From positions 62,001 through 126,000 of the forward strand of contig JAQSYP010000005.1 of NCBI GenBank assembly GCA_029256085.1: a stretch of 64,000 bases of DNA, written 5' to 3'. The notes beneath the pieces are model-generated. The model saw only the letters and a program-made list of their open reading frames with translations. It did not search any database and was not told the origin of the DNA. Both the position numbers and the translations under genes were made by a program. This document shows positions 1 through 64,000 of this stretch, in pieces; the first letter of the stretch is position 1; each line of letters starts with the position of its first letter. Origin of the DNA: Caryophanales bacterium. Its GTDB lineage: Bacteria; Bacillota; Bacilli; CAJFEE01.

Positions 1-1
1 T

Positions 2-3000
2 ATTGGCTTATACTTAACTTGTGTGCTCGCCGCAAGGGACTTTGAGTTTATCGATACACAAGAAATGATTGAAAGAATTGAAAAAACAGTTAGTACAATA
101 GAACGAATGGAGAAGTGGGAAGGTCACCTATACAATTGGTACGACACTGAAACACTAAGACCCTTACACCCTACTTATGTATCAACGGTAGATTCAGGTA
201 ATATGGTAGGCTGTTTCATGATAGTAAAGGAAGGCTTGGTAGAGTGGCTGAAAACTTCCATAAATAATGATGAACAGAATAATAATAAAGACTTAAAAAA
301 CCTTAATGTAGCTTTTGCAGAAGAATTAGCACCACAATTACAAAGAGATGAAACAAGTAGAGCAATATTGGAACGTGGTAAAAAATTAATAAAACGATTA
401 GATATCTTATCAGAGGAAACAAACTTCCGTCCCCTTTATGATCATAATGCCAAATTATTTTCTCTAGGGTATCATTCCGAGCGAAATAAACGCGATGAAG
501 TTTTATATGATTTAATGGCATCAGAAGCGAGAATTGCTAGTTTTGTTGCAATAGCTAGCAATCAAGTGTCAGTTTCACATTGGCGTGCGCTAGGTAGAAC
601 TATGACGAAAACAGGCAATCAACCAGTATTATTATCATGGTCTGGTACGATGTTTGAGTACTTAATGCCGTGGCTATTTATGAAAACTTATAAGAATTCG
701 ATTTGGGATAGTACTTATAGAGCGGTTGTAAATAGGCAAATGGAGTATGCAAGTCAACGTGGTGTCCCGTTTGGAATTTCTGAATCTGGCTACTATGCAT
801 ATGATTTCCAAATGAACTATCAGTACCGGGCATTTGGTGTACCGGGTCTTGGGTTCAAACGTGGATTAGAAGAAGATTTGGTTGTATCGCCATATGCGAC
901 GGTTATGGCATTACCTTTTGCTAAAAGAAAAAGCTTAGAAGCATTAAAAAATATGGAAAAGTTAGATGCTCGTGGTAAATATGGGTTTTATGAAGCCATT
1001 GATTTTACCAAAGAGAGACTGCCTAAGAAGACAAAGCAAATGGTCATAAAGAGCTTCATGGCTCACCATCAAGGAATGAGTTTACTGGCAATTGGTAATG
1101 TTCTTTTATCAAAAAAGATGTACGACCGTTTCCATAAAAACAAACAAGTTAGAGCAGCAGAATTATTATTACAAGAAAGAATTCCTAAACGTCCAAAATT
1201 CATTAAACATCCTTCAATGGATCGTTTACACGAACCGTTATCAAATATTGTTCAAGATGTAACTACATTAAGGGAGTTTACTTCTACTACGACAAGAATA
1301 CCTGAAGTGTGCATTTTATCAAATGGTGAATTTACTACTGTTATGACAAATTCGGGTAGTGGTTTTAGTAAATATAAAGGTTTATCGGTATCAAGGTGGC
1401 GAGAGGACCCTGTAATGGACCCGTGGGGTAGCTTTGTTTATATCAAAGATATAACTAAGGACAAAGTTTGGTCTCCATCTTATCAACCTTGTAAAGTTGA
1501 GTCTACAGAGCAACGAGTTCAATTTGGCTTAGATAAAGCAACTTACATGAGAGTTGATAATGAAGTTAGCACAAGTATGGAGGTTTGCGTACCTTCAGAG
1601 TGGAATTGTGAGCTCCGCCGAATCACACTTACAAATTTGAGTAAAGAAAAAAGGGTTCTCGAAGTATCGACTTTTGTAGAGTTGGCACTTGCAAATCCAA
1701 TTGCTGATGATGCACATACTGCTTTTAGCAAGCTCTTCATTAGAACTGCTTTTGATGCTGAATCAGGTTGTTTAGTTGCAGGAAGAAGACCTCGTGAGGA
1801 AAAGGATTTCACATTGTGGTCAGCTCATTCACTTATTGTTGAAGGAAAGGCTATAGGAACAATTGAATATGAAACTGATAGATCTAGCTTTATTGGCAGA
1901 GGTTACCGTCTAACAGAACCTCACGGGTTACATTCACGCCTAAAAGGAAAAGTCGGTTCGGTAGCAGATCCAGCCTTTGTTATGAGAAGAAGAGTAAGTC
2001 TAGATCCAGGTGAGACAGCTCAACTTATTGCCATTACATCTGTTAGTGATACTAGAGAAGAAGCCCTGGATATTATCAGTAGATTTAAACCTGAACACTC
2101 TGTAGAACGAGCATTCCAATTAGCTTGGAATAGGGGACAAATTGAGCTAAGAAACTTGCATTTATCTAACCGTGAAGCAACAAGTTTCCAAACGCTTGCT
2201 AGTCAAATTTTATACAACTCACCACTAAGATCAAGTCGTGAGAAAAGTATTCTTAGAAATTTAAAAAGCCAACCTGGGTTATGGTCGTTTGGGGTTTCGG
2301 GGGATCGTCCAATAATTCTCTTGCAAATATATAATCAAAGTCAAATGCCGTTTGCTGTTAAAATTTTAACAGCTCATGAGTATTTAAGAAGGTTAGGAAT
2401 TCAATTTGATTTAGTAATTCTGAATGAGTCAGAAGAGGGGTATCACCAACACCTGCAAGAAGCATTACAACGAGCAGCAGAACAAGGCGTGGACCGCTTC
2501 GGAGCTGGCTTATCAGGGGTTTACGTATTGGCTGCAGGTCAACTAATGGAAGAAGATAAAATGCTATTAAATTCGGTAGCTAGAATATCTCTAAATGCAG
2601 GCGGTGCTAGCTTACTTACGCAACTAAAGTTACCATCTGATATAACAAATACAGAATTCCCTGAGATTTTGACTGTTGATGAAAATCCTAAGAAGTACAA
2701 GTCATCGTATGAAATTGATTACGCAAAAGAATTAAAGTACTTCAATGGATGGGGTGGATTTACTCCTGATGGTAATGAGTACAAAATTATTATTAAGAAC
2801 GGTAATAACCTTCCAGCTCCGTGGATAAATGTTTTAGCGAACTCGAAGTTCGGTTGTTTAATTTCAGAACTAGGTACAGGCTATACTTGGTGGAAGAATA
2901 GTCGTGAATTCAAAATTACACCTTGGTCTAATGATCCGGTATTAGATCAACCTACTGAAACAGCTTACCTCAGGGATGAGTCAAGTGGTGAAGTATGGTC

Positions 3001-5167
3001 GATAGCACCATCAGCTGTTAAGTCTGAGGAACCATATGTAATTACACATGGACAAGGCTATACAATTATAGATCATGAGCGAAATGGCATTAAACATGAG
3101 ATGTTAATGTATGTTCCACTAAATGATCCGATTAAAATTGTAAAAATAAAATTAAAAAATAATACTACAGACACTAGACGTATATCTGTTACTTATTATG
3201 CCGAATGGGTTTTAGGTGTTCAACGCCAAAGTAATGCACCATACATCGTAACAGAGTGGCATAATGAAGTAGGGATAATGACAGCACGTAATATGTATCA
3301 AGAAACGTTCCGTGATGCAACCGCATTTTTAGGAATGGTTTTAGAAAACACATCAACTAAAGATTCTGAACTATCATATACAGCCGATAGATATGAATTT
3401 ATTGGAAGAAATAAGAGTATGGAGCAACCAGAAGCTTTAGAACGTGTAAACTTATCAGGAAGAACTGGAACTAATTACGAAAGCTGTGGAGCAATTCAAA
3501 ACAAATTGACACTACAACCTAATGAAGAAAAAGTCGTTTATGTTTTACTCGGTTGTGAACAATCACGAGAGAATATTTATTCATTATCGGACAAGTATAA
3601 ACAACCACAAGCCTGTGACCATGCATTAAAAGAAGTGAAAGATTTCTGGGATAATGAAATGAATCAAATAAGTGTTGAAACACCGTCTCAAGAAATGAAC
3701 ATACTTTTAAACAATTGGTTATTGTATCAAACGCTTGCATGTCGTATGTGGGCTAGAACTGCATTTTATCAAGCAGGTGGAGCATACGGTTTCAGAGACC
3801 AGTTACAAGACTCATTAGCACTACTTCACACACTACCACACTTAACGAGAAATCAAATAGTTTTACACGCGTCTCATCAATATGAAGAGGGAGATGTGCA
3901 ACACTGGTGGCACCGTGAAACTGATAGAGGTATAAGAACTCTATTCTCTGACGATTTACTCTGGTTGCCATACGCTGTATCTAGATATATTGAACATACT
4001 GGCGATAAGAGTGTGTTAGAAGAAGTTGTCCCATACCTATACAGTGAGGTGTTAAGGGATGGTGAGCATGAAAGATACGAAGAAACCGTACGCTCATCCA
4101 AAACGGGTACCGTCTATGAACATTGCTTAAAAGCAATCGACAAAGCCTTATCCCGTATTGGAGAACACGGATTGCCGCTAATCGGGGTTGGTGACTGGAA
4201 CGACGGTATGAATCTTGCAGGAGCAGACGGTCGTGGTGAAAGTGTATGGTTAGGTTGGTTTATAGTTGATGTACTAAACCGATTCAATGACATATGTGCA
4301 TTAAATGATGACTCTATACAAAATGAGAAGTATCAAAAAGCTCGTGAAGATTTAATTAGAGCATTAAATGAACATGGCTGGGATGGGCAATGGTATAGAA
4401 GAGCATTCACTGATTCAGGTTCTTGGCTTGGTTCAATGACAAATGAGGAGTGCCAAATTGATGCAATAGCACAATCGTGGTCAGTTATTTCAGGTGGTGC
4501 TCCAAAAGATCGGGCAATTCTAGCTATGCAGTCATTTGATCGTGAATTAGTAGACAGAGAATTATCTGTTGTAAGGCTACTAACACCGCCATTTGATAAC
4601 ACAAATCCTAGTCCTGGATATATCCAAGGGTATCCACCTGGTCTACGGGAAAATGGAGCTCAATATACACATGGTGTTTTATGGAGTATAGTAGCTTGGT
4701 GTCAACTAAATCAAGGTGATAAAGCTGTAGAGATGTTCAATATGCTCAATCCAATAAATCACACTCGAACCGATCATGAGGTTAGAACATATTTTGGTGA
4801 ACCTTATGTAATGGCTGCTGATGTTTACACTGCAAGTCCGAATGAAGGCCATGCTGGATGGACTTGGTATACTGGAGCATCTGGATGGATGTACCAGGCG
4901 GGTGTTGAGTGGATTTTAGGTATTAGACGTCGTGAGGGTAGATTATATATTGATCCGAAGATTCCAAATGATTGGCCTGGATTTAAGGTGACTTATCGAT
5001 TTGGGAAGTCTAAATATTTAATTGAAGTCAAAAATAAAGTGAACTGTTCTGATGAAGTAAGTGTATCTTTAAAAATTGATGGTTTTAAACAATTGATTAA
5101 AGATGAAGGTATTTATATAAATCTTACAGACGATGGAAAAGATCACCGTGTTGAAGTTGAATTATAG
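2..5167 (+). CDS. Cyclic beta-1,2-glucan synthase-like protein, GH94 C-terminal part (5' partial)
   Basis: The reading frame is open to the window edge, so the true start lies upstream; 1,721 codons are visible. The early segment (through 'YNWYDTETLRPL' and 'STVDSGN') and a glucoamylase-like domain (about residues 150-390, with 'MAHHQGMS') match the NdvB/Cgs layout. Two beta-sandwich regions (about 460-740 and 985-1250) precede an (alpha/alpha)6 GH94 domain with GDWNDGMN near residue 1397, the region carrying the GH94 catalytic acid. In NdvB-type proteins an N-terminal GT84 domain makes beta-1,2-glucan and the GH94 part trims or controls chain length. The GT84 part, if present, is outside the window. 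A free-standing beta-1,2-glucan phosphorylase is the alternative. An intrinsic terminator follows at once. Confidence 0.85.
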   Translation: MGLYLTCVLAARDFEFIDTQEMIERIEKTVSTIERMEKWEGHLYNWYDTETLRPLHPTYVSTVDSGNMVGCFMIVKEGLVEWLKTSINNDEQNNNKDLKNLNVAFAEELAPQLQRDETSRAILERGKKLIKRLDILSEETNFRPLYDHNAKLFSLGYHSERNKRDEVLYDLMASEARIASFVAIASNQVSVSHWRALGRTMTKTGNQPVLLSWSGTMFEYLMPWLFMKTYKNSIWDSTYRAVVNRQMEYASQRGVPFGISESGYYAYDFQMNYQYRAFGVPGLGFKRGLEEDLVVSPYATVMALPFAKRKSLEALKNMEKLDARGKYGFYEAIDFTKERLPKKTKQMVIKSFMAHHQGMSLLAIGNVLLSKKMYDRFHKNKQVRAAELLLQERIPKRPKFIKHPSMDRLHEPLSNIVQDVTTLREFTSTTTRIPEVCILSNGEFTTVMTNSGSGFSKYKGLSVSRWREDPVMDPWGSFVYIKDITKDKVWSPSYQPCKVESTEQRVQFGLDKATYMRVDNEVSTSMEVCVPSEWNCELRRITLTNLSKEKRVLEVSTFVELALANPIADDAHTAFSKLFIRTAFDAESGCLVAGRRPREEKDFTLWSAHSLIVEGKAIGTIEYETDRSSFIGRGYRLTEPHGLHSRLKGKVGSVADPAFVMRRRVSLDPGETAQLIAITSVSDTREEALDIISRFKPEHSVERAFQLAWNRGQIELRNLHLSNREATSFQTLASQILYNSPLRSSREKSILRNLKSQPGLWSFGVSGDRPIILLQIYNQSQMPFAVKILTAHEYLRRLGIQFDLVILNESEEGYHQHLQEALQRAAEQGVDRFGAGLSGVYVLAAGQLMEEDKMLLNSVARISLNAGGASLLTQLKLPSDITNTEFPEILTVDENPKKYKSSYEIDYAKELKYFNGWGGFTPDGNEYKIIIKNGNNLPAPWINVLANSKFGCLISELGTGYTWWKNSREFKITPWSNDPVLDQPTETAYLRDESSGEVWSIAPSAVKSEEPYVITHGQGYTIIDHERNGIKHEMLMYVPLNDPIKIVKIKLKNNTTDTRRISVTYYAEWVLGVQRQSNAPYIVTEWHNEVGIMTARNMYQETFRDATAFLGMVLENTSTKDSELSYTADRYEFIGRNKSMEQPEALERVNLSGRTGTNYESCGAIQNKLTLQPNEEKVVYVLLGCEQSRENIYSLSDKYKQPQACDHALKEVKDFWDNEMNQISVETPSQEMNILLNNWLLYQTLACRMWARTAFYQAGGAYGFRDQLQDSLALLHTLPHLTRNQIVLHASHQYEEGDVQHWWHRETDRGIRTLFSDDLLWLPYAVSRYIEHTGDKSVLEEVVPYLYSEVLRDGEHERYEETVRSSKTGTVYEHCLKAIDKALSRIGEHGLPLIGVGDWNDGMNLAGADGRGESVWLGWFIVDVLNRFNDICALNDDSIQNEKYQKAREDLIRALNEHGWDGQWYRRAFTDSGSWLGSMTNEECQIDAIAQSWSVISGGAPKDRAILAMQSFDRELVDRELSVVRLLTPPFDNTNPSPGYIQGYPPGLRENGAQYTHGVLWSIVAWCQLNQGDKAVEMFNMLNPINHTRTDHEVRTYFGEPYVMAADVYTASPNEGHAGWTWYTGASGWMYQAGVEWILGIRRREGRLYIDPKIPNDWPGFKVTYRFGKSKYLIEVKNKVNCSDEVSVSLKIDGFKQLIKDEGIYINLTDDGKDHRVEVEL

Positions 5168-5177
5168 TATTAATTTG

Positions 5178-5206
5178 GAGCTGCCTGAGAGATGGCAGCT
5201 CTTTTT
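5178..5206 (+). terminator. Intrinsic terminator of the GH94 gene
   Basis: Perfect 8-bp arms GAGCTGCC and GGCAGCTC enclose an 8-nt loop and are followed by five T residues, starting 10 bp after the stop codon. Confidence 0.9.
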
Positions 5207-5209
5207 GTG

Positions 5210-5312
5210 AGCTATAGGAAAGTATGAACTTTGACTAGTTCATACTTTCCTAACGCATAAGTGCAGCTACGGCTTTGCCGTCGCCTTAAAGGCTCGGCAA
5301 TCGCCGAGTTTT
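5210..5312 (+). repeat. Dispersed ~104-bp element R1, copy A
   Basis: First of four near-identical copies (others near 25242, 38391 and 50011). Layout: an inverted repeat (GGAAAGTATGAAC with GTTCATACTTTCC), the constant core CTAACGCATAAG, a CGGC-rich middle with CTACGGC and GCCGTCGCC, then a small hairpin CTCGGC-AATC-GCCGAG followed by a T-run. It starts 4 bp after the gene terminator. No coding potential is seen. It could be a non-autonomous mobile element or a transcript-end module. Between it and the next repeat (5313-5382) I see nothing. Confidence 0.85.
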
Positions 5313-5382
5313 TCTGTGAAAATAAAAAATGTTGGGTTAAAAATAGAGGATACTTAAAAAGTCGTCAAACATATTATTGATG

Positions 5383-5500
5383 TTCTCGCTTTCCGCGGGC
5401 ACGGCCTCAACTAATTTTTGGCAAGTTCACACTTGCAAAAATGGATTTTCGGCTCGTGCTGTTCCCGCTGGGGAAATGTATACATTTCCAACAGTTTTCC
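5383..5500 (+). repeat. Structured GC-rich intergenic repeat R2
   Basis: The block begins at CTCGCTTTCCGCGGGC, contains GGCCTCAACTAATTTTTG, and carries the palindrome GAAATGTATACATTTC near its end. It is nearly the reverse complement of the block at 53337-53453 and related to the one at 22201-22306. It sits in a 608-bp gene-free gap between the GH94 and patatin-like genes and is GC-rich against its surroundings. No coding capacity is seen. Confidence 0.8.
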
Positions 5501-5562
5501 ACCGCGTTTTAAGCTAACTATTTTTTAAAAGGACTTGGCTTTAGTCAAGTTTATTTTATAAC

Positions 5563-5667
5563 GGATTAAAAAAACTATATTTTGGATTAAAAAAACTATA
5601 TTTCGGATTAAAAAAACTATATTTCGGATAAAAAAACTTATATTTTGGATTAAAAAAACTTTTTTGA
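5563..5667 (+). repeat. Tandem 21-bp A-tract repeat, about 5 units
   Basis: Five units each begin GGAT(T)AAAAAAACT and start at 5563, 5584, 5605, 5626 and 5647, an exact 21-bp period; the last unit is truncated. Each unit carries an A6-A7 tract, so the tracts recur every two helical turns, the pattern expected for intrinsically bent DNA. The array lies about 65 bp upstream of the promoter of the patatin-like gene. Confidence 0.9.
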
Positions 5668-5731
5668 TTATTAAAATTATTAATTCCGCCAAAAAAAGTT
5701 TACCTTCACATTATTTCTTGTGAGAATTTTC

Positions 5732-5740
5732 TGTTAAAAT
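5732..5740 (+). promoter_or_regulatory. Candidate extended -10 promoter of the patatin-hisC unit
   Basis: TGTTAAAAT matches an extended -10 (TG-N-TAAAAT) 35 bp before the start codon at 5776. No good -35 box is seen. A ribosome site (GAGAGGAG) follows. Confidence 0.4.
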
Positions 5741-5775
5741 TAGTTTTAAATTAATTTAAATAGAGAGGAGCAGTC

Positions 5776-6624
5776 ATGAATAACGTAAAAAAGAAAACAG
5801 CCCTTGTTGTTGAAGGCGGTGCGATGCGCGGAATCTTTGCAACAGGAGTACTTGATGCATTCTTGGAAAATGACTTTAATCCATTTGATATTTGTGTTGG
5901 AGTTTCAGCAGGATCAACAACATTAGCTTCGTACCTTGCAGGAATGCATAAAAGAAACTATACGATTTTTACTGACTACTCACTTAGACCCGAATTTCTT
6001 AGCTTTAAAAAGTTCTTAATGGGTGGCCATTACATGGATCTAGATTGGCTTTGGGAAATAACTATTAGAGAAATGGCATTAGACTTAGACAATATCATTA
6101 ATAATAAATCACAATTCATAGTCGGAGTAACAGATGTTGTAACTGGAGAAAAAAAGTACATCAAACCAATCAAATCAAACTTAGAAGATGTACTAAAAGC
6201 TTCTAGCTCATTACCGATTTTTTATCGTAAATTTGTTAGTGTGGATGGTGTTAAATATTCCGATGGAGGAATAACTGATCCAATTCCTGTTAAAAAAGCA
6301 TATGAAGAAGGCGCAAATGAAATTGTTGTGATTAGATCACGCCAAAAGGAATTTACGATGCAACCAGAATCAAATAAACTCATGAACAGATTGGTATTTC
6401 GTAAATATCCGAAGATTGTTAATGCTATAGAGCAAAGGCACAAAGTCTATCAAGAGGCGATAGATTTTATGCGGAACCCTCCTGATGGAATAAATATTAC
6501 TGAGATTAATCCTCCAAGTGAATTTAGATCAGCTAGATTTACAAAAGAAGTAGAAATACTTGATGCAGATTATAAACTTGGTCTTGAAAGTGGTAGGGAA
6601 ATAATTAAAAACTGGAAGAGGTGA
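5776..6624 (+). CDS. Patatin-like phospholipase family protein
   Basis: The 282-residue protein has the patatin Ser-Asp dyad layout: an oxyanion loop EGGAMRGI near residue 14, nucleophile motif GVSAG (Ser44) and SDGG (Asp163). It resembles the YjjU/RssA group of small bacterial patatins, which are acyl hydrolases of unsettled substrate. No signal peptide or membrane segment is seen, so it is probably cytosolic or peripheral. GAGAGGAG sits 7 bp before the ATG. Its stop lies 5 bp before the preferred hisC start, and the hisC ribosome site is inside its last codons, so the two are probably co-transcribed although no metabolic link is known. Confidence 0.9.
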   Translation: MNNVKKKTALVVEGGAMRGIFATGVLDAFLENDFNPFDICVGVSAGSTTLASYLAGMHKRNYTIFTDYSLRPEFLSFKKFLMGGHYMDLDWLWEITIREMALDLDNIINNKSQFIVGVTDVVTGEKKYIKPIKSNLEDVLKASSSLPIFYRKFVSVDGVKYSDGGITDPIPVKKAYEEGANEIVVIRSRQKEFTMQPESNKLMNRLVFRKYPKIVNAIEQRHKVYQEAIDFMRNPPDGINITEINPPSEFRSARFTKEVEILDADYKLGLESGREIIKNWKR

Positions 6625-6629
6625 AAATA

Positions 6630-7694
6630 ATGTTAGTGAAATCTCAGTTAATGAATTTAAAGCCATATACTCCTGCAAAGCCTGTAGAACGTGATGGTAG
6701 TGAAAAAATAGAATTAGTTCGTTTAAATTCAAATGAAAATCGCCATGGCTGCTCACCTAAAGTAATTGAAGCCGTACAACAACTAAATCAAGATTTTTCA
6801 TATTATCCTGATGGATTGGCTACAGAACTGACAAATAGATTGGCTGAGTATCTAAAAGTAAGCACTTCGCAAATTATTTTAGGTGCTGGTGGTGATGAAG
6901 TTATTCAAATTATTAGTAGGTCTGTACTAACACCAGGGGACAACATTGTACAAGCTGATTTAACTTTTTCACAATATAGCTTGCATGCTGTAATTGAAGG
7001 AGCTGAAATACGTAATGTTCCATTAGTTGAGGGTACACATGACTTAGTAGGCATGGCTGCAGCAGCAGATGATAGAACTAAAATTATATGGATATGTAAC
7101 CCAAACAACCCTACAGGTACATATATTAATGCTAGTGAGTTAAATAGCTTCATGGAGAAAGTCTCTCCTAATACTTTAGTAGTTGTAGATGAAGCATATT
7201 TCGAATATGTTTCTGCGAGTGATTTTCCTAATACAATCGAACTAATAGAAACTTATCAAAACTTATTAGTTCTAAGAACATTCTCTAAAATCTATGGGCT
7301 TGCAAGTTTCCGAATTGGCTACGGTATTGCAAATGAAGAACTAATTAGTAGACTTAATATAGTTAGATTGCCCTACAACACAGCTAGATTCTCTCAAGTA
7401 GCTGCTTGTGCTGCCCTTGAAGATATGGAGTTTGTAAAGTTTTCATATGAGCAAAACAAGTTAGGGCTAACACAACTTGAGGAGTTCTTCGATAAAGAAA
7501 ATATTAAATATTATAAGTCGCAAGCGAATTTTATATATATTGTTGTTAAAAATAGTGAAGAGATTGCTAAACTTCTTGAAAACAAAGGTTTTATTGTTAG
7601 AAAGTTTCTAGAAGGTATTAGAATAACAGTTGGAACGCAGCAGGATAATCAACTATTAATTCAAAGTATGGAAAATATTTTTGTGAACCAATAA
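6630..7694 (+). CDS. hisC: Histidinol-phosphate aminotransferase
   Basis: A fold-type I PLP aminotransferase with the N-terminal signature 'LKPYTPAKPVER', the region RLNSNEN, and the Schiff-base lysine in SKIYGLASFRIGYG. It converts imidazole acetol phosphate and glutamate to histidinol phosphate. The frame is open from a GTG at 6621, but GGAAGAGGTG places the start best at ATG 6630 (354 residues). It sits directly behind the patatin-like gene and just before the promoter and leader of hisZ, so it may be transcribed apart from the main his operon. Similar enzymes can also accept aromatic amino acids. Confidence 0.93.
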   Translation: MLVKSQLMNLKPYTPAKPVERDGSEKIELVRLNSNENRHGCSPKVIEAVQQLNQDFSYYPDGLATELTNRLAEYLKVSTSQIILGAGGDEVIQIISRSVLTPGDNIVQADLTFSQYSLHAVIEGAEIRNVPLVEGTHDLVGMAAAADDRTKIIWICNPNNPTGTYINASELNSFMEKVSPNTLVVVDEAYFEYVSASDFPNTIELIETYQNLLVLRTFSKIYGLASFRIGYGIANEELISRLNIVRLPYNTARFSQVAACAALEDMEFVKFSYEQNKLGLTQLEEFFDKENIKYYKSQANFIYIVVKNSEEIAKLLENKGFIVRKFLEGIRITVGTQQDNQLLIQSMENIFVNQ

Positions 7695-7696
7695 GC

Positions 7697-7725
7697 TTGA
7701 CAAATTGACTAAATTTTTCTAAAAT
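7697..7725 (+). promoter_or_regulatory. Sigma-A promoter of the his operon leader
   Basis: TTGACA (7697-7702), a 17-bp spacer, and TAAAAT (7720-7725) begin 2 bp after the hisC stop. The predicted transcript starts near 7732 and includes the leader peptide and attenuator-like structures. Confidence 0.8.
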
Positions 7726-7753
7726 TAAAAATTATTACTAAGGGGAAATTATA

Positions 7754-7807
7754 ATGCCTAATACACAAGTTAAGTTTTACATCCATCATCATATGACCAG
7801 GGTTTGA
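7754..7807 (+). CDS. Putative histidine leader peptide (17 aa, three consecutive His)
   Basis: A 17-codon ORF with ribosome site AAGGGGAA 7 bp upstream encodes MPNTQVKFYIHHHMTRV and stops with TGA at 7805. The three tandem CAT codons at 7784-7792 lie about 25 codons before a strong terminator that precedes hisZ. This is the arrangement expected of a ribosome-sensing leader peptide like enterobacterial hisL. It is too short for homology to decide. The support is position, codon content and the ribosome site. Confidence 0.75.
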   Translation: MPNTQVKFYIHHHMTRV

Positions 7808-7871
7808 ATCTGCAAAAGAAATTTGTAGATACAAGCCCTATTCGTGTTCTGATTTTGGACGAAGGGCTTGT
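7800..7871 (+). promoter_or_regulatory. Mutually exclusive leader hairpins of the his operon
   Basis: Segment 7800-7816 pairs with 7822-7838 (16 of 17 positions, with G-U pairs). Segment 7831-7839 (ACAAGCCCT) also pairs perfectly with 7863-7871 (AGGGCTTGT). The two hairpins share 7831-7838 and cannot coexist. The first arm begins inside the leader peptide reading frame, so ribosome position should decide which forms. How the second hairpin affects the terminator at 7884 is not clear from sequence. No T-box AGGGTGGNACCGCG motif is present. Confidence 0.65.
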
Positions 7872-7883
7872 GTAGGGGCGTAA

Positions 7884-7918
7884 AAGCTGTACAGAAGTCA
7901 ATTCTGTACAGCTTTTTT
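7884..7918 (+). terminator. Attenuator-type intrinsic terminator before hisZ
   Basis: Perfect 13-bp arms AAGCTGTACAGAA and TTCTGTACAGCTT with a 5-nt loop run into a T6 stretch, 27 bp before hisZ. Placed between promoter and first gene, it would end transcripts unless antagonised. Confidence 0.9.
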
Positions 7919-7944
7919 GTATATCTAAGAAGGGGTGACAAAGA

Positions 7945-8850
7945 GTGAGAGGAATTTTAGAAAATAGCTTAAGAAGATATGAATTGAAAAAACAACTAGA
8001 TACTTTTGCGTTAGAAAATGGGTTTTTACCAATAACGCCTGACCTATTTGAACAATACGAACAGTTTAGTGAGTCGAACAAGAATCTTCAAAAAGATGAA
8101 CTAGTAATAGTTATGAATGGTCGACAGCAGGTCTATTTCTTAAGACCAGACATTACGAGTGCGATTATGCGACAAGTAAAGAACTATTACGAAAAAGATA
8201 GCATTGTAAAACTGTTTTATCAATCAAGTGTATATAGAAGTGATGATTACAAGATTTTGGAGATCCCTCAATTTGGTGTTGAAAGCATCGGGGGTGGTAG
8301 TGAAACGGAAATTCTAAACCTTGCTTCAATGGTACTTAGCAATAAAGAAATCCCTTATATCATTGAACTAAGTAATTCACATATTTTAAACAGTTTGATT
8401 GCTCAGCTTGAAATTCCTGAAGTCTATATCAACCAAGTTAAAACCTTAATAGCTAGCAAAAATCATGATGGCTTGCTTAGCCTCGGTAAAAAATTAGAGG
8501 TTCATGATAATTCACTTAATTTAATTAATGTTTTATTTAATCTTCGTGGGATGTATAGAGACGTTCTCTCAAAAATTGAACCATTCTTAATAAATGAGAA
8601 AATTCGTAAAGAATTTAACAGTTTAGAAAAATTGCAATCTTCAATACCTAACTCAATAATCGACTTAACAATGGTTAACAATTTTGAATATTATGATGGT
8701 CTTATTTTTAAAGGATATTACAGTAACTTACCGAATGAAGTTTTAAGTGGTGGATGTTATACCGCTTTCTATGATGAAAGTAATGAAAAGGTTAACGCAG
8801 TAGGGTTTTCTCTAGATATTGAAGGCTGGTTGAAAGAAAGAGAGGTGTAG
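7945..8850 (+). CDS. hisZ: ATP phosphoribosyltransferase regulatory subunit
   Basis: A class II aminoacyl-tRNA-synthetase-like protein (HisRS paralog) with 'YFLRPDITSAIMRQV' and 'SSVYRSDDYKILEIPQFG' motifs. HisZ has no tRNA activity. It binds the short-form HisG that follows and gives it histidine feedback control. At 301 residues it is shorter than many HisZ (about 390) and ends after the core catalytic-like fold. Start is GTG with AAGGGGTG upstream. First structural gene behind the attenuator-like leader. Confidence 0.9.
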   Translation: MRGILENSLRRYELKKQLDTFALENGFLPITPDLFEQYEQFSESNKNLQKDELVIVMNGRQQVYFLRPDITSAIMRQVKNYYEKDSIVKLFYQSSVYRSDDYKILEIPQFGVESIGGGSETEILNLASMVLSNKEIPYIIELSNSHILNSLIAQLEIPEVYINQVKTLIASKNHDGLLSLGKKLEVHDNSLNLINVLFNLRGMYRDVLSKIEPFLINEKIRKEFNSLEKLQSSIPNSIIDLTMVNNFEYYDGLIFKGYYSNLPNEVLSGGCYTAFYDESNEKVNAVGFSLDIEGWLKEREV

Positions 8851-8856
8851 CTAGCA

Positions 8857-9507
8857 ATGGAAATGTTAACAATAGCAATTGCAAAAGGTCGTATTGAAAA
8901 AGACCTCCTATGTATTTTAAAAGAAATAGGCTTAGGTGCAAGTATAGATCCTAAATCAAGAAAGCTAGTTTTTATAGATTCAGATGTGCAAATTAAGTAC
9001 ATTTTTGTAAAACCTGTAGACGTTGTAACATACGTCGAAAAGGGAGTAGCTGATATAGGGGTTGTTGGTAAAGATGTAATTGTAGAACAAGAAGGAAATA
9101 TCTACGAATTACTTGATCTAAATATAGCAAAGTGCCATTTCGCTGTTGCTGGACCACCATTAACTCAAATTTATAACCCTAATAAAAGGCTGCGAGTTGC
9201 TACTAAATATGTAAATATCGCAAATAAATTTTTTGAAGATAGACAACAAATAGAAACGATATTTCTAAATGGGTCAGTAGAATTAGCTCCATTAATTGGC
9301 TTATCAGATGTAATAGTTGATTTAGTTGAAACGGGAAATACATTACGTGCAAACGGATTAGAGGAATTAGAGTTTATTTTAGAAAGTAGTGCTAGAGTAG
9401 TTTCAAATCGTGTAAGTTACCAGTTTAAATTCGAAGAAATTAATAAATTTGTAGAAGCTCTTAGAGAATGGAGGAATAATAATGATCAAAATCCTACAGC
9501 TAAATGA
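8857..9507 (+). CDS. hisG: ATP phosphoribosyltransferase catalytic subunit, short form
   Basis: 216 residues, the length of short HisG that lacks the C-terminal regulatory domain and depends on HisZ. 'LTIAIAKGRI' at the N-terminus and 'DVIVDLVETGNTLRANGL' (phosphoribosyl-binding loop) are typical. It condenses ATP and PRPP, the committed step of histidine synthesis. It follows hisZ by 6 bp and overlaps hisD by 26 bp, so the pair is translationally linked to the next gene. Confidence 0.95.
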   Translation: MEMLTIAIAKGRIEKDLLCILKEIGLGASIDPKSRKLVFIDSDVQIKYIFVKPVDVVTYVEKGVADIGVVGKDVIVEQEGNIYELLDLNIAKCHFAVAGPPLTQIYNPNKRLRVATKYVNIANKFFEDRQQIETIFLNGSVELAPLIGLSDVIVDLVETGNTLRANGLEELEFILESSARVVSNRVSYQFKFEEINKFVEALREWRNNNDQNPTAK

Positions 9508-10768
9508 AAGTAAAGAGTTAATAGATAAGATTCTTAAAAGAGCGCTACTATTTGATGAAAATATAGAAAAAGCAGTAAAAGGTATTATAGAAGACGTATC
9601 TAAAAATGGCGATCAGGCAGTAAGGAATTTCACTGAAAAGTTTGATCAAGTTTTGATGGATAGATTTGAAGTTACAGAAGACGAAATAGCTGAGGCATTT
9701 AAGAATACAAGTGCAGAGTTAGTAGAATCTTTAACTAAAGCAAAAGAAAATATTGAAGCTTATCATATAAAGCAAAAGCTTGAATCGTATGAATTAAAAA
9801 CGGATGAAACTTTTTTACAACAAAAAGTAATGCCGTTAAATCGCGTAGGTGTTTATGTGCCAGGTGGTAAAGCGTCGTATCCATCAACTGTCTTAATGAA
9901 TTGTATTCCAGCCAAAATTGCGGGGGTTAATGAGGTTGTAATTGTTACTCCACCAAATAAATCTGGGAAAATCAAAGATTCGATAATTGTCGCAGCTAAA
10001 CTATGTGGTGTTGACAGGATATTTAAGGTCGGGGGAGCCCAAGCAGTAGCAGCTCTAACATTTGGAACTGAGTCTATTCCTAAAGTTGATAAAATTGTTG
10101 GTCCAGGAAACATTTTCGTCGCAATGGCGAAAAAGCAAGTAAGTGGAATTGTTGGGATTGATATGATCGCTGGACCAACTGAGATTGTAATTTTAGCAGA
10201 TGAATCGGCTAATCCGAAGTTTATTGCTGCTGATTTACTTGCCCAAGCAGAGCATGATGAAATGGCATCAAGTATTCTAATTACAACGAGTACGAACGTT
10301 GCCGAGCAAGTTGCTCTTGAGGTCGAAAAGCTAACGTTAACAATGCCGCGTAAAAATATTATAGAACCTTCACTTAAAAATTATGGAGCGATTATCGTTA
10401 CTGAAAAGATTACCGAAGCAATTGATCTTGTAAACGATCTTGCCCCTGAGCATGTTGAAGTAATGACTGAAAAACCGTTTGAAGTTGTTGAAAAAATTAT
10501 AAATGCAGGCGGAGTTTTTATTGGTGATTATACACCAGAATCAGTAGGCGATTATTACGGTGGGACAAACCATACATTACCAACAAGTGGGACAGCAAGA
10601 TTCTCTTCGCCACTAAGTGTAACTGATTTTCAAAAGAAAATGTCTGTAGTTTATTATTCAAAACAAGCACTTAAAGAAGCTAAAGAGCACATTGAACGTA
10701 TTGCTGAAGAAGAAGAGTTGTTCGCACATGGATATGCGGCAACAGTTCGTTTCGAGGAGGATAAATAA
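9482..10768 (+). CDS. hisD: Histidinol dehydrogenase
   Basis: 428 residues, the normal size. Signatures include '[16 protein letters not shown]', 'VDKIVGPGN', 'DMIAGPTEI', 'AQAEHDE' and 'PEHVEVM', which carry zinc and substrate ligands. It oxidises histidinol to histidine in two NAD-dependent steps. The ATG at 9482 follows GGAGGAATAATA inside the hisG 3' end and overlaps hisG by 26 bp. hisB begins immediately after its stop. Confidence 0.96.
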
Positions 10769-11347
10769 ATGAGAAATGCATCAATATTGAGAGACACTAA
10801 AGAAACGCAAATTTCTATTAAGTTAAACTTAGATGGTGAAGGTCAAAGTAATATCCAAACGGGCATTGGATTTCTAGATCACATGCTTACACTTTTTAGT
10901 TTTCATAGTGGCTTTGATTTAGATCTAAAATGCAATGGTGACCTTGAAGTTGATGATCATCATACAGCAGAAGATATTGGAATTGCTATAGGACAAGCAC
11001 TCCTTTCAGCTCTAGGAGATAAAAAAGGAATTAGTAGATACGGAACAAGTTATGTGCCAATGGATGAAACACTTGCAAGAGTTGTAGTTGATTTGAGCGG
11101 AAGGCACTACTTGCACTATGATGGGAAGCTTGAACATGACCGATTAGGTACATTGGACACACAAAATGTAAAGGAATTTTTCCGAGCATTTAGCTATGAA
11201 GCACGTATGAACCTGCATATGGAAGTTTTCTATGGTGACAATGATCACCACAAGGCTGAGGCACTATTTAAAGCAACAGGAAGGGCACTTCGTGATGCAG
11301 TAACTGTCGTTTCAAACAAACTACCTTCGACGAAAGGGGTTCTATAA
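10769..11347 (+). CDS. hisB: Imidazoleglycerol-phosphate dehydratase
   Basis: 192 residues, the monofunctional dehydratase without the fused phosphatase of enterobacteria. The manganese-binding histidine motifs 'DDHHTAEDIG' and 'DNDHHKAEA' are intact, as is 'GIGFLDHMLTLF'. It converts imidazoleglycerol phosphate to imidazole acetol phosphate. It begins directly after the hisD stop with GAGGAGGATAAATA as ribosome site and abuts hisH. Confidence 0.96.
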   Translation: MRNASILRDTKETQISIKLNLDGEGQSNIQTGIGFLDHMLTLFSFHSGFDLDLKCNGDLEVDDHHTAEDIGIAIGQALLSALGDKKGISRYGTSYVPMDETLARVVVDLSGRHYLHYDGKLEHDRLGTLDTQNVKEFFRAFSYEARMNLHMEVFYGDNDHHKAEALFKATGRALRDAVTVVSNKLPSTKGVL

Positions 11348-11971
11348 ATGAATGTTGTAGTCGATTACGGACTTGGAAACATTGAATCAGTACGACTAGC
11401 CTTGAACGACTTGAATATTGATTTAGTCGTTAGTGATGATTACGAAACGATAAAAAATGCTAAAACTCTAATATTACCTGGCGTCGGAGCATTTAGAGAC
11501 GCTATGAGTAGATTAAAAGAAACAGGACTAGATAAATTATTAGTTGAACGGGTTAATTCAGGAGTACCGATACTAGGGATTTGTCTTGGCATGCAGCTTT
11601 TATTTGAAACTAGTTACGAAGATGGAGAACATAAAGGACTAGGACTACTAAAAGGAAGTATTGAACGTATTCCTGAAAATGTAAAAGTTCCCCATATGGG
11701 TTGGAACAGTCTTAATTTAGATAAACAAGATGATCTTGTAAAGTACTTAAACAACGGTGATTTCGTTTATTACGTGCACTCATACTACGCTGTTTGCGAT
11801 AAAGATTTAATCGTAGCTTCAAGTGATTATGGCGTTAATATTCCAGGGATTGTGAGAGATAAAAATATTATGGGAATACAATTCCATCCGGAAAAAAGCA
11901 GTTTAATCGGGCTTAATATTTTGAAAGCGTACAAGGAGACGATAATCGATGAACCTATATCCAGCAATTGA
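11348..11971 (+). CDS. hisH: Imidazole glycerol phosphate synthase glutaminase subunit
   Basis: 207 residues, class I glutamine amidotransferase. The nucleophile is in 'GICLGMQLLFE', and 'GIQFHPEKS' supplies the His and Glu of the triad. Ammonia released here is channelled to HisF. It overlaps hisA by 23 bp. Confidence 0.96.
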   Translation: MNVVVDYGLGNIESVRLALNDLNIDLVVSDDYETIKNAKTLILPGVGAFRDAMSRLKETGLDKLLVERVNSGVPILGICLGMQLLFETSYEDGEHKGLGLLKGSIERIPENVKVPHMGWNSLNLDKQDDLVKYLNNGDFVYYVHSYYAVCDKDLIVASSDYGVNIPGIVRDKNIMGIQFHPEKSSLIGLNILKAYKETIIDEPISSN

Positions 11972-12668
11972 TATAAAGAACGGAAATTGTGTGAGACTTG
12001 AACAAGGTGATTTTGATAAGGTTACGAAGTATTCAGATAGCCCAGTAGAAATGGCTAAACAATTTGAAGCAGCAGGTGCTAGTAAACTTCATATCGTCGA
12101 CCTTGATGGTGCGCGGTCAGGTGAAAATAGCAATCTTGAAATTATAAAAGAAATAGTAAATAACACTAGCCTATTCATTGAAGTAGGTGGTGGAGTTCGA
12201 ACAATTGAAAGAGTTAAAGCCCTTATTGAGTGTGGAATTAACAGGGTTATTATAGGAACAGCAGCGATAGAAAATCCGCAATTAGTTAAAGATGCTGTTG
12301 CTAGCTTTGGAGATAAAATAGCAGTTGGTGTTGATGCCCGTGACGGATACGTTGCAATTCATGGCTGGGAAAAGGTTACTGAGACTGATAGTTTAACATT
12401 TTGTAAGCAACTCGAAGATGTTGGTGTGACTACAGTCATTTATACAGACATTGCCCGTGATGGTATGCTAACAGGCCCTAATCTAAAAGTTTATGAGGTT
12501 TTGCTAAAAAATACTGGACTCAATATTATTGCTTCAGGAGGTATCGGGTCCATACAGGATTTAGTTGATCTTAATAAGTTAGGCGTTGAAGGTGCAATCA
12601 CTGGAAAGGCAATTTATGAAGGCAAGTTCACAGTAGAGGAGGCACTTCAATGCTTACGAGAAGAATAA
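11949..12668 (+). CDS. hisA: Phosphoribosylformimino-5-aminoimidazole carboxamide ribotide isomerase
   Basis: 239 residues, a (beta/alpha)8 barrel. '[13 protein letters not shown]' holds the N-terminal catalytic Asp, '[12 protein letters not shown]' the second catalytic Asp, and the [10 protein letters not shown] region binds phosphate. It isomerises ProFAR to PRFAR. The start follows AAGGAGACGATAATCG within hisH. The 3' end overlaps hisF by 19 bp. Confidence 0.96.
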
Positions 12669-13408
12669 TACCTTGCTTAGACGTTCGAAATGGACGAGTT
12701 GTAAAAGGTAAACAGTTCGCAAATATTGTAGATGTTGACGACCCTGCGTTGCTCGGAAAATTTTATAGTGAAAACGGGGCAGATGAACTAGTGTTTTATG
12801 ACATTACTGCTTCAAATGAAGACCGTGATATTTACTTAGAGTTTGTATCAAAAGTTGCAAAGGAGTTACGAATTCCTTTTTGTGTCGGTGGTGGCATTAG
12901 AACTGTTGATGATTTCACAGCCGTTTTACGAAGAGGTGCAGATAAAGTTTCAATAAATTCTGCTGCTATTAAAAATCCAGACTTAATACAGGAAGCATCT
13001 AGAAAATTCGGCTCCCAGTGCGTTGTTCTTTCAATTGATGTTAAGAAAAATGCAAATGGTGATTATCGAATTTTCTTAAATGGTGGACGAGTTGAAACGG
13101 AAATCGATGCTATCGAATGGGCGGTTAAAGGTGTAGAGCTAGGAGCAGGAGAAATTGTTGTTAATAGCATGGATGATGATGGCATGAAAAATGGCTATAA
13201 TACTGAACTTTTAAAAATGATTACTGATAGAGTTAATGTTCCTGTAATTGCTTCCGGTGGTGCAGGAAAGTTAGAGCATTTTTATGAAGCTATTGATTAT
13301 GCAAATGTTGACGGGGTACTTGCGGCATCTGTTTTTCATTTTGATGAAATAAAAATTAATGATCTAAAATCGTACCTTAAAAATAAGGGAGTGAGTATTC
13401 GTCTATGA
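12650..13408 (+). CDS. hisF: Imidazole glycerol phosphate synthase cyclase subunit
   Basis: 252 residues, the barrel partner of HisH. '[16 protein letters not shown]', 'GGGIRTVDD', 'SIDVKK' and '[10 protein letters not shown]' mark the active site. It makes imidazoleglycerol phosphate and AICAR from PRFAR and ammonia. GAGGAGGC lies upstream of the ATG inside hisA. It overlaps hisI by 4 bp (ATGA). Confidence 0.96.
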
Positions 13409-14004
13409 TAGATATTACAAGTGTTAAATATAACAGTGATGGATTAGTGCCGGCAATTGTGCAAGATGCTAAGTCGAAAGACGTATTAATGCTTGCCTAT
13501 ATGAATGAAGCGGCTTTACAAGAAACGGTTGAGTCAGGATTTGCAACATTTTTTAGTAGAAGTCGTGGCGAGCGCTGGCGTAAAGGGGAAACTTCAGGGA
13601 ATGTACAAAAGGTAGTTCAAATAAGTTATGACTGCGATAAGGATTCAATCTTGCTATTAATTGAACAAACTGGGGTAGCTTGTCACACTGGTAGTTGGTC
13701 ATGTTTTGAAGGTGTTGATAAATCTAGCTCAATCGTAAACGGTTTGTATGATGTTATTGCAAATCGTAAAGTTAATCCGAAAGAAGGATCATATACAACA
13801 TACTTGTTTGAAAAAGGAATAGATAAAATTTTAAAAAAGGTCGGAGAAGAAAGTAGCGAGGTAATTATCGCTGCAAAGAACACTGATGATGAAGAACTAG
13901 TCTATGAAATCAGTGACCTAGTCTATCACACTCTAGTTCTTATGGTCGAAAAAGGCATAACAATTGATCAAATTAAGGAACAGCTTCAAAAGCGTGAAAG
14001 GTGA
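13405..14004 (+). CDS. hisI: Bifunctional phosphoribosyl-AMP cyclohydrolase / phosphoribosyl-ATP pyrophosphatase
   Basis: 199 residues with two domains. The cyclohydrolase (about 1-110) has '[14 protein letters not shown]', 'DCDKDSILL' and 'CHTGSWSCF'. The pyrophosphohydrolase (about 115-199) has '[15 protein letters not shown]', a MazG-like EExxE region. It carries out steps two and three of the pathway (a HisIE fusion). It starts with an ATGA overlap with hisF. Confidence 0.95.
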
Positions 14005-14008
14005 TTAA

Positions 14009-14815
14009 ATGCTTAAAGTAGATGGCCATACTCATACGCATTATTGTCCTCATGGTAGTGGAGATCACGTTGAAGAAATGATTATCCGCGCGATAGAGCT
14101 AGGGTTCGAAGAGTATCATGTAACTGAACATGCGCCACTACCTAAGAAGTTTTTGGAACGATTGGTCGTTGATGCACCGGTTGATACATTTGCTATGGAC
14201 GAGAATGACCTAGACGACTATATTAACGAGCTCATTTCGCTTAAAAATAAATACCGAGACAAAATAGATTTGAAAATTGGATTTGAGATAGATTTTCTAG
14301 AAGATTTTCAAGATTATACACAAACCCTTTTAAATGAATATGGAAAATGGTGTGATACGGGCATCATTTCAGTGCATTTCTTGAAAGGGTTGAATGGTTG
14401 GCGTTCTGTAGATTATAGTTCAGAAGATACGAAAACTGGACTAGTTTCATACTTTGGTGGCCAGGAACAGTTTCAGCTAGAGTATTTTCGTGTAGTTGAA
14501 GAATCAGTCGTTGCCGATTTAGGTAGTTACAAACCAAATCGAATTGGACACCTGACTTTATGTAATAAATTTAAAAAGTCCTTAGGAATAGAGCGTACAA
14601 TTGATTTAGGTAAAATACTTCATTTAATATTTAAAAAAAATTATACAATGGATTTGAATGTTGGGGGTCTTTTTCTAGAAGACTGTGGCGAGACTTATCC
14701 TCCCCCCGATATTATAAAAGAAGCTAAGAAACTAGGTATTCCATTAATCTATGGATCTGACGCTCACGCAGTTAAAGCAGTCGGAAGAGGCTACGAAAAA
14801 ATTAAATTGTTGTAA
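14009..14815 (+). CDS. hisJ: Histidinol-phosphatase, PHP family
   Basis: 268 residues with the PHP metal-binding pattern: 'DGHTHTHYCPHG', 'EHAPLP', 'GFEIDFL' and 'YGSDAHAV'. This HisJ/HisK type supplies histidinol phosphatase where HisB has no phosphatase domain, so the operon plus hisC encodes all ten steps. It begins 4 bp after hisI and ends the operon at a strong terminator. Confidence 0.93.
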   Translation: MLKVDGHTHTHYCPHGSGDHVEEMIIRAIELGFEEYHVTEHAPLPKKFLERLVVDAPVDTFAMDENDLDDYINELISLKNKYRDKIDLKIGFEIDFLEDFQDYTQTLLNEYGKWCDTGIISVHFLKGLNGWRSVDYSSEDTKTGLVSYFGGQEQFQLEYFRVVEESVVADLGSYKPNRIGHLTLCNKFKKSLGIERTIDLGKILHLIFKKNYTMDLNVGGLFLEDCGETYPPPDIIKEAKKLGIPLIYGSDAHAVKAVGRGYEKIKLL

Positions 14816-14821
14816 TGAAAA

Positions 14822-14866
14822 AGAGGGTTCAAAATTCTGATACAGACTTTTGAACCCTCTATTTTT
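14822..14866 (+). terminator. Intrinsic terminator of the his operon
   Basis: 13-bp arms AGAGGGTTCAAAA (14822-14834) and TTTTGAACCCTCT (14848-14860) followed by ATTTTT. Confidence 0.92.
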
Positions 14867-14875
14867 ATGATTAAT

Positions 14876-15043
14876 GATTCTATCGATCAAGTTTTCGATT
14901 CTATCGATCAAGTTTTCGATTTTATCGATCAAGTTTTCGATTCTATCGATCAAGTTCACAATTCTATCGAGCAAATTTACAATTCTATCGAACAAATTTA
15001 CAATTCTATCGAACAAATTTACAATTCTATCAACCAACTTGTC
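14876..15043 (+). repeat. Tandem 21-bp array (8 units) with TTGTCGAA end unit
   Basis: Eight uninterrupted units start at 14876, 14897, 14918 and so on every 21 bp, each with core ATTCTATCGA or a close variant. The first four read GATCAAGTTTTC after the core; the next three read GAACAAATTTAC or similar. The last unit differs (CAACCAACTTGTCGAA) and matches the end units at 27764 and 46298. It begins 10 bp after the his terminator. Because 21 bp is seven codons, several frames look like heptad-repeat coiled coils. I find no ribosome site and do not call a gene. Confidence 0.92.
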
Positions 15044-15137
15044 GAAAACTCCGAAAGTAGAAGTCAACACGAAAGTTCTAAATCATAAATCTGTAAAATA
15101 AAATTATAAATATGTAATTTATTACCACTAATTACCA

Positions 15138-15146
15138 TGATATAAT
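15138..15146 (+). promoter_or_regulatory. Extended -10 promoter of the SCIFF operon
   Basis: TGATATAAT gives a perfect -10 (15141-15146) with the TG extension. The -35 region is weak. The first codon of the precursor lies 36 bp downstream with GAGGAGGGA before it. Confidence 0.6.
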
Positions 15147-15181
15147 AGCAGAGGTATGCTTGTAATGAGGAGGGACTTAGA

Positions 15182-15319
15182 ATGAAACATATTAAAACAA
15201 TCAACAAAACAAACATTAAAGACAGCTTACAAAAGCCAGGTTGTAAAGAATGTGCTAATTCTTGCCAATCAGCATGTAAAACATCTTGTACAGTTGCAAA
15301 CTTAGAGTGCGAAAACTAA
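15182..15319 (+). CDS. Six-cysteine ranthipeptide precursor SCIFF
   Basis: A 45-residue ORF with cysteines at 21, 24, 28, 32, 36 and 43, exactly six cysteines in forty-five residues, the definition of SCIFF. The N-terminal half (begins MKHIKTINKTN) is the leader; the C-terminal half ('CQSACKTSCTVANLEC') is the modified core. In the studied homologue a Cys-to-Thr thioether is made within this core; C32 and T37 occupy the equivalent spacing here (recollection plus inference). GAGGAGGGA lies 6 bp upstream. A hairpin separates it from the maturase gene, as expected where precursor must exceed enzyme. SCIFF is typical of Clostridia, so its presence here is notable. Confidence 0.92.
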   Translation: MKHIKTINKTNIKDSLQKPGCKECANSCQSACKTSCTVANLECEN

Positions 15320-15331
15320 TTTTCACGGGAG

Positions 15332-15359
15332 GGCAGTAACTTAAAGTTACTGCCACTTT
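15332..15359 (+). terminator. Hairpin between SCIFF precursor and maturase
   Basis: Perfect 10-bp arms GGCAGTAACT and AGTTACTGCC with a 3-nt loop, then ACTTTTG. The weak T-tract suggests partial termination or a 3' stabiliser, raising precursor transcript over the downstream genes. Confidence 0.65.
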
Positions 15360-15386
15360 TGTGCCCAATATATAGGAGTTGATAAT

Positions 15387-16745
15387 ATGGCTTTAATTCA
15401 TAAATTCAAACAAGGTGAAAACTACTTTGTTTTAGATGTTAATAGTGGAGCGGTACATTTAGTAGACGAGCTAGTTTATGACTTGCTTAATGTAAACAAA
15501 TTTTTAGAAAAAGAAGAACTTCTAACTCTTTTATCTGAAAAGTATGACTCCGAAATAATTTCAGAAGCATACGACGAAATTAAACAATTGATTAATGACG
15601 ATATTTTATACTCAAAAGACTACTATGAAGATATTGCACATAGTTCAATGGATGATAGAGATTACATAAAAGCAGTTTGCTTAAATATTATTCACGGGTG
15701 TAACTTACGATGTAAATATTGTTTTGCTGATGAAGGAGAGTATCACGGGAACCGTGGTGTAATGTCTCTTGAAACGGCACAAAAAGCAATAGATTACGTG
15801 ATTAAGAGAAGTGGCCCTCGTAAAAACATCGAGATCGACTTATTCGGTGGCGAACCTACTATGATCATGGATACTATTAAAGAAATCGTAAAATATGCTC
15901 GTGATAACGAACAGGCATGGAATAAGAATGTCAGATTTACGATGACGACAAATGCAACTCTACTAAATGAAGACTCGATGGATTTCATAGATAAAGAGAT
16001 GGGAAACATCATACTATCATTAGATGGTAGAAAAGATATAAATGACAATGTTCGTATAAAAGCAAATGGTAAAGGCTCATATGATGATATCGTTCCAAAT
16101 ATTAAACAAATGATTAAACGTAGATCAAAAGACAAACTATATTATGTTCGTGGGACTTTCACACATGCTAATACAGACTTCTACGAAGATGTAAAAGCGA
16201 TGCTAGATGAAGGCTTCCGTGAACTATCAATCGAGCCAGTTGTACTTGGAGATGATCATAATCTAGCAATCACAAGAGATGATCTCCCAGAAATTTTTGC
16301 TAGCTATGATAAGCTTTATGAGGAAATGGCAAGCCGCAAAGCGAGTGGCGAAGATGAATTTAATTTTTATCACTTCAACATTAACTTAAATGGTGGACCT
16401 TGTGTTTATAAACGTATCTCGGGATGTGGTGCAGGGTTTGAATATGTAGCAATTACTCCTCAAGGTGATGTGTACCCTTGTCATCAATTCGTTGGTAAAG
16501 AAGAATATAAGCTAGGTACTATTTTCGAAGATTCATATAACGATGACTTAGGTAAAGAATTTAAGAAAGCTCATATCTACAACAAGCCAACTTGTAAGGA
16601 CTGTTGGGCACGTTTTTATTGCAGTGGTGGTTGCCAAGCTAACAACGTTAATTTTAACGGAGATATTAATACCCCTTATGATATCGGTTGTGAAATGCAA
16701 AAGAAACGCATTGAATGTGCAATAGCGCTAAAAGCAATAGATTAA
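15387..16745 (+). CDS. Radical SAM SCIFF maturase (thioether-forming, SPASM domain)
   Basis: 452 residues. An N-terminal precursor-recognition region (starting 'ALIHKFKQGENYFVLDVNSGAVH') leads to a radical SAM core with CNLRCKYC binding the SAM [4Fe-4S] cluster and the GGEP motif ('DLFGGEPTM'). A C-terminal SPASM region has 'GGPC', 'GCGAGFEY', 'GDVYPCHQF' and 'CKDCWARFYCSGGCQANN', enough cysteines for two auxiliary clusters. The family installs Cys-derived thioether links in SCIFF. The gene is 67 bp behind the precursor and 19 bp ahead of an M16 peptidase, so all three look like one unit. Confidence 0.93.
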   Translation: MALIHKFKQGENYFVLDVNSGAVHLVDELVYDLLNVNKFLEKEELLTLLSEKYDSEIISEAYDEIKQLINDDILYSKDYYEDIAHSSMDDRDYIKAVCLNIIHGCNLRCKYCFADEGEYHGNRGVMSLETAQKAIDYVIKRSGPRKNIEIDLFGGEPTMIMDTIKEIVKYARDNEQAWNKNVRFTMTTNATLLNEDSMDFIDKEMGNIILSLDGRKDINDNVRIKANGKGSYDDIVPNIKQMIKRRSKDKLYYVRGTFTHANTDFYEDVKAMLDEGFRELSIEPVVLGDDHNLAITRDDLPEIFASYDKLYEEMASRKASGEDEFNFYHFNINLNGGPCVYKRISGCGAGFEYVAITPQGDVYPCHQFVGKEEYKLGTIFEDSYNDDLGKEFKKAHIYNKPTCKDCWARFYCSGGCQANNVNFNGDINTPYDIGCEMQKKRIECAIALKAID

Positions 16746-16764
16746 ATAATTATCGAGGTGCATT

Positions 16765-17973
16765 TTGGAAAAATATATTTTACCAAATAAGCTGAAATTA
16801 ATTTACGAGAAAAATAATTCCAAGTTAACATCTATTTGTATTTCGATAGATGCGGGTGCTAGTAAAGAATCGACTAAACTCGGCATTGCACATGCAACTG
16901 AACACATGCTTTATAAAGGAACTAAAAAACGTACTGAAAAGAAGATTAATGAGGAACTTAGTGGCATTTTTGGAATGCAAAATGCAATGACTAATTATCC
17001 ATATGTAATCTACTATGGAACTTTACTAGATGAAGATGTTGAACACGGACTAGAACTATTTTCTGATATCCTACTAAATCCTATTTTTCCAGAAGAAGGT
17101 TTTAAAGAAGAAATGTCAGTGATTTCTGAAGAGCTAAAAGAGTGGGATGATGACCTTGAACAATTTTGTGAAGACAAATTATTTTTCAATGCCTACTCAA
17201 CTAGCAGATTAAAGCATCCTATCATTGGTACGAAAGATAGTTTGGAATCTATTAGTCTAGAAGATATTAAACGTTTCTATTATGACTTTTATGTTCCAGA
17301 AAACACTACAATTGCGATAGTTTCGAATCTGGATTTCGAAAGAGTTAAAAGTATTGTACTAAACCTTTTTAACGGTTGGGATAATCAAGACACTACGCCA
17401 CTAGTAACACATTATGAAACACCTCAAGGATACTTTGTAGAAGAGAAAGCTGGAATAAATAGTTCTAAAGTTCAAATGATTTTTCCAATTCATGAGCTTG
17501 ATTTTCCGCAATTAAAAGCCCTAAGAATATTTAATGAAATCTTTGGAGAAGGTGTAAATAGCGCTTTATATGAGGCGCTAAGAACTGAAAATGGATTAGT
17601 ATATGATATAAAAACTAAAATCGCCTATGAAAAAGGGATAAAGTTGTTCAAGATAATTTTCAGTACTTCTGAAAATAATGTTGAACAGGCTATTATGTTA
17701 ATAAATAACTGTATAGAAAAAATTCCAAATATAATCGAAATAAATGATTTTAAACAAACGTTTAAATCGTTTAAACTAAAGCGCTTAGTACGTGAAGAGA
17801 AGGGAATAATTCTAGCCAAAGAGCTTTCAACATATGACACGATGTTTGGTGATGGTTCTATTTATTTAGATGAAATAGAGTCGTTAGAAGAAATCAGTAA
17901 AGACTTTGTTGAAGAAGTTGCACTTAAAGTTTTAAGAAATCCAAGTGTGCAAGTAATCAACCCAAGGAGTTAG
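16765..17973 (+). CDS. M16 family zinc peptidase, candidate SCIFF leader protease
   Basis: 402 residues with the inverted zinc motif HATEH (HxxEH), the downstream acidic ligand in 'ISEELKEWDDD', and the second-half R/Y region 'LRTENGLVYD'. Size fits single-chain M16B peptidases. No signal peptide, so cytosolic. The start is TTG with GAGGTG 4 bp upstream, 19 bp after the maturase stop. M16 proteins process other modified peptides (PqqF-like, AlbF-like). By position this one is a candidate to remove the SCIFF leader, an inference that needs testing. A generic YmfH/YmxG-type peptidase is the alternative. Confidence 0.88.
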   Translation: MEKYILPNKLKLIYEKNNSKLTSICISIDAGASKESTKLGIAHATEHMLYKGTKKRTEKKINEELSGIFGMQNAMTNYPYVIYYGTLLDEDVEHGLELFSDILLNPIFPEEGFKEEMSVISEELKEWDDDLEQFCEDKLFFNAYSTSRLKHPIIGTKDSLESISLEDIKRFYYDFYVPENTTIAIVSNLDFERVKSIVLNLFNGWDNQDTTPLVTHYETPQGYFVEEKAGINSSKVQMIFPIHELDFPQLKALRIFNEIFGEGVNSALYEALRTENGLVYDIKTKIAYEKGIKLFKIIFSTSENNVEQAIMLINNCIEKIPNIIEINDFKQTFKSFKLKRLVREEKGIILAKELSTYDTMFGDGSIYLDEIESLEEISKDFVEEVALKVLRNPSVQVINPRS

Positions 17974-17978
17974 TAAAA

Positions 17979-18209
17979 ATGTACTTAACTATTAAGGAAA
18001 CTTCAGAATATTTATCAATTTCAGAGTCAGAAATACAAAAGCTAATCTTACAGAAGAAGATTCGTGCTCTGTTTGATGGTGAACAATATCTAGTTTATAA
18101 AGATCAATTCAATAGCCATAACGAACAAGTGGAGAAGTACAAAAAGCTAGTTGAAGATTATTACAACGAACCGATTCCAGAGGATATTGACATAAAAGAC
18201 GAGGATTAG
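17979..18209 (+). CDS. Small helix-turn-helix protein (excisionase/MerR-type fold)
   Basis: 76 residues. The first 50 ('MYLTIKETSEYLSISESEIQKLI' region, then 'ALFDGEQYLVYKDQF') fit the winged HTH_17 excisionase-like fold. The tail is acidic and helical. It starts 5 bp after the M16 stop and so belongs to the SCIFF unit. It might regulate the operon or be a stray DNA-binding module. No phage integrase is nearby. Confidence 0.7.
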   Translation: MYLTIKETSEYLSISESEIQKLILQKKIRALFDGEQYLVYKDQFNSHNEQVEKYKKLVEDYYNEPIPEDIDIKDED

Positions 18210-18244
18210 AGGTATACTACACTCAAAAAAGATGGAGTCTAATA

Positions 18245-18733
18245 ATGATTTGTAGTTTTCCGCCAATTATAAATGAGCACTGTAAAATTCTAATCCTTGG
18301 TACGATGCCTGGTGAAGAGTCACTTAGGAAGCAAGAGTATTATGCATATAATAGAAATCATTTCTGGAAAATAATCTTTTCTTTAACTAACTCAGAGCCA
18401 ACTGATGTTTTTGAAGAAAAAAGGGCATTGCTTCTGAAGAACAAAATTGCCTTGTGGGATGTTCTTGAAACGTGTGATCGTGAAGGCAGTCTCGATTCAA
18501 AGATAAAAAATCCTATTCCTAATGATTTTAAACAATTGTTTAAATCGTATCCTTGCATTGAAAAAATATATTTTAATGGAAAAAAAGCAGAACAGCTGTT
18601 TAAATCTCTAATAATAAAAGATTTAGAAGATAGTAATTTTGTTTACGATGTTTTACCATCCACTAGTCCTGCTAATACAATGAAGTTTGAGGTTAAGCTT
18701 GAACAATGGAAAAAGGTAAGAGCAAACTTATAG
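18245..18733 (+). CDS. DNA-deoxyinosine glycosylase-like (uracil-DNA glycosylase superfamily)
   Basis: 162 residues with 'ILILGTMPGEESL' and 'YYAYNRNHFWKI' near the N-terminus and 'LPSTSPAN' near the C-terminus, the signatures of the small UDG-superfamily group that removes hypoxanthine from DNA. It lies 35 bp behind the HTH gene with GATGGAGTCTAATA as ribosome site. It may be transcribed with the SCIFF cluster without a functional link. Confidence 0.82.
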   Translation: MICSFPPIINEHCKILILGTMPGEESLRKQEYYAYNRNHFWKIIFSLTNSEPTDVFEEKRALLLKNKIALWDVLETCDREGSLDSKIKNPIPNDFKQLFKSYPCIEKIYFNGKKAEQLFKSLIIKDLEDSNFVYDVLPSTSPANTMKFEVKLEQWKKVRANL

Positions 18734-18775
18734 TTTGGGTATTACAGTCAAGAAACCTACCTATATAATTAATTT

Positions 18776-18881
18776 CAATCAAGAGCTAAAATTTGCTCGC
18801 TTTCCGTGGGCAAACCGCGAGCCTGTAGTCTCGCCTGGTTTGCTTTTCCCACAGGAGTCTCGCAATTTTAGCTCTTGATTT
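18776..18881. repeat. Structured repeat R2 (second type) acting as a convergent-gene hairpin
   Basis: Long outer arms (ATCAAGAGCTAAAATT and AATTTTAGCTCTTGAT) enclose a block with GCTTTCCGTGGGC, the inner inverted repeat CAAACC...GGTTTG and CGAGCCTGTAGTCTCGCC. The last string recurs at 41569-41652. It separates convergent genes and its outer stem could terminate both. No T-run is strong, but TTTTTCC follows on the plus strand. Confidence 0.75.
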
Positions 18882-18887
18882 TTCCTT

Positions 18888-19577
18888 CTAAAACTTCCAT
18901 CTATAGTGCCCAGCTATCGGAGTTCGGAACGATTTTAGTTTCACTTCAGCGGCAAACGGTTGGGTATTATGAATTACATACGGGGAACCATCCCGTGCCC
19001 TTTTATCTGAAATAATAGCTACATGATGAAATCCATCTAAGAAAGTTACGATATCCCCCGGTTGCCACTCTTCCAAATTTTTCGGATCTGAAATATCTAA
19101 TTTTGTAGTTAAACTTACAGTATGACGCTTAAAAAAAACATTTTGGTTAGGTACTCTGCGAAAATCAATATTTGGATCAGGCTTTCCATTAGTTCTCGGG
19201 TATAGCTCAATATTGTCAGCAATATCAGCATCCATTAACTTCTTCAAATCTATTCCAGCACCTTGAAGGCCACGCCACACTACATCTGTGCACACACCTT
19301 CTTCAGTTGGAGGGAAACCACCATTATAGTAATTACTCTTATATTTTGTCCTATTATCAACTTCGACTCTTGCGGAAGCTACAACGTCAAGTGGGTCTGC
19401 AATACCATTACTATTACGATCAACTTTTGAATATGAATCAGGTATTTCTATCCTTTTACTAAATGGATTCTCAAGGTGAAGATTGAGAGAATCTAGAATA
19501 ATACCATTACGAAAAAATAACATTAAGAATAGAACTAGCGATAGTGTACCTAATAATATATATTTTAATGTTTTCAT
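18888..19577 (-). CDS. DUF1287 domain protein, membrane-anchored or secreted
   Basis: 229 residues: an N-terminal hydrophobic segment (residues 5-30) and then a DUF1287 domain from about residue 60. 'GVCTDVVWRGL' and 'DGFHHVAIIS' supply a Cys and a His arranged as in papain-like NlpC/P60-type folds, and 'GDIVTF' precedes the His. The activity is not established in the family; a cell-wall hydrolase is plausible. Its ATG shares a base with the stop of the upstream gene (TAATG), so the pair is translationally coupled. Confidence 0.85.
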   Translation of the reverse strand: MKTLKYILLGTLSLVLFLMLFFRNGIILDSLNLHLENPFSKRIEIPDSYSKVDRNSNGIADPLDVVASARVEVDNRTKYKSNYYNGGFPPTEEGVCTDVVWRGLQGAGIDLKKLMDADIADNIELYPRTNGKPDPNIDFRRVPNQNVFFKRHTVSLTTKLDISDPKNLEEWQPGDIVTFLDGFHHVAIISDKRARDGSPYVIHNTQPFAAEVKLKSFRTPIAGHYRWKF

Positions 19578-20548
19578 TATATCTCCAGCTCCACAATCGG
19601 TTTATTAATGCGTATCCGGGATTCTATATCTAAGAAGACATTTTTTAAGTCATCACTCATGTCCTTGCCTTCGTTTTTTTGAAGGAGCACACTATACAAT
19701 GTGAAATCTCTCAATCTTAAAAATAAATCTATTTTATTAAACCAAAATTGATCTAAAGTATACTCAGTCTCATAACCTTCAATAAATGGTTTAAGTATTC
19801 TAGTTGCTTCAGCAAGTTTCTCATCCTCACTAAACCCTTTAAAAAATAGAGAATAATAAATTACCATCGCTATATCCTGTATAAAGTAGCAGTACATACT
19901 ATCATCAAAGTCAAAAACTGTTATCTTTCCATTATAATAATGAAAATTTCCGTGATGAATATCGCTATGTATTAATCCGTATGTGGACTTATCTTTAGGT
20001 AAACTTTTAATTTCTTCTAAAAGTTCAATATAACTATTCCTTAATTCAACAGGTAAATACTTTGCTCTACTAGACTCATAATAAAACCAATCTTTTCGAA
20101 GGTCATTTTCTTTATAATGACTTGTAATTTTATGAAATTTGCCGATTGTTTTTCCCCACTCATAAAAAAGCGAATCATTCCAAATTTCTGGATTCTTGTT
20201 GCTTACAGTAGTACCTTCAATAAATGAAAAATGAGTTCCATAAAACTTCCCATCATTAGCCGCAACTTCTTCTATGTAATTTCCATTCAGAGATTTGTAA
20301 GCTGAATTTACTGCAGCTCCATTTTTTTCTAAGTAATTAATAAAATCTATTTCACCCTCAATCTCATCGGGATTTCTATGTGATGAGTGAGTAATTCTAA
20401 AAATCGATTTATCCCCATTTATACCTACAGCATTAAAAACAAAATTTTCAAAATCACCGATTGGTTTTTCAGAAATTTTTATATTAAAAAGCTCTTCAAA
20501 CTTATTTAGAATTTCACTAGTTAAAGCCTCTTCTATGTAGGATTCCAT
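19577..20548 (-). CDS. Aminoglycoside phosphotransferase / choline kinase-like protein
   Basis: 323 residues with the protein-kinase-like APH signature HSDIHHGNF (catalytic Asp and Asn) and the metal-binding 'VFDFDDSMYCYF'. It resembles the Bacillus YtmP/CotS-type phosphotransferases. The true substrate is unknown; a small molecule or spore-related role is as likely as drug resistance. It is the first gene of a two-gene unit with the DUF1287 gene. AAAGGGGAGTG precedes its start. Confidence 0.85.
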   Translation of the reverse strand: MESYIEEALTSEILNKFEELFNIKISEKPIGDFENFVFNAVGINGDKSIFRITHSSHRNPDEIEGEIDFINYLEKNGAAVNSAYKSLNGNYIEEVAANDGKFYGTHFSFIEGTTVSNKNPEIWNDSLFYEWGKTIGKFHKITSHYKENDLRKDWFYYESSRAKYLPVELRNSYIELLEEIKSLPKDKSTYGLIHSDIHHGNFHYYNGKITVFDFDDSMYCYFIQDIAMVIYYSLFFKGFSEDEKLAEATRILKPFIEGYETEYTLDQFWFNKIDLFLRLRDFTLYSVLLQKNEGKDMSDDLKNVFLDIESRIRINKPIVELEI

Positions 20549-20681
20549 ATTAACACTCCCCTTTAGGTAAAATTATAGCAAATATAAAGGTTATTATTCT
20601 AAAAACTATTGCTTTTTTCCTTTATTTAAGCAATAATACTAACTAATTTAATCGAAAATTCTAATAAATTAGGTGAAAATG

Positions 20682-22052
20682 ATGAAAGTTGTTAAGTTTG
20701 GCGGAACATCGCTCGCTTCGGCAGAACAAATCCGCAAAGTATTTGATATTGTAGTTTCCGATCAAGACCGTAAGATTGTTGTAGTATCAGCACCAGGAAA
20801 GCGTTACTCTGCTGATACGAAAATCACAGATATGCTAATAACGTGTGGTAAAAATGTAATTGATAAAATAGATCCAAAACAAACTGTCGATGCAATAGTA
20901 ATGAGATATGAAGAAATTGCAAAAGAATTAGTTTTATCCTTAGATATAGTTGTGGAAATAAGAGGCGACTTAGATAGCACATTAAACGGTAATACAAATA
21001 ATCAGGGTCGTTTCTTAGATAGTGTCATGGCACTAGGTGAAAATAGTTGTGCAAAACTAGTTGCAGCGTTTTTCGTAAGTCAAGGTGTAGAAGCAAAGTA
21101 TATAAACCCTAAAGATGCTGGCCTAATTGTTAGTGATGAACCAGGAAACGCACAAGTGTTACCAGAGAGTTATTCACATCTTGAAAATTTAAAATCCCAT
21201 ACAGAGATTCTTATTTTTCCAGGATTCTTTGGTTACTCATTAAATGGAGATGTAGTAACTTTCCCAAGAAGTGGGTCAGACATAACTGGTTCAGTTCTGG
21301 CTCGTGGAATAGGCGCTAGTTTATATGAGAACTTTACTGATGTAGATGCTGTATATTCTGTTAACCCTAATATTGTTCCTAATCCAAAAGCAATAAATGA
21401 GATAACATATAAGGAAATGCGAGAATTATCATATGCTGGGTTTGGTGTATTCCATGACGAAGCATTGGCTCCTGCATTCCAAGCTGGTATCACTGTTAAT
21501 ATAAAAAATACAAATAATCCTTCTGCGTCTGGAACTTTTATTGTTAAGGAGAGAAGTAACATAGAAGGTCCAGTAAGTGGGATTGCAAGTGACACAGGTT
21601 TTTGTGTTATCTATGTAAGTAAATACTTAATGAATAGAGAAGTTGGATTCGGACGTAGATTACTACACATTCTAGAAGATTTTAATATTTCATATGAACA
21701 TATGCCAAGTGGAATTGATGATATATCAGTTATTGTACGTCAAAATCAAATTACAGAAGAAACGGAAAGAATTATTATTGACCGAATCTACACTGAACTT
21801 CAAGCGGATGATGTGAAAATCCAAAGAGACTTGTCTCTAATAATGATAGTAGGGTTAGGTATGCGTCAAAGCGTGGGTACAACTGCTAGAGCAGCAACAG
21901 CACTAGCTAGGCATTCAATAAATATTGAGCAAATCAACCATGGATCTTCTGAAGTATCTATAATGTTTGGAATAAAGCAAAAGGATGAAAAACGTGCAGT
22001 AAGTGCACTGTATCATGAATTTTTTGTAAACGTACCTAGTATAACTTTTTAA
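20682..22052 (+). CDS. Aspartate kinase
   Basis: Starts MKVVKFGGTS, the lysine-nucleotide signature of aspartokinases. 'FPRSGSDITGSVLA' and two C-terminal ACT domains (about 300-456, with 'VGLGMRQSVGTTARA') follow. It phosphorylates aspartate for lysine, methionine, threonine and DAP synthesis. The frame is open from GTG 20673, but AGGTG 6 bp upstream favours ATG 20682 (456 residues). No lysine riboswitch is visible in the 130 bp upstream. Monofunctional, with a long kinase domain as in AK III. Confidence 0.93.
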   Translation: MKVVKFGGTSLASAEQIRKVFDIVVSDQDRKIVVVSAPGKRYSADTKITDMLITCGKNVIDKIDPKQTVDAIVMRYEEIAKELVLSLDIVVEIRGDLDSTLNGNTNNQGRFLDSVMALGENSCAKLVAAFFVSQGVEAKYINPKDAGLIVSDEPGNAQVLPESYSHLENLKSHTEILIFPGFFGYSLNGDVVTFPRSGSDITGSVLARGIGASLYENFTDVDAVYSVNPNIVPNPKAINEITYKEMRELSYAGFGVFHDEALAPAFQAGITVNIKNTNNPSASGTFIVKERSNIEGPVSGIASDTGFCVIYVSKYLMNREVGFGRRLLHILEDFNISYEHMPSGIDDISVIVRQNQITEETERIIIDRIYTELQADDVKIQRDLSLIMIVGLGMRQSVGTTARAATALARHSINIEQINHGSSEVSIMFGIKQKDEKRAVSALYHEFFVNVPSITF

Positions 22053-22073
22053 AGTGAATCATATTGTCATTAT

Positions 22074-22119
22074 AGACTATAGTTAATTCGATATTTTCGA
22101 GTTTAGCTATGGTCTTTTT
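22074..22119 (+). terminator. Intrinsic terminator of the aspartate kinase gene
   Basis: AGACTATAGTTAA pairs with TTTAGCTATGGTCT through G-U-tolerant pairing and is followed by T6. Confidence 0.75.
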
Positions 22120-22200
22120 TATTTAAGGGTTAAGGTGACTTGTAATTTCGGTAAATTAAAAAACCCTTCTACTCTCAAGGTATATTTAATGAAGAGTATG

Positions 22201-22306
22201 GCGCTTGACTCCTGCGGGAAAGCAGGCTAAGCAAGACCCCACAGGCGCTTGCGCCGAGGAGGCTTACGAAACGCATGCGTTTCGCTGCCCGCGGAAAGCA
22301 AGCGCC
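22201..22306 (+). repeat. Structured GC-rich intergenic repeat R2
   Basis: Terminal inverted repeats GGCGCTTG and CAAGCGCC enclose GACTCCTGCGGGAAAGC, the stem-loop GGCGC-TT-GCGCC and the palindrome GAAACGCATGCGTTTC next to TGCCCGCGGAAAGC. It is related to the 5383 and 53337 blocks. It lies in a 384-bp gene-free gap. No coding potential. Confidence 0.8.
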
Positions 22307-22348
22307 AAAAGTGCAATTTTTCATACAACTTTCGATTTGTTCTTATAA

Positions 22349-22383
22349 TTGACAAAAAATACAAACTATTTAAGTGATAAAAT
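22349..22383 (+). promoter_or_regulatory. Candidate promoter of the hydrogenase-like gene
   Basis: TTGACA at 22349 and an extended -10 TGATAAAAT ending at 22383 are present, but the spacer is 23 bp, so the extended -10 alone may define the promoter. Confidence 0.4.
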
Positions 22384-22436
22384 GGGTGTATTATTTTTAA
22401 AAATAAAGGTGTTAACCTATATGGAGTGACGGAAAA

Positions 22437-23267
22437 ATGGACTTACAACGTATAACGGAGTGGGCAGAGTTTTTTCAACTAGATAAGGCACAAATAGAAG
22501 AAAAAATAGGAAGTAAGCGTCTGCCCGTGCTTTGGATAAGCGCACAGGATTGTACGGGTTGCGTAGAGTCATTTATTCGTAGTAGTAAAATATTAACTTC
22601 AGATCTACTTAATGAAGTAATTTCTTTAGACTTAAGTGAATTACTGTCATACATTGAGCCAGAGGAAATAGACACGTCGGATAAGGACTATGTTGTCATA
22701 GTTGAGGGCAGCATTCCAATGAATAGCGACTTTCTATTTGTGGCAGGAAAGTCAGTTAAGGAGAAAATAGTTAAATTAGCGAAAGATGCAAAGGCAGTTA
22801 TTGCTGTTGGAACATGCTCATCTTGGGGAGGAATTGGAGCTGCTCACCCTAATCCAACGGGGGCTGTACCTTTAGATGAGATTTTGCCAGACAAGGATAT
22901 TATTAAAATCCCTGGTTGTCCACCGATATCTGAAGCAATTACTGGAACGTTGCTACATTTATGGGTAACTAATGAAACACCACCACTAGACAAAAAAAAT
23001 CGACCAACATTTTTCTATGGCCGCACTGTCCATCAGGATTGTCCTAAAAAAATATATTTTGACCAAAAGTTATTTGCAGAGTCGTTTGATGATGAAAATG
23101 GATACTGTTTATTAAAATTAGGATGTAAGGGTCCTTCCACATTTAATGCTTGTGAATCACTTAAATGGAATGGAATTGGAGGGTCACCAATTACTGCTGG
23201 AAATACTTGTATAGGTTGTTCTGAAAAAGGAAGTTGGGACAAAATAAGACCTCGTAAACGAACTTAG
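22437..23267 (+). CDS. Orphan [NiFe]-hydrogenase small subunit
   Basis: 276 residues. The N-terminal half has CTGC (C39, C42), 'VGTCSSWGG' and 'PGCPP', the proximal [4Fe-4S] ligands. The C-terminal half has HQDC, 'GYCLLKLGCKG' and 'NTCIGCSE', the distal and medial cluster ligands. In the family this subunit passes electrons to or from a nickel-iron large subunit. Here no large subunit, maturation gene or membrane anchor lies on either side, and there is no Tat signal peptide. An M14 peptidase follows after a terminator. Either the partner is encoded elsewhere or the protein works alone as an iron-sulfur protein. Confidence 0.9.
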   Translation: MDLQRITEWAEFFQLDKAQIEEKIGSKRLPVLWISAQDCTGCVESFIRSSKILTSDLLNEVISLDLSELLSYIEPEEIDTSDKDYVVIVEGSIPMNSDFLFVAGKSVKEKIVKLAKDAKAVIAVGTCSSWGGIGAAHPNPTGAVPLDEILPDKDIIKIPGCPPISEAITGTLLHLWVTNETPPLDKKNRPTFFYGRTVHQDCPKKIYFDQKLFAESFDDENGYCLLKLGCKGPSTFNACESLKWNGIGGSPITAGNTCIGCSEKGSWDKIRPRKRT

Positions 23268-23298
23268 AAATCTAATCATGGTTAGATTTCTTTTTTTT
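23266..23298 (+). terminator. Intrinsic terminator of the hydrogenase-like gene
   Basis: AGAAATCTAA and TTAGATTTCT with a 6-nt loop followed by T7, overlapping the stop codon. It confirms the gene is monocistronic at its 3' side. Confidence 0.92.
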
Positions 23299-23364
23299 AC
23301 TTTATATCTCTATAAAACTATATTAATATAATTATATTGGACTATAAAAAATCGTGGAGGTACC

Positions 23365-25194
23365 ATGAATAAATATAATTATAGCGTATTCATTATTCTT
23401 TTCTGTGTTTTTTTTCAGCTAGATAAGGTTTATGCAAACGAGACTACAACACCAGAAACACCGATAGAAACAGCACCGATTGAAACGCCTTCACAACCAC
23501 AATTGCCTTTACAAAAAATTGTGGATCAGATTGGTAAGTATAGTTATTCAGAAATGCAAAGTGATATTCAAGAGCTACAACAAAGATATCCTTTTTTAAA
23601 GGTTGAAGTTATAGGAACTACAGTTGAAAAACGTTCTATTTATAAAATTACTCTTGGTGAAAGTAACACAAAAGTAATGCTTAATGGTTCTCATCATGGA
23701 AGGGAATGGATAACAACGTTACTTCTAATGCAGATGCTTGAGGAATATAGCCAGTCATATAATGACGGTACTTTCCTATTTGGGTATCAAGGGAAAACGT
23801 TGCTAGACAAGGTGGCAATTTCATTTATTCCCATGGTGAATCCTGACGGAGTAGAAATTGCTCAATTTGGCCCAACACAAAACCAGAAGAATTTCTTTTA
23901 TAATATTTGGAAAAGAAATTTGAATTGGAATGTTTGGAAAGCAAATGGAGTAGGTATTGATCCAAATAGCAATTACAACTACAAATGGAAGCCAAATCCG
24001 AGTTACCCTAGGCCAGGACTGATGGGATGGAGGGGTAATTATGCAGAACAGGCTATTGAAACTAAAAGTATTGCGAATGACGTTAGGAAGAATAAATATG
24101 CATATACACTCGCATACCATTCATCTGGTAGAATATTATTCTGGTATGTTAATCAAAAAGGATTGCAGTATGATAGAGATTTAAACAGTGCCAAACAAAT
24201 TTCAAATATTACTGGTTACTCTCTAGTTTCTATAGGAAGTAGCCTAAATACAGCAGCAGGTTTAACTGATTGGGTTTCAGGTACTATGAAGATGCAGGGG
24301 AATACGATTGAGGTAGCTTCTTCAAAATATGCAGGAACACAAGTGCCTTTAATAGAATATCCAAATATTTGGAATCAAAATAGGAAAACAGGATTTTGGG
24401 CTGCATATAAAATTGCTTCTGAGATGGTAGGACCTCCGGTACCAAAGGTTTATGCTTTTTCAAATAATGATAGTATTGTAAAAGGAAAATCTATTCTCTT
24501 CGGAACGGTAGTAGCATTTAAGGAAGATAAGGTTATTGGTACAGCAAAAGCGGATTATAATGGCAATTTTACGATGAAAATTCCTAAACAAACAAACGGT
24601 ACAACAGTTAAATTTGTAACTAGGAATAGCTATAACATGGAAAGCAGAAAACGGACAGTCGTAGTAATGGACAAAATTGGTCCTTCTGCTCCAACCTACA
24701 AAAGAATATCTTCGGCAAGTACAGTAATTGAAGGTCAGACTGAACCGAATGCATCTGTATATGTAACGTTAAATAATAAAATTTTAAGTAATACGAAAGC
24801 TGATGTGTCCGGTAAATATTCTCTAAAAATGGCTAAAAAGCCATTTGGAACTAAGCTAACATTATACGCAGTTGATGTATCTAAGAATAAAGGGAAAACG
24901 GCCGTTATTACAGTAGTTGATCCGTTTAATCTAACAATCCCAACTGTTGAAAAAATAACAACTGACACAACTACTATAGTTGGAAAAGGAGTTCCAAATT
25001 CGACTATCAATGTAGTTGTTGATAGAAAAATAATCGCAACAAGTGTCATTAGTAATACTGGATTAATAAGTATTAATATTCCGAAGCAAAAACTTGGAAC
25101 TATTATTGAGGTATATGGTAAAAATAAATTAGGATTTAGGAGTAGAACCGCTAAAATTAAAGTAGAATCTCCTCCAGTTGTGACAATTCAATAA
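23365..25194 (+). CDS. Secreted M14 zinc carboxypeptidase with three C-terminal Ig-like repeats
   Basis: 609 residues: signal peptide (1-25, cleavage near 'VYANE'), a Thr/Pro/Glu-rich linker, an M14 domain (about 60-350) and three repeats of about 80 residues (about 357-605) like bacterial Ig modules for wall or matrix binding. Zinc ligands H111 and E114 are in SHHGREW and the third His is in 'AYHSSG'. 'NPDG' is present and the catalytic Glu is in 'TIEVASS'. Oddity: the usual substrate-binding 'NRN' reads 'DPNSNYN', so the carboxylate-binding Arg is Ser. Preceded by GGAGGTACC and followed by a terminator. Confidence 0.88.
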   Translation: MNKYNYSVFIILFCVFFQLDKVYANETTTPETPIETAPIETPSQPQLPLQKIVDQIGKYSYSEMQSDIQELQQRYPFLKVEVIGTTVEKRSIYKITLGESNTKVMLNGSHHGREWITTLLLMQMLEEYSQSYNDGTFLFGYQGKTLLDKVAISFIPMVNPDGVEIAQFGPTQNQKNFFYNIWKRNLNWNVWKANGVGIDPNSNYNYKWKPNPSYPRPGLMGWRGNYAEQAIETKSIANDVRKNKYAYTLAYHSSGRILFWYVNQKGLQYDRDLNSAKQISNITGYSLVSIGSSLNTAAGLTDWVSGTMKMQGNTIEVASSKYAGTQVPLIEYPNIWNQNRKTGFWAAYKIASEMVGPPVPKVYAFSNNDSIVKGKSILFGTVVAFKEDKVIGTAKADYNGNFTMKIPKQTNGTTVKFVTRNSYNMESRKRTVVVMDKIGPSAPTYKRISSASTVIEGQTEPNASVYVTLNNKILSNTKADVSGKYSLKMAKKPFGTKLTLYAVDVSKNKGKTAVITVVDPFNLTIPTVEKITTDTTTIVGKGVPNSTINVVVDRKIIATSVISNTGLISINIPKQKLGTIIEVYGKNKLGFRSRTAKIKVESPPVVTIQ

Positions 25195-25202
25195 TAAATT
25201 GA

Positions 25203-25238
25203 GAGCTAAAATCACGAGATTCGTAGATTTTAGCTCTT
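25203..25238 (+). terminator. Intrinsic terminator of the M14 peptidase gene
   Basis: Perfect 11-bp arms GAGCTAAAATC and GATTTTAGCTC, followed by TTATT. Confidence 0.75.
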
Positions 25239-25241
25239 ATT

Positions 25242-25344
25242 GGCTATAAAAAGTATAAACTTCTGCGCAGTTCATACTTTCCTAACGCATAAGAGCAACT
25301 ACGGCTCTGCCGTCGCTCTTAAAGCTCGGCAATCGCCGAGTTTT
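25242..25344 (+). repeat. Dispersed ~104-bp element R1, copy B
   Basis: Same layout and orientation as copy A: AAAGTATAAACTT...GTTCATACTTTCC, CTAACGCATAAG, CTACGGCTCTGCCGTCGC and CTCGGC-AATC-GCCGAG plus TTTTC. It begins 4-6 bp after the preceding terminator. 25345-25475 holds only the AT-rich upstream region of the DegV gene. Confidence 0.85.
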
Positions 25345-25475
25345 CTTTATTCGTAGTTAATATTTTGTCAGATTTACTGTTATTATTAGGTATTTTTAAT
25401 ATATTAAATATAGGTTAAAATCTACTTAGCATATAAAATAACACACTCCAGTAAAACCAAAAGGGAGATGGATAA

Positions 25476-26342
25476 ATGCAGTTAACAGTTATTACAGATT
25501 CATGCAGTGATCTACCATTATCATATGTTAAAGAGAATAAAATCGATGTATTACCAATTATGGTTAATATTCAGGGAAGAGAAGTGCCAGATGACTTAGG
25601 GGAATCCATGTCCCACAAGGAATTTTATGAGATTGTTAGAAATGGTGAAATGCCATCTACCTCATTAATAAATGTTCAGTCGTTCGTTGATGTATTCAAA
25701 AAGAAAACAGAAGATGGATATGCTGTTCTCTATCTAGGGTTTTCATCACCGTTATCAGGTACACTTAATAGCGCATTAATTGCGAGAGATATCGTTACAG
25801 ATGAAATGAAGAATGCCGATATTACAGTTATAGATACGAAATGTGCTTCTTTAGGTCAGGGACTTATCGTTTATTATGTAAATGAAATGTTAAAAAATGG
25901 AGCAACAAAAGATGAGATTGTTAAATGGGTACAAGATAATAACCTAAAGGTAAACCACTGGATTACAGTAGATGATTTAGGTCATCTAAAGCGCGGTGGA
26001 AGATTATCAGGTGCGTCAGCAGTTATTGGCTCGTTATTAAATATTAAGCCGATACTGCAAATTACCGATGAAGGTAAATTAGTTCCATCTGATAAAGTAA
26101 AAGGTAGAAAAAAATCTATCAAATATTTAGTAGACAATTTAAAAGATAAAATAGTAGACTCCGAGGAACAAATAATATTTATAAGTCATGGAGACTGTCT
26201 AGAAGATGTCGAAAAATTAACAGACGCAATTCAAAAAGAAGTAAAAGTTAAAGGTTTTTTTGTTAACACCATAGGACCGGGTGTCGGATCACATGTTGGT
26301 CCCGGAACTTTAGCGGTATTTTACATAGGAAAATCACGATAA
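25476..26342 (+). CDS. DegV family fatty-acid-binding protein
   Basis: 288 residues with the DegV signatures TDSCSDLP, 'PSTSLIN', 'SSPLSGTLNSA' and 'DDLGHLKRGGRLSG'. The family (FakB in staphylococci) binds a fatty acid and presents it to FakA kinase for incorporation into phospholipid. Which lipid this one prefers cannot be read. AAAGGGAGATGG is the ribosome site. An MFS gene follows 60 bp on without a terminator between. Confidence 0.92.
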   Translation: MQLTVITDSCSDLPLSYVKENKIDVLPIMVNIQGREVPDDLGESMSHKEFYEIVRNGEMPSTSLINVQSFVDVFKKKTEDGYAVLYLGFSSPLSGTLNSALIARDIVTDEMKNADITVIDTKCASLGQGLIVYYVNEMLKNGATKDEIVKWVQDNNLKVNHWITVDDLGHLKRGGRLSGASAVIGSLLNIKPILQITDEGKLVPSDKVKGRKKSIKYLVDNLKDKIVDSEEQIIFISHGDCLEDVEKLTDAIQKEVKVKGFFVNTIGPGVGSHVGPGTLAVFYIGKSR

Positions 26343-26402
26343 TTTCCGAATGTGACATCCTGTATGGGTGTCCATTTTAAATTTTGGAAGAAGGAATGTA
26401 TT

Positions 26403-27650
26403 TTGTTATACGACACGAAGACAGTTCGCATAAATGAAGTGTTAAGTATTAAAAATGGAATAGCAGGAACAATTGCATTGAATTTATCGGCAAACTTTTT
26501 CCCGCTTTTTGCTATAGAAGTTTTAGATGCAAATAATTATCAAGTTGGATTAATATCCTCTTTACCAGCATTCATTGGAATTTTTACAACATTAATAGCT
26601 GCAGTACTAATTAATAGACTTAACGAAAAAAAGCGATTTACAATGTATTCCACAATTATTACAAGGGTGTTTATCGCACTAATGATTTTTGTACCCTATA
26701 TTAATACTAAGTATTCTTCTTGGGTTTTTGTGATTTTAATAGCTGTAATGAATCTTCCAGGAACATTTTTTACACTTAGCTGGCAAGCCTTCATTGGTGA
26801 TTTAATCCCAGATGATAGGCGTAATTCATTTTTCGGAAAAAGAAATAAACAATTAACGTTTGTCGCGATGATTGTTACTTTAATAGCTGGTGTGGTTATG
26901 AAGGAACAATCTTCTTCTAACGCATTACCGTATCAAATCCTTTTTATAATCGCTTTTGCCTTTGGTATAATTGAAACTTATTATTTAAGTAAACATGTTG
27001 AGATTAAGGCTAATGACAGTTTAATAGAGAAAGTTTCTTTATTTTCAAAAAGACTTTTTAGGCATAAACCTTACTTCACTTTTTTAATATGTGGATTGTT
27101 TTTTAATTTTTCCTGGCAAATGGCTTGGTCACTTTTCAATATATATCAGATAAGATTTGCACATGCAGATGCTTTTTGGATTAGTATTTTTATTGTTGCG
27201 AATCAACTGACACAAGTTTTTAGCTACCCTATTTGGAGCAGGTTAGCGGATAGATGGGGAAATGCGAAAATGATTGTGTGGGCTACTTTTGGAATGGCAT
27301 TAGCACCTGTACTTACAATACTTTCTGTTAACTTGTACTATTTAGTAGCAATTAATTTCGTAACTGGCTTCTTCTTAGCTGGAACAGTACTTTTATTGTT
27401 TAATAGACTTCTAGAAGTTTCTGAAGATGATTATAGAACCTCATATATTACGAACTATAACTTTCTACTGTCATTTATAGCCTTTTTAGCACCACAGTTT
27501 GGAGTGTTTTTATTAGAATTTTTTAATATGAACGTTGCAATGATTACTGCAACTATATTAAGAATATTATCCGCTGTACTTTTTGGATTTGTTGCGTATG
27601 GTATGGGTAGAAAAGTCTTAAAAAAATATAACATACAGAAAATATCATAG
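26403..27650 (+). CDS. MFS transporter
   Basis: An integral membrane protein with about 12 hydrophobic segments and the MFS loop motif 'WSRLADRWGNAK' between the halves. The substrate cannot be read. The frame is open from GTG 26352, but AAGGAA 7 bp before TTG 26403 makes the TTG the best start (416 residues beginning LLYDTKTVRINE). It is probably co-transcribed with the DegV gene and ends at an intrinsic terminator. Confidence 0.85.
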   Translation: MLYDTKTVRINEVLSIKNGIAGTIALNLSANFFPLFAIEVLDANNYQVGLISSLPAFIGIFTTLIAAVLINRLNEKKRFTMYSTIITRVFIALMIFVPYINTKYSSWVFVILIAVMNLPGTFFTLSWQAFIGDLIPDDRRNSFFGKRNKQLTFVAMIVTLIAGVVMKEQSSSNALPYQILFIIAFAFGIIETYYLSKHVEIKANDSLIEKVSLFSKRLFRHKPYFTFLICGLFFNFSWQMAWSLFNIYQIRFAHADAFWISIFIVANQLTQVFSYPIWSRLADRWGNAKMIVWATFGMALAPVLTILSVNLYYLVAINFVTGFFLAGTVLLLFNRLLEVSEDDYRTSYITNYNFLLSFIAFLAPQFGVFLLEFFNMNVAMITATILRILSAVLFGFVAYGMGRKVLKKYNIQKIS

Positions 27651-27659
27651 TTTCTAAAG

Positions 27660-27690
27660 CCTTTTAACTTAACAAGTTAAGGGGTTTTTT
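27660..27690 (+). terminator. Intrinsic terminator of the DegV-MFS unit
   Basis: CCTTTTAACTT and AAGTTAAGGGG with a 3-nt loop, followed by T6. Confidence 0.88.
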
Positions 27691-27721
27691 ACTTATTTCT
27701 ACTTGATGTTAAATAAATGTA

Positions 27722-27786
27722 ATTCTATCGACCCTAAAACTTATTCTATCGTTCCTAAAAGCGATTCTATCAACCGACTTGTCGAA
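27722..27786 (+). repeat. 21-bp array, 3 units, with TTGTCGAA end unit
   Basis: Units at 27722, 27743 and 27764 begin ATTCTATCG or ATTCTATCA. The final one reads ATTCTATCAACCGACTTGTC followed by GAA, nearly the same as the last unit at 15023. It begins 32 bp after the terminator of the MFS gene. Confidence 0.88.
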
Positions 27787-27882
27787 AAATCTTTATTTTT
27801 TCAGTTTCTTAATACCTCACTAATTTTTCTTAGGGGTAATCTAGTATAATAGAGTTAATATATTGATCGGATGGTGAAAGAA

Positions 27883-29091
27883 GTGCGCGTAATACATACT
27901 TCTGATTGGCATTTAGGTAAAACACTAGAAGGAAATAGTAGAATCGAGGAACAAGAGGCATTCCTTGAAGAGTTTTGTAAGATAGTAGAAGACAAGCAAG
28001 TAGATTTAATTTTGCATGCAGGTGATATTTATGACGTATCAAACCCACCAGCAAAAGCAGAAGAGCTACTTTACAAGTACTTGCGAAGACTTTCTAATAA
28101 TGGAAATCGAGCAATAGTTATTATTGCAGGTAATCATGATAATCCAGAACGACTTGAAGCTATATTACCACTAGCAAAGGAACATGGAATCATTATTTAT
28201 GGAACTTTGAACACGATTATAGAAAAAGGTAAGTATGGAAATTTTGAGGTTATTGATAGTGGTAAGGGTTATATCGAACTAGAAATAAGGGGAGAGAAAA
28301 CTGTAATTGCAGCACTTCCATATCCTAGTGAGAGAAGACTAAATGAAGTACTAGGGAATCTAGACTCGGAAGAAAGTTTCCAACAATCTTATTCTGAGAG
28401 AATTGGTGAACTATTTAACGAGATTTCATCAAATTTCAGAGAAGACACTATAAATCTAGCAATGAGCCATTTATATGTAGTTGGTGGTGAAGCTACAGAT
28501 TCTGAAAGAGCAATACAACTTGGAGGATCATATGTAGTAGAGTTAAAACACCTTCCAGACACAGCTCAATACGTGGCACTTGGTCATCTCCATAAAACTC
28601 AGAAGTATTTGAATAACGAAACACCAATTATTTATAGTGGATCTCCGATTCAATACTCTAAAAAAGAAAGAAATAATAAAAATTCTGTATACTATTTTGA
28701 AGCACACCCGGGTGAGAAGGTCAATGTTGAAAGATTAAATTTATCTATCTATAAAAAAATTGAATTATGGGATTGTGAGGACATCCAAGCAGCGATTGAT
28801 CTTTGCCGTGAGAAATCTAGCGAAGATGCGTGGGTTTATATTCAAATTCATACAGACCGAATCATTAATCAAGATGAAATTAAAGAAATGAAACGTCTTA
28901 AACAAGATATTATTGAGATTAAACCTATATTAAAAGGTCAATCGGATGATGAAGAAATTACTAATAATATAACGGAAAAAAACCTCGAGGAATTATTTGT
29001 AATGTTCTACAAATATAAAAATGAGGTCGAGCCAACACAAGAGCTGACTGAAATATTTCTACAACTAGCAGGAGAGGGGGATAGAAAATGA
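27883..29091 (+). CDS. sbcD: Exonuclease SbcCD subunit D
   Basis: A Mre11-like calcineurin-fold nuclease with 'IHTSDWHLGK', 'LHAGDIYDVSNPP', 'IAGNHDNPERL' and 'ALGHLHKTQ' metal-binding motifs. The start GTG at 27883 (402 residues, VRVIHTSDWH) fits the family and has GGTGA 5 bp upstream; an ATG at 27871 would add four residues. With SbcC it opens hairpins and processes DNA ends. ATGA overlap with sbcC. Confidence 0.94.
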   Translation: MRVIHTSDWHLGKTLEGNSRIEEQEAFLEEFCKIVEDKQVDLILHAGDIYDVSNPPAKAEELLYKYLRRLSNNGNRAIVIIAGNHDNPERLEAILPLAKEHGIIIYGTLNTIIEKGKYGNFEVIDSGKGYIELEIRGEKTVIAALPYPSERRLNEVLGNLDSEESFQQSYSERIGELFNEISSNFREDTINLAMSHLYVVGGEATDSERAIQLGGSYVVELKHLPDTAQYVALGHLHKTQKYLNNETPIIYSGSPIQYSKKERNNKNSVYYFEAHPGEKVNVERLNLSIYKKIELWDCEDIQAAIDLCREKSSEDAWVYIQIHTDRIINQDEIKEMKRLKQDIIEIKPILKGQSDDEEITNNITEKNLEELFVMFYKYKNEVEPTQELTEIFLQLAGEGDRK

Positions 29092-32000
29092 GGCCGGTAT
29101 TACTTGAAATTAAAGGTTTTAATAGTTTCCGTGAAAAACAAGTAATCGATTTCGAAAAATTAACCTCTAAAGGTCTTTTTGGTATCTTCGGACCAACTGG
29201 AAGTGGGAAATCGTCAATTCTAGATGGAATCATTTATGCACTTTATGGCTCTGTCCCGCGTGAGCAAAACTCTTTTATTAACAGTAATGAAAATGAATCA
29301 TCTGTCACATTGAAATTTGTACTAGGAAAAGGTGCTAGTGCTAAGACATATATAATTACAAGGTCAGTTAGGCTCTCGAAAACCGGTAAATACAACACAC
29401 CGTCAATTAGACTTTACGAGGAAAACTCTAATGAGATTCTAGCAGATAAGGTAACATCGGCTAATAAAGTAATAGAAGAACTGATAGGCCTTAAAGCAGA
29501 AGACTTTACACGAGCAGTAGTACTTCCACAAGGGAAATTTTCTGAGTTTTTAAAAATGACTCCTGGAACTAGAAATGACATGTTAGAACGTATTTTTGGG
29601 TTAGAAAAATACGGTAGGCAGCTAACAGACAAAATAAAATCTGAAAGTAATGAAAATAAAAGTCAAATAACTTTTTTAAGTGGTAGGCTTGAAGGGTATG
29701 AGAATGTAACAGAGGAATCACTAGAGTTACTTAAAAACGAATTTAATGTTTTAAAAAATTCTGAAGCAACGCTTATTAGTACCGAAAAATCTTTTAAAAC
29801 CCAATATGAACAGTTGAAGGAAGTTTATCGTTTAACTCAGGAACTTTCGATCGGTAATGAAAAGTTGAGTAGTCTTAGAAGTAGAGAAGAAGAGATTGAA
29901 AGAATTGCTATTAATCTAAGTAAGGCTCAGAGAGCTAGTCAAGTAAAGCCAACTTATGATGAAGTCATAGCACTTAAAAAAGATATGTTACGAATAATAA
30001 ATCAACTGGAATCTACAACACTTCAATTAGACGAAGCGTTAATTAGTAGTGATATTCTGTCCAAAAAACTAAAACAAGCCCAACTACTCCAAGTTGAAGA
30101 AATTCCTTTACTCAAGATAAAAGAAAGTAAATTAATAGAAGCTCAGAAAACCGAGAAAGAACTCATTTTAAAAAATGAGGAGTTAGCTGAGCTACAAAAT
30201 AATATTAATATTGGTAATGAAAATCTTAATAAATATAAATCAAAATTAGAAGAACGTAGTGTTTTATTAAATAAATGCAGACAAGACTTATCTGAACTTG
30301 ACCTACAAATTAATCAAAATTCAATTTCTAGTTCTCAACGAAATAAAATAACTAATGGGTATGAACTTCAGAAAGAAATAAATCATAAGAACGACATTTT
30401 AAGTCAGAAGAAAATACTTTCTAAATCAATAAAGTCTGAACTAGAGGAAACGAATAATCAAACAAATAACTTAAAATGCAAATTTACTGATATAGAGAAG
30501 CTGCATGCACAATTACAAGAGGAACTTAAGATTTTAAAAGAAGGACCAGTTGCAACTGAGCAAGACATAATTGACTTAACTAATGAAATTAATGATTGTA
30601 AATTGCGAATTGAAACAATAAGCGCAACTATATTAGAAGAAGACAAACTTAAACAGGATTATGAAGAATTAAGTAGGGATATTCGTGCTTTACAGGAAAA
30701 TTTGACTATCCAAAAAGAAGGTTACGTAAGATTAGAATCAGATTTTAATAATTTTAAAACTAGTATAGAAGCAATAAAACTTAATAATTTGGCTAGCACT
30801 ATTGCATCAAGCCTTAAGCAAGGTGACGAATGTCCAGTGTGTGGCAATGAAAACCATAAAAAACTAGCAACAACTGCAGATTTAGATGAACTTTTAGAGA
30901 TAGAAAATAAACTCAATATAGTAGAACTAGAAATGGAAAGCGTGGATAAAAGTATTTCCGGTGTTGATGTCCAACTAAAAGTGAAAATTGAGCAAAAAAC
31001 AAGCGTAGAATCAAAGTTGTTAAATTTAAATAAATACTCAACAGAAGAACTCGAACATGAAAAAAACAATCTAACATTACTTGTTACAAAAGAAATAGAA
31101 CAGAAGGAAACAAGAAGTAAAGTAAATTCAAGATTAGAATCATTAAATAACCAAGAAAGAAGCGTACAGGGAGAACTTAGTTTAGTTAGTCAGAAATTAA
31201 GTGTCTCTAGTACTAACAGTCTTAATTTAGAGAAACAACTTAGTTTCATCATGAATGAGATAGATATTTTAAAGAATGAAATAATATCTATCGAAAAACA
31301 ACTTGAACTATTGGGTACACCTGAGAATTATTTAGTGCAATTTCAAGAATTAAAACAGAGGGATGTAAAGCTTGAAACTCTAAATGAGAAAAAGAAAACT
31401 TTAGATTCTGAGAAGGACAATTTAGATAAAGAAATTGACGATTTAAACAAGTATATTTCAGAAATAAGAATAGCAGAAGTGCAATTATCAGAGAAGAAGA
31501 AGGCGCTTTTGAATGAAATAGAATTAAAATTAAGCCAAATAAAAATTCTTTGTATAGATAAATCCGTAGATGATGAGTTACTAGAAGTTAGAAATCAAAT
31601 TAACTCAATTAATGAGAATGTCATTAACCTAAGTAATGCGCTTGATAAAATAACAAATATTATAAAAAATATTGAAACAGAAAAAATTACATTAAAAACC
31701 CAATTTGAAAATAATTCAGATAGAACGAAACTCCTTGAAAATATTCTAATCGAATTATTGGAGAAGCATAACTTTTCTAATGAAAATGAAGTATTTGAAG
31801 CTTTTGCAGAAGAAAATCAACAGGCTGCTTGGAAGATTGAAATTGATTCTTACAATACAGGATTAAATAATATCCTTGCAGTAATCTCAAGCATTCAAGG
31901 AAAGCTAGGAAATCAAAAGTGTACAGATGAAGATTGGTTAGAGCTAGAGAGTAGAAGGCTAAGTTTGGAAAGTAAGATAAAGGAAATACATGACTTAGTT

Positions 32001-32594
32001 ACTCTAAAAGCTAAAGAAATAACAACTTTAAAGGATCGTTTAAATGAAGTTAAAGAGATTCAGGCTGAATATGACCTGGTTAGGGGAAAGCAAAATAAAA
32101 TTGATCAGCTCTTAAGGCTACTACAAGGAAATAAATTTGTTGAATTTATAGCCATGTCTCAACTGAACTATGTCGCTAGAGAAGCATCAAATCGTTTGTA
32201 TGACATAACAAAAGGGAAATTTAATCTCATTTTGGATAAAGATACTGGAAGCTTCTTAATCCAAGATAACGCTAGTGGTGGACATAAAAGGTCTACGGAT
32301 TCTCTTTCCGGTGGAGAGCTTTTTCTAACATCACTATCGTTGGCATTAGCCCTATCATCACATATACAATTAAAAAATTCAGCGCCGTTAGAATTTTTCT
32401 TTTTGGATGAAGGGTTCGGAACACTTGATGACAATATTTTAGAAACTGCAATGGCATCATTAGAAAAGCTGCATTCAGAAAACCTATCAGTCGGTATTAT
32501 TAGCCATGTTAAGGAAATTCAGGAACGAATTCCTGTTAAGCTAGTTGTTTCACCTGCTAAACTAGGTGAAGGTAGTAAGGTTAAATTATTGTAA
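29088..32594 (+). CDS. sbcC: Exonuclease SbcCD subunit C (Rad50-like)
   Basis: 1,168 residues in SMC/Rad50 layout: N-terminal ATPase lobe with Walker A GPTGSGKSS, two long coiled-coil arms, a central zinc hook CPVC (C582, C585), and a C-terminal lobe with the signature 'DSLSGGELFL' and Walker B 'EFFFLDEGFGTLD'. It dimerises through the hook and drives SbcD nuclease. Very Lys/Glu/Asn-rich arms are normal for the family. Ends the sbcDC operon. Confidence 0.95.
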   Translation: MRPVLLEIKGFNSFREKQVIDFEKLTSKGLFGIFGPTGSGKSSILDGIIYALYGSVPREQNSFINSNENESSVTLKFVLGKGASAKTYIITRSVRLSKTGKYNTPSIRLYEENSNEILADKVTSANKVIEELIGLKAEDFTRAVVLPQGKFSEFLKMTPGTRNDMLERIFGLEKYGRQLTDKIKSESNENKSQITFLSGRLEGYENVTEESLELLKNEFNVLKNSEATLISTEKSFKTQYEQLKEVYRLTQELSIGNEKLSSLRSREEEIERIAINLSKAQRASQVKPTYDEVIALKKDMLRIINQLESTTLQLDEALISSDILSKKLKQAQLLQVEEIPLLKIKESKLIEAQKTEKELILKNEELAELQNNINIGNENLNKYKSKLEERSVLLNKCRQDLSELDLQINQNSISSSQRNKITNGYELQKEINHKNDILSQKKILSKSIKSELEETNNQTNNLKCKFTDIEKLHAQLQEELKILKEGPVATEQDIIDLTNEINDCKLRIETISATILEEDKLKQDYEELSRDIRALQENLTIQKEGYVRLESDFNNFKTSIEAIKLNNLASTIASSLKQGDECPVCGNENHKKLATTADLDELLEIENKLNIVELEMESVDKSISGVDVQLKVKIEQKTSVESKLLNLNKYSTEELEHEKNNLTLLVTKEIEQKETRSKVNSRLESLNNQERSVQGELSLVSQKLSVSSTNSLNLEKQLSFIMNEIDILKNEIISIEKQLELLGTPENYLVQFQELKQRDVKLETLNEKKKTLDSEKDNLDKEIDDLNKYISEIRIAEVQLSEKKKALLNEIELKLSQIKILCIDKSVDDELLEVRNQINSINENVINLSNALDKITNIIKNIETEKITLKTQFENNSDRTKLLENILIELLEKHNFSNENEVFEAFAEENQQAAWKIEIDSYNTGLNNILAVISSIQGKLGNQKCTDEDWLELESRRLSLESKIKEIHDLVTLKAKEITTLKDRLNEVKEIQAEYDLVRGKQNKIDQLLRLLQGNKFVEFIAMSQLNYVAREASNRLYDITKGKFNLILDKDTGSFLIQDNASGGHKRSTDSLSGGELFLTSLSLALALSSHIQLKNSAPLEFFFLDEGFGTLDDNILETAMASLEKLHSENLSVGIISHVKEIQERIPVKLVVSPAKLGEGSKVKLL

Positions 32595-32613
32595 AAATTT
32601 TCTGAAAATTATG

Positions 32614-32642
32614 TTGACATTAATTTTATAAAGAAATAATAT
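32614..32642 (+). promoter_or_regulatory. Sigma-A promoter of the SAM riboswitch transcript
   Basis: TTGACA (32614-32619), a 17-bp spacer, and TAATAT (32637-32642). Confidence 0.78.
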
Positions 32643-32667
32643 ATTATTTAACAACATATTGTTTTTT

Positions 32668-32846
32668 CTTATCTAGAGAGGTGGAGGGATAGGCCCTATG
32701 AAACCTCGGCAACCATCAGTATTACTGAACGGTGCCAATTCCTACTCGTTGTTATACAGCGAGACAGATGAGAGGGGAAGTGACTTCAAAAGCTGAGAGC
32801 CCTCTTTCGTCAGAATATTTGCGAAAGGAGGGCTCTTTTATTTTTT
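32668..32846 (+). ncRNA. SAM-I riboswitch (S-box) with terminator
   Basis: CTTATC, AGAGGTGGAGGGA, 'GGCCCTATGAAACC', 'CGGCAACC' and 'GGTGCCAATTCC' are the conserved S-box blocks in order, followed by 'GATGAGAGG'. The terminator arms GAGAGCCCTCTTTCG (32795-32809) and CGAAAGGAGGGCTC (32822-32835) run into a T-rich tail. High S-adenosylmethionine should favour termination before metY. Confidence 0.95.
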
Positions 32847-32872
32847 GACAAAAAGAATAGCAGTAAGAACCA

Positions 32873-32915
32873 AATTCGACAACTGGATGATAAAACCGCA
32901 AAAGTGGATGAGATA
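32873..32915 (-). repeat. Degenerate short array related to the 21-bp family (reverse orientation)
   Basis: AATTCGACAACTGGATGATA followed by a looser second unit (AAAGTGGATGAGATAA). The leading TTCGACAA is the reverse complement of the TTGTCGAA end motif, and the unit matches the first unit of the 62021 array. It follows the S-box terminator by about 27 bp, inside the metY leader. Confidence 0.55.
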
Positions 32916-32972
32916 ATACTCAATTGACCGATAAAAACGCAATAAAATAAATTAAACAAAGGGGATAGAATC

Positions 32973-34274
32973 ATGTCAGAAAGAAAATTAGGTTTTGATA
33001 CGTTACAAGTACATGCAGGCCAGGAAGTGGATCCTGCGACTAACGCGATAGCGGTACCGATTTACCAAACAACTGCATTTAATTTTAATGACGTAGAGCA
33101 TGGGGCCAACTTATTTGCACTAAAAGAAGCAGGAAACATTTACACTAGAATTATGAACCCTACTTCAGATGTATTCGAAAAAAGAATTGCAGCTTTGGAA
33201 GGTGGAATTGGTGCATTAGCAGTTGGATCAGGGATGGCAGCAGTTACATACGCAATTCTAAACATTGCTTCTTCAGGTGATGAAATAGTAGCTGCGAGTA
33301 CGCTTTATGGTGGAACATACAATTTATTTTCAGTTACGCTTCCGAAATTAGGAATTAACACAGTTTTTGTTGATCCTGATAATCTTGAAAACTTTAGAAA
33401 TGCAATTACTGATAAAACAAAAGCAATCTTTATCGAATCAATTGGTAATCCCGGAATGAACTTAGTGGATTTTGAGGCTGTTGCCGAAGTAGCAAATGAA
33501 TTTAAAATCCCCTTAATTGTTGATAATACTTTTGGTACTCCGTATCTTGTTAGACCAATTGAACACGGAGCTCACATAGTTGTTCATTCAGCAACAAAAT
33601 TCATAGGTGGTCATGGTACATCAATTGGAGGAGTAATAGTAGATTCAGGTAAATTTGATTGGGAAGGAAGTGGAAGATTTCCACACTTTACGACTCCTGA
33701 TGCAAGTTATAATAATATCCGTTATGCGCAAGATGTAGGAGCAGCAGCATTCATCATAAAAGCTCGTGTACAGTTACTTAGAGATACTGGTGCTTCATTA
33801 AGCCCATTTAATTCTTTCTTATTTTTACAAGGTTTAGAAACCTTATCTTTGAGAGTTGAAAGGCACGTATCAAATACTAAACGAGTAGTTGAATTTTTAA
33901 GTAATCACCCAGAAGTTTCGTGGGTTAACTATCCGTCACTACCTGGAAACAAATATAACGCATTAGCTGAAAAATACCTCCCAAAAGGCGCAGGTTCCAT
34001 TTTCACATTTGGTGTAAGAGGTGGCGTTGAAGAAGGTAAGAAATTTATAGAAGGATTAAAAATCTTTAGACATGTTGCTAACGTTGCGGATGCTAAATCA
34101 CTTGTAATACATCCAGCTAGTACAACACATGCACAGCTATCCGAAGAAAGTCAACGTAAAGCTGGTGTTACACCAGATATGGTTAGATTATCGATTGGTA
34201 TAGAGGATCCAGATGATTTGATTTACGATCTTGAGCAAGCCTTAAATAAAATACGAGTAAACATTGAGATATAA
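32973..34274 (+). CDS. metY: O-acetylhomoserine aminocarboxypropyltransferase (sulfhydrylase)
   Basis: 433 residues, the MetY length within the Cys/Met-metabolism PLP family. '[15 protein letters not shown]', '[12 protein letters not shown]' and the PLP-lysine region '[12 protein letters not shown]' are characteristic. It makes homocysteine from O-acetylhomoserine and sulfide. The SAM-I riboswitch directly upstream fits methionine-pathway control. AAAGGGGATAG is the ribosome site. Confidence 0.94.
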
Positions 34275-34280
34275 TGATAT

Positions 34281-34318
34281 AAAAAACCCACTTACTTTTA
34301 ATTAGTAAGTGGGTTTTT
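34281..34318. terminator. Bidirectional intrinsic terminator between metY and a GGDEF gene
   Basis: AAAAACCCACTTAC and GTAAGTGGGTTTTT arms flank a 9-nt loop, with A and T runs on both sides, so it can end both convergent genes. Confidence 0.9.
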
Positions 34319-35378
34319 AACTGCATATTTTATTTCTACCTTGTTGTTTTGCTAAGTATAATTGCTTATCTGCTTTATCTATAATATGGTTAATTTTTTG
34401 TATATCATCTATCTCACATACACCAACGGATAATGATACTCTTAAATTTGATGAAGTCTTATCTGAAAAAAACGTTGAGTTAGAAACATTTACTCTAATT
34501 TTATCAAGAACGGCAAGAGCTTCTTCTTGTGTTTCAGAAGCGATTAAAAAGATAAATTCATCTCCACCATAACGAGCAACGATAATATCTTTGGTAATAT
34601 ATTTTTTAATTATCTGTGCTATATCTTTAATAACGTTGTCACCCATTTGGTGTCCAAATGAATCATTGATTTTTTTAAAACAATCGATGTCAATCATTGC
34701 AACAAACATTTTTTTATTAGTGTGGTTAAAACTTTTTATTTGATTATCAAACTTTCTCATATTATAAAGACCAGTTAGCGGGTCGCGTTCTGCATAATAT
34801 TGAAGTTGAACAGTCATTTCTAAATGTTTTCTGCCTCTGGCGATTGTTAGGTGCATAATTAGTGCTGAAATCATAAGTGTTACATACCTAAAAGGTGCTA
34901 TTGTGGCAAATGTGTAAAATCCATCATGAGAAAATACTAGTAAAGATATGTCTGAAATAAACCAAGACACCGAGAATAATAAAAACACTTTATAATCAAT
35001 TGGTTTTGTATATAATGGGAACAACCTCAATGCTAAAAGTGGCGGAATAATATTTGCTACGACAATTTCAAATAGAACATGCTCTCCACCCATTAGTAAT
35101 CTCCAGATAGAGGTTATTACGATTATCGGAGTAACTTTTTTCCATCCGTGATAAAAAGCGTTAAACATTAGTGGTACAATTCTAAGGTCGTATATATGCC
35201 CATTTATACTTATAGGATAATAATACATTGTTATGATTGCCCATGAAGCCGCAGCTACATGGATCCAGTTCATTGTATTATCTGATATTTTCTTCTCGTT
35301 ATTGAAGTGGTAAAAGGTATTAATAATCATGTGCATTAAGAGCAATATTCCAAGATTACTTAATACTGATTGAACCAT
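34317..35378 (-). CDS. Membrane diguanylate cyclase (5TMR-LytS-type sensor + GGDEF)
   Basis: 353 residues: five or six membrane segments in the first 185 ('LRIVPLMFNAFYHGW' fits the 5TM-5TMR_LYT sensor), then a GGDEF domain from about residue 195 with intact RYGGDEF. It should make cyclic di-GMP from GTP. The position of the inhibitory RxxD site reads TKDI with one extra residue, so product inhibition looks absent. AGGGGGAGGT precedes the start. It and its neighbour at 35492 are tandem paralogs next to pgaCD. Confidence 0.9.
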   Translation of the reverse strand: MVQSVLSNLGILLLMHMIINTFYHFNNEKKISDNTMNWIHVAAASWAIITMYYYPISINGHIYDLRIVPLMFNAFYHGWKKVTPIIVITSIWRLLMGGEHVLFEIVVANIIPPLLALRLFPLYTKPIDYKVFLLFSVSWFISDISLLVFSHDGFYTFATIAPFRYVTLMISALIMHLTIARGRKHLEMTVQLQYYAERDPLTGLYNMRKFDNQIKSFNHTNKKMFVAMIDIDCFKKINDSFGHQMGDNVIKDIAQIIKKYITKDIIVARYGGDEFIFLIASETQEEALAVLDKIRVNVSNSTFFSDKTSSNLRVSLSVGVCEIDDIQKINHIIDKADKQLYLAKQQGRNKICS

Positions 35379-35423
35379 TTTACCTCCCCCTCACAGTTGT
35401 AAATTATAATTAATTTAATTTTA

Positions 35424-35443
35424 TTACATAAGACTATATGTAA
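35424..35443. promoter_or_regulatory. Palindrome upstream of a GGDEF gene, candidate operator
   Basis: TTACATA-N6-TATGTAA, a perfect 7-bp dyad, lies 46-65 bp upstream of the start at 35378 and overlaps the expected -35 of a promoter whose -10 (TATAAT, minus strand) lies near 35403-35408. Confidence 0.45.
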
Positions 35444-35491
35444 CAACCGAATTTTTTATGTCGAATATTGTATTCTAAATAATTAGAAATA

Positions 35492-36577
35492 TTATTGAAA
35501 AACTACTTTGTTTCTTCCACTATTCTTCGCATCATATAAGGAATCATCTGCTTGTTTTAAAATCGTTTCATAATTGATTGTAGTATCTGGGTAACACGCT
35601 ACACCAATAGAAACAGTTACATTTATTTTAATATGATTCGGTAATTCGAAATATTTAAATTCCATTGTAGTTCTAACTCGTTCAGCTACTTCAACTGCTT
35701 TTTCTAGATTGGTATTTGGGAGTATTATCGCAAATTCCTCTCCACCATTTCTAAAAACAATATCATTTGATCTACAACTTGAAACTAATAATTTTCCAAC
35801 CTGTGATAATACTGCATCACCAGCATCATGGCCAAAAGTATCATTAACTTTTTTAAAGAAATCGATATCGATAAGTAAAAGAGAAAACGGACTCTGATTA
35901 AGTTTTGAATCAGTTATCAATTTGTTTAAGTGAGTATCAAAGACTCTTACGTTATAAAGTCCAGTTAAGTGATCAACAGTTGAACTATGTTTATAGTAAT
36001 CAAATAATTCAACAGACTTTTTTATATCTAAACAAATATACAATGCAGCATAACCAGCAATTAAAGATATTGAACCTAAAATTAGCGTTGCTTCAGTTAC
36101 TACTTTTATATCGTTAACTAAAAGGTATAAGTTGAAAACAGTTATAAAAACTCCATATAAAATCATTATTAAAAAGGCAACTTGAGGCTTGCTGTTAAAT
36201 TTTTTATTTATAAAATGAACGCCAATTGCAGTACATATTGCAATTGATATCGCATGAACAGATGCTAGGTTAACACCAAAATAAAATCGCGTTATAGCGA
36301 TAATTATTGCAGAAATATACGCGCTTAAAGGACCACCATAGTATCCAGCTACTAAAATTGGTATAAAACGTAAATCCAGTCTTATATTACCGTAAATTTG
36401 AAAAGCATAGAACATCAGGCCGAATCCAAGTAATCCAAATGAAATTCCAGTAACTACTTTTTCTTTAATTGTGTAAAATGTCACAGAACTTTTTGGAGAA
36501 ATTAATCTACTTAAAATATATATAAAAGATATCATTATACACGCGTTTGCAATTATGTCTCTAATCAAATGTGTCAC
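35492..36577 (-). CDS. Membrane diguanylate cyclase (5TMR-LytS-type sensor + GGDEF)
   Basis: 361 residues: a membrane region (1-185, 'LDLRFIPILVAGYYGGP' sensor signature) and a GGDEF domain with NGGEEF. An RSND sequence at the I-site position suggests product inhibition is kept, unlike the downstream paralog. It is divergent from the pgaCD-like genes with a 134-bp shared upstream region, which suggests a cyclic di-GMP link to exopolysaccharide synthesis. Confidence 0.9.
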   Translation of the reverse strand: MTHLIRDIIANACIMISFIYILSRLISPKSSVTFYTIKEKVVTGISFGLLGFGLMFYAFQIYGNIRLDLRFIPILVAGYYGGPLSAYISAIIIAITRFYFGVNLASVHAISIAICTAIGVHFINKKFNSKPQVAFLIMILYGVFITVFNLYLLVNDIKVVTEATLILGSISLIAGYAALYICLDIKKSVELFDYYKHSSTVDHLTGLYNVRVFDTHLNKLITDSKLNQSPFSLLLIDIDFFKKVNDTFGHDAGDAVLSQVGKLLVSSCRSNDIVFRNGGEEFAIILPNTNLEKAVEVAERVRTTMEFKYFELPNHIKINVTVSIGVACYPDTTINYETILKQADDSLYDAKNSGRNKVVFQ

Positions 36578-36711
36578 CCCTTATATATAAACATTATAAG
36601 ATTGAATAGGTAATTTTTACTACAAAAATTTTACCACTATTTAACAATAGTACTATAGTTGGATTATCTACAAACTAAAATAATAAGTAAACATCCATTT
36701 GGGGTGGAACA

Positions 36712-37941
36712 ATGTACAATAAAATTCTTTTGATTATAATGGATTTCGTTTTCTGGTATCCATTAGTTATGAGTGTGGTTTGGCTTGGAGGGTCCATAAT
36801 CTTTTACATAAAGAATGAAAGAAAAGAACTGCCGTTACCAACAGAGATGCCATTTGTATCAATATTAGTTCCTTGCTATAACGAGGAAGAAAATATTAGT
36901 GAAACTGTGGAAAATCTTATAGCATTAAATTATCCAAACTATGAAATAGTAACTATAAATGATGGTAGTAAAGATAATACAGCAGAGATTTTGAAGCAAT
37001 TATCAGAACTTTATTCAAACCTTAAAGTTATCGACCTAAAAGAAAATAGTGGTAAAGCAAATGCTTTATATTTAGGACTCATTGCATCTAAAGGTGAAAT
37101 ATTGTTATGTATTGATGCTGACTCATTGCTTGATGAGGATGCTATCATGTACATGATTCCCCATTTTGTGAATCCCAATTTTGGTGAACGTGTTGGAGCA
37201 GTAACTGGTAACCCACGTGTAAGAAATAGAAGCTCATTATTAGCTAAGATTCAGCTTACTGAATTTTCAAGTATTATTGGTATGATAAAAAGAACACAAA
37301 GAATTCTAGGAAAAGTAATGACAGTCTCAGGTGTTATTGTCGCTTTTCGAAAACGAGCCGTACTAGATTGCGGTTTATGGGATAGAGACCTAATTACAGA
37401 TGATATCGGAATAACCTGGAAATTACAAAGAAGATTTTGGGATGTACGCTATGAACCTAGGGCACTTTGTTGGATGCTAGTTCCAGAAACACTTAAAGGA
37501 TTATGGGCTCAGAGAGTGCGATGGGCCCAAGGTGGAATAGAAGTACTAATCCGACATTTTAACTTAATTTTTGAATGGGAACAAAGAAGGCTTATTCCCA
37601 TATTACTCGAACAAATTTTTAGTGTAATGTGGTCAGTTAGTTGGATTATTGTGACAATAATTTACCTTTTTGAGATTATTAGAACGAATAATGTTTTTGT
37701 TCCGATTTTCTGGTCTGGTTCATACTTAACGGTTATTTGTTTGATCCAGTTCCTAATTGCAATGATTCTTGATAATAAATATGATAAAGGTCTTATTAAA
37801 TATTACTTATGGTCAGTTTGGTATCCAATTATATACTGGTATTTTAATGCATTTGTCTTAATAAGAGCAATTCCAAAAGCTTTAAAGAAAAAAAAGAAAT
37901 TCGCTATATGGCAAAGTCCTGATAGGGGGATAAGCGAATGA
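36712..37941 (+). CDS. pgaC: Poly-beta-1,6-N-acetylglucosamine synthase-like GT2 glycosyltransferase
   Basis: 409 residues: an N-terminal membrane helix, a GT2 domain and C-terminal helices. Catalytic motifs are 'VPCYNEEEN', DAD (D135, D137), TDD (D230, D231) and QRVRW (Q267-W271), the processive synthase pattern of PgaC/IcaA. It would polymerise UDP-GlcNAc at the membrane. A PgaD-like small subunit overlaps its end by 4 bp. No PgaB/IcaB deacetylase or IcaC exporter is nearby. Other GT2 synthases (hyaluronan-like) are possible but the PgaD partner favours this call. Confidence 0.85.
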   Translation: MYNKILLIIMDFVFWYPLVMSVVWLGGSIIFYIKNERKELPLPTEMPFVSILVPCYNEEENISETVENLIALNYPNYEIVTINDGSKDNTAEILKQLSELYSNLKVIDLKENSGKANALYLGLIASKGEILLCIDADSLLDEDAIMYMIPHFVNPNFGERVGAVTGNPRVRNRSSLLAKIQLTEFSSIIGMIKRTQRILGKVMTVSGVIVAFRKRAVLDCGLWDRDLITDDIGITWKLQRRFWDVRYEPRALCWMLVPETLKGLWAQRVRWAQGGIEVLIRHFNLIFEWEQRRLIPILLEQIFSVMWSVSWIIVTIIYLFEIIRTNNVFVPIFWSGSYLTVICLIQFLIAMILDNKYDKGLIKYYLWSVWYPIIYWYFNAFVLIRAIPKALKKKKKFAIWQSPDRGISE

Positions 37942-38342
37942 TTATTGATGGTAGACAACGACGTAAGAAAAAAAATATTGAAAAAACGATAACTGCTGCA
38001 GGTTGGAGTTATGTGCTTTTTTCATTAACACAAATAATTTTCTCAATACTTGCTTGGTACTTTAACATGGAATTCTTACTTAATAATTTAATAGTAATTG
38101 AAAGTATATATGATACAGTGAAGATTGTTGTCGTTACTATCATTGTTGCGTCTTTTGTTTTAGGTATATTAATATTTTGGTCTAGATATAACAGAACGAA
38201 ATTCGGTTCTTTTAATAGAAGGAAATTCCCAAAGGATGTAACAGATACAGAGCTAATAAATTATTTTAACTTAGATTCTCAAATGTTTAATAATATGAAA
38301 AATAACCGAGTTACTGTCTTAGAGAAAAACATACTCAAATAA
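37938..38342 (+). CDS. pgaD: PgaD-like auxiliary membrane protein
   Basis: 134 residues with two hydrophobic segments (about 24-45 and 63-85), a basic N-terminus and a 'GILIFWSRYNRTKFG' stretch like the PgaD family. In E. coli PgaC and PgaD jointly bind cyclic di-GMP to switch on synthesis. The ATGA overlap indicates coupling to pgaC. Family assignment rests on size, topology and the RYN motif. Confidence 0.78.
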   Translation: MIIDGRQRRKKKNIEKTITAAGWSYVLFSLTQIIFSILAWYFNMEFLLNNLIVIESIYDTVKIVVVTIIVASFVLGILIFWSRYNRTKFGSFNRRKFPKDVTDTELINYFNLDSQMFNNMKNNRVTVLEKNILK

Positions 38343-38343
38343 A

Positions 38344-38387
38344 ACTGCACCTTTACTGTTTACAAGTAGTAAGGGTACAGTTTTTTA
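38344..38387 (+). terminator. Intrinsic terminator of pgaCD
   Basis: CTGCACCTTTACT pairs with AGTAAGGGTACAG with mostly G-U differences, followed by T6. Confidence 0.82.
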
Positions 38388-38390
38388 TTT

Positions 38391-38494
38391 AGCTAGTAGG
38401 AAAGTATAAACTTTGATTAGTTCATACTTTCCTAACGCATAAGTGCAACTACGGCTCTGCCTTCGCCTTAAAGGTGCGGCAATCGTCGAGTTTT
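38391..38494 (+). repeat. Dispersed ~104-bp element R1, copy C
   Basis: GGAAAGTATAAACTT...AGTTCATACTTTCC, CTAACGCATAAG and CTACGGCTCTGCC, then a diverged end hairpin (GCGGC-AATC-GTCGAG) plus TTTTC. Same orientation as the other copies, 4 bp past the pgaCD terminator. The end hairpin has lost pairing here. Confidence 0.85.
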
Positions 38495-38496
38495 CT

Positions 38497-39534
38497 TTAT
38501 AGTTTAAATAGGTCTGTTATTTGATAAGTTGCGATTGTTGCAACGTTGCTGTTAAAAATAGATTTTAATAAATAAGCTTCTCTTAAGCGAATCATAATGT
38601 TTTGATTTAATGGATTACGTTGGTTTATGTTAACAATTAACTTTTTCTTGTTATTATCCGCGTCTAACTTGTTTTTAATTATGTTAGAATTTGATGCAGC
38701 AACATTTGCAGTTGTTACAAGATGATTTTTATGTATTAGACTTGCTAATTCGGCAATAACTTTTTGGGATTTATTATACTCTATCCCTTTTGTCATAATG
38801 ACTAGGGTATAAGGTTGATTATCAAAAATAAGACCTGCATCATTATAAATATTATACATTGGAATCATGCCGACTTTATGGGCTACTCTAACTTTAGGTA
38901 TTCCACTTGGTATAGTCGTATTATAAACGGTATTAGATAAGTAATTTACAAGCTCCTTGCCGAGTTTGCTTTTTTGAGAGAAGGTGTATGCCTTTTTTAG
39001 AAATATATTAAGATCGTTTGCTGACAGCGTAGCAACCCCATTAATATAACCGTACTTAGCACCAGACTTTTTTAAGTAGCTTGAGAAAGCACCATTTCCG
39101 ACTTTTTCTTTAAGCATAATAAAAGCTATATTATCACTATGTACTATTGCATATTTAATTAGTTCTCTAATAGTATAAGAGGTTCCAACTTTATTATTTT
39201 GTATTATTCCGGAACCTCCATAGTAATGACGGGATTTATAGACTAGACGTTGATTAAGGTTAATTCTCCCTTCTTCAGCCTGCTCAAGTACGAATAAAGT
39301 TAAAGGTAGCTTCATTGTGCTTGCAGCCCTCATGGCGGTGTTTACATTGTAGTTTAACTTATCTTTTGTTATTAAATTCTCATATGATATAGAAATTTGC
39401 CCACCAGACTTTTTTATAAGATTATTTAGTTTGGCATCAATAGTTAAAGCAGAGGCTGGTTTATAACTTGTAGTAATTAGTATTGTTAAAATAATAAATG
39501 TAAAGGTAAAACTACGAAAAGATTTAAATACCAT
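38497..39534 (-). CDS. Secreted class A beta-lactamase-like serine hydrolase
   Basis: 345 residues with an N-terminal signal segment. Penicilloyl-serine motifs are STMK (SxxK), HSDN and 'HKVG' in place of KTG. The omega-loop Glu needed by true class A beta-lactamases is not visible in an ExxLN context, so it is more likely a peptidoglycan DD-peptidase or an unknown serine hydrolase. The C-terminal 70 residues are basic and unassigned. Located beside pgaCD but on the opposite strand. Confidence 0.83.
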   Translation of the reverse strand: MVFKSFRSFTFTFIILTILITTSYKPASALTIDAKLNNLIKKSGGQISISYENLITKDKLNYNVNTAMRAASTMKLPLTLFVLEQAEEGRINLNQRLVYKSRHYYGGSGIIQNNKVGTSYTIRELIKYAIVHSDNIAFIMLKEKVGNGAFSSYLKKSGAKYGYINGVATLSANDLNIFLKKAYTFSQKSKLGKELVNYLSNTVYNTTIPSGIPKVRVAHKVGMIPMYNIYNDAGLIFDNQPYTLVIMTKGIEYNKSQKVIAELASLIHKNHLVTTANVAASNSNIIKNKLDADNNKKKLIVNINQRNPLNQNIMIRLREAYLLKSIFNSNVATIATYQITDLFKL

Positions 39535-39625
39535 GTTTCTCCTCCAATAAATTGATGATTTTTATAATATCATTGGTGCTCGGAGAATCATGTCAGATTC
39601 TAAATGTCGAAAATTTTTTTTATTT

Positions 39626-39651
39626 TAAATAGTTTGTCAAACTGTCGAAAT
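39626..39651 (+). promoter_or_regulatory. Candidate sigma-D (motility) promoter of the chemoreceptor gene
   Basis: TAAA-N14-GTCGAAAT resembles the sigma-D consensus TAAA-N15-GCCGATAT with 6 of 8 matches in the -10. It lies 80-106 bp before an MCP gene, a class commonly under sigma-D in Bacillus. Confidence 0.35.
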
Positions 39652-39731
39652 GTAGAGGAAATCATTGCCATAAATTGATATAAAATAATAATGTATATAT
39701 TTAATAGCTAATTTTGTTTATGGAGGTATTT

Positions 39732-41456
39732 ATGAAGATAAGTCTTAAACTAAAAATGATATTAGTATTTTCAAGCTTAATACTAATAACTGGTTTGATT
39801 ACAAGCATAATTGCGTACAAATCATCTAATGAGGTAATAACAGATTCAGTTAGTAAACAAGCTTTAGGTATTGCTGAAAGAGCAGTTAAAGTAATTGATG
39901 TTGAAAAATACAAAACTATTACTCTAGCAAGTAGGGAAAATGACTACTATCATGAACTTAGAGCAAAATTAAATGAGATTCGTGAAGCAAACGGACTAGT
40001 GTATTTGTATACTATGCAACGTGTTAAAGGAAATGATGGATATAAATATTATTATATGGTTGATGGGATGCCGCCTGGTTCTGAAGATGCATCAAGTTTA
40101 GGTGATTTAGAAGATAATATGAAAGAATATCCTAAGTTAATAAAAAGCTTTGAAAGTGGCAAAAAACAGACGGGTGACTTAGATTATACTGAGGAATATG
40201 GTGCATTAATATCATCATATGTTCCTATAAAGAACCAATCTGGTGAAGTTATTGGTATCATCGGGGCAGATTTTGATGCAACAAATATATATGAATCTAT
40301 GAATAATAATAGAGACGAGCTATTCTTTACCACAGTTGTGATTCTTTTTATAAGTACAGTACTAATATATCTTTTTACAAATTCGATAACTAAACCATTA
40401 AATAATCTTAGTAGAGATGCTGAGAAAATTGGCCATGGTGACTTATCGATAAATGTAGAGTCGGATAGAAATGATGAAATCGGTTTACTGTCTAAATCTT
40501 TTAACTATATGTTAAATAACTTAAGGGATATTATTAAATCTATTGATCAAAATTCAAATCAATTAGCAAACAATTCTACTGAGCTACTTAAAAATGCTAA
40601 TGAAACAAGTGATATGAGTAGTCAAATATCAGAAAAGTTAGTTGAGATAGCCGAAAATACTAATATTCAATATAGAAATTCAGAGGAAAGTGTAAAAGTT
40701 ATAGAAGAAATGGCTATAGGTGTTAATTTAATAGCTAAATCCTCATTTAATGCATCAGAACTTTCATCAAATACTCTTGAAGAAATTGAAGACGGGAATA
40801 ATAAGGTAAACCTATTAATAGAGCAAATGCAAGCGGTTAGCAAATCAGTAAACGAATCAGCATCATCTTTAATGGTTTTACAAAATCATTCGAAGGAAAT
40901 TGAGGATATTATAAAAATTATTAGGGAAATTTCTTCACAAACAAATTTATTAGCATTAAATGCAGCGATCGAAGCTGCTAGAGCAGGTGAAGCTGGAAGA
41001 GGATTCTCAATAGTTGCTGATGAAGTACGTAAATTAGCTGAGCAATCTGAAAAGGCAACTGGAAACATACAACAAATTATTGATAAAATTAATACTAATA
41101 CAAATAGTACTGTAGGTAAGATGGAAGTAGTATTATCTGATGTAAAAAAAGGTATGATAGAAGTAGAAGAAACAGGTGAAGTATTCAAAAACATCTTAAC
41201 ATCTATTAATGGTGTGAATGACCAGATACAAGATGTATCTTCGACTTCTGAACAGATGTCAGCAGCAGCAGAACAAATTTCTGCTTCAGCTATCCAGATT
41301 TCCAAAAATTCAGAGCAAGTAGCTGAAAGTATTACAGAAATATCTGATATTACTAAGGAACAGGATAAACTTGTGCATTCGATTACTGATTCAATTCAAA
41401 ACTTAGCTAAGCTATCCATGGATATGAAATCACAATCTGATAAGTTTAAACTTTAA
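39732..41456 (+). CDS. Methyl-accepting chemotaxis protein with Cache-type sensor
   Basis: 574 residues from ATG 39732, chosen for GGAGGT 5 bp upstream (the frame is open from TTG 39714). Two membrane helices flank an extracellular Cache-like domain with 'YLYTMQRV' and '[12 protein letters not shown]'. HAMP and a long signalling coiled coil follow, with the hairpin tip '[20 protein letters not shown]' that contacts CheA/CheW. The ligand is not readable. No chemotaxis genes are adjacent. Confidence 0.92.
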
Positions 41457-41568
41457 AGATTATCTCACAGAATTAAAAAAGGATTATTTTTAGCATTGGC
41501 CGCTTTCATAGCATGCTTTAAGGCCTCTGAAATAGTCCCAATATAAATAAAAGTATATTGATTTTCGC

Positions 41569-41652
41569 TTTTGGACGCTTGCTTTCCGCGGCCGATCTGT
41601 CGAGCCTGTAGTCTCGCCTAGATCGTTCTGCCGCTGGAGTCAAGCGTCCTTT
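41569..41652 (+). repeat. Structured repeat R2 (second type)
   Basis: Outer arms GGACGCTTG and CAAGCGTCC enclose GCTTTCCGCGGCC and CGATCT...AGATCG. Its centre shares CGAGCCTGTAGTCTCGCC with the block at 18776-18881. It occupies the middle of a 304-bp gap; the rest of the gap shows no clear gene or terminator. Confidence 0.78.
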
Positions 41653-41760
41653 GCTCAAATTTGCAGTCAAACCTTTTTAAGATAATAATGTTTTTTATAA
41701 TCACGTTTCTTCATATGTAATTCACACAGTAGTTGTATAATTTTTCTTGAGGTGTTGAGT

Positions 41761-42420
41761 ATGAATGCAAATATATTAGTAGTAGAAGATGACTTAAATA
41801 TACAGGAGCTTATTTATGAGTTCCTCCAGGCACATGGACACACTGTTACATTGGCAAACGATGGACTTGAGGGATGGGACAAGTTCCAACAAGGCAATTT
41901 TGACCTTATTTTACTAGATGTAATGATGCCGAATTTAGACGGTATGTTTCTAGGTAAAATGATTAGATCAAAATCGCAAGTTCCGATAATATATTTAACA
42001 GCATTAAATGATGAGGAAAATCAAGTAAAGGCGTTTGATAATCTAGCAGATGATTATATCACTAAGCCATTCTCTTTTAGTATATTAACGAGACGTGTTG
42101 ATGCGGTCTTAAGAAGAGTTTATCCTCATGAAAATAAAAATATAATTACCTATAAAAATATTACTCTCGATCAAGAGGGATACAAAGTAACTGTTTCTAA
42201 TGAAGAGATAGATTTGACATCAAAAGAGTTCGAATTATTACTTTTGTTTTTGAAAAACAAAGGTAGAGTTTTAACTAGAGAAATCCTACTTCAACAAATT
42301 TGGGGATATGATTTCTTTGGTGATACTAGAGTTGTAGATGCGCATATAAAAAACCTTAGAAAAAAGGTCGGTTCAGATGTTGTTAGAACTGTAAAGGGTA
42401 TTGGCTATGTTGTTGAATAA
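41761..42420 (+). CDS. OmpR-family response regulator
   Basis: 219 residues: a receiver domain with 'VVEDD', phospho-acceptor Asp in 'LLDVMMP', 'YLTALNDEE' and the conserved Lys in 'ITKPFS', then a winged-helix effector ('SKEFELLLLFLKNKGRVLTRE', 'VDAHIKNLRKKVG'). ATG 41761 is preferred because GAGGTG lies 6 bp upstream; a GTG at 41752 is also open. It overlaps its kinase and precedes an ABC exporter it probably controls. Confidence 0.93.
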   Translation: MNANILVVEDDLNIQELIYEFLQAHGHTVTLANDGLEGWDKFQQGNFDLILLDVMMPNLDGMFLGKMIRSKSQVPIIYLTALNDEENQVKAFDNLADDYITKPFSFSILTRRVDAVLRRVYPHENKNIITYKNITLDQEGYKVTVSNEEIDLTSKEFELLLLFLKNKGRVLTREILLQQIWGYDFFGDTRVVDAHIKNLRKKVGSDVVRTVKGIGYVVE

Positions 42421-43855
42421 ACGGAAAAGTATTACTTTTAAACTGTTTCTCTTCACGAGTTCTTTACTAATATTAAGTGCGTTAATTTTATATACAGTTT
42501 TATATTTCTGGATGCCGTCTTTCTATTATAACTATAAAGTAGGTAAAATTACGGAGGGGCTTCATTCGGTAACAGTTCAGTTAAAGAAGAGTAACGGAGA
42601 AGAAGCGGTAGGTATTCTTAATACTTTTAGTGAAAAGTATAATGTCACTCTTGCAGTAAAAAATGCACATGGACAAAACCTCTACTTTAAACCATCTGGT
42701 TATAGAATGAATGAGGGGAAACACTTTATTGAGCTCCCTTTTATCCCAGATAAGGAGTCTATTGAGTTTAATAACGAGGAAAATAGAAGTATTTATAAGG
42801 AAGTTAGCGAGATTAGTATTAGGGGCATTGATGAAGATCTCTATTTATTTATTACTACACCGCTACAGCCTATAGATGAAGCAACTGAAGTTCTTACAGA
42901 AATTTTGCCATACTTAATAATAATTATGTTTTTAATATCTATTATTGCTGGATTCGTTTATTCGTTCCTAGTGTCGAAGCCACTTCTTAATTTAAATAAT
43001 GTTGCGAGAAGCTTTTCAAAACTTGATTTTACAGCTAAAGCTATTGAAAATAATAACGATGAAATCGGTGAACTTGCGACGAACTTAAATATTATGGCGC
43101 GAAACCTTAGAGATACGATGGATGAACTAAAGAGTGCAAATGAAAAATTGCAAGATGATATTACGAAAGAGCGTGCACTTGAGGCCGAGCGCCGAGAATT
43201 TATTGCTGCAATTTCACATGAATTAAAAACTCCAATTACAGTTTTATCTGGCCAACTAGAAGGAATGATTGAAAATATTGGATCTTTTAAGGACCGTGAT
43301 AAATATCTAGTAAAGTCACATCAAATTACAAAGAATATGGAAAAGTTAGTTCAAGAAATTTTAGAGATTTATAAGGTTGAGAACCGTATTTTCAATTATA
43401 CAAACGATAAGATTCCTCTAGAAGAACTTATTAACGAAGTACTAAAAGACTATGAATTTTTCATAAATGATAAAGATTTAAAGGTTGAAACCAAATTCTC
43501 AAACTCAAAAAGTATTATTGGCGACAATGGGTTGATTAAAAAGGTATTATCTAACCTTATAAGTAATGCAATTTATTACACACCTTTATCAGGTATCGTG
43601 AAGCTGGAAACTTTTGAAAATGGGGATATTGTTGAGTTTAGTGTATTTAATAGTGGTGTCACTTTTTTAGATGAGGACTTAAGAAGTTTAGCAAAACCTT
43701 TTTATAGACTTGAAAAATCACGAAACAGAACTACTGGAGGCAGTGGCTTAGGCCTTCATTTAGTAAAAATTATACTAAATAAACATGAAGCAAAATATGA
43801 AATTTCTAACCATGAAAATGGTGTGTTGTTTAAAATATGGTTTAAAAATTGCTAA
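42407..43855 (+). CDS. Sensor histidine kinase
   Basis: 482 residues: membrane helix 1 (about 10-35), an extracellular domain of about 125 residues, helix 2, HAMP ('VSKPLLNLNNVARSFSKLDF'), an H-box 'ISHELKTPITVLSGQ', an N-box 'LSNLISNAIYYTP' and a G-box 'GGSGLGLHLVK'. It overlaps the regulator by 14 bp; AAGGGT supports ATG 42407. The regulator, the kinase and a MacB-type exporter in series suggest response to a membrane-active compound, an inference. Confidence 0.92.
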   Translation: MLLNKRKSITFKLFLFTSSLLILSALILYTVLYFWMPSFYYNYKVGKITEGLHSVTVQLKKSNGEEAVGILNTFSEKYNVTLAVKNAHGQNLYFKPSGYRMNEGKHFIELPFIPDKESIEFNNEENRSIYKEVSEISIRGIDEDLYLFITTPLQPIDEATEVLTEILPYLIIIMFLISIIAGFVYSFLVSKPLLNLNNVARSFSKLDFTAKAIENNNDEIGELATNLNIMARNLRDTMDELKSANEKLQDDITKERALEAERREFIAAISHELKTPITVLSGQLEGMIENIGSFKDRDKYLVKSHQITKNMEKLVQEILEIYKVENRIFNYTNDKIPLEELINEVLKDYEFFINDKDLKVETKFSNSKSIIGDNGLIKKVLSNLISNAIYYTPLSGIVKLETFENGDIVEFSVFNSGVTFLDEDLRSLAKPFYRLEKSRNRTTGGSGLGLHLVKIILNKHEAKYEISNHENGVLFKIWFKNC

Positions 43856-43880
43856 TACGATTCATAAGAATATTACGATA

Positions 43881-43914
43881 GGGATTCCGAAGGTTACATT
43901 TCGGAATCCCTTTT
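43881..43914 (+). terminator. Intrinsic terminator of the two-component operon
   Basis: GGGATTCCGA and TCGGAATCCC arms with a 10-nt loop, then TTTT. It separates the regulator genes from the ABC genes, which must have their own promoter. Confidence 0.9.
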
Positions 43915-44018
43915 ATATTTATTATCCAATATGATAAAACGTCCATCCAGTTAAATTCTACAAACATCTTATTTCAATTCTTCTTCATATCACTTTCACT
44001 TTAAATTCATTATGCACG

Positions 44019-44024
44019 TATAAT
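44019..44024 (+). promoter_or_regulatory. Likely -10 box of the ABC exporter operon
   Basis: TATAAT lies 26 bp before the ATG at 44050. No good -35 is visible, consistent with an activated promoter. The imperfect repeats CACTTTCACTTTAAATTC at 43991 and upstream are a possible regulator site. Confidence 0.4.
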
Positions 44025-44049
44025 ATGAAATTCATAGGAGGTAGATAAT

Positions 44050-45519
44050 ATGAATTTTATTAAAAGAGCACTACTTAGTATGAAGGTAAGATACTTTAGG
44101 TCAATTTTAATCCTAATGACATTTATTGTAATCTTAAACTTAATTTTATCAGGACTAGCAATTCAACACGCAACAGAAGATTCGGCAGTGAGTGCTAGAA
44201 AAAAGCTTGGAGCTGATGTAACACTAGAATTTGATATGCAAAGTGCAATGAAATCTACTAGTACTGAAGGAAAGGGTGGATTTGGTAGAATCGAGAGAAC
44301 ACCTTTGCTAGTCAAGGATGCTGAGAAGTTAACAAAATTAAATACAGTTAAATCCTATAACTTTGAAACAAGTACGTTTGCAAGTGCTAGTAGCTTTACT
44401 GAAATACGACAAGCTGATGTCGAGTCTGATTCAAATACTAGTGACGCTAATAAAGGTCAAGGGAGAATGATGGGTGGAGCAGACCCAGAAGCCATTGATG
44501 TAACACTAAGTGGGGTTAGAGAACTAAATCTGTTAGTTGATTTCACCTCGGAAACTAGTAAACTAACTGATGGCAGACTACTTACGGTTGATGATGTTAA
44601 TACAAATAATGTGGTAATTGAAAAGAATTTAGCTATAGAAAATAATTTGGAAGTTGGCGATACAATTGAAATTGCCTCTATAGATGACGCAGATAATAAA
44701 TTATCTATTAAAATTGTAGGTATTTATGAAACATCAACAATTCTAGATGAAAATATGCCAATTAGATTCGGGGCAGCTAATCCGTACAATAAAATATATG
44801 TACCCTACACATTAACGGCACTAGTGATTACAAACGAAGAAGAAACAGACGCTTCAAACATAATTAACAAAGCAGTTTACACGCTTGATGATCCTTTAAA
44901 TATAGACAAGTTTAAAGAAGAAGCAAAGAAGCTGGATATAGACTGGACTAAATTCAAATTAGATGCAAATGATACTGCATTTGAAACAATGGTTGGACCA
45001 ATAAACCAAGTAGCAAATTTCTCAAATAAGACTGTCGTTATTGTAACAGTAGCCGGTGCGCTCATAATGTCACTTTTATTGTTTCTAATCATTAGGGAAA
45101 GAACACAAGAGTTCGGAATATTGCTATCACTAGGAGAAAAGCGTTATAAGATAATTTCTCAAATATTAATTGAGTTAGTTCTGTTATTTGTTATTGCACT
45201 TGGAATATCAACATTAACAAGTCAAAAAATGGCTCAGACTATTGGTAATCAACTTCTCGTTAATGAGGTTCAAAATTCATCAGTAGAAGAAAATGGATTT
45301 ATCGGTGGAATGAGGGGAATGGGATTTGGTGGTCAAGGAAGGAACCAAGTTAATCCAATCGAAGCTGATCCTATTGATGCAATCAACGTATCAATTTCAC
45401 AAGAAGAATGGAAGCAGGTATCTGGAATTGGATTATTAATTATATTAATAAGTACAATAATGCCTGCGACACTTATTGTCAGATTTAATCCAAGAAAAAT
45501 ACTAACTCGAAACGTATAG
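44050..45519 (+). CDS. ABC transporter permease, FtsX/MacB type
   Basis: 489 residues with one N-terminal helix (about 17-38), a large extracellular domain (40-325) and three C-terminal helices, the MacB_PCD/FtsX layout. Two Gly/Met-rich patches stand out ('GKGQ'-like 'GQGRMMGGADPEA' in the outer domain and 'GGMRGMGFGGQGRNQ' between the last helices). Such permeases move peptides or transmit force rather than import. AGGAGGTAG precedes the ATG. Partner ATPase follows 9 bp on. Confidence 0.88.
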   Translation: MNFIKRALLSMKVRYFRSILILMTFIVILNLILSGLAIQHATEDSAVSARKKLGADVTLEFDMQSAMKSTSTEGKGGFGRIERTPLLVKDAEKLTKLNTVKSYNFETSTFASASSFTEIRQADVESDSNTSDANKGQGRMMGGADPEAIDVTLSGVRELNLLVDFTSETSKLTDGRLLTVDDVNTNNVVIEKNLAIENNLEVGDTIEIASIDDADNKLSIKIVGIYETSTILDENMPIRFGAANPYNKIYVPYTLTALVITNEEETDASNIINKAVYTLDDPLNIDKFKEEAKKLDIDWTKFKLDANDTAFETMVGPINQVANFSNKTVVIVTVAGALIMSLLLFLIIRERTQEFGILLSLGEKRYKIISQILIELVLLFVIALGISTLTSQKMAQTIGNQLLVNEVQNSSVEENGFIGGMRGMGFGGQGRNQVNPIEADPIDAINVSISQEEWKQVSGIGLLIILISTIMPATLIVRFNPRKILTRNV

Positions 45520-45528
45520 GAGGTATTT

Positions 45529-46191
45529 ATGAATAATATAACTTTGCATTTAGAAGATGTTAGCTATTCATATAATGAAGCAGGAAAAGAAAGACAAATA
45601 TTAAATAAAATTAATTATTCATTTGAAGAAGGTAAATTTTATAGTATTGTAGGTCCTTCAGGCTCAGGTAAAACTACATTACTATCAGTCATTTCAGGGC
45701 TCGATCAACCAAAGCAAGGAACAATTAAATATAAAGATAAAAAAATTAATAAGATTGGATTAACAAATTTTAGAAGTAAATACGTAGGTATAGTTTTTCA
45801 ATCATACAATTTATTAAGTTATATGAACGCACATCAAAACGTTAAAACTGCTATAGAAATTTGTGGAGTAAAGAGTTCTACTACTATAACTAATCTACTA
45901 AGTAAGGTTGGTATAAACGAAGTAGACTCAAAAAGAAATATTTTAAAACTTTCTGGTGGACAGCAACAGCGAGTTGCGATTGCTAGAGCCTTGGCAAAAG
46001 AATCGAATCTATTAATTGCAGACGAGCCTACAGGAAATTTGGATTCATCTACTGCTCAAGATATTATAAATATTTTTAAAAAATTAGCTCATGAAGAAAA
46101 TAAATGCGTAATTGTAGTCACCCATTCTAAGCAATTAGCAGATGAATCAGATGTAGTTTTAACTTTAAATGACGGTAATCTAGTTATCTAG
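45529..46191 (+). CDS. ABC transporter ATP-binding protein, LolD/MacB type
   Basis: 220 residues with Walker A GPSGSGKTT, the Q-loop 'VFQSYNLL', signature 'LSGGQQQRVAIARALA', Walker B 'LLIADEPTGNLDS' and the H-loop 'VVTHS'. It pairs with the preceding permease to form an efflux or resistance exporter downstream of a two-component system. GGAGGT is 6 bp upstream. Confidence 0.93.
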   Translation: MNNITLHLEDVSYSYNEAGKERQILNKINYSFEEGKFYSIVGPSGSGKTTLLSVISGLDQPKQGTIKYKDKKINKIGLTNFRSKYVGIVFQSYNLLSYMNAHQNVKTAIEICGVKSSTTITNLLSKVGINEVDSKRNILKLSGGQQQRVAIARALAKESNLLIADEPTGNLDSSTAQDIINIFKKLAHEENKCVIVVTHSKQLADESDVVLTLNDGNLVI

Positions 46192-46195
46192 TAAG

Positions 46196-46221
46196 AAAAC
46201 CCATCAAAATTGATGGGTTTT
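46196..46221 (+). terminator. Intrinsic terminator of the ABC exporter operon
   Basis: AAAACCCATCA and TGATGGGTTTT arms with a 4-nt loop and T-run. Confidence 0.92.
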
Positions 46222-46255
46222 TACATATAAGTTCAATGTATTATTCGGAAAATTA

Positions 46256-46320
46256 ATTCAATCAACCGAATAAGTGATTCTATCGACCACAAAAGAGATT
46301 CTATCGACCGTTTTGTCGAA
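46256..46320 (+). repeat. 21-bp array, 3 units, with TTGTCGAA end unit
   Basis: Units start at 46256 (ATTCAATCAACCG), 46277 (ATTCTATCGACC) and 46298 (ATTCTATCGACCGTTTTGTC then GAA). The array lies 35 bp past the exporter terminator and just before the terminator of the opposite-strand ABC-F gene. Confidence 0.87.
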
Positions 46321-46327
46321 TCCATAT

Positions 46328-46361
46328 AAAAAACCAACATCCTAAAAAGAATGTTGGTTTT
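46328..46361 (-). terminator. Intrinsic terminator of the ABC-F gene
   Basis: AAAACCAACAT (46330-46340) and ATGTTGGTTTT (46351-46361), with an A-run that becomes a T-run on the minus strand. Confidence 0.9.
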
Positions 46362-46365
46362 GATA

Positions 46366-47922
46366 TTATACTAATTTAGTTGTCCAATCCTCACAGTTCC
46401 AAACTTCAGTTGCTACTTCGTTATAGAACTCTGGCTCATGGCTAATTAAAAGAATCGTTCCTTTATATTCTTTCAAAGCACGCTTTAATTCTTCCTTCGC
46501 ATCAACATCTAAATGATTCGTCGGTTCGTCAAGAACTAAAATATTAGTTTCTCTATTAATCAATTTACAAAGACGTACTTTTGCTTTTTCTCCACCACTT
46601 AAAACGTCAACTTTACTTTCAATATGCTTCGTAGTTAAACCACATTTAGCAAGTGCAGCACGAACTTCATATTGATTAAAGCTCGGGAATTCGTCCCAAA
46701 CTTCCTCGATACAAGTTTTCCCATTATAGTTCTTAACTTCTTGTTCGAAGTATCCAATATAATGATTTTCACCAGTTTCAACTGAACCAGAAATTGGTCG
46801 GTTTAAACCAATAATACTTCTTAATAATGTCGTTTTACCAATACCATTTGAGCCGACTAAAGCAATCTTTTGACCGCGTTCCATGCGAAGATTCAATGGT
46901 TTTGATAATGGAGTGTCGTAACCGATTACTAAGTCTTTAGTTTCAAAAATTAATTTACTCGATGCACGAGCCATCTTAAAGTTAAATTCAGGCTTCGGCT
47001 TTTCTTTAGCCAACTCAATTACATCCATTTTATCCAACTTCTTTTGACGTGACATTGCCATGTTTCTAGTCGCAACACTAGCTTTGTTTCTAGCAACGAA
47101 GTCTTTTAAATCAGCGATTTCCTGTTGCTGTCTTTTAAAGGCTGACTCTAATTGTTGTTTTTTCATTTGGTGAACACTCATGAAATTGTCATAGTCACCA
47201 ACATAACGATTTAACTCTTGATTTTCCATATGATAAATTAAATTAATAACACTGTTTAAGAATGGAATATCATGCGATATTAAAATAAATGCATTTTCAT
47301 ATTCTTGAAGATAACGCTTTAACCACTCGATATGCTTTTCATCAAGGTAGTTTGTCGGCTCGTCTAATAATAGAATGTCTGGCTTTTCTAATAAAAGTTT
47401 ACCTAAAAGAATCTTAGTTCTTTGCCCACCAGATAGATCATCAACGTCCTTATCAAGACCGATATCATCAAGCCCAAGACCTCTTGCAATTTCCTCAACC
47501 TTTGCATCGATAACATAAAAATCATTGTTATCAAGCATGTCTTGAATATAACCAACATCCTCGAGAAGTCTTTCTAACTCGTCAGGAGCACATTCTCCCA
47601 TACTTAAATACAGTTCATTCATTTGTCTTTCTAAATCAAATAAATACTTAAAAGCAGTACGTAAAACATCACGGACTGTTGAGCCTTTTTGTAATACAGC
47701 ATGTTGATCCATATAACCAACACGAACATTTTTAGACCATTCAACTTTACCTTCATCAGGTTGTAGTTTCCTAGTGATGATGTTCATGAATGTCGATTTA
47801 CCTTCACCATTCGCACCGATTAGTCCGATATGCTCTCCTTTTAAAAGGCGGAAAGAAACATTATTAAAAATAGCACGATCACCAAAACCGTGACTTAAAT
47901 TTTTTACAGTTAAGATACTCAT
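46366..47922 (-). CDS. ABC-F family ATPase
   Basis: 518 residues: two ABC cassettes with Walker A GANGEGKST and GSNGIGKTT, signatures 'LSGGQRTKILLGKLLL' and 'LSGGEKAKVRLCKL', and 'LLLDEPTNYLD' and 'VLDEPTNHLD'. The linker is basic and helical and there are no membrane segments. This is the translation-associated ABC-F group; length matches B. subtilis YfmM. Such proteins act at the ribosome, some giving antibiotic protection. No upstream resistance leader is evident. Confidence 0.92.
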   Translation of the reverse strand: MSILTVKNLSHGFGDRAIFNNVSFRLLKGEHIGLIGANGEGKSTFMNIITRKLQPDEGKVEWSKNVRVGYMDQHAVLQKGSTVRDVLRTAFKYLFDLERQMNELYLSMGECAPDELERLLEDVGYIQDMLDNNDFYVIDAKVEEIARGLGLDDIGLDKDVDDLSGGQRTKILLGKLLLEKPDILLLDEPTNYLDEKHIEWLKRYLQEYENAFILISHDIPFLNSVINLIYHMENQELNRYVGDYDNFMSVHQMKKQQLESAFKRQQQEIADLKDFVARNKASVATRNMAMSRQKKLDKMDVIELAKEKPKPEFNFKMARASSKLIFETKDLVIGYDTPLSKPLNLRMERGQKIALVGSNGIGKTTLLRSIIGLNRPISGSVETGENHYIGYFEQEVKNYNGKTCIEEVWDEFPSFNQYEVRAALAKCGLTTKHIESKVDVLSGGEKAKVRLCKLINRETNILVLDEPTNHLDVDAKEELKRALKEYKGTILLISHEPEFYNEVATEVWNCEDWTTKLV

Positions 47923-48042
47923 TGGTCGCTCCTTATAGTAAAAATTATTTACACATAACTTAGATTATATATTACAAAATGCTATGATGGAATATGTAGA
48001 ACGATAGAATTATATGGGAATTGAAGAAAAGGTGATTGGGAT

Positions 48043-48312
48043 ATGAAATATTTATTAATATATTTGCTACTTATTAACTTACTAAGTTTTTTTACGATGT
48101 ATATTGATAAGCGAAAGGCTATAAAAAATAAATGGAGAATTAGTGAGACTACTTTAATCATGTTAGCTGTTATCGGTGGCTCAGTCGGTTCTATATTAGG
48201 TATGAATATTTTTAGACACAAAACAAAACATTTAAAATTTGTTTTCGGGTTTTGGTTAATTATAATAATTCAAATTTCTGTTTTTATTTATATTACAAGC
48301 CTAGTAAATTAA
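48043..48312 (+). CDS. DUF1294 small membrane protein
   Basis: 89 residues with three or four hydrophobic segments and the DUF1294 signature 'YIDKRKAIKNKWRISE', 'GGSVGSILGMNIFRHKTKH'. Function unknown in the family; B. subtilis YsdA belongs to it. AAAGGTGA lies upstream. Its terminator is shared with the convergent metallo-hydrolase gene. Confidence 0.88.
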   Translation: MKYLLIYLLLINLLSFFTMYIDKRKAIKNKWRISETTLIMLAVIGGSVGSILGMNIFRHKTKHLKFVFGFWLIIIIQISVFIYITSLVN

Positions 48313-48329
48313 GTGTTACTAGGCTTTTT
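48297..48329. terminator. Bidirectional terminator overlapping two gene ends
   Basis: AAGCCTAGTAA and TTACTAGGCTT arms, T5 on the plus side. It lies within the last codons of the DUF1294 gene and the opposing metallo-hydrolase gene, whose ends overlap by 4 bp. Confidence 0.85.
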
Positions 48330-49235
48330 GTATGTTTCTCCAATTTTTAAAATCTTTAAATCAGCATCCTCGAGATTTAACCTAATCCATTCGTTTTGCA
48401 ACCTCTCAAGTGCAATAGGACCTGTATCATCTGCTAAATGATAAGTACCGTAGTGCATAGGAATAAACAGTTTAGCCTTCAGTTCTAAGAAAGCTATTAC
48501 TGAGTCTTCCGGGTTAATATGAGATGGTTTCATAAACCATTCTGGCTCGTAAGCTCCAATCGGCATTAAAACAGTATCAATATTAAATCGTTCTCCTATC
48601 TCTTTAAAACCGCGGAAGTATCCTGTATCCCCAACAAAATATATATTATCTTTACTTGCGAGATCTTCAATTACCCATCCTCCCCAATGTGAGGTGTTAC
48701 GATCAATTATTTTTCTCATTGTCCAATGCTGAGCAGGTACGAATGAAATTTTAAGACTGCCATTTTCAAAACTATCCCACCAATTAGCTTCAATTACTTT
48801 CTTATAACCTCTCCAAGTAAAGCTTCTCCTTAATCCAATCGGCACGTAAATTGTTGGATCTCCCTTTAACTTACGTAATGTTCCGAAGTCTAAATGATCA
48901 TAATGCCCGTGGGATATAACAACGACGTCTATATTAGGAAGCTTTTCTATAGGGATTCCAGTTGGAACAAGTCTCTTACTACTTCCCATCCTTTTCGCCC
49001 AGACAGGATCAGTTAAGATATTTACGCCATTCATCCTAATTAAAAAAGTTGCATGTCCAATCCAAGTAATACTAAAATCTAAACAATTAATAGACTCATA
49101 ATCAACCTTATCTATAACTTCAATTTTTTTAGATAAATCTATTAGTTTATTCTTCCGTTCCTTCATCCATTTTCTTAAATCCTTAAAAGATTTGTCGTTA
49201 CTCACATTATCTAAGTTTGTATATTTTGTTCCCAT
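48309..49235 (-). CDS. MBL-fold metallo-hydrolase, NAPE-PLD/UlaG-like
   Basis: 308 residues with 'WIGHATFLIRMNGVNILTDPVW', the zinc motif SHGHYDHLDF (HxHxDH), 'GDTGYF' and 'PMHYGTYH'. It resembles bacterial relatives of NAPE-phospholipase D. Substrate unknown; a phosphodiester or lactone is plausible. No signal peptide. Convergent with the DUF1294 gene. Confidence 0.88.
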   Translation of the reverse strand: MGTKYTNLDNVSNDKSFKDLRKWMKERKNKLIDLSKKIEVIDKVDYESINCLDFSITWIGHATFLIRMNGVNILTDPVWAKRMGSSKRLVPTGIPIEKLPNIDVVVISHGHYDHLDFGTLRKLKGDPTIYVPIGLRRSFTWRGYKKVIEANWWDSFENGSLKISFVPAQHWTMRKIIDRNTSHWGGWVIEDLASKDNIYFVGDTGYFRGFKEIGERFNIDTVLMPIGAYEPEWFMKPSHINPEDSVIAFLELKAKLFIPMHYGTYHLADDTGPIALERLQNEWIRLNLEDADLKILKIGETYKKPSNT

Positions 49236-49343
49236 TACACCATAACCTTAATTTTAATTTTCTAATTATTATACAACCTCTTTTAATAAAATAAAAATAT
49301 GCTAGAATAAGTCGTAATATAAATTAAAGTGGGGACCGTCGGA

Positions 49344-49970
49344 ATGGAACTATTAAACTTTTTCGTGTTTATTGGAATAGTTGCCTGTGGAGTGTCAGGG
49401 GCATTAACTGGGATAAGTAAGAATCTAGATTTATTTGGCGTTATTTGCCTAGGGCTCGCAACATCATTAGGTGGGGGAATAGTGCGTGATATACTATTGG
49501 GTGAAACCCCTCCAGTTGCGTTTATAAATCCATCATTTGCTACTGCTAGTTTTATAGCTTCTATTGTTACATGGATCTTTTATCATAAAGCACACAAGAT
49601 TAAAAATATAATAATTATAACTGACGCAATTGGCTTAGGAGTTTTCACTGCAGTAGGAGCAAATAAAGCGATTGAACATGGACTTGATGATCCATTTATT
49701 ATTGTTGCAATGGGTCTAATTACAGGTATTGGTGGGGGAGTGCTTCGTGATGTTTTCACACGAGAAATTCCATTTGTTTTTCAAAAAGAAATTTATGCTA
49801 TCGCATCTTTAATTGGATGCATAGTTTTAATATTAACATATCATGTAATTCCATCTATTATTTCACTATACTTGTGCCTAATTGTCACTTTCGTTATTAG
49901 AATTGTTTCTGTTAGAAAGAATTACAACTTCCCAGTTATAGAAAATAGTATAGAAGAAAAGATAAACTAA
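49344..49970 (+). CDS. TRIC-type cation channel family protein (YicG/UPF0126)
   Basis: 208 residues, seven hydrophobic segments in two similar halves, each with a glycine-rich kinked helix: 'GLATSLGGGIVRDILLGE' and 'GLITGIGGGVLRDVFTRE'. This duplicated GGGxxRD pattern defines prokaryotic TRIC channels, usually K+-permeable. The frame is open from GTG 49329; GGGGA 8 bp before ATG 49344 favours the latter. Confidence 0.9.
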   Translation: MELLNFFVFIGIVACGVSGALTGISKNLDLFGVICLGLATSLGGGIVRDILLGETPPVAFINPSFATASFIASIVTWIFYHKAHKIKNIIIITDAIGLGVFTAVGANKAIEHGLDDPFIIVAMGLITGIGGGVLRDVFTREIPFVFQKEIYAIASLIGCIVLILTYHVIPSIISLYLCLIVTFVIRIVSVRKNYNFPVIENSIEEKIN

Positions 49971-49972
49971 AA

Positions 49973-50001
49973 AAACCTGAATTCTCTGGAATTCAGGTTT
50001 T
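49973..50001 (+). terminator. Intrinsic terminator of the TRIC gene
   Basis: 13-bp arms AAAACCTGAATTC and GAATTCAGGTTTT, loop TCT, short T-run. Confidence 0.9.
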
Positions 50002-50010
50002 CTGTATTCT

Positions 50011-50116
50011 AGCTATAAGGAAAGTATAAACTTCTGCGTAGTTTATACTTTCCTAACGCATAAGTGCAACTACGGCTCTGCCATCACTTTTAATGGCTCG
50101 GCAATCGCCGAGTTTT
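50011..50116 (+). repeat. Dispersed ~104-bp element R1, copy D
   Basis: GGAAAGTATAAACTT...AGTTTATACTTTCC (the 5' stem keeps pairing with a changed base), CTAACGCATAAG, CTACGGCTCTGCC and CTCGGC-AATC-GCCGAG plus TTTTC. It fills the space between the TRIC terminator and the 3' end of the opposing permease gene. Confidence 0.85.
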
Positions 50117-50118
50117 CA

Positions 50119-51510
50119 TTATATTAAAAACATCGCTACTATTGTTGTGACTATAAATCCGAACACTACTGGAACGAGATTACGTCTTGCAAGTTCAAAT
50201 GGATCGACACCGCAAATTGCAGCGGCCGGGATTAATGCCCAAGGAATAAGTGTACCGCCACCTACCCAAATAGCAGCAATTTGTCCTAATGCAGTTAGTG
50301 TAGCCGCGCCGTGTCCAATTGCTGATGCAAACAGAGTTGCAACAGAACCTGCTAAAGAAATACCTGAGAATCCCGATCCGTCTAAACCTGTAATTGCACC
50401 AACTGAAGTTAGAGTAACAGCCGCAACTGGAGCATTGACTGGAACAATATTAGCTAAGGCAAATCCAAGATCATTTACGATACCAGCCGAACTTTTTGGT
50501 AGAAATTCACCAATTATTTTTGTGAAACCTGAGTCACCTAGATAAAAGAATGCCGCGATTGGAATAACAGGGCCAAAAACTTTAAATCCAAACGTAAAGC
50601 CTTCAATTAAATACTTAGTCGTTTCTTCAAGACCTTTATTTTTATGACCGATCATTGTTAAACCTAATAAAATTATTAATGCAGTTCCACCAACGAGTGC
50701 TGTTGCATCGCCACCTTGGAGGTTTAACTTAAACATTAAATACACGTCAATCGCGAAAAAAATAGGTATTAGTATGGCAAAAACAGTTTTAAGTTTCTTA
50801 CTCAATAAATGTTCTTTTGGTGCAATGTGACCATCTTTAATCACATAATCATTTTCTGTGAATACATTATTTTTCATGTCTCTTTTTAAAAGATAAAACG
50901 CAGTTACTGTAGTTACAACACCCATTACAATAACTAAAGGTATGCTTGCTGAGATAACATCTGATACTGGTAAACCAGCGGCATCAGCTGTTAATTTAGG
51001 AGCACCCTGAATAACAAAATCACTTGATAAAGCAATACCATGACCAAATAAGTTCATTGCAACTGCCACACCTAATGCTGGTAAGCCAACCCTTAATGCA
51101 ACCGGTAACATTACTGCTCCTATTAAAGCAACTGCTGGTGATGGCCAGAAGAACCATGAAATTACCATCATTACAATACCAATTACCCAGTAAGCTAACG
51201 TTGGAGTTCTTATTAGCTTTGTAAAAGGTTTAATCATTGAATCGTTTACTCCAGTGTCGGCTAGAACCTTACTCATTGCAACAATAATAGATATTATCAA
51301 TATTGTTGGTAGGAGTTCAGTAATGGCGTATATGAAACTGTTAAAGAGAACACTAACTGACGAACTTAATGAAGCGGTTGCAGTTAGGGCAATTAAAAAA
51401 ATACCGATAATACAAACTAGAGAAGTATCTCTTCTCATAATTAAAAAACCAATAACTAGTGCTATAAAGATTAAATAAATCCAATGTACTGCAATTAGTT
51501 CAAATCCCAT
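50119..51510 (-). CDS. Integral membrane permease of the ion-transporter superfamily, substrate unknown
   Basis: 463 residues with about 12 hydrophobic segments and a duplicated layout; 'FGHGIALSSDFVIQGAPKLTADAAG' and 'LDGSGFSGISLAGSVA' lie at re-entrant-loop positions. It looks like GntP/DcuC/NhaC-type secondary transporters, but I cannot fix the subfamily. A cytosolic loop (about 220-260) is charged. GAGGTGG precedes the start. The opposite strand has a long chance ORF inside it. Confidence 0.75.
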   Translation of the reverse strand: MGFELIAVHWIYLIFIALVIGFLIMRRDTSLVCIIGIFLIALTATASLSSSVSVLFNSFIYAITELLPTILIISIIVAMSKVLADTGVNDSMIKPFTKLIRTPTLAYWVIGIVMMVISWFFWPSPAVALIGAVMLPVALRVGLPALGVAVAMNLFGHGIALSSDFVIQGAPKLTADAAGLPVSDVISASIPLVIVMGVVTTVTAFYLLKRDMKNNVFTENDYVIKDGHIAPKEHLLSKKLKTVFAILIPIFFAIDVYLMFKLNLQGGDATALVGGTALIILLGLTMIGHKNKGLEETTKYLIEGFTFGFKVFGPVIPIAAFFYLGDSGFTKIIGEFLPKSSAGIVNDLGFALANIVPVNAPVAAVTLTSVGAITGLDGSGFSGISLAGSVATLFASAIGHGAATLTALGQIAAIWVGGGTLIPWALIPAAAICGVDPFELARRNLVPVVFGFIVTTIVAMFLI

Positions 51511-51659
51511 TAATTTCCACCTCTATCTGGGGGGGTAATAACATATTTTGCTATATGCTATGTTATATAAATTAATTAGGTGAATTGAAAATTTTCATCT
51601 TATAAAGAAGTAAATGAATGTATAATATATGTTGGAAAACTACTAATTGAGGTGTAACT

Positions 51660-52406
51660 TTGAAGAAATATTTAACTAAAGATGAATTAATTGATGTGTG
51701 TAATAGAATAAATGAAAACTATTTACCGACTGACAAAGTATATTATGAAAAAATTGATAAAGTATTGGCAGACACTAAGTTGAATCCTAATGAAAAATTA
51801 ATGTTTTCTTATATAGAACTTCTAAAGGTAATAGATAAGGAAATTGTTAGTATTGAAAATAAAGTAGATGTACAAGCATCATGTAATAAAGGATGTTTTC
51901 AATGTTGCTATTTTCCAACGATATTGTCAGGCTTAGAGGCAAAACTTTTAACAGAATATATCCTATCTTTGACTACTGAAAGAAAAATTAATATATTAAA
52001 TCACCTAAGTAATTACTATGCAGGTAATCAAGATTTACTAGAAAATGCATGTAATATAGATTTTAAAACTGATACTGATTATAAGGTGAAATATCTCTCT
52101 GAAAAGTTGCAATGTCCATTATTAGATCCAGAGGATAAGTCTTGTATGATTTATGAGGCTAGGCCATCTTCTTGCAGAACATATGTTAATTATTGTTCAC
52201 CTACAGTTTGTGAAGAATCTATGATTCCAGAAGAACCACTAAGCTTCGAATTTATGCACGAGTTTTATTTTGACGCTCTAAATGATTTAATACAAACAAT
52301 GCTCCAAAACGGAGAAGAAATTATAAATATAGATTATCCACAGGATTCATATGAGTATGGTTACTTACCTTTGATGCTTGCAATAAATTTGAATAGGACA
52401 AAATAA
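51660..52406 (+). CDS. YkgJ family cysteine-cluster protein
   Basis: 248 residues with 'CNKGCFQCCYFPT' followed by 'CPLLDPEDKSCMIYEARPSSCRTY' and 'CSPTVC', the CxxxCxxCC...C pattern of the YkgJ/UPF0153 family, thought to bind Zn or an Fe-S centre. Function unknown. The start is TTG with GAGGTG 6 bp upstream. A ParB-like gene follows 33 bp on, apparently in the same unit. Confidence 0.85.
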   Translation: MKKYLTKDELIDVCNRINENYLPTDKVYYEKIDKVLADTKLNPNEKLMFSYIELLKVIDKEIVSIENKVDVQASCNKGCFQCCYFPTILSGLEAKLLTEYILSLTTERKINILNHLSNYYAGNQDLLENACNIDFKTDTDYKVKYLSEKLQCPLLDPEDKSCMIYEARPSSCRTYVNYCSPTVCEESMIPEEPLSFEFMHEFYFDALNDLIQTMLQNGEEIINIDYPQDSYEYGYLPLMLAINLNRTK

Positions 52407-52439
52407 GCCATACATATACCTTGTATAGGAGGTGTAAGT

Positions 52440-53192
52440 ATGTCTGAACATTTTCAATGGATTCCAGTTTATCTTATCGACAAGATAATGGATATGGAGA
52501 TTACTGAAGTTTATTTAACTAGACAAAATCGAGTTGCAGAAAATTTACAACTCTACGATAAGCTTCTAGTCGTTGAGCAAAAGGGAGACAGATTTATCTT
52601 AGTTGGGGGTTATGATCGGTACGAATTCCTAATGCAAGCAGGAGAAGAATATGCACCGTGTATCATTGAGGATTCAAGTAGTATTGTTGATCAACATTAT
52701 AAGTTATTAAGGAGAACCTTTCCTAAAGGTGATACTAGAAATGATAATAAAGTAAAAATAATGCATGCTATGAAAGCTCTCGGCGAGAAGTTTGAAATTA
52801 TTTTAAAGAGGATCGGCTATCGTAAAAGTGATTTTAAAGGTGCAAAACTAGTTGATGAAAAACCTGTGAAAATACAAAAACAACAACGACAACAAAAAAA
52901 GCAGGTTGAGAATTGGATTAAAAATAGTAATCATCCAGAAAGTATAAAAAAGTATCTTCTTGAAATTAGGAAGAATACAAACTACTTAACAAGTTCAAAA
53001 ATGGTTTATATTGAAAACACATTGCGAAAAGTAAATTTTAGTTTTAATCAATTGAATGAGAGAAATAAAATTAAAGTTATTCAAAGGCTCATATATTTTC
53101 AAGCCGATAGTAGTGCTGCTATTAATAAAATCATTCTTGATTTACTGAAACGCCAAAACAATAATAAAGATAAAAACGCCCTAAAAGCATAG
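52440..53192 (+). CDS. ParB/sulfiredoxin-like N-terminal domain protein
   Basis: 250 residues. 'DKLLVVEQKGDRFILVGGYDRYEFL' resembles the ParB/Srx fold (xxLIxGxxRY). The middle (140-165) is Gln/Lys-rich and the C-terminus helical and basic. There is no HTH of classical ParB and no parA or parS nearby, so a chromosome-segregation role is not implied. TATAGGAGGTG is the ribosome site. The gene's end forms part of a terminator stem. Confidence 0.6.
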   Translation: MSEHFQWIPVYLIDKIMDMEITEVYLTRQNRVAENLQLYDKLLVVEQKGDRFILVGGYDRYEFLMQAGEEYAPCIIEDSSSIVDQHYKLLRRTFPKGDTRNDNKVKIMHAMKALGEKFEIILKRIGYRKSDFKGAKLVDEKPVKIQKQQRQQKKQVENWIKNSNHPESIKKYLLEIRKNTNYLTSSKMVYIENTLRKVNFSFNQLNERNKIKVIQRLIYFQADSSAAINKIILDLLKRQNNNKDKNALKA

Positions 53193-53204
53193 CTTAGGGC
53201 GTTT
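53174..53204 (+). terminator. Terminator of the YkgJ/ParB-like unit
   Basis: AAACGCCCTAA and TTAGGGCGTTT arms with the stop codon in the loop; the T-tract is short (GTTTGTT). 53205-53336 beyond it shows no gene or site I can support. Confidence 0.7.
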
Positions 53205-53336
53205 GTTCTGTAAAAAGTATAACTATACTCTAGCCTCAAGTCGTAACTCATTACTGTGTCTTGCGTGCGCGATATTTCATTAGGAAAATGTATGGGGTTT
53301 CCACAGATTTTTAAAAAATGTGCATAATTAGATGTT

Positions 53337-53453
53337 TATGCGCTCGAAATGCATGCATTTCGCCAGCGGGAACAGCACGAGCCGAAAATCCACTTTTGCA
53401 AGTTTTACTTGCAAAAATTAGTTGAGGCCGTGCCCGCGGAAAGAGAGCGCATA
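53337..53453 (-). repeat. Structured GC-rich intergenic repeat R2, reverse orientation
   Basis: Reverse complement of the 5383-5500 block over almost its full length: AAATGCATGCATTTCG palindrome, GAACAGCACGAGCCGAAAAT, TTTTGCAAGT...ACTTGCAAAA stem, GAGGCCGTGCCCGCGGAAAG. Outer arms ATGCGCTC and GAGCGCAT. In a 311-bp gap between convergent genes. Confidence 0.82.
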
Positions 53454-53503
53454 TATGAAAGTCTAAAATTATTTTATGGACTTGGCTTTATTGAGATATA
53501 TTT

Positions 53504-54037
53504 TTAATAAGAAGCCATTATTGGAATTAGCGCATCTTTCTCTGCTTTTGTTAGAAGATTCTCAGCAAGGGGAAATAAGATTTCTTCTTCTTTTGTAAAA
53601 TGATCAAAAAGAATGTTCATTGTTTCCATTAAATCTCCAGATAACAATTTAGCTTTTTCACCATCAATGCTATTTATCCATTCGCCATAATTAGCTTGAA
53701 ATCTTCTCATTAATTTTTTAGCAGTATTATGTTCTGCTTCCATAACGGAAATTGGTCCACCTTCTCGACCAATTAATTTGGCTAGTGCTTCAAATAAAGC
53801 ACCTTCCTCCTTATCAGCATGAGGTTCAATATCAGTTATAAAATTTACTAACATGTTATTAAGTTCAGATAATTTATCCGATAGATTATTTGTATCGCCT
53901 GTATATATTAACTTACTTTTGATGTATATATTTTCCATTTGTGCTCTTAAACCTGGATGTTCAGCAATTAATATTTCTATTGCCTCATGATAAGGCCTGG
54001 CAGGCATGTTTTCAATCATTGAATGACAATTCAACAT
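53504..54037 (-). CDS. Hemerythrin domain protein
   Basis: 177 residues forming a four-helix hemerythrin-like bundle. Iron-ligand positions are visible in 'EHPGLRAQM', 'DIEPHADKEEGALFE', 'EAEHNTAKKLMRRF' and 'LFDHFTKEEEILFP'. It would bind a di-iron centre and sense or scavenge oxygen or NO. The promoter has an Fnr-type box at class II spacing. AAAGGAGGAATG precedes the start. Single-gene unit. Confidence 0.9.
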   Translation of the reverse strand: MLNCHSMIENMPARPYHEAIEILIAEHPGLRAQMENIYIKSKLIYTGDTNNLSDKLSELNNMLVNFITDIEPHADKEEGALFEALAKLIGREGGPISVMEAEHNTAKKLMRRFQANYGEWINSIDGEKAKLLSGDLMETMNILFDHFTKEEEILFPLAENLLTKAEKDALIPIMASY

Positions 54038-54072
54038 AAATCATTCCTCCTTTATTACAACTATTTAACAGT

Positions 54073-54115
54073 ATTGTAATGTGAATTTTATATGAAAGCT
54101 GTGATATTCTTCACA
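54073..54115 (-). promoter_or_regulatory. Fnr-type site and promoter of the hemerythrin gene
   Basis: A perfect TGTGA-N6-TCACA dyad occupies 54100-54115. On the minus strand a -10 TACAAT spans 54078-54073. The dyad centre is 29.5 bp before it, placing the box at about -41.5, the class II activation position used by Fnr/CRP proteins. Confidence 0.65.
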
Positions 54116-54183
54116 AATTACTTTTATTTATTTAAATTATGCTCATACTAAGGTTGTAAAATTCTTGAAAGGGTGGAAAACAA

Positions 54184-54888
54184 ATGAAGAAAATCATCAA
54201 TGTTATGTCATTATGTCTGTTTTTACTTTTCGGATTTGGAGGATCAGCTTTTGCTAATGAGGCTGTGAGTGACGATTCAGCTAGAAACTACGATTGCAAG
54301 TTTAAGTACTTCGGTCATAACAGTATTGGTGCTATGCACGCAACAATGATGAAGGAATTACTTGGGTTTCTAAAGTTAGATGAAGAAACATTTAAACAAA
54401 AAGTAAAAGAAGGAAAAACATGGGGGCAAATAGCAAAAGAACAAGGTGTGTCAGAACAAGCTCTTGTAGATTTTAGATTAAAACAAGCTTATGCAAAACT
54501 TGACGCTAAGGTAAAAGAGGGCGTAATTACTGTTGAGCAAGCTGAAAAAATGAAACTTCATATTAAACAAAATTCAAAAAACTTCTTAAACAGAGTACCA
54601 ATGTCTAAACATTTTCATGGTAAGTTTAATTCTGCAATTAGAGAAGATTTACTAAATTTCTTAAAACTAGATCAGAAGCAATTTGCGGACAAGCTAAAAA
54701 GTGGAAAGACTTTATTACAAATTGCAGAAGAACAAGGGATTACTAAAGAACAGCTAATGAAATTTTATATGGATGCAGAATCAAAAATGCTAGATAAAGG
54801 TGTTAGTGAAGGTAAACTGACGCAAGATCAGGCAGATAAAATGAAGAAAAGTTTCGAAGAGCAATTAAATAGTTTTCTTAGAAAGTAA
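54184..54888 (+). CDS. Secreted protein with two ~40-residue helical repeats
   Basis: 234 residues with a signal peptide (1-24, 'GSAFANEA'). Two repeats share a pattern: 'LLGFLKLDEETFKQKVKEGK' and 'LLNFLKLDQKQFADKLKSGK', each followed by 'IAKEQGVSEQAL' or 'IAEEQGITKEQL' and a region ending 'GxITxEQAEKM' or 'GKLTQDQADKM'. It resembles the YckD/DUF2680 type of exported Bacillus proteins of unknown role. GGGTGG upstream. The Fnr-type dyad is also upstream of it (69 bp before the ATG). Confidence 0.8.
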   Translation: MKKIINVMSLCLFLLFGFGGSAFANEAVSDDSARNYDCKFKYFGHNSIGAMHATMMKELLGFLKLDEETFKQKVKEGKTWGQIAKEQGVSEQALVDFRLKQAYAKLDAKVKEGVITVEQAEKMKLHIKQNSKNFLNRVPMSKHFHGKFNSAIREDLLNFLKLDQKQFADKLKSGKTLLQIAEEQGITKEQLMKFYMDAESKMLDKGVSEGKLTQDQADKMKKSFEEQLNSFLRK

Positions 54889-54924
54889 AAAAGAAGCCTC
54901 ACGAAGCACATTGAATCAGTATTT

Positions 54925-54949
54925 TACACCCTTATGGGTGTATTTTTTT
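54925..54949 (+). terminator. Intrinsic terminator of the secreted-protein gene
   Basis: TACACCC-TTAT-GGGTGTA followed by T7. Confidence 0.88.
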
Positions 54950-55037
54950 ATGCCAAAAGTCATAACTATCAAAATATTTGTATAGGTTGTTTAGTATAAT
55001 TAAAATAAATAAAAAATTAAATTAAAGGATGGTAGGT

Positions 55038-56006
55038 ATGGAACTATGGGTAAAATATCTTGATTTAGTACCAGAAAATTATCTAAAAGGCTTTATTAAG
55101 TTGATAAACTGTAAGATACCAGGGTTTAGGCCCGACGATAGCGCAAAGATTCCTCGAAGAATTCTAAAACAAATATTAATTAAAAAAAATCATATTCTAA
55201 AGCTTAAAGAAGAGGCAGAACGTTTAGCTAAAAGAGAAAATATAGCCAATATAGATGAAAAAGAACTCCAAAATCTCACATGCGACTCTCCAGAGAAAAC
55301 ATTTACATACTCCTTTGTCCTAATAAATAGCGAGAAAGAACCACATAGAAGAAAAGCACTTCAATTAATCGAGTCTACTTTACAAGAAGATAAAAAAGAA
55401 CGTAAAACAAATAACACACAACTTGAAAATAATGAAACTAAATCATTGAAACTAGAGTTAGATAAAAAAGAAAAAATTTATAGAGATCTTCAAAGTAAAA
55501 GTTCAAAGGAAATTAGCGAACTTAAAAAAGAAAATAAAAAACTCAGAAAAGAGCTTATAAATATAAAGAATAGTTTATTAAATGAAAAACAAGAAAACAA
55601 AAAAATAGCAGCTGAATTAGATGATTTATTTAATAGTTATAATGATGTATCTCAAAAATTACAACAGCTAACTTTATTAAGTAATGAAAAACAACTCAAA
55701 ATTAATGACCTGAATGCTAAACTGCTAAATAATCCGATAAACAAAAATATAAAAAATAATCTTCTAATTGGGATGCCCCCATACGACTTGAAACTAGCGA
55801 ACTGCAATGATTTTGAGTTTTTGAAAGATGAACATATATGTAATTTTTTAGAAGTAAATAACCTTGAACAGTACGACAACATTTACATAATTAAATCTGA
55901 GTTACAAAACAAAAATTTCATTCAACTACGAAGGGCATTATTAAATATTAACTATAGTGTTTTTGAAAATGCCAATGAACTAAGTTTATTTATAAAGGGG
56001 AATTAA
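55038..56006 (+). CDS. Coiled-coil protein, first gene of a McrBC-like system
   Basis: 322 residues from ATG 55038 (AAGGA 8 bp upstream; an ATG at 55029 is also open). Three parts: a helical N-terminal domain (1-110) with 'GFRPDDSAKIPRRILKQIL'; a long Lys/Glu/Asn-rich coiled coil (about 115-235); and a small alpha/beta C-terminal domain (about 240-320, 'LLIGMPPYDLKL', 'YDNIYIIKSELQ'). I recognise no known family. Two bases separate it from the AAA+ gene, so it is part of that operon and may be a sensor or assembly subunit, inferred only from position. Confidence 0.8.
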   Translation: MELWVKYLDLVPENYLKGFIKLINCKIPGFRPDDSAKIPRRILKQILIKKNHILKLKEEAERLAKRENIANIDEKELQNLTCDSPEKTFTYSFVLINSEKEPHRRKALQLIESTLQEDKKERKTNNTQLENNETKSLKLELDKKEKIYRDLQSKSSKEISELKKENKKLRKELINIKNSLLNEKQENKKIAAELDDLFNSYNDVSQKLQQLTLLSNEKQLKINDLNAKLLNNPINKNIKNNLLIGMPPYDLKLANCNDFEFLKDEHICNFLEVNNLEQYDNIYIIKSELQNKNFIQLRRALLNINYSVFENANELSLFIKGN

Positions 56007-56008
56007 CA

Positions 56009-58045
56009 ATGAATGAAAAGAGCTTAGGTATATATATGTTAGGTGTACTTTCAAACGTTGAAGAGATTGAGGAAGCGTTTGGAAGAACTAAAAGTGCATT
56101 TATAAATAGTCAGAATAGCATACAGTTTTTAATTAAATCCATATCTCAACCACCAGAGAATCTCTCCAGTGAAATATTTTATACTTGTTTCTCATCCGAA
56201 TTAGAACAATGTGGATTCATAGATGATTTAAGGGAACTAGACCATAGACGCGAAAAGAACTTTATCGATTATATGAATAATTATGTCATTGCATTTGTCC
56301 CTTATAAAAAAATGCGAGGTAATGAACCCGTATATCTTGCAAAGGAAATAAAACTAATAAAGAAAAATGATTCTTATTTAGAAAATTCAAGATATATTCC
56401 CGTTCCAGTCTTTAGTTACGAAAAGCATAAAATAACTATTAATGAATTTAAGTATAAACTTATGAACCGGAAGTACGTCGGTCAAATATCTTACTATTCA
56501 AGAGAAAATGAAGACACACCGCCTTATGTGTTGTGGGCAGATGATGAACTAAATTATACAGCTTTTGGGCATTTTAGTAGTCATACGTATGCACATGGTG
56601 GTTTTAATTTTAGTGGCGTTGATGATTTAAAAGAATGTAATACAGCTTGCCATCTATACGACGATTCATATTTTATTAACGATAATATTATTTTTATAAA
56701 AACAGAAATATTTAATGATATAAATAGCTTGCTAGATTCTGGATTGGCTAGTCCGGTCCCTAAAATAGACTTAACTAATAAAGAGTTTATACAACGCACA
56801 CATGAATATTCTCAATTAAAACCAAATTACGCCCAATTTGAGATTAATACGAGTCCAACTTCTACGCTTGTATTAGATAAACAAATTGATAACACGTGTT
56901 TGGATAGTATTAGGAATCCTTCAGAAATTGAATTTCTTAATCGATTTATTCAAGTTGCAAGAGACAATGGTTTGAACTATTCAGAAAAGGATCTTGTTAA
57001 TTTTCATATATCGATGAAAGTATCAAATTTAGTCATTTTACAAGGTATGAGCGGAACAGGGAAATCAAGAATTGTACAAACCTACGCAAAGGCACTAGGA
57101 ATTTCAAAGAATAGCGAAAAGTTGGTAGTTATTCCTGTAAGGCCCTCTTGGACTGATGATTCTGACTTGTTAGGGTATGTAGACACGATTAATTCAATCT
57201 ATAGAGCAGGAGACTCAAAGCTAGCAGATGCTTTAGTTTCAGCTAGTAAAGAGGAAAATCGTGACAAACTTTATATTATTTTATTCGATGAAATGAATTT
57301 GGCTAGAATAGAGCACTATTTTTCACAATTTTTATCCGTACTTGAAATGGAAAATAGAAATCTCCAATTATATAACAATAGCCTAGAAGGCAGGTTGTAC
57401 AACTCGGTAGTTTATCCACCAAACATTAGTATCCATGAGAACGTAATGTTTGTAGGAACAGTTAACATTGATGAATCTACATTTCACTTCTCAGATAAAG
57501 TACTAGATAGATCTAATGTTATTAGTTTAGATGTACTTCCATTTAACCAGTTAAAGAAACTACTCGATGAATCAGGAAAAAGAAAATCAGAAGAAATACG
57601 AACTTCTGAGACGAAAAAATATACTTTAGAAGATTTCACTAACTTTAGAAATCAAGAGTGGAAAATACAACTTTCAGAAAGAGAATTAGATTTTCTCTGG
57701 TCGTTACATGGTCTAATGAATAGAGTTAATAGAAATTTAGGGATTGGACCGAGAATTATAAGACAAATAGACTTGTATATGAAAAACGTACCCGAGAATC
57801 TCTACTTAAATAGAGGGGAAGCGTTTGATTTGCAAATCGTTCAGAGGGTCATTACTAAAGTTCGAGGATCCGAGGAGATGCTTAAAAGCTTAGTAGGTTA
57901 TTATAACTGTGAACATAATATGGTAATTGAAAGTGATTTCAGAGATCTTATTGAAAAATTTAAAGATATATCAGATTTTAAGGAAACGATAATGATCTTA
58001 AATCAAAAAGCGAAAGAGCTGAAGTACAATGGTTATGCTTTCTAA
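56009..58045 (+). CDS. McrB-like AAA+ NTPase
   Basis: 678 residues. The N-terminal 300 are unassigned (possible ligand-recognition module). The AAA+ core has Walker A GMSGTGKS (346-353), Walker B ILFDEMN (D427, E428) and 'GTVNIDESTFHFSDKVLDRSN', the McrB-type segment (classical MNTADRS) that marks this GTPase/ATPase branch. A C-terminal helical part follows. AAGGGGAA precedes the ATG. The last 17 bp overlap the nuclease gene. In McrBC systems this subunit translocates nucleic acid and activates the nuclease partner. Confidence 0.88.
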   Translation: MNEKSLGIYMLGVLSNVEEIEEAFGRTKSAFINSQNSIQFLIKSISQPPENLSSEIFYTCFSSELEQCGFIDDLRELDHRREKNFIDYMNNYVIAFVPYKKMRGNEPVYLAKEIKLIKKNDSYLENSRYIPVPVFSYEKHKITINEFKYKLMNRKYVGQISYYSRENEDTPPYVLWADDELNYTAFGHFSSHTYAHGGFNFSGVDDLKECNTACHLYDDSYFINDNIIFIKTEIFNDINSLLDSGLASPVPKIDLTNKEFIQRTHEYSQLKPNYAQFEINTSPTSTLVLDKQIDNTCLDSIRNPSEIEFLNRFIQVARDNGLNYSEKDLVNFHISMKVSNLVILQGMSGTGKSRIVQTYAKALGISKNSEKLVVIPVRPSWTDDSDLLGYVDTINSIYRAGDSKLADALVSASKEENRDKLYIILFDEMNLARIEHYFSQFLSVLEMENRNLQLYNNSLEGRLYNSVVYPPNISIHENVMFVGTVNIDESTFHFSDKVLDRSNVISLDVLPFNQLKKLLDESGKRKSEEIRTSETKKYTLEDFTNFRNQEWKIQLSERELDFLWSLHGLMNRVNRNLGIGPRIIRQIDLYMKNVPENLYLNRGEAFDLQIVQRVITKVRGSEEMLKSLVGYYNCEHNMVIESDFRDLIEKFKDISDFKETIMILNQKAKELKYNGYAF

Positions 58046-59738
58046 AAAAAATACTCCATTTTCTGTTATTTATAAAATAGAAAATAGGGAACTAAAAATA
58101 AACAGTATATATGATAATCTTAGCGAATTTTATGATAACCTTGATTTGGCTATTAATATAGATGAGGATTCAAATGTTCAACTTAATTTTTCATGTAATA
58201 TTGAAGATGCAAAATTATTTATGGACGGTCTTGATTCTGTTAGCATTTCTAGTATTAAAGAAGATGATAAAGGGCCATATATAAATCCTACTAATAGGTT
58301 TATAGATATATTTCATTATAATAGTTTCCCCTTGATTCCAGGTACATACGTAATTTGTGTAATTATTAACAACAGAAAATATTATTCTGGTTTCAAGGTG
58401 AAAGCACGGCATATTTCAGAAAACCAACTTGTGATTATGAAATCAGAAACCGAACTACTTATTACAGAACTTGCAAATGAGGTAATCAATAATAACTACG
58501 ATTTACTTGACGAGAGTAGTAATATTCCAATTGAACTTAACTATTTTGGGTTTATAATAAAAACTTATTCAGATAGTTTAATAGGTTCAATAAATGATAT
58601 AATCCTTAAGTTTAATCATAAGCTTAAGAAGAATTATAATTTTATAAATAGTGATAAAATAGGCCTTCACGATGAAAGATCTATTAACATGTATAATCGG
58701 AAACCAATAATATCAAATAAGATTATCGCTCCAGTTTATGAAATTGATTATGATTTACCTGAAAACAGAATGCTAAAACGAATGGTAAAGTGTATATGCA
58801 GTAGATTCCGAGAAATTAAAGATTTATATGAGAAGACAATCGAAGGACTACAAGAGGATAAGTTCAAATCTTTACAAAACGAATTAAGTATTTTACACGG
58901 CGAGAGTTTAAAAATTATAAATGCCTGTGAGAAATTCTTAAATAATACTAACGTTAAGCTAATATCTACTGTTAATGCTAATAAATTTAATCACGTAACT
59001 TTTCATGATCCAAGATATAGTATTATATATAATATCTTCAAGCGCGTTGAAGGCGAATTTAAAGTTAGTATTGATAGTAAGTTACTCTTAAATTTCAAAA
59101 GAACTGCAAAGCTATATGAAATTTGGGGATTTACAAAGATCATCCACATTTTGAAAAAAGAGCTTAATTTTTTACCAGTCAAAGGTTGGGTATTTAATAA
59201 TCTTAATAATTCAAATGTTATTGTAAGTAATTTGAATTCTAATACAGTTGTTGAAATGGTAAAAGAAGACTTAACAATCAAGCTTCATTTCGATAAACAG
59301 ATTCCATATAGTAGTACAAAAACTGATTTAGATAATTCACCATTATATACAATTGATGTAAATAACCGCCCAGATGTTAGGTTGGATTTTTATAGAAATA
59401 ATTCTTTTTTAGGAAGCATTGTTATGGATTTTAAGTTTAGAAAAATAAGCAGTATTTGGGATAACTCCAAAACTGAGGTGAAGGATAGACCAACAACTAT
59501 GCTACAGCTCACTAGATATTATACAGGACTAATGAGCAAATATTTACTAGATAACACTAATAAGATGTTAAGACCTGTGTATGAGGTGTGGGCATTTTTT
59601 CCTAATAATAATTTTAGTAATACAAAAGAAGAGTATATCGAAGATTACAGGTTAAGGTTACTTTGTTTAAGACCAGGTGAAGATAATCAACATATTTCAG
59701 AAAATATTAGAAATGCAATCGGATATTTAAGCAAATAA
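58029..59738 (+). CDS. McrC-like DUF2357 and PD-(D/E)XK nuclease
   Basis: 569 residues. The middle ('YEIDYDLPENRMLKRMVKCI') fits DUF2357, a partner domain found with McrB-like ATPases. The C-terminal domain has a PD-(D/E)XK layout: P448-D449, D453 and D467-F-K469 in 'PDVRLDF' and 'IVMDFKFR', followed by 'TMLQLTRYYTGL'. The active-site residues look intact. It starts inside the AAA+ gene by a 17-bp overlap and ends the operon at a strong terminator. It is expected to cut nucleic acid when activated by the AAA+ ring. Confidence 0.88.
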   Translation: MVMLSKKNTPFSVIYKIENRELKINSIYDNLSEFYDNLDLAINIDEDSNVQLNFSCNIEDAKLFMDGLDSVSISSIKEDDKGPYINPTNRFIDIFHYNSFPLIPGTYVICVIINNRKYYSGFKVKARHISENQLVIMKSETELLITELANEVINNNYDLLDESSNIPIELNYFGFIIKTYSDSLIGSINDIILKFNHKLKKNYNFINSDKIGLHDERSINMYNRKPIISNKIIAPVYEIDYDLPENRMLKRMVKCICSRFREIKDLYEKTIEGLQEDKFKSLQNELSILHGESLKIINACEKFLNNTNVKLISTVNANKFNHVTFHDPRYSIIYNIFKRVEGEFKVSIDSKLLLNFKRTAKLYEIWGFTKIIHILKKELNFLPVKGWVFNNLNNSNVIVSNLNSNTVVEMVKEDLTIKLHFDKQIPYSSTKTDLDNSPLYTIDVNNRPDVRLDFYRNNSFLGSIVMDFKFRKISSIWDNSKTEVKDRPTTMLQLTRYYTGLMSKYLLDNTNKMLRPVYEVWAFFPNNNFSNTKEEYIEDYRLRLLCLRPGEDNQHISENIRNAIGYLSK

Positions 59739-59740
59739 AA

Positions 59741-59770
59741 AGAGGCTGGGAAAGTTTATCCCAGCCTCTT
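59741..59770. terminator. Bidirectional terminator between the McrBC-like operon and pdxK
   Basis: AGAGGCTGGGA and TCCCAGCCTCTT arms with a 7-nt loop and A/T runs on both sides. Confidence 0.92.
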
Positions 59771-59788
59771 ACATGATTTTTATTTTTA

Positions 59789-60607
59789 TTATTCTTCACC
59801 AAAAACTCTTAATGCAGAATGTCTTGTAGGACCTACATATTGATTTAACGGGAATGAGTGTTTAATAGCTGCAGTGATGAATTTTTTAGCAGTATAGATT
59901 GCTTCTTTTACATCATTTCCTTTTGCGATTTCAGCAGTAATGCAAGCTGAAATAGTGCAACCAGCTCCGTGAGTAAATCCACCTTCAATTTTCTCACCTT
60001 CAAGAATTTCAAATTCATTACCATCATAAAGTACGTCGACTGCTTTGTCAGTTCCTTGAAGCTTGCTTCCGCCTTTAACTAGTACGTATTTAACACCTAG
60101 AGATTGGATTCTTTGTGCTGCTTCTTTCATTTCTTCAATAGAAGTAATAGGCGCCATTCCAGCTAATTGAGCTGCCTCAAATAAATTAGGAGTTACTACT
60201 AAAGCTTTTGGAACTAATAAGTCTCTAATTGCATTGTTAACCTCTGGAAAAACTGCTTCGTCAGCACCCTTACAAACCATTACTGGGTCAACTATTACAT
60301 TCTTAAGATCGTATGTATCAATAGTTTCAACGGCAAGTTTGATAATTTCTTCAGTTGCTAGCATACCAGTTTTCATCGCATCAACGCCGATACCCTTAAG
60401 AGAAGTTTTTAGTTGTTCTCTAATAGTGCTAAGTTCTACTGGAAATACTCCGTGTGCCCAATTATTATCAGGGTCCATCGTTACGATTGTTGTTAAGGCT
60501 ACCATTCCATAAACGTCACGCTCTTGGAATGTTTTTAAATCAGCTTGTAGACCAGCTCCACCACTTGTATCTGAACCTGCGAAAGTTAATGCTTTGTACA
60601 TTGTCAT
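59789..60607 (-). CDS. pdxK: Pyridoxine/pyridoxal kinase (ThiD-like)
   Basis: 272 residues of the ribokinase-like ThiD family. The start MTMYKALTFAGSDTSGG, 'MKTGML', 'VIDPVMVCKGA'-like region and 'GFTHGAGCTISA' (anion hole with Cys) match the Bacillus PdxK that phosphorylates B6 vitamers, the ThiD paralog not linked to thiamin genes. No thi genes are nearby. GGAGGTATTTTA upstream. Confidence 0.88.
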   Translation of the reverse strand: MTMYKALTFAGSDTSGGAGLQADLKTFQERDVYGMVALTTIVTMDPDNNWAHGVFPVELSTIREQLKTSLKGIGVDAMKTGMLATEEIIKLAVETIDTYDLKNVIVDPVMVCKGADEAVFPEVNNAIRDLLVPKALVVTPNLFEAAQLAGMAPITSIEEMKEAAQRIQSLGVKYVLVKGGSKLQGTDKAVDVLYDGNEFEILEGEKIEGGFTHGAGCTISACITAEIAKGNDVKEAIYTAKKFITAAIKHSFPLNQYVGPTRHSALRVFGEE

Positions 60608-60781
60608 GTTAAAATACCTCCATACTTCTGAAAAATAAACTCACATTGAAACTATTTTAATACTAAAAGGTTCTAATCCGCAATAACAATATTGATATTA
60701 GAAAACCATTATGATAGAGTGAATGGCACAATAACCTCGAATACTATTGAGAATTGAAAGAAAAGCAAGGAGTTTTTATAA

Positions 60782-61966
60782 ATGTTAGAACTAAGAGGAA
60801 AATATAACAGCGCAAAAGTTTTCACAGACAATATCGAGGAAACTGCTACTAGTCAAATTATTGAACTGTGCAGCCATGAATTCGCTAGTGGAAGTAAAAT
60901 TAGAATTATGCCAGATACACATGCAGGTGCTGGATGCACAATCGGTACTACAATGACAATTAAGGATAAAGTAGTTCCAAATTTAGTAGGCGTTGACATC
61001 GGTTGTGGGATGGAAACAATTAAAATTTCAAACAAAAATATTGATTTTAATAAACTTGATGAAGTCATAAGGAAATATATTCCAAGTGGATTCAACATTC
61101 GTGATGAAGCGCATAAATATTCTAAAAATATACCTTATGAAAATTTAAGGGCTACTCGTTTAGATTTAAATAGAGCATCTAAGTCAATTGGAACACTAGG
61201 TGGCGGGAATCACTTCATTGAAATGAACGAAGACAATAATGGTACTGTGTATTTAGTAATCCACAGCGGAAGTCGGAATTTAGGCAAACAAGTGGCTGAA
61301 GAATATCAAAAAATAGCAGTAAGAGAACTTAGCAATAAAGATTACTTGGTTAAAGAGGTAATAGATAAATTAAAAGCAGAAGGTAGACAAAAAGAAATTC
61401 AAAGTGAAGTTGCAAATATTAAAGTTCCAAAGTTTAATCCACAATTAGCGTATTTGCAGGGAACTAGTTTTGATAACTATATAAATGATATGAAAATTGT
61501 ACAGCAGTTTGCAGTGCTTAATCGTAAAGCTATGATTGATGAAATTGTTAATCATATGAAGTTTGATATAATTGAACAATTTACTACTATTCACAATTAT
61601 ATAGACACTAACAATATGATTTTACGAAAAGGCGCAATCTCAGCACAAAAAGGCGAAAAAGTTATAATACCAATAAACATGAGAGACGGAAGCATTATTG
61701 CAGTAGGAAAAGGGAATGAAGATTGGAACTTCTCAGCTCCCCATGGTGCAGGGCGATTAATGTCACGAAGTAAAGCAAAAGATATAGTTAGCATAGAGGA
61801 ATTCAGAGACACGATGAAAAACGTTTGGACTACTAGTGTTACACAGTCGACATTAGATGAAAGTCCTTTTGCATATAAACCAATCCAAGAAATTGTTGAC
61901 AACGTAGAAGATACAGTGGAAATATTAGAAATAATTAAACCACTATATAACTTTAAATCTAACTAA
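60782..61966 (+). CDS. rtcB: RtcB family RNA ligase
   Basis: 394 residues, a bacterial RtcB of the shorter kind. 'PDTHAGAGCTIGTTM' and 'GVDIGCGM' (metal-binding C75) are present, as are 'GGGNHFIE' and 'APHGAGRLMSR' with H321, the expected guanylated histidine. RtcB joins RNA 2',3'-cyclic phosphate and 5'-OH ends. No archease or RtcR/RtcA gene is adjacent, so the RNA substrate is unknown; repair of cleaved tRNA is one option. CAAGGAG precedes the ATG. Confidence 0.92.
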   Translation: MLELRGKYNSAKVFTDNIEETATSQIIELCSHEFASGSKIRIMPDTHAGAGCTIGTTMTIKDKVVPNLVGVDIGCGMETIKISNKNIDFNKLDEVIRKYIPSGFNIRDEAHKYSKNIPYENLRATRLDLNRASKSIGTLGGGNHFIEMNEDNNGTVYLVIHSGSRNLGKQVAEEYQKIAVRELSNKDYLVKEVIDKLKAEGRQKEIQSEVANIKVPKFNPQLAYLQGTSFDNYINDMKIVQQFAVLNRKAMIDEIVNHMKFDIIEQFTTIHNYIDTNNMILRKGAISAQKGEKVIIPINMRDGSIIAVGKGNEDWNFSAPHGAGRLMSRSKAKDIVSIEEFRDTMKNVWTTSVTQSTLDESPFAYKPIQEIVDNVEDTVEILEIIKPLYNFKSN

Positions 61967-61977
61967 AAGTGAATAAG

Positions 61978-62014
61978 AACAAGACTTGTTTTTATGGCAG
62001 GTCTTGTTTTTTTT
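61978..62014 (+). terminator. Intrinsic terminator of rtcB
   Basis: AACAAGACTTG and CAGGTCTTGTT arms (one G-U), followed by T8. Confidence 0.88.
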
Positions 62015-62020
62015 AGCCAT

Positions 62021-62104
62021 AATTCGACAAGTGGCAGATAAAATTCAAGAAGTGGAAGATAAATTGAGCCAACTGGAAGATAAATTAATTAAAGTGGAAG
62101 ATAA
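62021..62104 (-). repeat. 21-bp array, 4 units, reverse orientation of the TTGTCGAA family
   Basis: Units start at 62021, 62042, 62063 and 62084, exactly 21 bp apart, each ending TGGAAGATAA or TGGCAGATAA. The first begins AATTCGACAAGTGG, whose complement carries the CTTGTCGAA end motif of the plus-strand arrays. It begins 6 bp after the rtcB terminator. Confidence 0.88.
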
Positions 62105-62163
62105 AAAAATTATAATATGTTTGCTCTCACGCTACTGAATGGATGTTTAATTCGACAATAAAA

Positions 62164-62193
62164 AATCCGATTCAACCACTGTTGAATCGGATT
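62164..62193 (-). terminator. Intrinsic terminator of the PadR-HAAS-DUF4097 operon
   Basis: AATCCGATTCAAC and GTTGAATCGGATT perfect 13-bp arms with a 4-nt loop; an A-run upstream gives the T-run on the minus strand. Confidence 0.92.
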
Positions 62194-62202
62194 CGAAGTA
62201 TT

Positions 62203-63048
62203 TTATTGAACACTAATACTACCTGTGCTTGTTTCTAGAATTAATTGATTTGATCCGTTACCAATCGTTTTTGTGAGTGACCTATTTTCAGATTTTTCAT
62301 CTAGACCAGGGATTGAAATATCAATAGAGCCAATATCTGTATTTGCGTCTATTTTCAAGTCACTAGGCAATTTTAGTAAGTGGACTTCTATTTCTCCAAC
62401 GTCAGTTTTTAATCTAGTAACCTTCGAAAGTTCTTTTGTACGAAGTTCAATTGCACCAGTATTAGTCGAGGAATTAACGTTCCCACTTAATTCATACAAT
62501 TCTATTTTCCCTACGTGAGAAGTAATTACACTATCTTGAGCTGTAACTCTATTAACAGTAATTCTTCCAGTTTCGCTATCTATTTTCAACATATTAACAT
62601 TTATATCTTGCACATTAATTCTTCCTACCTGGGACTGGATAGAGAAATCATCAAACACTTTATTAGGGATATAAATATTCATTTTTAAATCACCATTAAT
62701 ATTAAACTTAATTTGATTTCTTTTAGAATTAAAAAATGAGATAGGCTCAATAAATAACGTATTATTAAAAACACGAGATTCCAAACTAGATTTTTCTTTT
62801 ACCCCTACTGGAATCTTGCCTTCCATTACAACCTTAACTTCATTACTATCAGTTGTAACTATATTTATATCAGCACCATGTTCTTTTGAATTTATAAAAA
62901 TGTTATCAAATTCACTACTACTAAAAGTCTCTGTTTTTTTGTAATCTTTAGTGTTTAAAATAGCGTCATTTCCAGTAGCGTAAAGTATAGCATTACCAAC
63001 TAATCCACCAACAAATAGGAATAATCCTAATATTAATAATTTTTTCAT
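62203..63048 (-). CDS. DUF4097 beta-strand repeat protein, membrane-anchored
   Basis: 281 residues: an N-terminal hydrophobic anchor (1-25), then a beta-helix-like run of short repeats in the DUF4097 style ('INVQDINVNMLKIDSETGRI', 'NTDIGSIDISIPG', 'ETSTGSISVQ'). In Bacillus such proteins (LiaG-like) are co-encoded with PadR and HAAS genes and linked to cell-envelope stress. ATGA overlap with the upstream gene. Confidence 0.87.
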   Translation of the reverse strand: MKKLLILGLFLFVGGLVGNAILYATGNDAILNTKDYKKTETFSSSEFDNIFINSKEHGADINIVTTDSNEVKVVMEGKIPVGVKEKSSLESRVFNNTLFIEPISFFNSKRNQIKFNINGDLKMNIYIPNKVFDDFSIQSQVGRINVQDINVNMLKIDSETGRITVNRVTAQDSVITSHVGKIELYELSGNVNSSTNTGAIELRTKELSKVTRLKTDVGEIEVHLLKLPSDLKIDANTDIGSIDISIPGLDEKSENRSLTKTIGNGSNQLILETSTGSISVQ

Positions 63049-63605
63049 TTGCTACTCTCCCCCTTTATTACTCTGAGGTTATATTTCAAGTATTTAATAA
63101 CTATGATAATAAAATATTTAGTCACATAAGTTGCAATGAAAATTAAAATTAAGCCAGCGCCACATGCAACTATTGATTTTAGCAAAAGAGACAAGTAAAT
63201 AGCATCAAATGCATATAAAAACCCAGGTATTAGGGTAAGTAATGGGCTTATTGTCATTGTTATTGCAGCAACCCAAATGCCGATTAAACCACCAACGATT
63301 GCCATAAAAGGTGGGAAAAGGATCATTAAATTTAGAAAACCGAGTCCAATAAATGCTAGTACAGCCCTTGACACCGTGACAATATTAGAATCTTTCTCAG
63401 CTTGTTGCACTCTATAATCAAGAAGTAGTTCTTTTGCAATAGTTTTCGGATTCCCTAATGAATTACTTATTTCCTCTTCAGACTTTCCTTCAGATATTCC
63501 AATATCAAAATGTTCTTCGTAGTCATATATAATTTCTTTACGATCTTCTAATGGAATCTTTTCCAAATGTTGATTAAGCTCGTTTATAAACATCTCTTTA
63601 TTCAT
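63045..63605 (-). CDS. HAAS domain (DUF1700) membrane protein
   Basis: 186 residues: a cytosolic HAAS domain (1-75, 'LEKIPLEDRKEIIYDYEEHF' and 'SEEEISNSLGNPKTIAKEL') and then four hydrophobic segments. HAAS proteins accompany PadR regulators and envelope-related membrane proteins. The gene overlaps the PadR gene by 8 bp and the DUF4097 gene by 4 bp. Confidence 0.88.
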   Translation of the reverse strand: MNKEMFINELNQHLEKIPLEDRKEIIYDYEEHFDIGISEGKSEEEISNSLGNPKTIAKELLLDYRVQQAEKDSNIVTVSRAVLAFIGLGFLNLMILFPPFMAIVGGLIGIWVAAITMTISPLLTLIPGFLYAFDAIYLSLLLKSIVACGAGLILIFIATYVTKYFIIIVIKYLKYNLRVIKGESSK

Positions 63606-63921
63606 TTTTGTTCTCCTCCCAAATTATTTGGTCGACACTTTCAGAAAACTCTTTCCATTGTGACCTCAATTCCTCAAAGAACGTACGCCCTTTGTATGTT
63701 AACTTGTAATATTTTCGCGGAGGACCTTCATTGGATTCCTTTAAATATGTTGTAAAATAATCTTCTTTTGTAAGTCTTCTTAGGAGTGGATAAACTGTAC
63801 CCTCAGCTACCTCAAACTTTTCAGATATTCTCTGAACTAGTTCATAACCATAACAGTCTTTCTTATCTACAAGTGCTAAAACGCATAGCTCCAATACTCC
63901 CTTTTTAAATTGCGCATTCAT
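63598..63921 (-). CDS. PadR family transcriptional regulator
   Basis: 107 residues: a winged-helix domain with 'FKKGVLELCVLALVDKKDCYGYELVQRI', 'EGTVYPLLRRLTKEDY' and 'GPPRKYYKLT', the PadR hallmarks. It heads a three-gene operon with HAAS and DUF4097 genes and probably represses it. AAGAGGTGA precedes the start. Confidence 0.93.
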   Translation of the reverse strand: MNAQFKKGVLELCVLALVDKKDCYGYELVQRISEKFEVAEGTVYPLLRRLTKEDYFTTYLKESNEGPPRKYYKLTYKGRTFFEELRSQWKEFSESVDQIIWEENKNE

Positions 63922-63958
63922 TTTCGAAAGTCACCTCTTTTTTACAGTATCTTGCATT

Positions 63959-63968
63959 ACTAGGTAGT
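63959..63968. promoter_or_regulatory. Candidate PadR operator
   Basis: ACTA-N2-TAGT dyad 38-47 bp upstream of the PadR start, where promoter elements for the minus-strand operon should lie. Short and weak; the rest of the window to 64000 shows only an AT-rich stretch. Confidence 0.3.
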
Positions 63969-64000
63969 GTAGTTCAAAAAAACGGGGTAAAACCCCCAAT

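Follow-up and report, generated by a model that had tools for sequence, protein, structure and literature searches.

A very probable Type I-B CoCoNuT operon (cnuABC) in a Caryophanales bacterium

Genes and protein features of the operon

The window, the whole 64,000-nt stretch of Caryophanales contig JAQSYP010000005.1 that was analysed, contains three co-directional genes on the plus strand, placed by the ORF listing at 55038-56006, 56009-58045 and 58029-59738. The first (cnuA) encodes a coiled-coil protein, the second (cnuB) an McrB-like AAA+ GTPase of 678 aa with an N-terminal part of about 300 residues, and the third (cnuC) an McrC-like protein of 569 aa combining DUF2357 with a PD-(D/E)xK nuclease. 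The gap between cnuA and cnuB is 2 nt, and cnuB and cnuC overlap by 17 nt (58029-58045, plus strand). A terminator-like hairpin lies upstream (54925-54942, plus strand) and a bidirectional one, assigned to neither strand, downstream (59740-59770), in agreement with the first-pass annotation, which had described three nearly contiguous genes between terminators. Two starts are candidates for cnuA, namely 55029 (325 aa) and 55038 (322 aa). The latter, also the start originally chosen, is the better one because AAAGGA at 55024-55029 has a suitable spacing from it and because relatives start at the equivalent of MELWVKYL; CnuA residues are numbered here from 55029. Around the operon the window holds ordinary genes (DUF2680, ThiD, RtcB, and hemerythrin), and no other defence gene adjoins it there. 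An empty site was not definable in the single family relative compared, where thiD lies in another neighbourhood. The RtcB-type RNA ligase gene (PF01139, 60782-61966) is located one gene downstream of the operon, which is perhaps a coincidence but would matter should the system turn out to cut RNA.

CnuB matched AAA_5 in Pfam (E = 1.9e-8), and among solved structures those closest to it in sequence are McrB chains of E. coli. Its Walker A motif, GMSGTGKS, covers residues 346-353 including K352 (57044-57067, plus strand), and its signature segment, GTVNIDEST...KVLDR, reads N-x-D, not N-x-x-D (N486-I-D488, 57464-57472, plus strand), with N486 and D488 invariant in 31 CnuB homologues. No coiled-coil family was among the families shown for these 31 proteins, and their N-terminal parts matched no CSD, EVE/YTH or McrB specificity domain in Pfam; six whole genomes likewise gave zero matches to the EVE domain. 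The AlphaFold2 model of the CnuB N-terminus, built on a two-sequence alignment, is so poor (pLDDT 35) that the lack of a long helix in it has to be read accordingly. In the published description, too, fold comparison was needed to recognise CSD/YTH in CoCoNuT CnuB (PMC11090510).

CnuC matched PDDEXK_7 above the curated Pfam cut-off (E = 5.3e-7) and DUF2357 just below it (E = 7.1e-5, 22.6 bits against 23.3), while its N-terminal residues 74-122 gave a weak match to Wzt_C (E = 0.11). The catalytic residues D449, D467 and K469 (at 59373, 59427 and 59433, plus strand) are conserved: across 21 CnuC homologues P448, D449 and K469 never vary, and D467 is retained in at least 90%. The initial view of the locus as an McrBC-type (type IV-like) module, with an AAA+ protein carrying an McrB-type segment and a DUF2357 protein with an intact D449/D467/K469 site, was thus borne out by an NxD AAA+ GTPase and its DUF2357/PD-(D/E)xK partner, the DUF2357 match being borderline.

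In CnuA, the AlphaFold2 model gave, in order, a helical N-terminus, a long helix and a C-terminal alpha/beta domain. The first 100 residues or so are predicted to be helical and are conserved (pLDDT mostly <50). Residues 104-233 (55338-55727, plus strand) form a single helix, mostly at pLDDT 83-93, and the heptad score (0.58) exceeded the maximum of 500 shuffles (0.52), so this coiled coil of about 130 residues is more than chance. Apart from generic coiled-coil matches, no named family was found for CnuA; both its richness in coiled coil and its want of a recognised domain had been noted at first pass. Its matches to SMC-like proteins, JetC, LmuB and eukaryotic proteins were discarded, as they reflect a generic coiled-coil likeness.

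The C-terminal domain of CnuA (residues 244-322; 55758-55994, plus strand) was modelled as four beta-alpha units (pLDDT about 54-79) and appears receiver-like. Its top match among solved structures was the receiver domain of VpsT, at a Z of 6.1 that falls short of the level where a fold match means more than a common arrangement, and profile comparison with 14 receivers of the same genome gave zero matches. In true receivers the phosphorylated residue is an Asp located where strand 3 ends, and the pseudo-receivers of VpsT and KaiA sense a ligand or protein. By inspection of the alignment, an Asp occurred within three residues past the strand-3 core in 2 of 20 CnuA proteins of the near clade (see below), and these three residues read K-S-E in the window. 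Phosphorylation control, which has been suggested for Type I-B CnuA (PMC11090510), is therefore doubtful in the near clade. A pseudo-receiver is a fair, if unproven, alternative to a phosphorylation-controlled receiver; the full proposal, namely that a phosphorylation-incompetent domain senses a ligand or protein and gates CnuB-CnuC with no histidine-kinase switching, we consider unlikely as it stands.

Recurrence and genomic surroundings of the trio

A strong GTPase match was obtained in 50 of the 399 genomes of the window's class, its own genome included, and close relatives were patchy (19 of 399 at E 2.8e-82 or better). We then surveyed neighbourhoods in 30 genome stretches, 8 plasmid records and one IMG/VR contig. 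Of 33 homologous loci, 31 have a complete coiled-coil gene upstream, one has it interrupted and one lacks it. The gene was complete just upstream in 21 of 23 loci of the near clade (window included) and likewise in 10 of 10 loci of a more distant trio clade, while none of six other two-gene loci had it. The GTPase tree keeps these groups apart with as few changes as possible, the placement of long branches being unsure. The trio had been flagged for a check of its conservation, and the coiled-coil gene, hence not missing from most loci, is supported as belonging to the module. Of the two near-clade exceptions, L058 has cnuA split into two overlapping ORFs (7040-7790) ahead of intact cnuB and cnuC, by frameshift, decay or sequencing error, and L059 is the single near-clade locus without cnuA. 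Upstream in L059 (4384-6957) is a protein of 857 aa which, judged by eye, is similar to restriction proteins of the DUF262/HNH (GmrSD-like) kind.

Sequence searches were less informative than gene order. A tblastn search of plasmids with CnuA returned zero matches, though CnuA-like genes adjoin the matched cnuB there, so a failure to find CnuA by sequence says little, and the order of genes has to be consulted. Scans of contigs with single-protein patterns of CnuA and CnuB also gave no matches, because such patterns reach close relatives only; the CnuA and CnuC alignments were too variable to serve as patterns for viral-contig scans. The trio was carried by genomes and plasmids of Bacillota and by one viral contig. 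All full-length plasmid relatives with an intact trio came from Bacillota, and further relatives were found in the window's own class. The viral carrier (L072:4943-9706; IMGVR_UViG_2910903598_000004) is a contig of 120 kb that is classed as viral; it has the full trio and keeps the 17-nt overlap. A related operon remnant, disrupted by IS3, IS982 and IS30, was seen on the Enterococcus faecium plasmid pE1077-217 (L011).

The junction of cnuB and cnuC was nearly constant. The ATG of cnuC lies exactly 17 nt ahead of the cnuB end in 31 of 32 loci (11 nt in L061), in most cases within codons for N-G or Y-G close to the C-terminus of CnuB. Since the overlap is fixed despite just 19-30% identity between the CnuC homologues and the window CnuC, it points to translational coupling of cnuB and cnuC under selection, with conserved CnuB residues also helping to preserve the ATG.

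Defence genes were frequent around the relatives, an association that the first-pass annotation had singled out for checking. In a scan, 117 proteins neighbouring the trio matched 200 PADLOC models at 1e-15, led by type I restriction subunits, against 17 models for 117 control proteins of the same genomes; these figures count models, not independent systems, as many models hit one and the same restriction gene, and the choice of control stretches was arbitrary. The trio adjoins a type I restriction system on a Companilactobacillus plasmid and an ABC-three-component system on a Priestia plasmid. In Lactococcus an ISS1 copy lies on either side of the trio, and an abortive-infection gene follows about 3 kb downstream.

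Elsewhere in the genome of the window, an ABC transporter ATPase gene is followed downstream by a second CnuBC-like pair of two genes (L066:8168-11474; G000:C16), with an equivalent in one family relative, again downstream of such a gene (L067:5972-9323; G001:C5). Both GTPases are degenerate, N-x-D being absent from the two and Walker A lost in L067, and the PD...ExK motif of the nuclease is retained in both. No close match to this pair was found among 397 other genomes of the class.

These surroundings bear on whether the operon serves defence at all. It could be a domesticated or stress-response system, like Pseudo-Type I-B of Bacillus, and its position among ordinary genes in the window and the degenerate second pair beside an ABC transporter gene are what such a system might look like. 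However, Pseudo-Type I-B is without CnuA, which the window has, and the close relatives are patchily distributed, sit on plasmids and a viral contig, and lie beside restriction systems. We regard domestication as quite improbable; very probably, the three genes make up a bacterial system against viruses.

Proposed mechanism and target

The model of a GTP-dependent ring and nuclease stimulation is based on the biology of E. coli McrBC. Gene content, motifs, conservation of the trio, the fixed cnuB-cnuC overlap and the defence-rich surroundings of relatives were observed directly; ring assembly, anti-phage function, the target and the role of CnuA are inferred. CnuB would form a GTP-hydrolysing AAA+ ring, and its N-terminal 300 residues or so might bind foreign or altered nucleic acid. 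CnuC may dock on this ring via its DUF2357 region, stimulate hydrolysis through the NxD motif and cut with its intact PD-(D/E)xK site. CnuA would be a coiled-coil scaffold or sensor that organises or gates the CnuB-CnuC complex. In short, the trio should work as a GTP-dependent CnuB ring, with CnuC stimulating and cutting and CnuA scaffolding or sensing.

A rival reading is that the operon acts as an ordinary McrBC, a DNA-targeting type IV enzyme that cuts modified or otherwise foreign DNA, with CnuA as an assembly factor only and RNA uninvolved. In E. coli, the PD-(D/E)xK fold of McrC cuts DNA. The sole recognised nuclease of the window trio is an intact PD-(D/E)xK site, which makes DNA cleavage at least as plausible as RNA cleavage, and no HEPN or other RNase gene adjoins the trio in the window. 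On the other hand, the motif is NxD and not NxxD, the CnuB N-terminal part matches no McrB specificity domain in Pfam, and CoCoNuTs are predicted to act on RNA through accessory domains (PMC11090510). Weighing these points, we give ordinary McrBC action somewhat less than an even chance.

For the Type I-B reading favoured below, several features offer testable constraints, namely the conserved 17-nt overlap, the conserved CnuA and the missing phosphoacceptor. The relatives on Lactococcus and Lactobacillaceae plasmids would be handy for phage assays in safe laboratory strains. Newly observed here are the CnuA C-terminal domain without phosphoacceptor Asp, the trio on an IMG/VR contig, and the second, degenerate CnuBC-like pair.

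Comparison with known systems

CoCoNuTs were defined inside the NxD branch of McrB GTPases (Bell et al. 2024, eLife; PMC11090510). Their Type I-B, predicted from genomes and found mainly in Bacillota, has a separate CnuA (a PYD/CARD-like helical domain, a coiled coil and REC), a CnuB without fused coiled coil but with a shortened NxD GTPase motif, and CnuC; the CnuB N-terminus carries a CSD, often with a YTH-like domain too, and the CnuC N-terminus an Ig-like beta-sandwich (PMC11090510). Searches of the open literature turned up no experimental study of a Type I-B system.

The first-pass annotation had called the module undescribed and had set CoCoNuTs apart from it. Neither statement survives comparison with this paper, in which the same layout is published as Type I-B and a separate coiled-coil gene, an NxD GTPase and an McrC nuclease in Bacillota define that type (PMC11090510). 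CnuA has diverged too far for any database family to name it, which might argue for a three-gene type IV module of a new kind; nevertheless, in its order of genes, its domain layout, its NxD motif, its separate coiled-coil gene and its taxonomic range the operon agrees with Type I-B (PMC11090510), whose description already largely refutes such novelty, which we find scarcely credible.

Other relatives fit less closely. Canonical McrBC of E. coli K-12 shares an AAA+ GTPase and a nuclease partner from the same superfamilies, but it has NxxD where the window has NxD, and the window differs further by its extra coiled-coil gene, an unrelated CnuB N-terminal part and a longer CnuC N-terminus. Among PADLOC phage-defence candidates, PDC-M26 resembles the operon in that PDC-M26A matched CnuB (141 bits) and PDC-M26B matched CnuC (33 bits), whereas none of its models matched the window CnuA. 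Pseudo-Type I-B CoCoNuTs possess a related GTPase and nuclease pair in Bacilli but no separate CnuA (PMC11090510). Type III-B CoCoNuTs have a separate CnuA as well, plus genes for the CnuH helicase and CnuE effector (PMC11090510); no CnuH or CnuE gene adjoins the trio in the window.

We conclude that the operon (cnuABC) is most probably a Type I-B CoCoNuT, which is one branch of the McrBC family of type IV restriction systems. This assignment, made by comparison with the published description, is filed as very probable rather than certain, because the decisively testable features agree and the fold-dependent ones (PYD/CARD, REC, CSD/YTH and Ig) gave no confident match. The operon would thus be a complete, compact and intact member of this predicted kind, with all catalytic residues present. 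Its CnuA C-terminal domain departs from Type I-B in that it is without the phosphoacceptor of true receivers. With that type it shares a separate coiled-coil gene directly upstream of a cnuB without fused coiled coil, the NxD signature GTVNIDES that defines the CoCoNuT branch, the CnuA order of helical N-terminus, coiled coil and C-terminal alpha/beta domain, a CnuC with DUF2357 (borderline) and PD-(D/E)xK, and a range within Bacillota.
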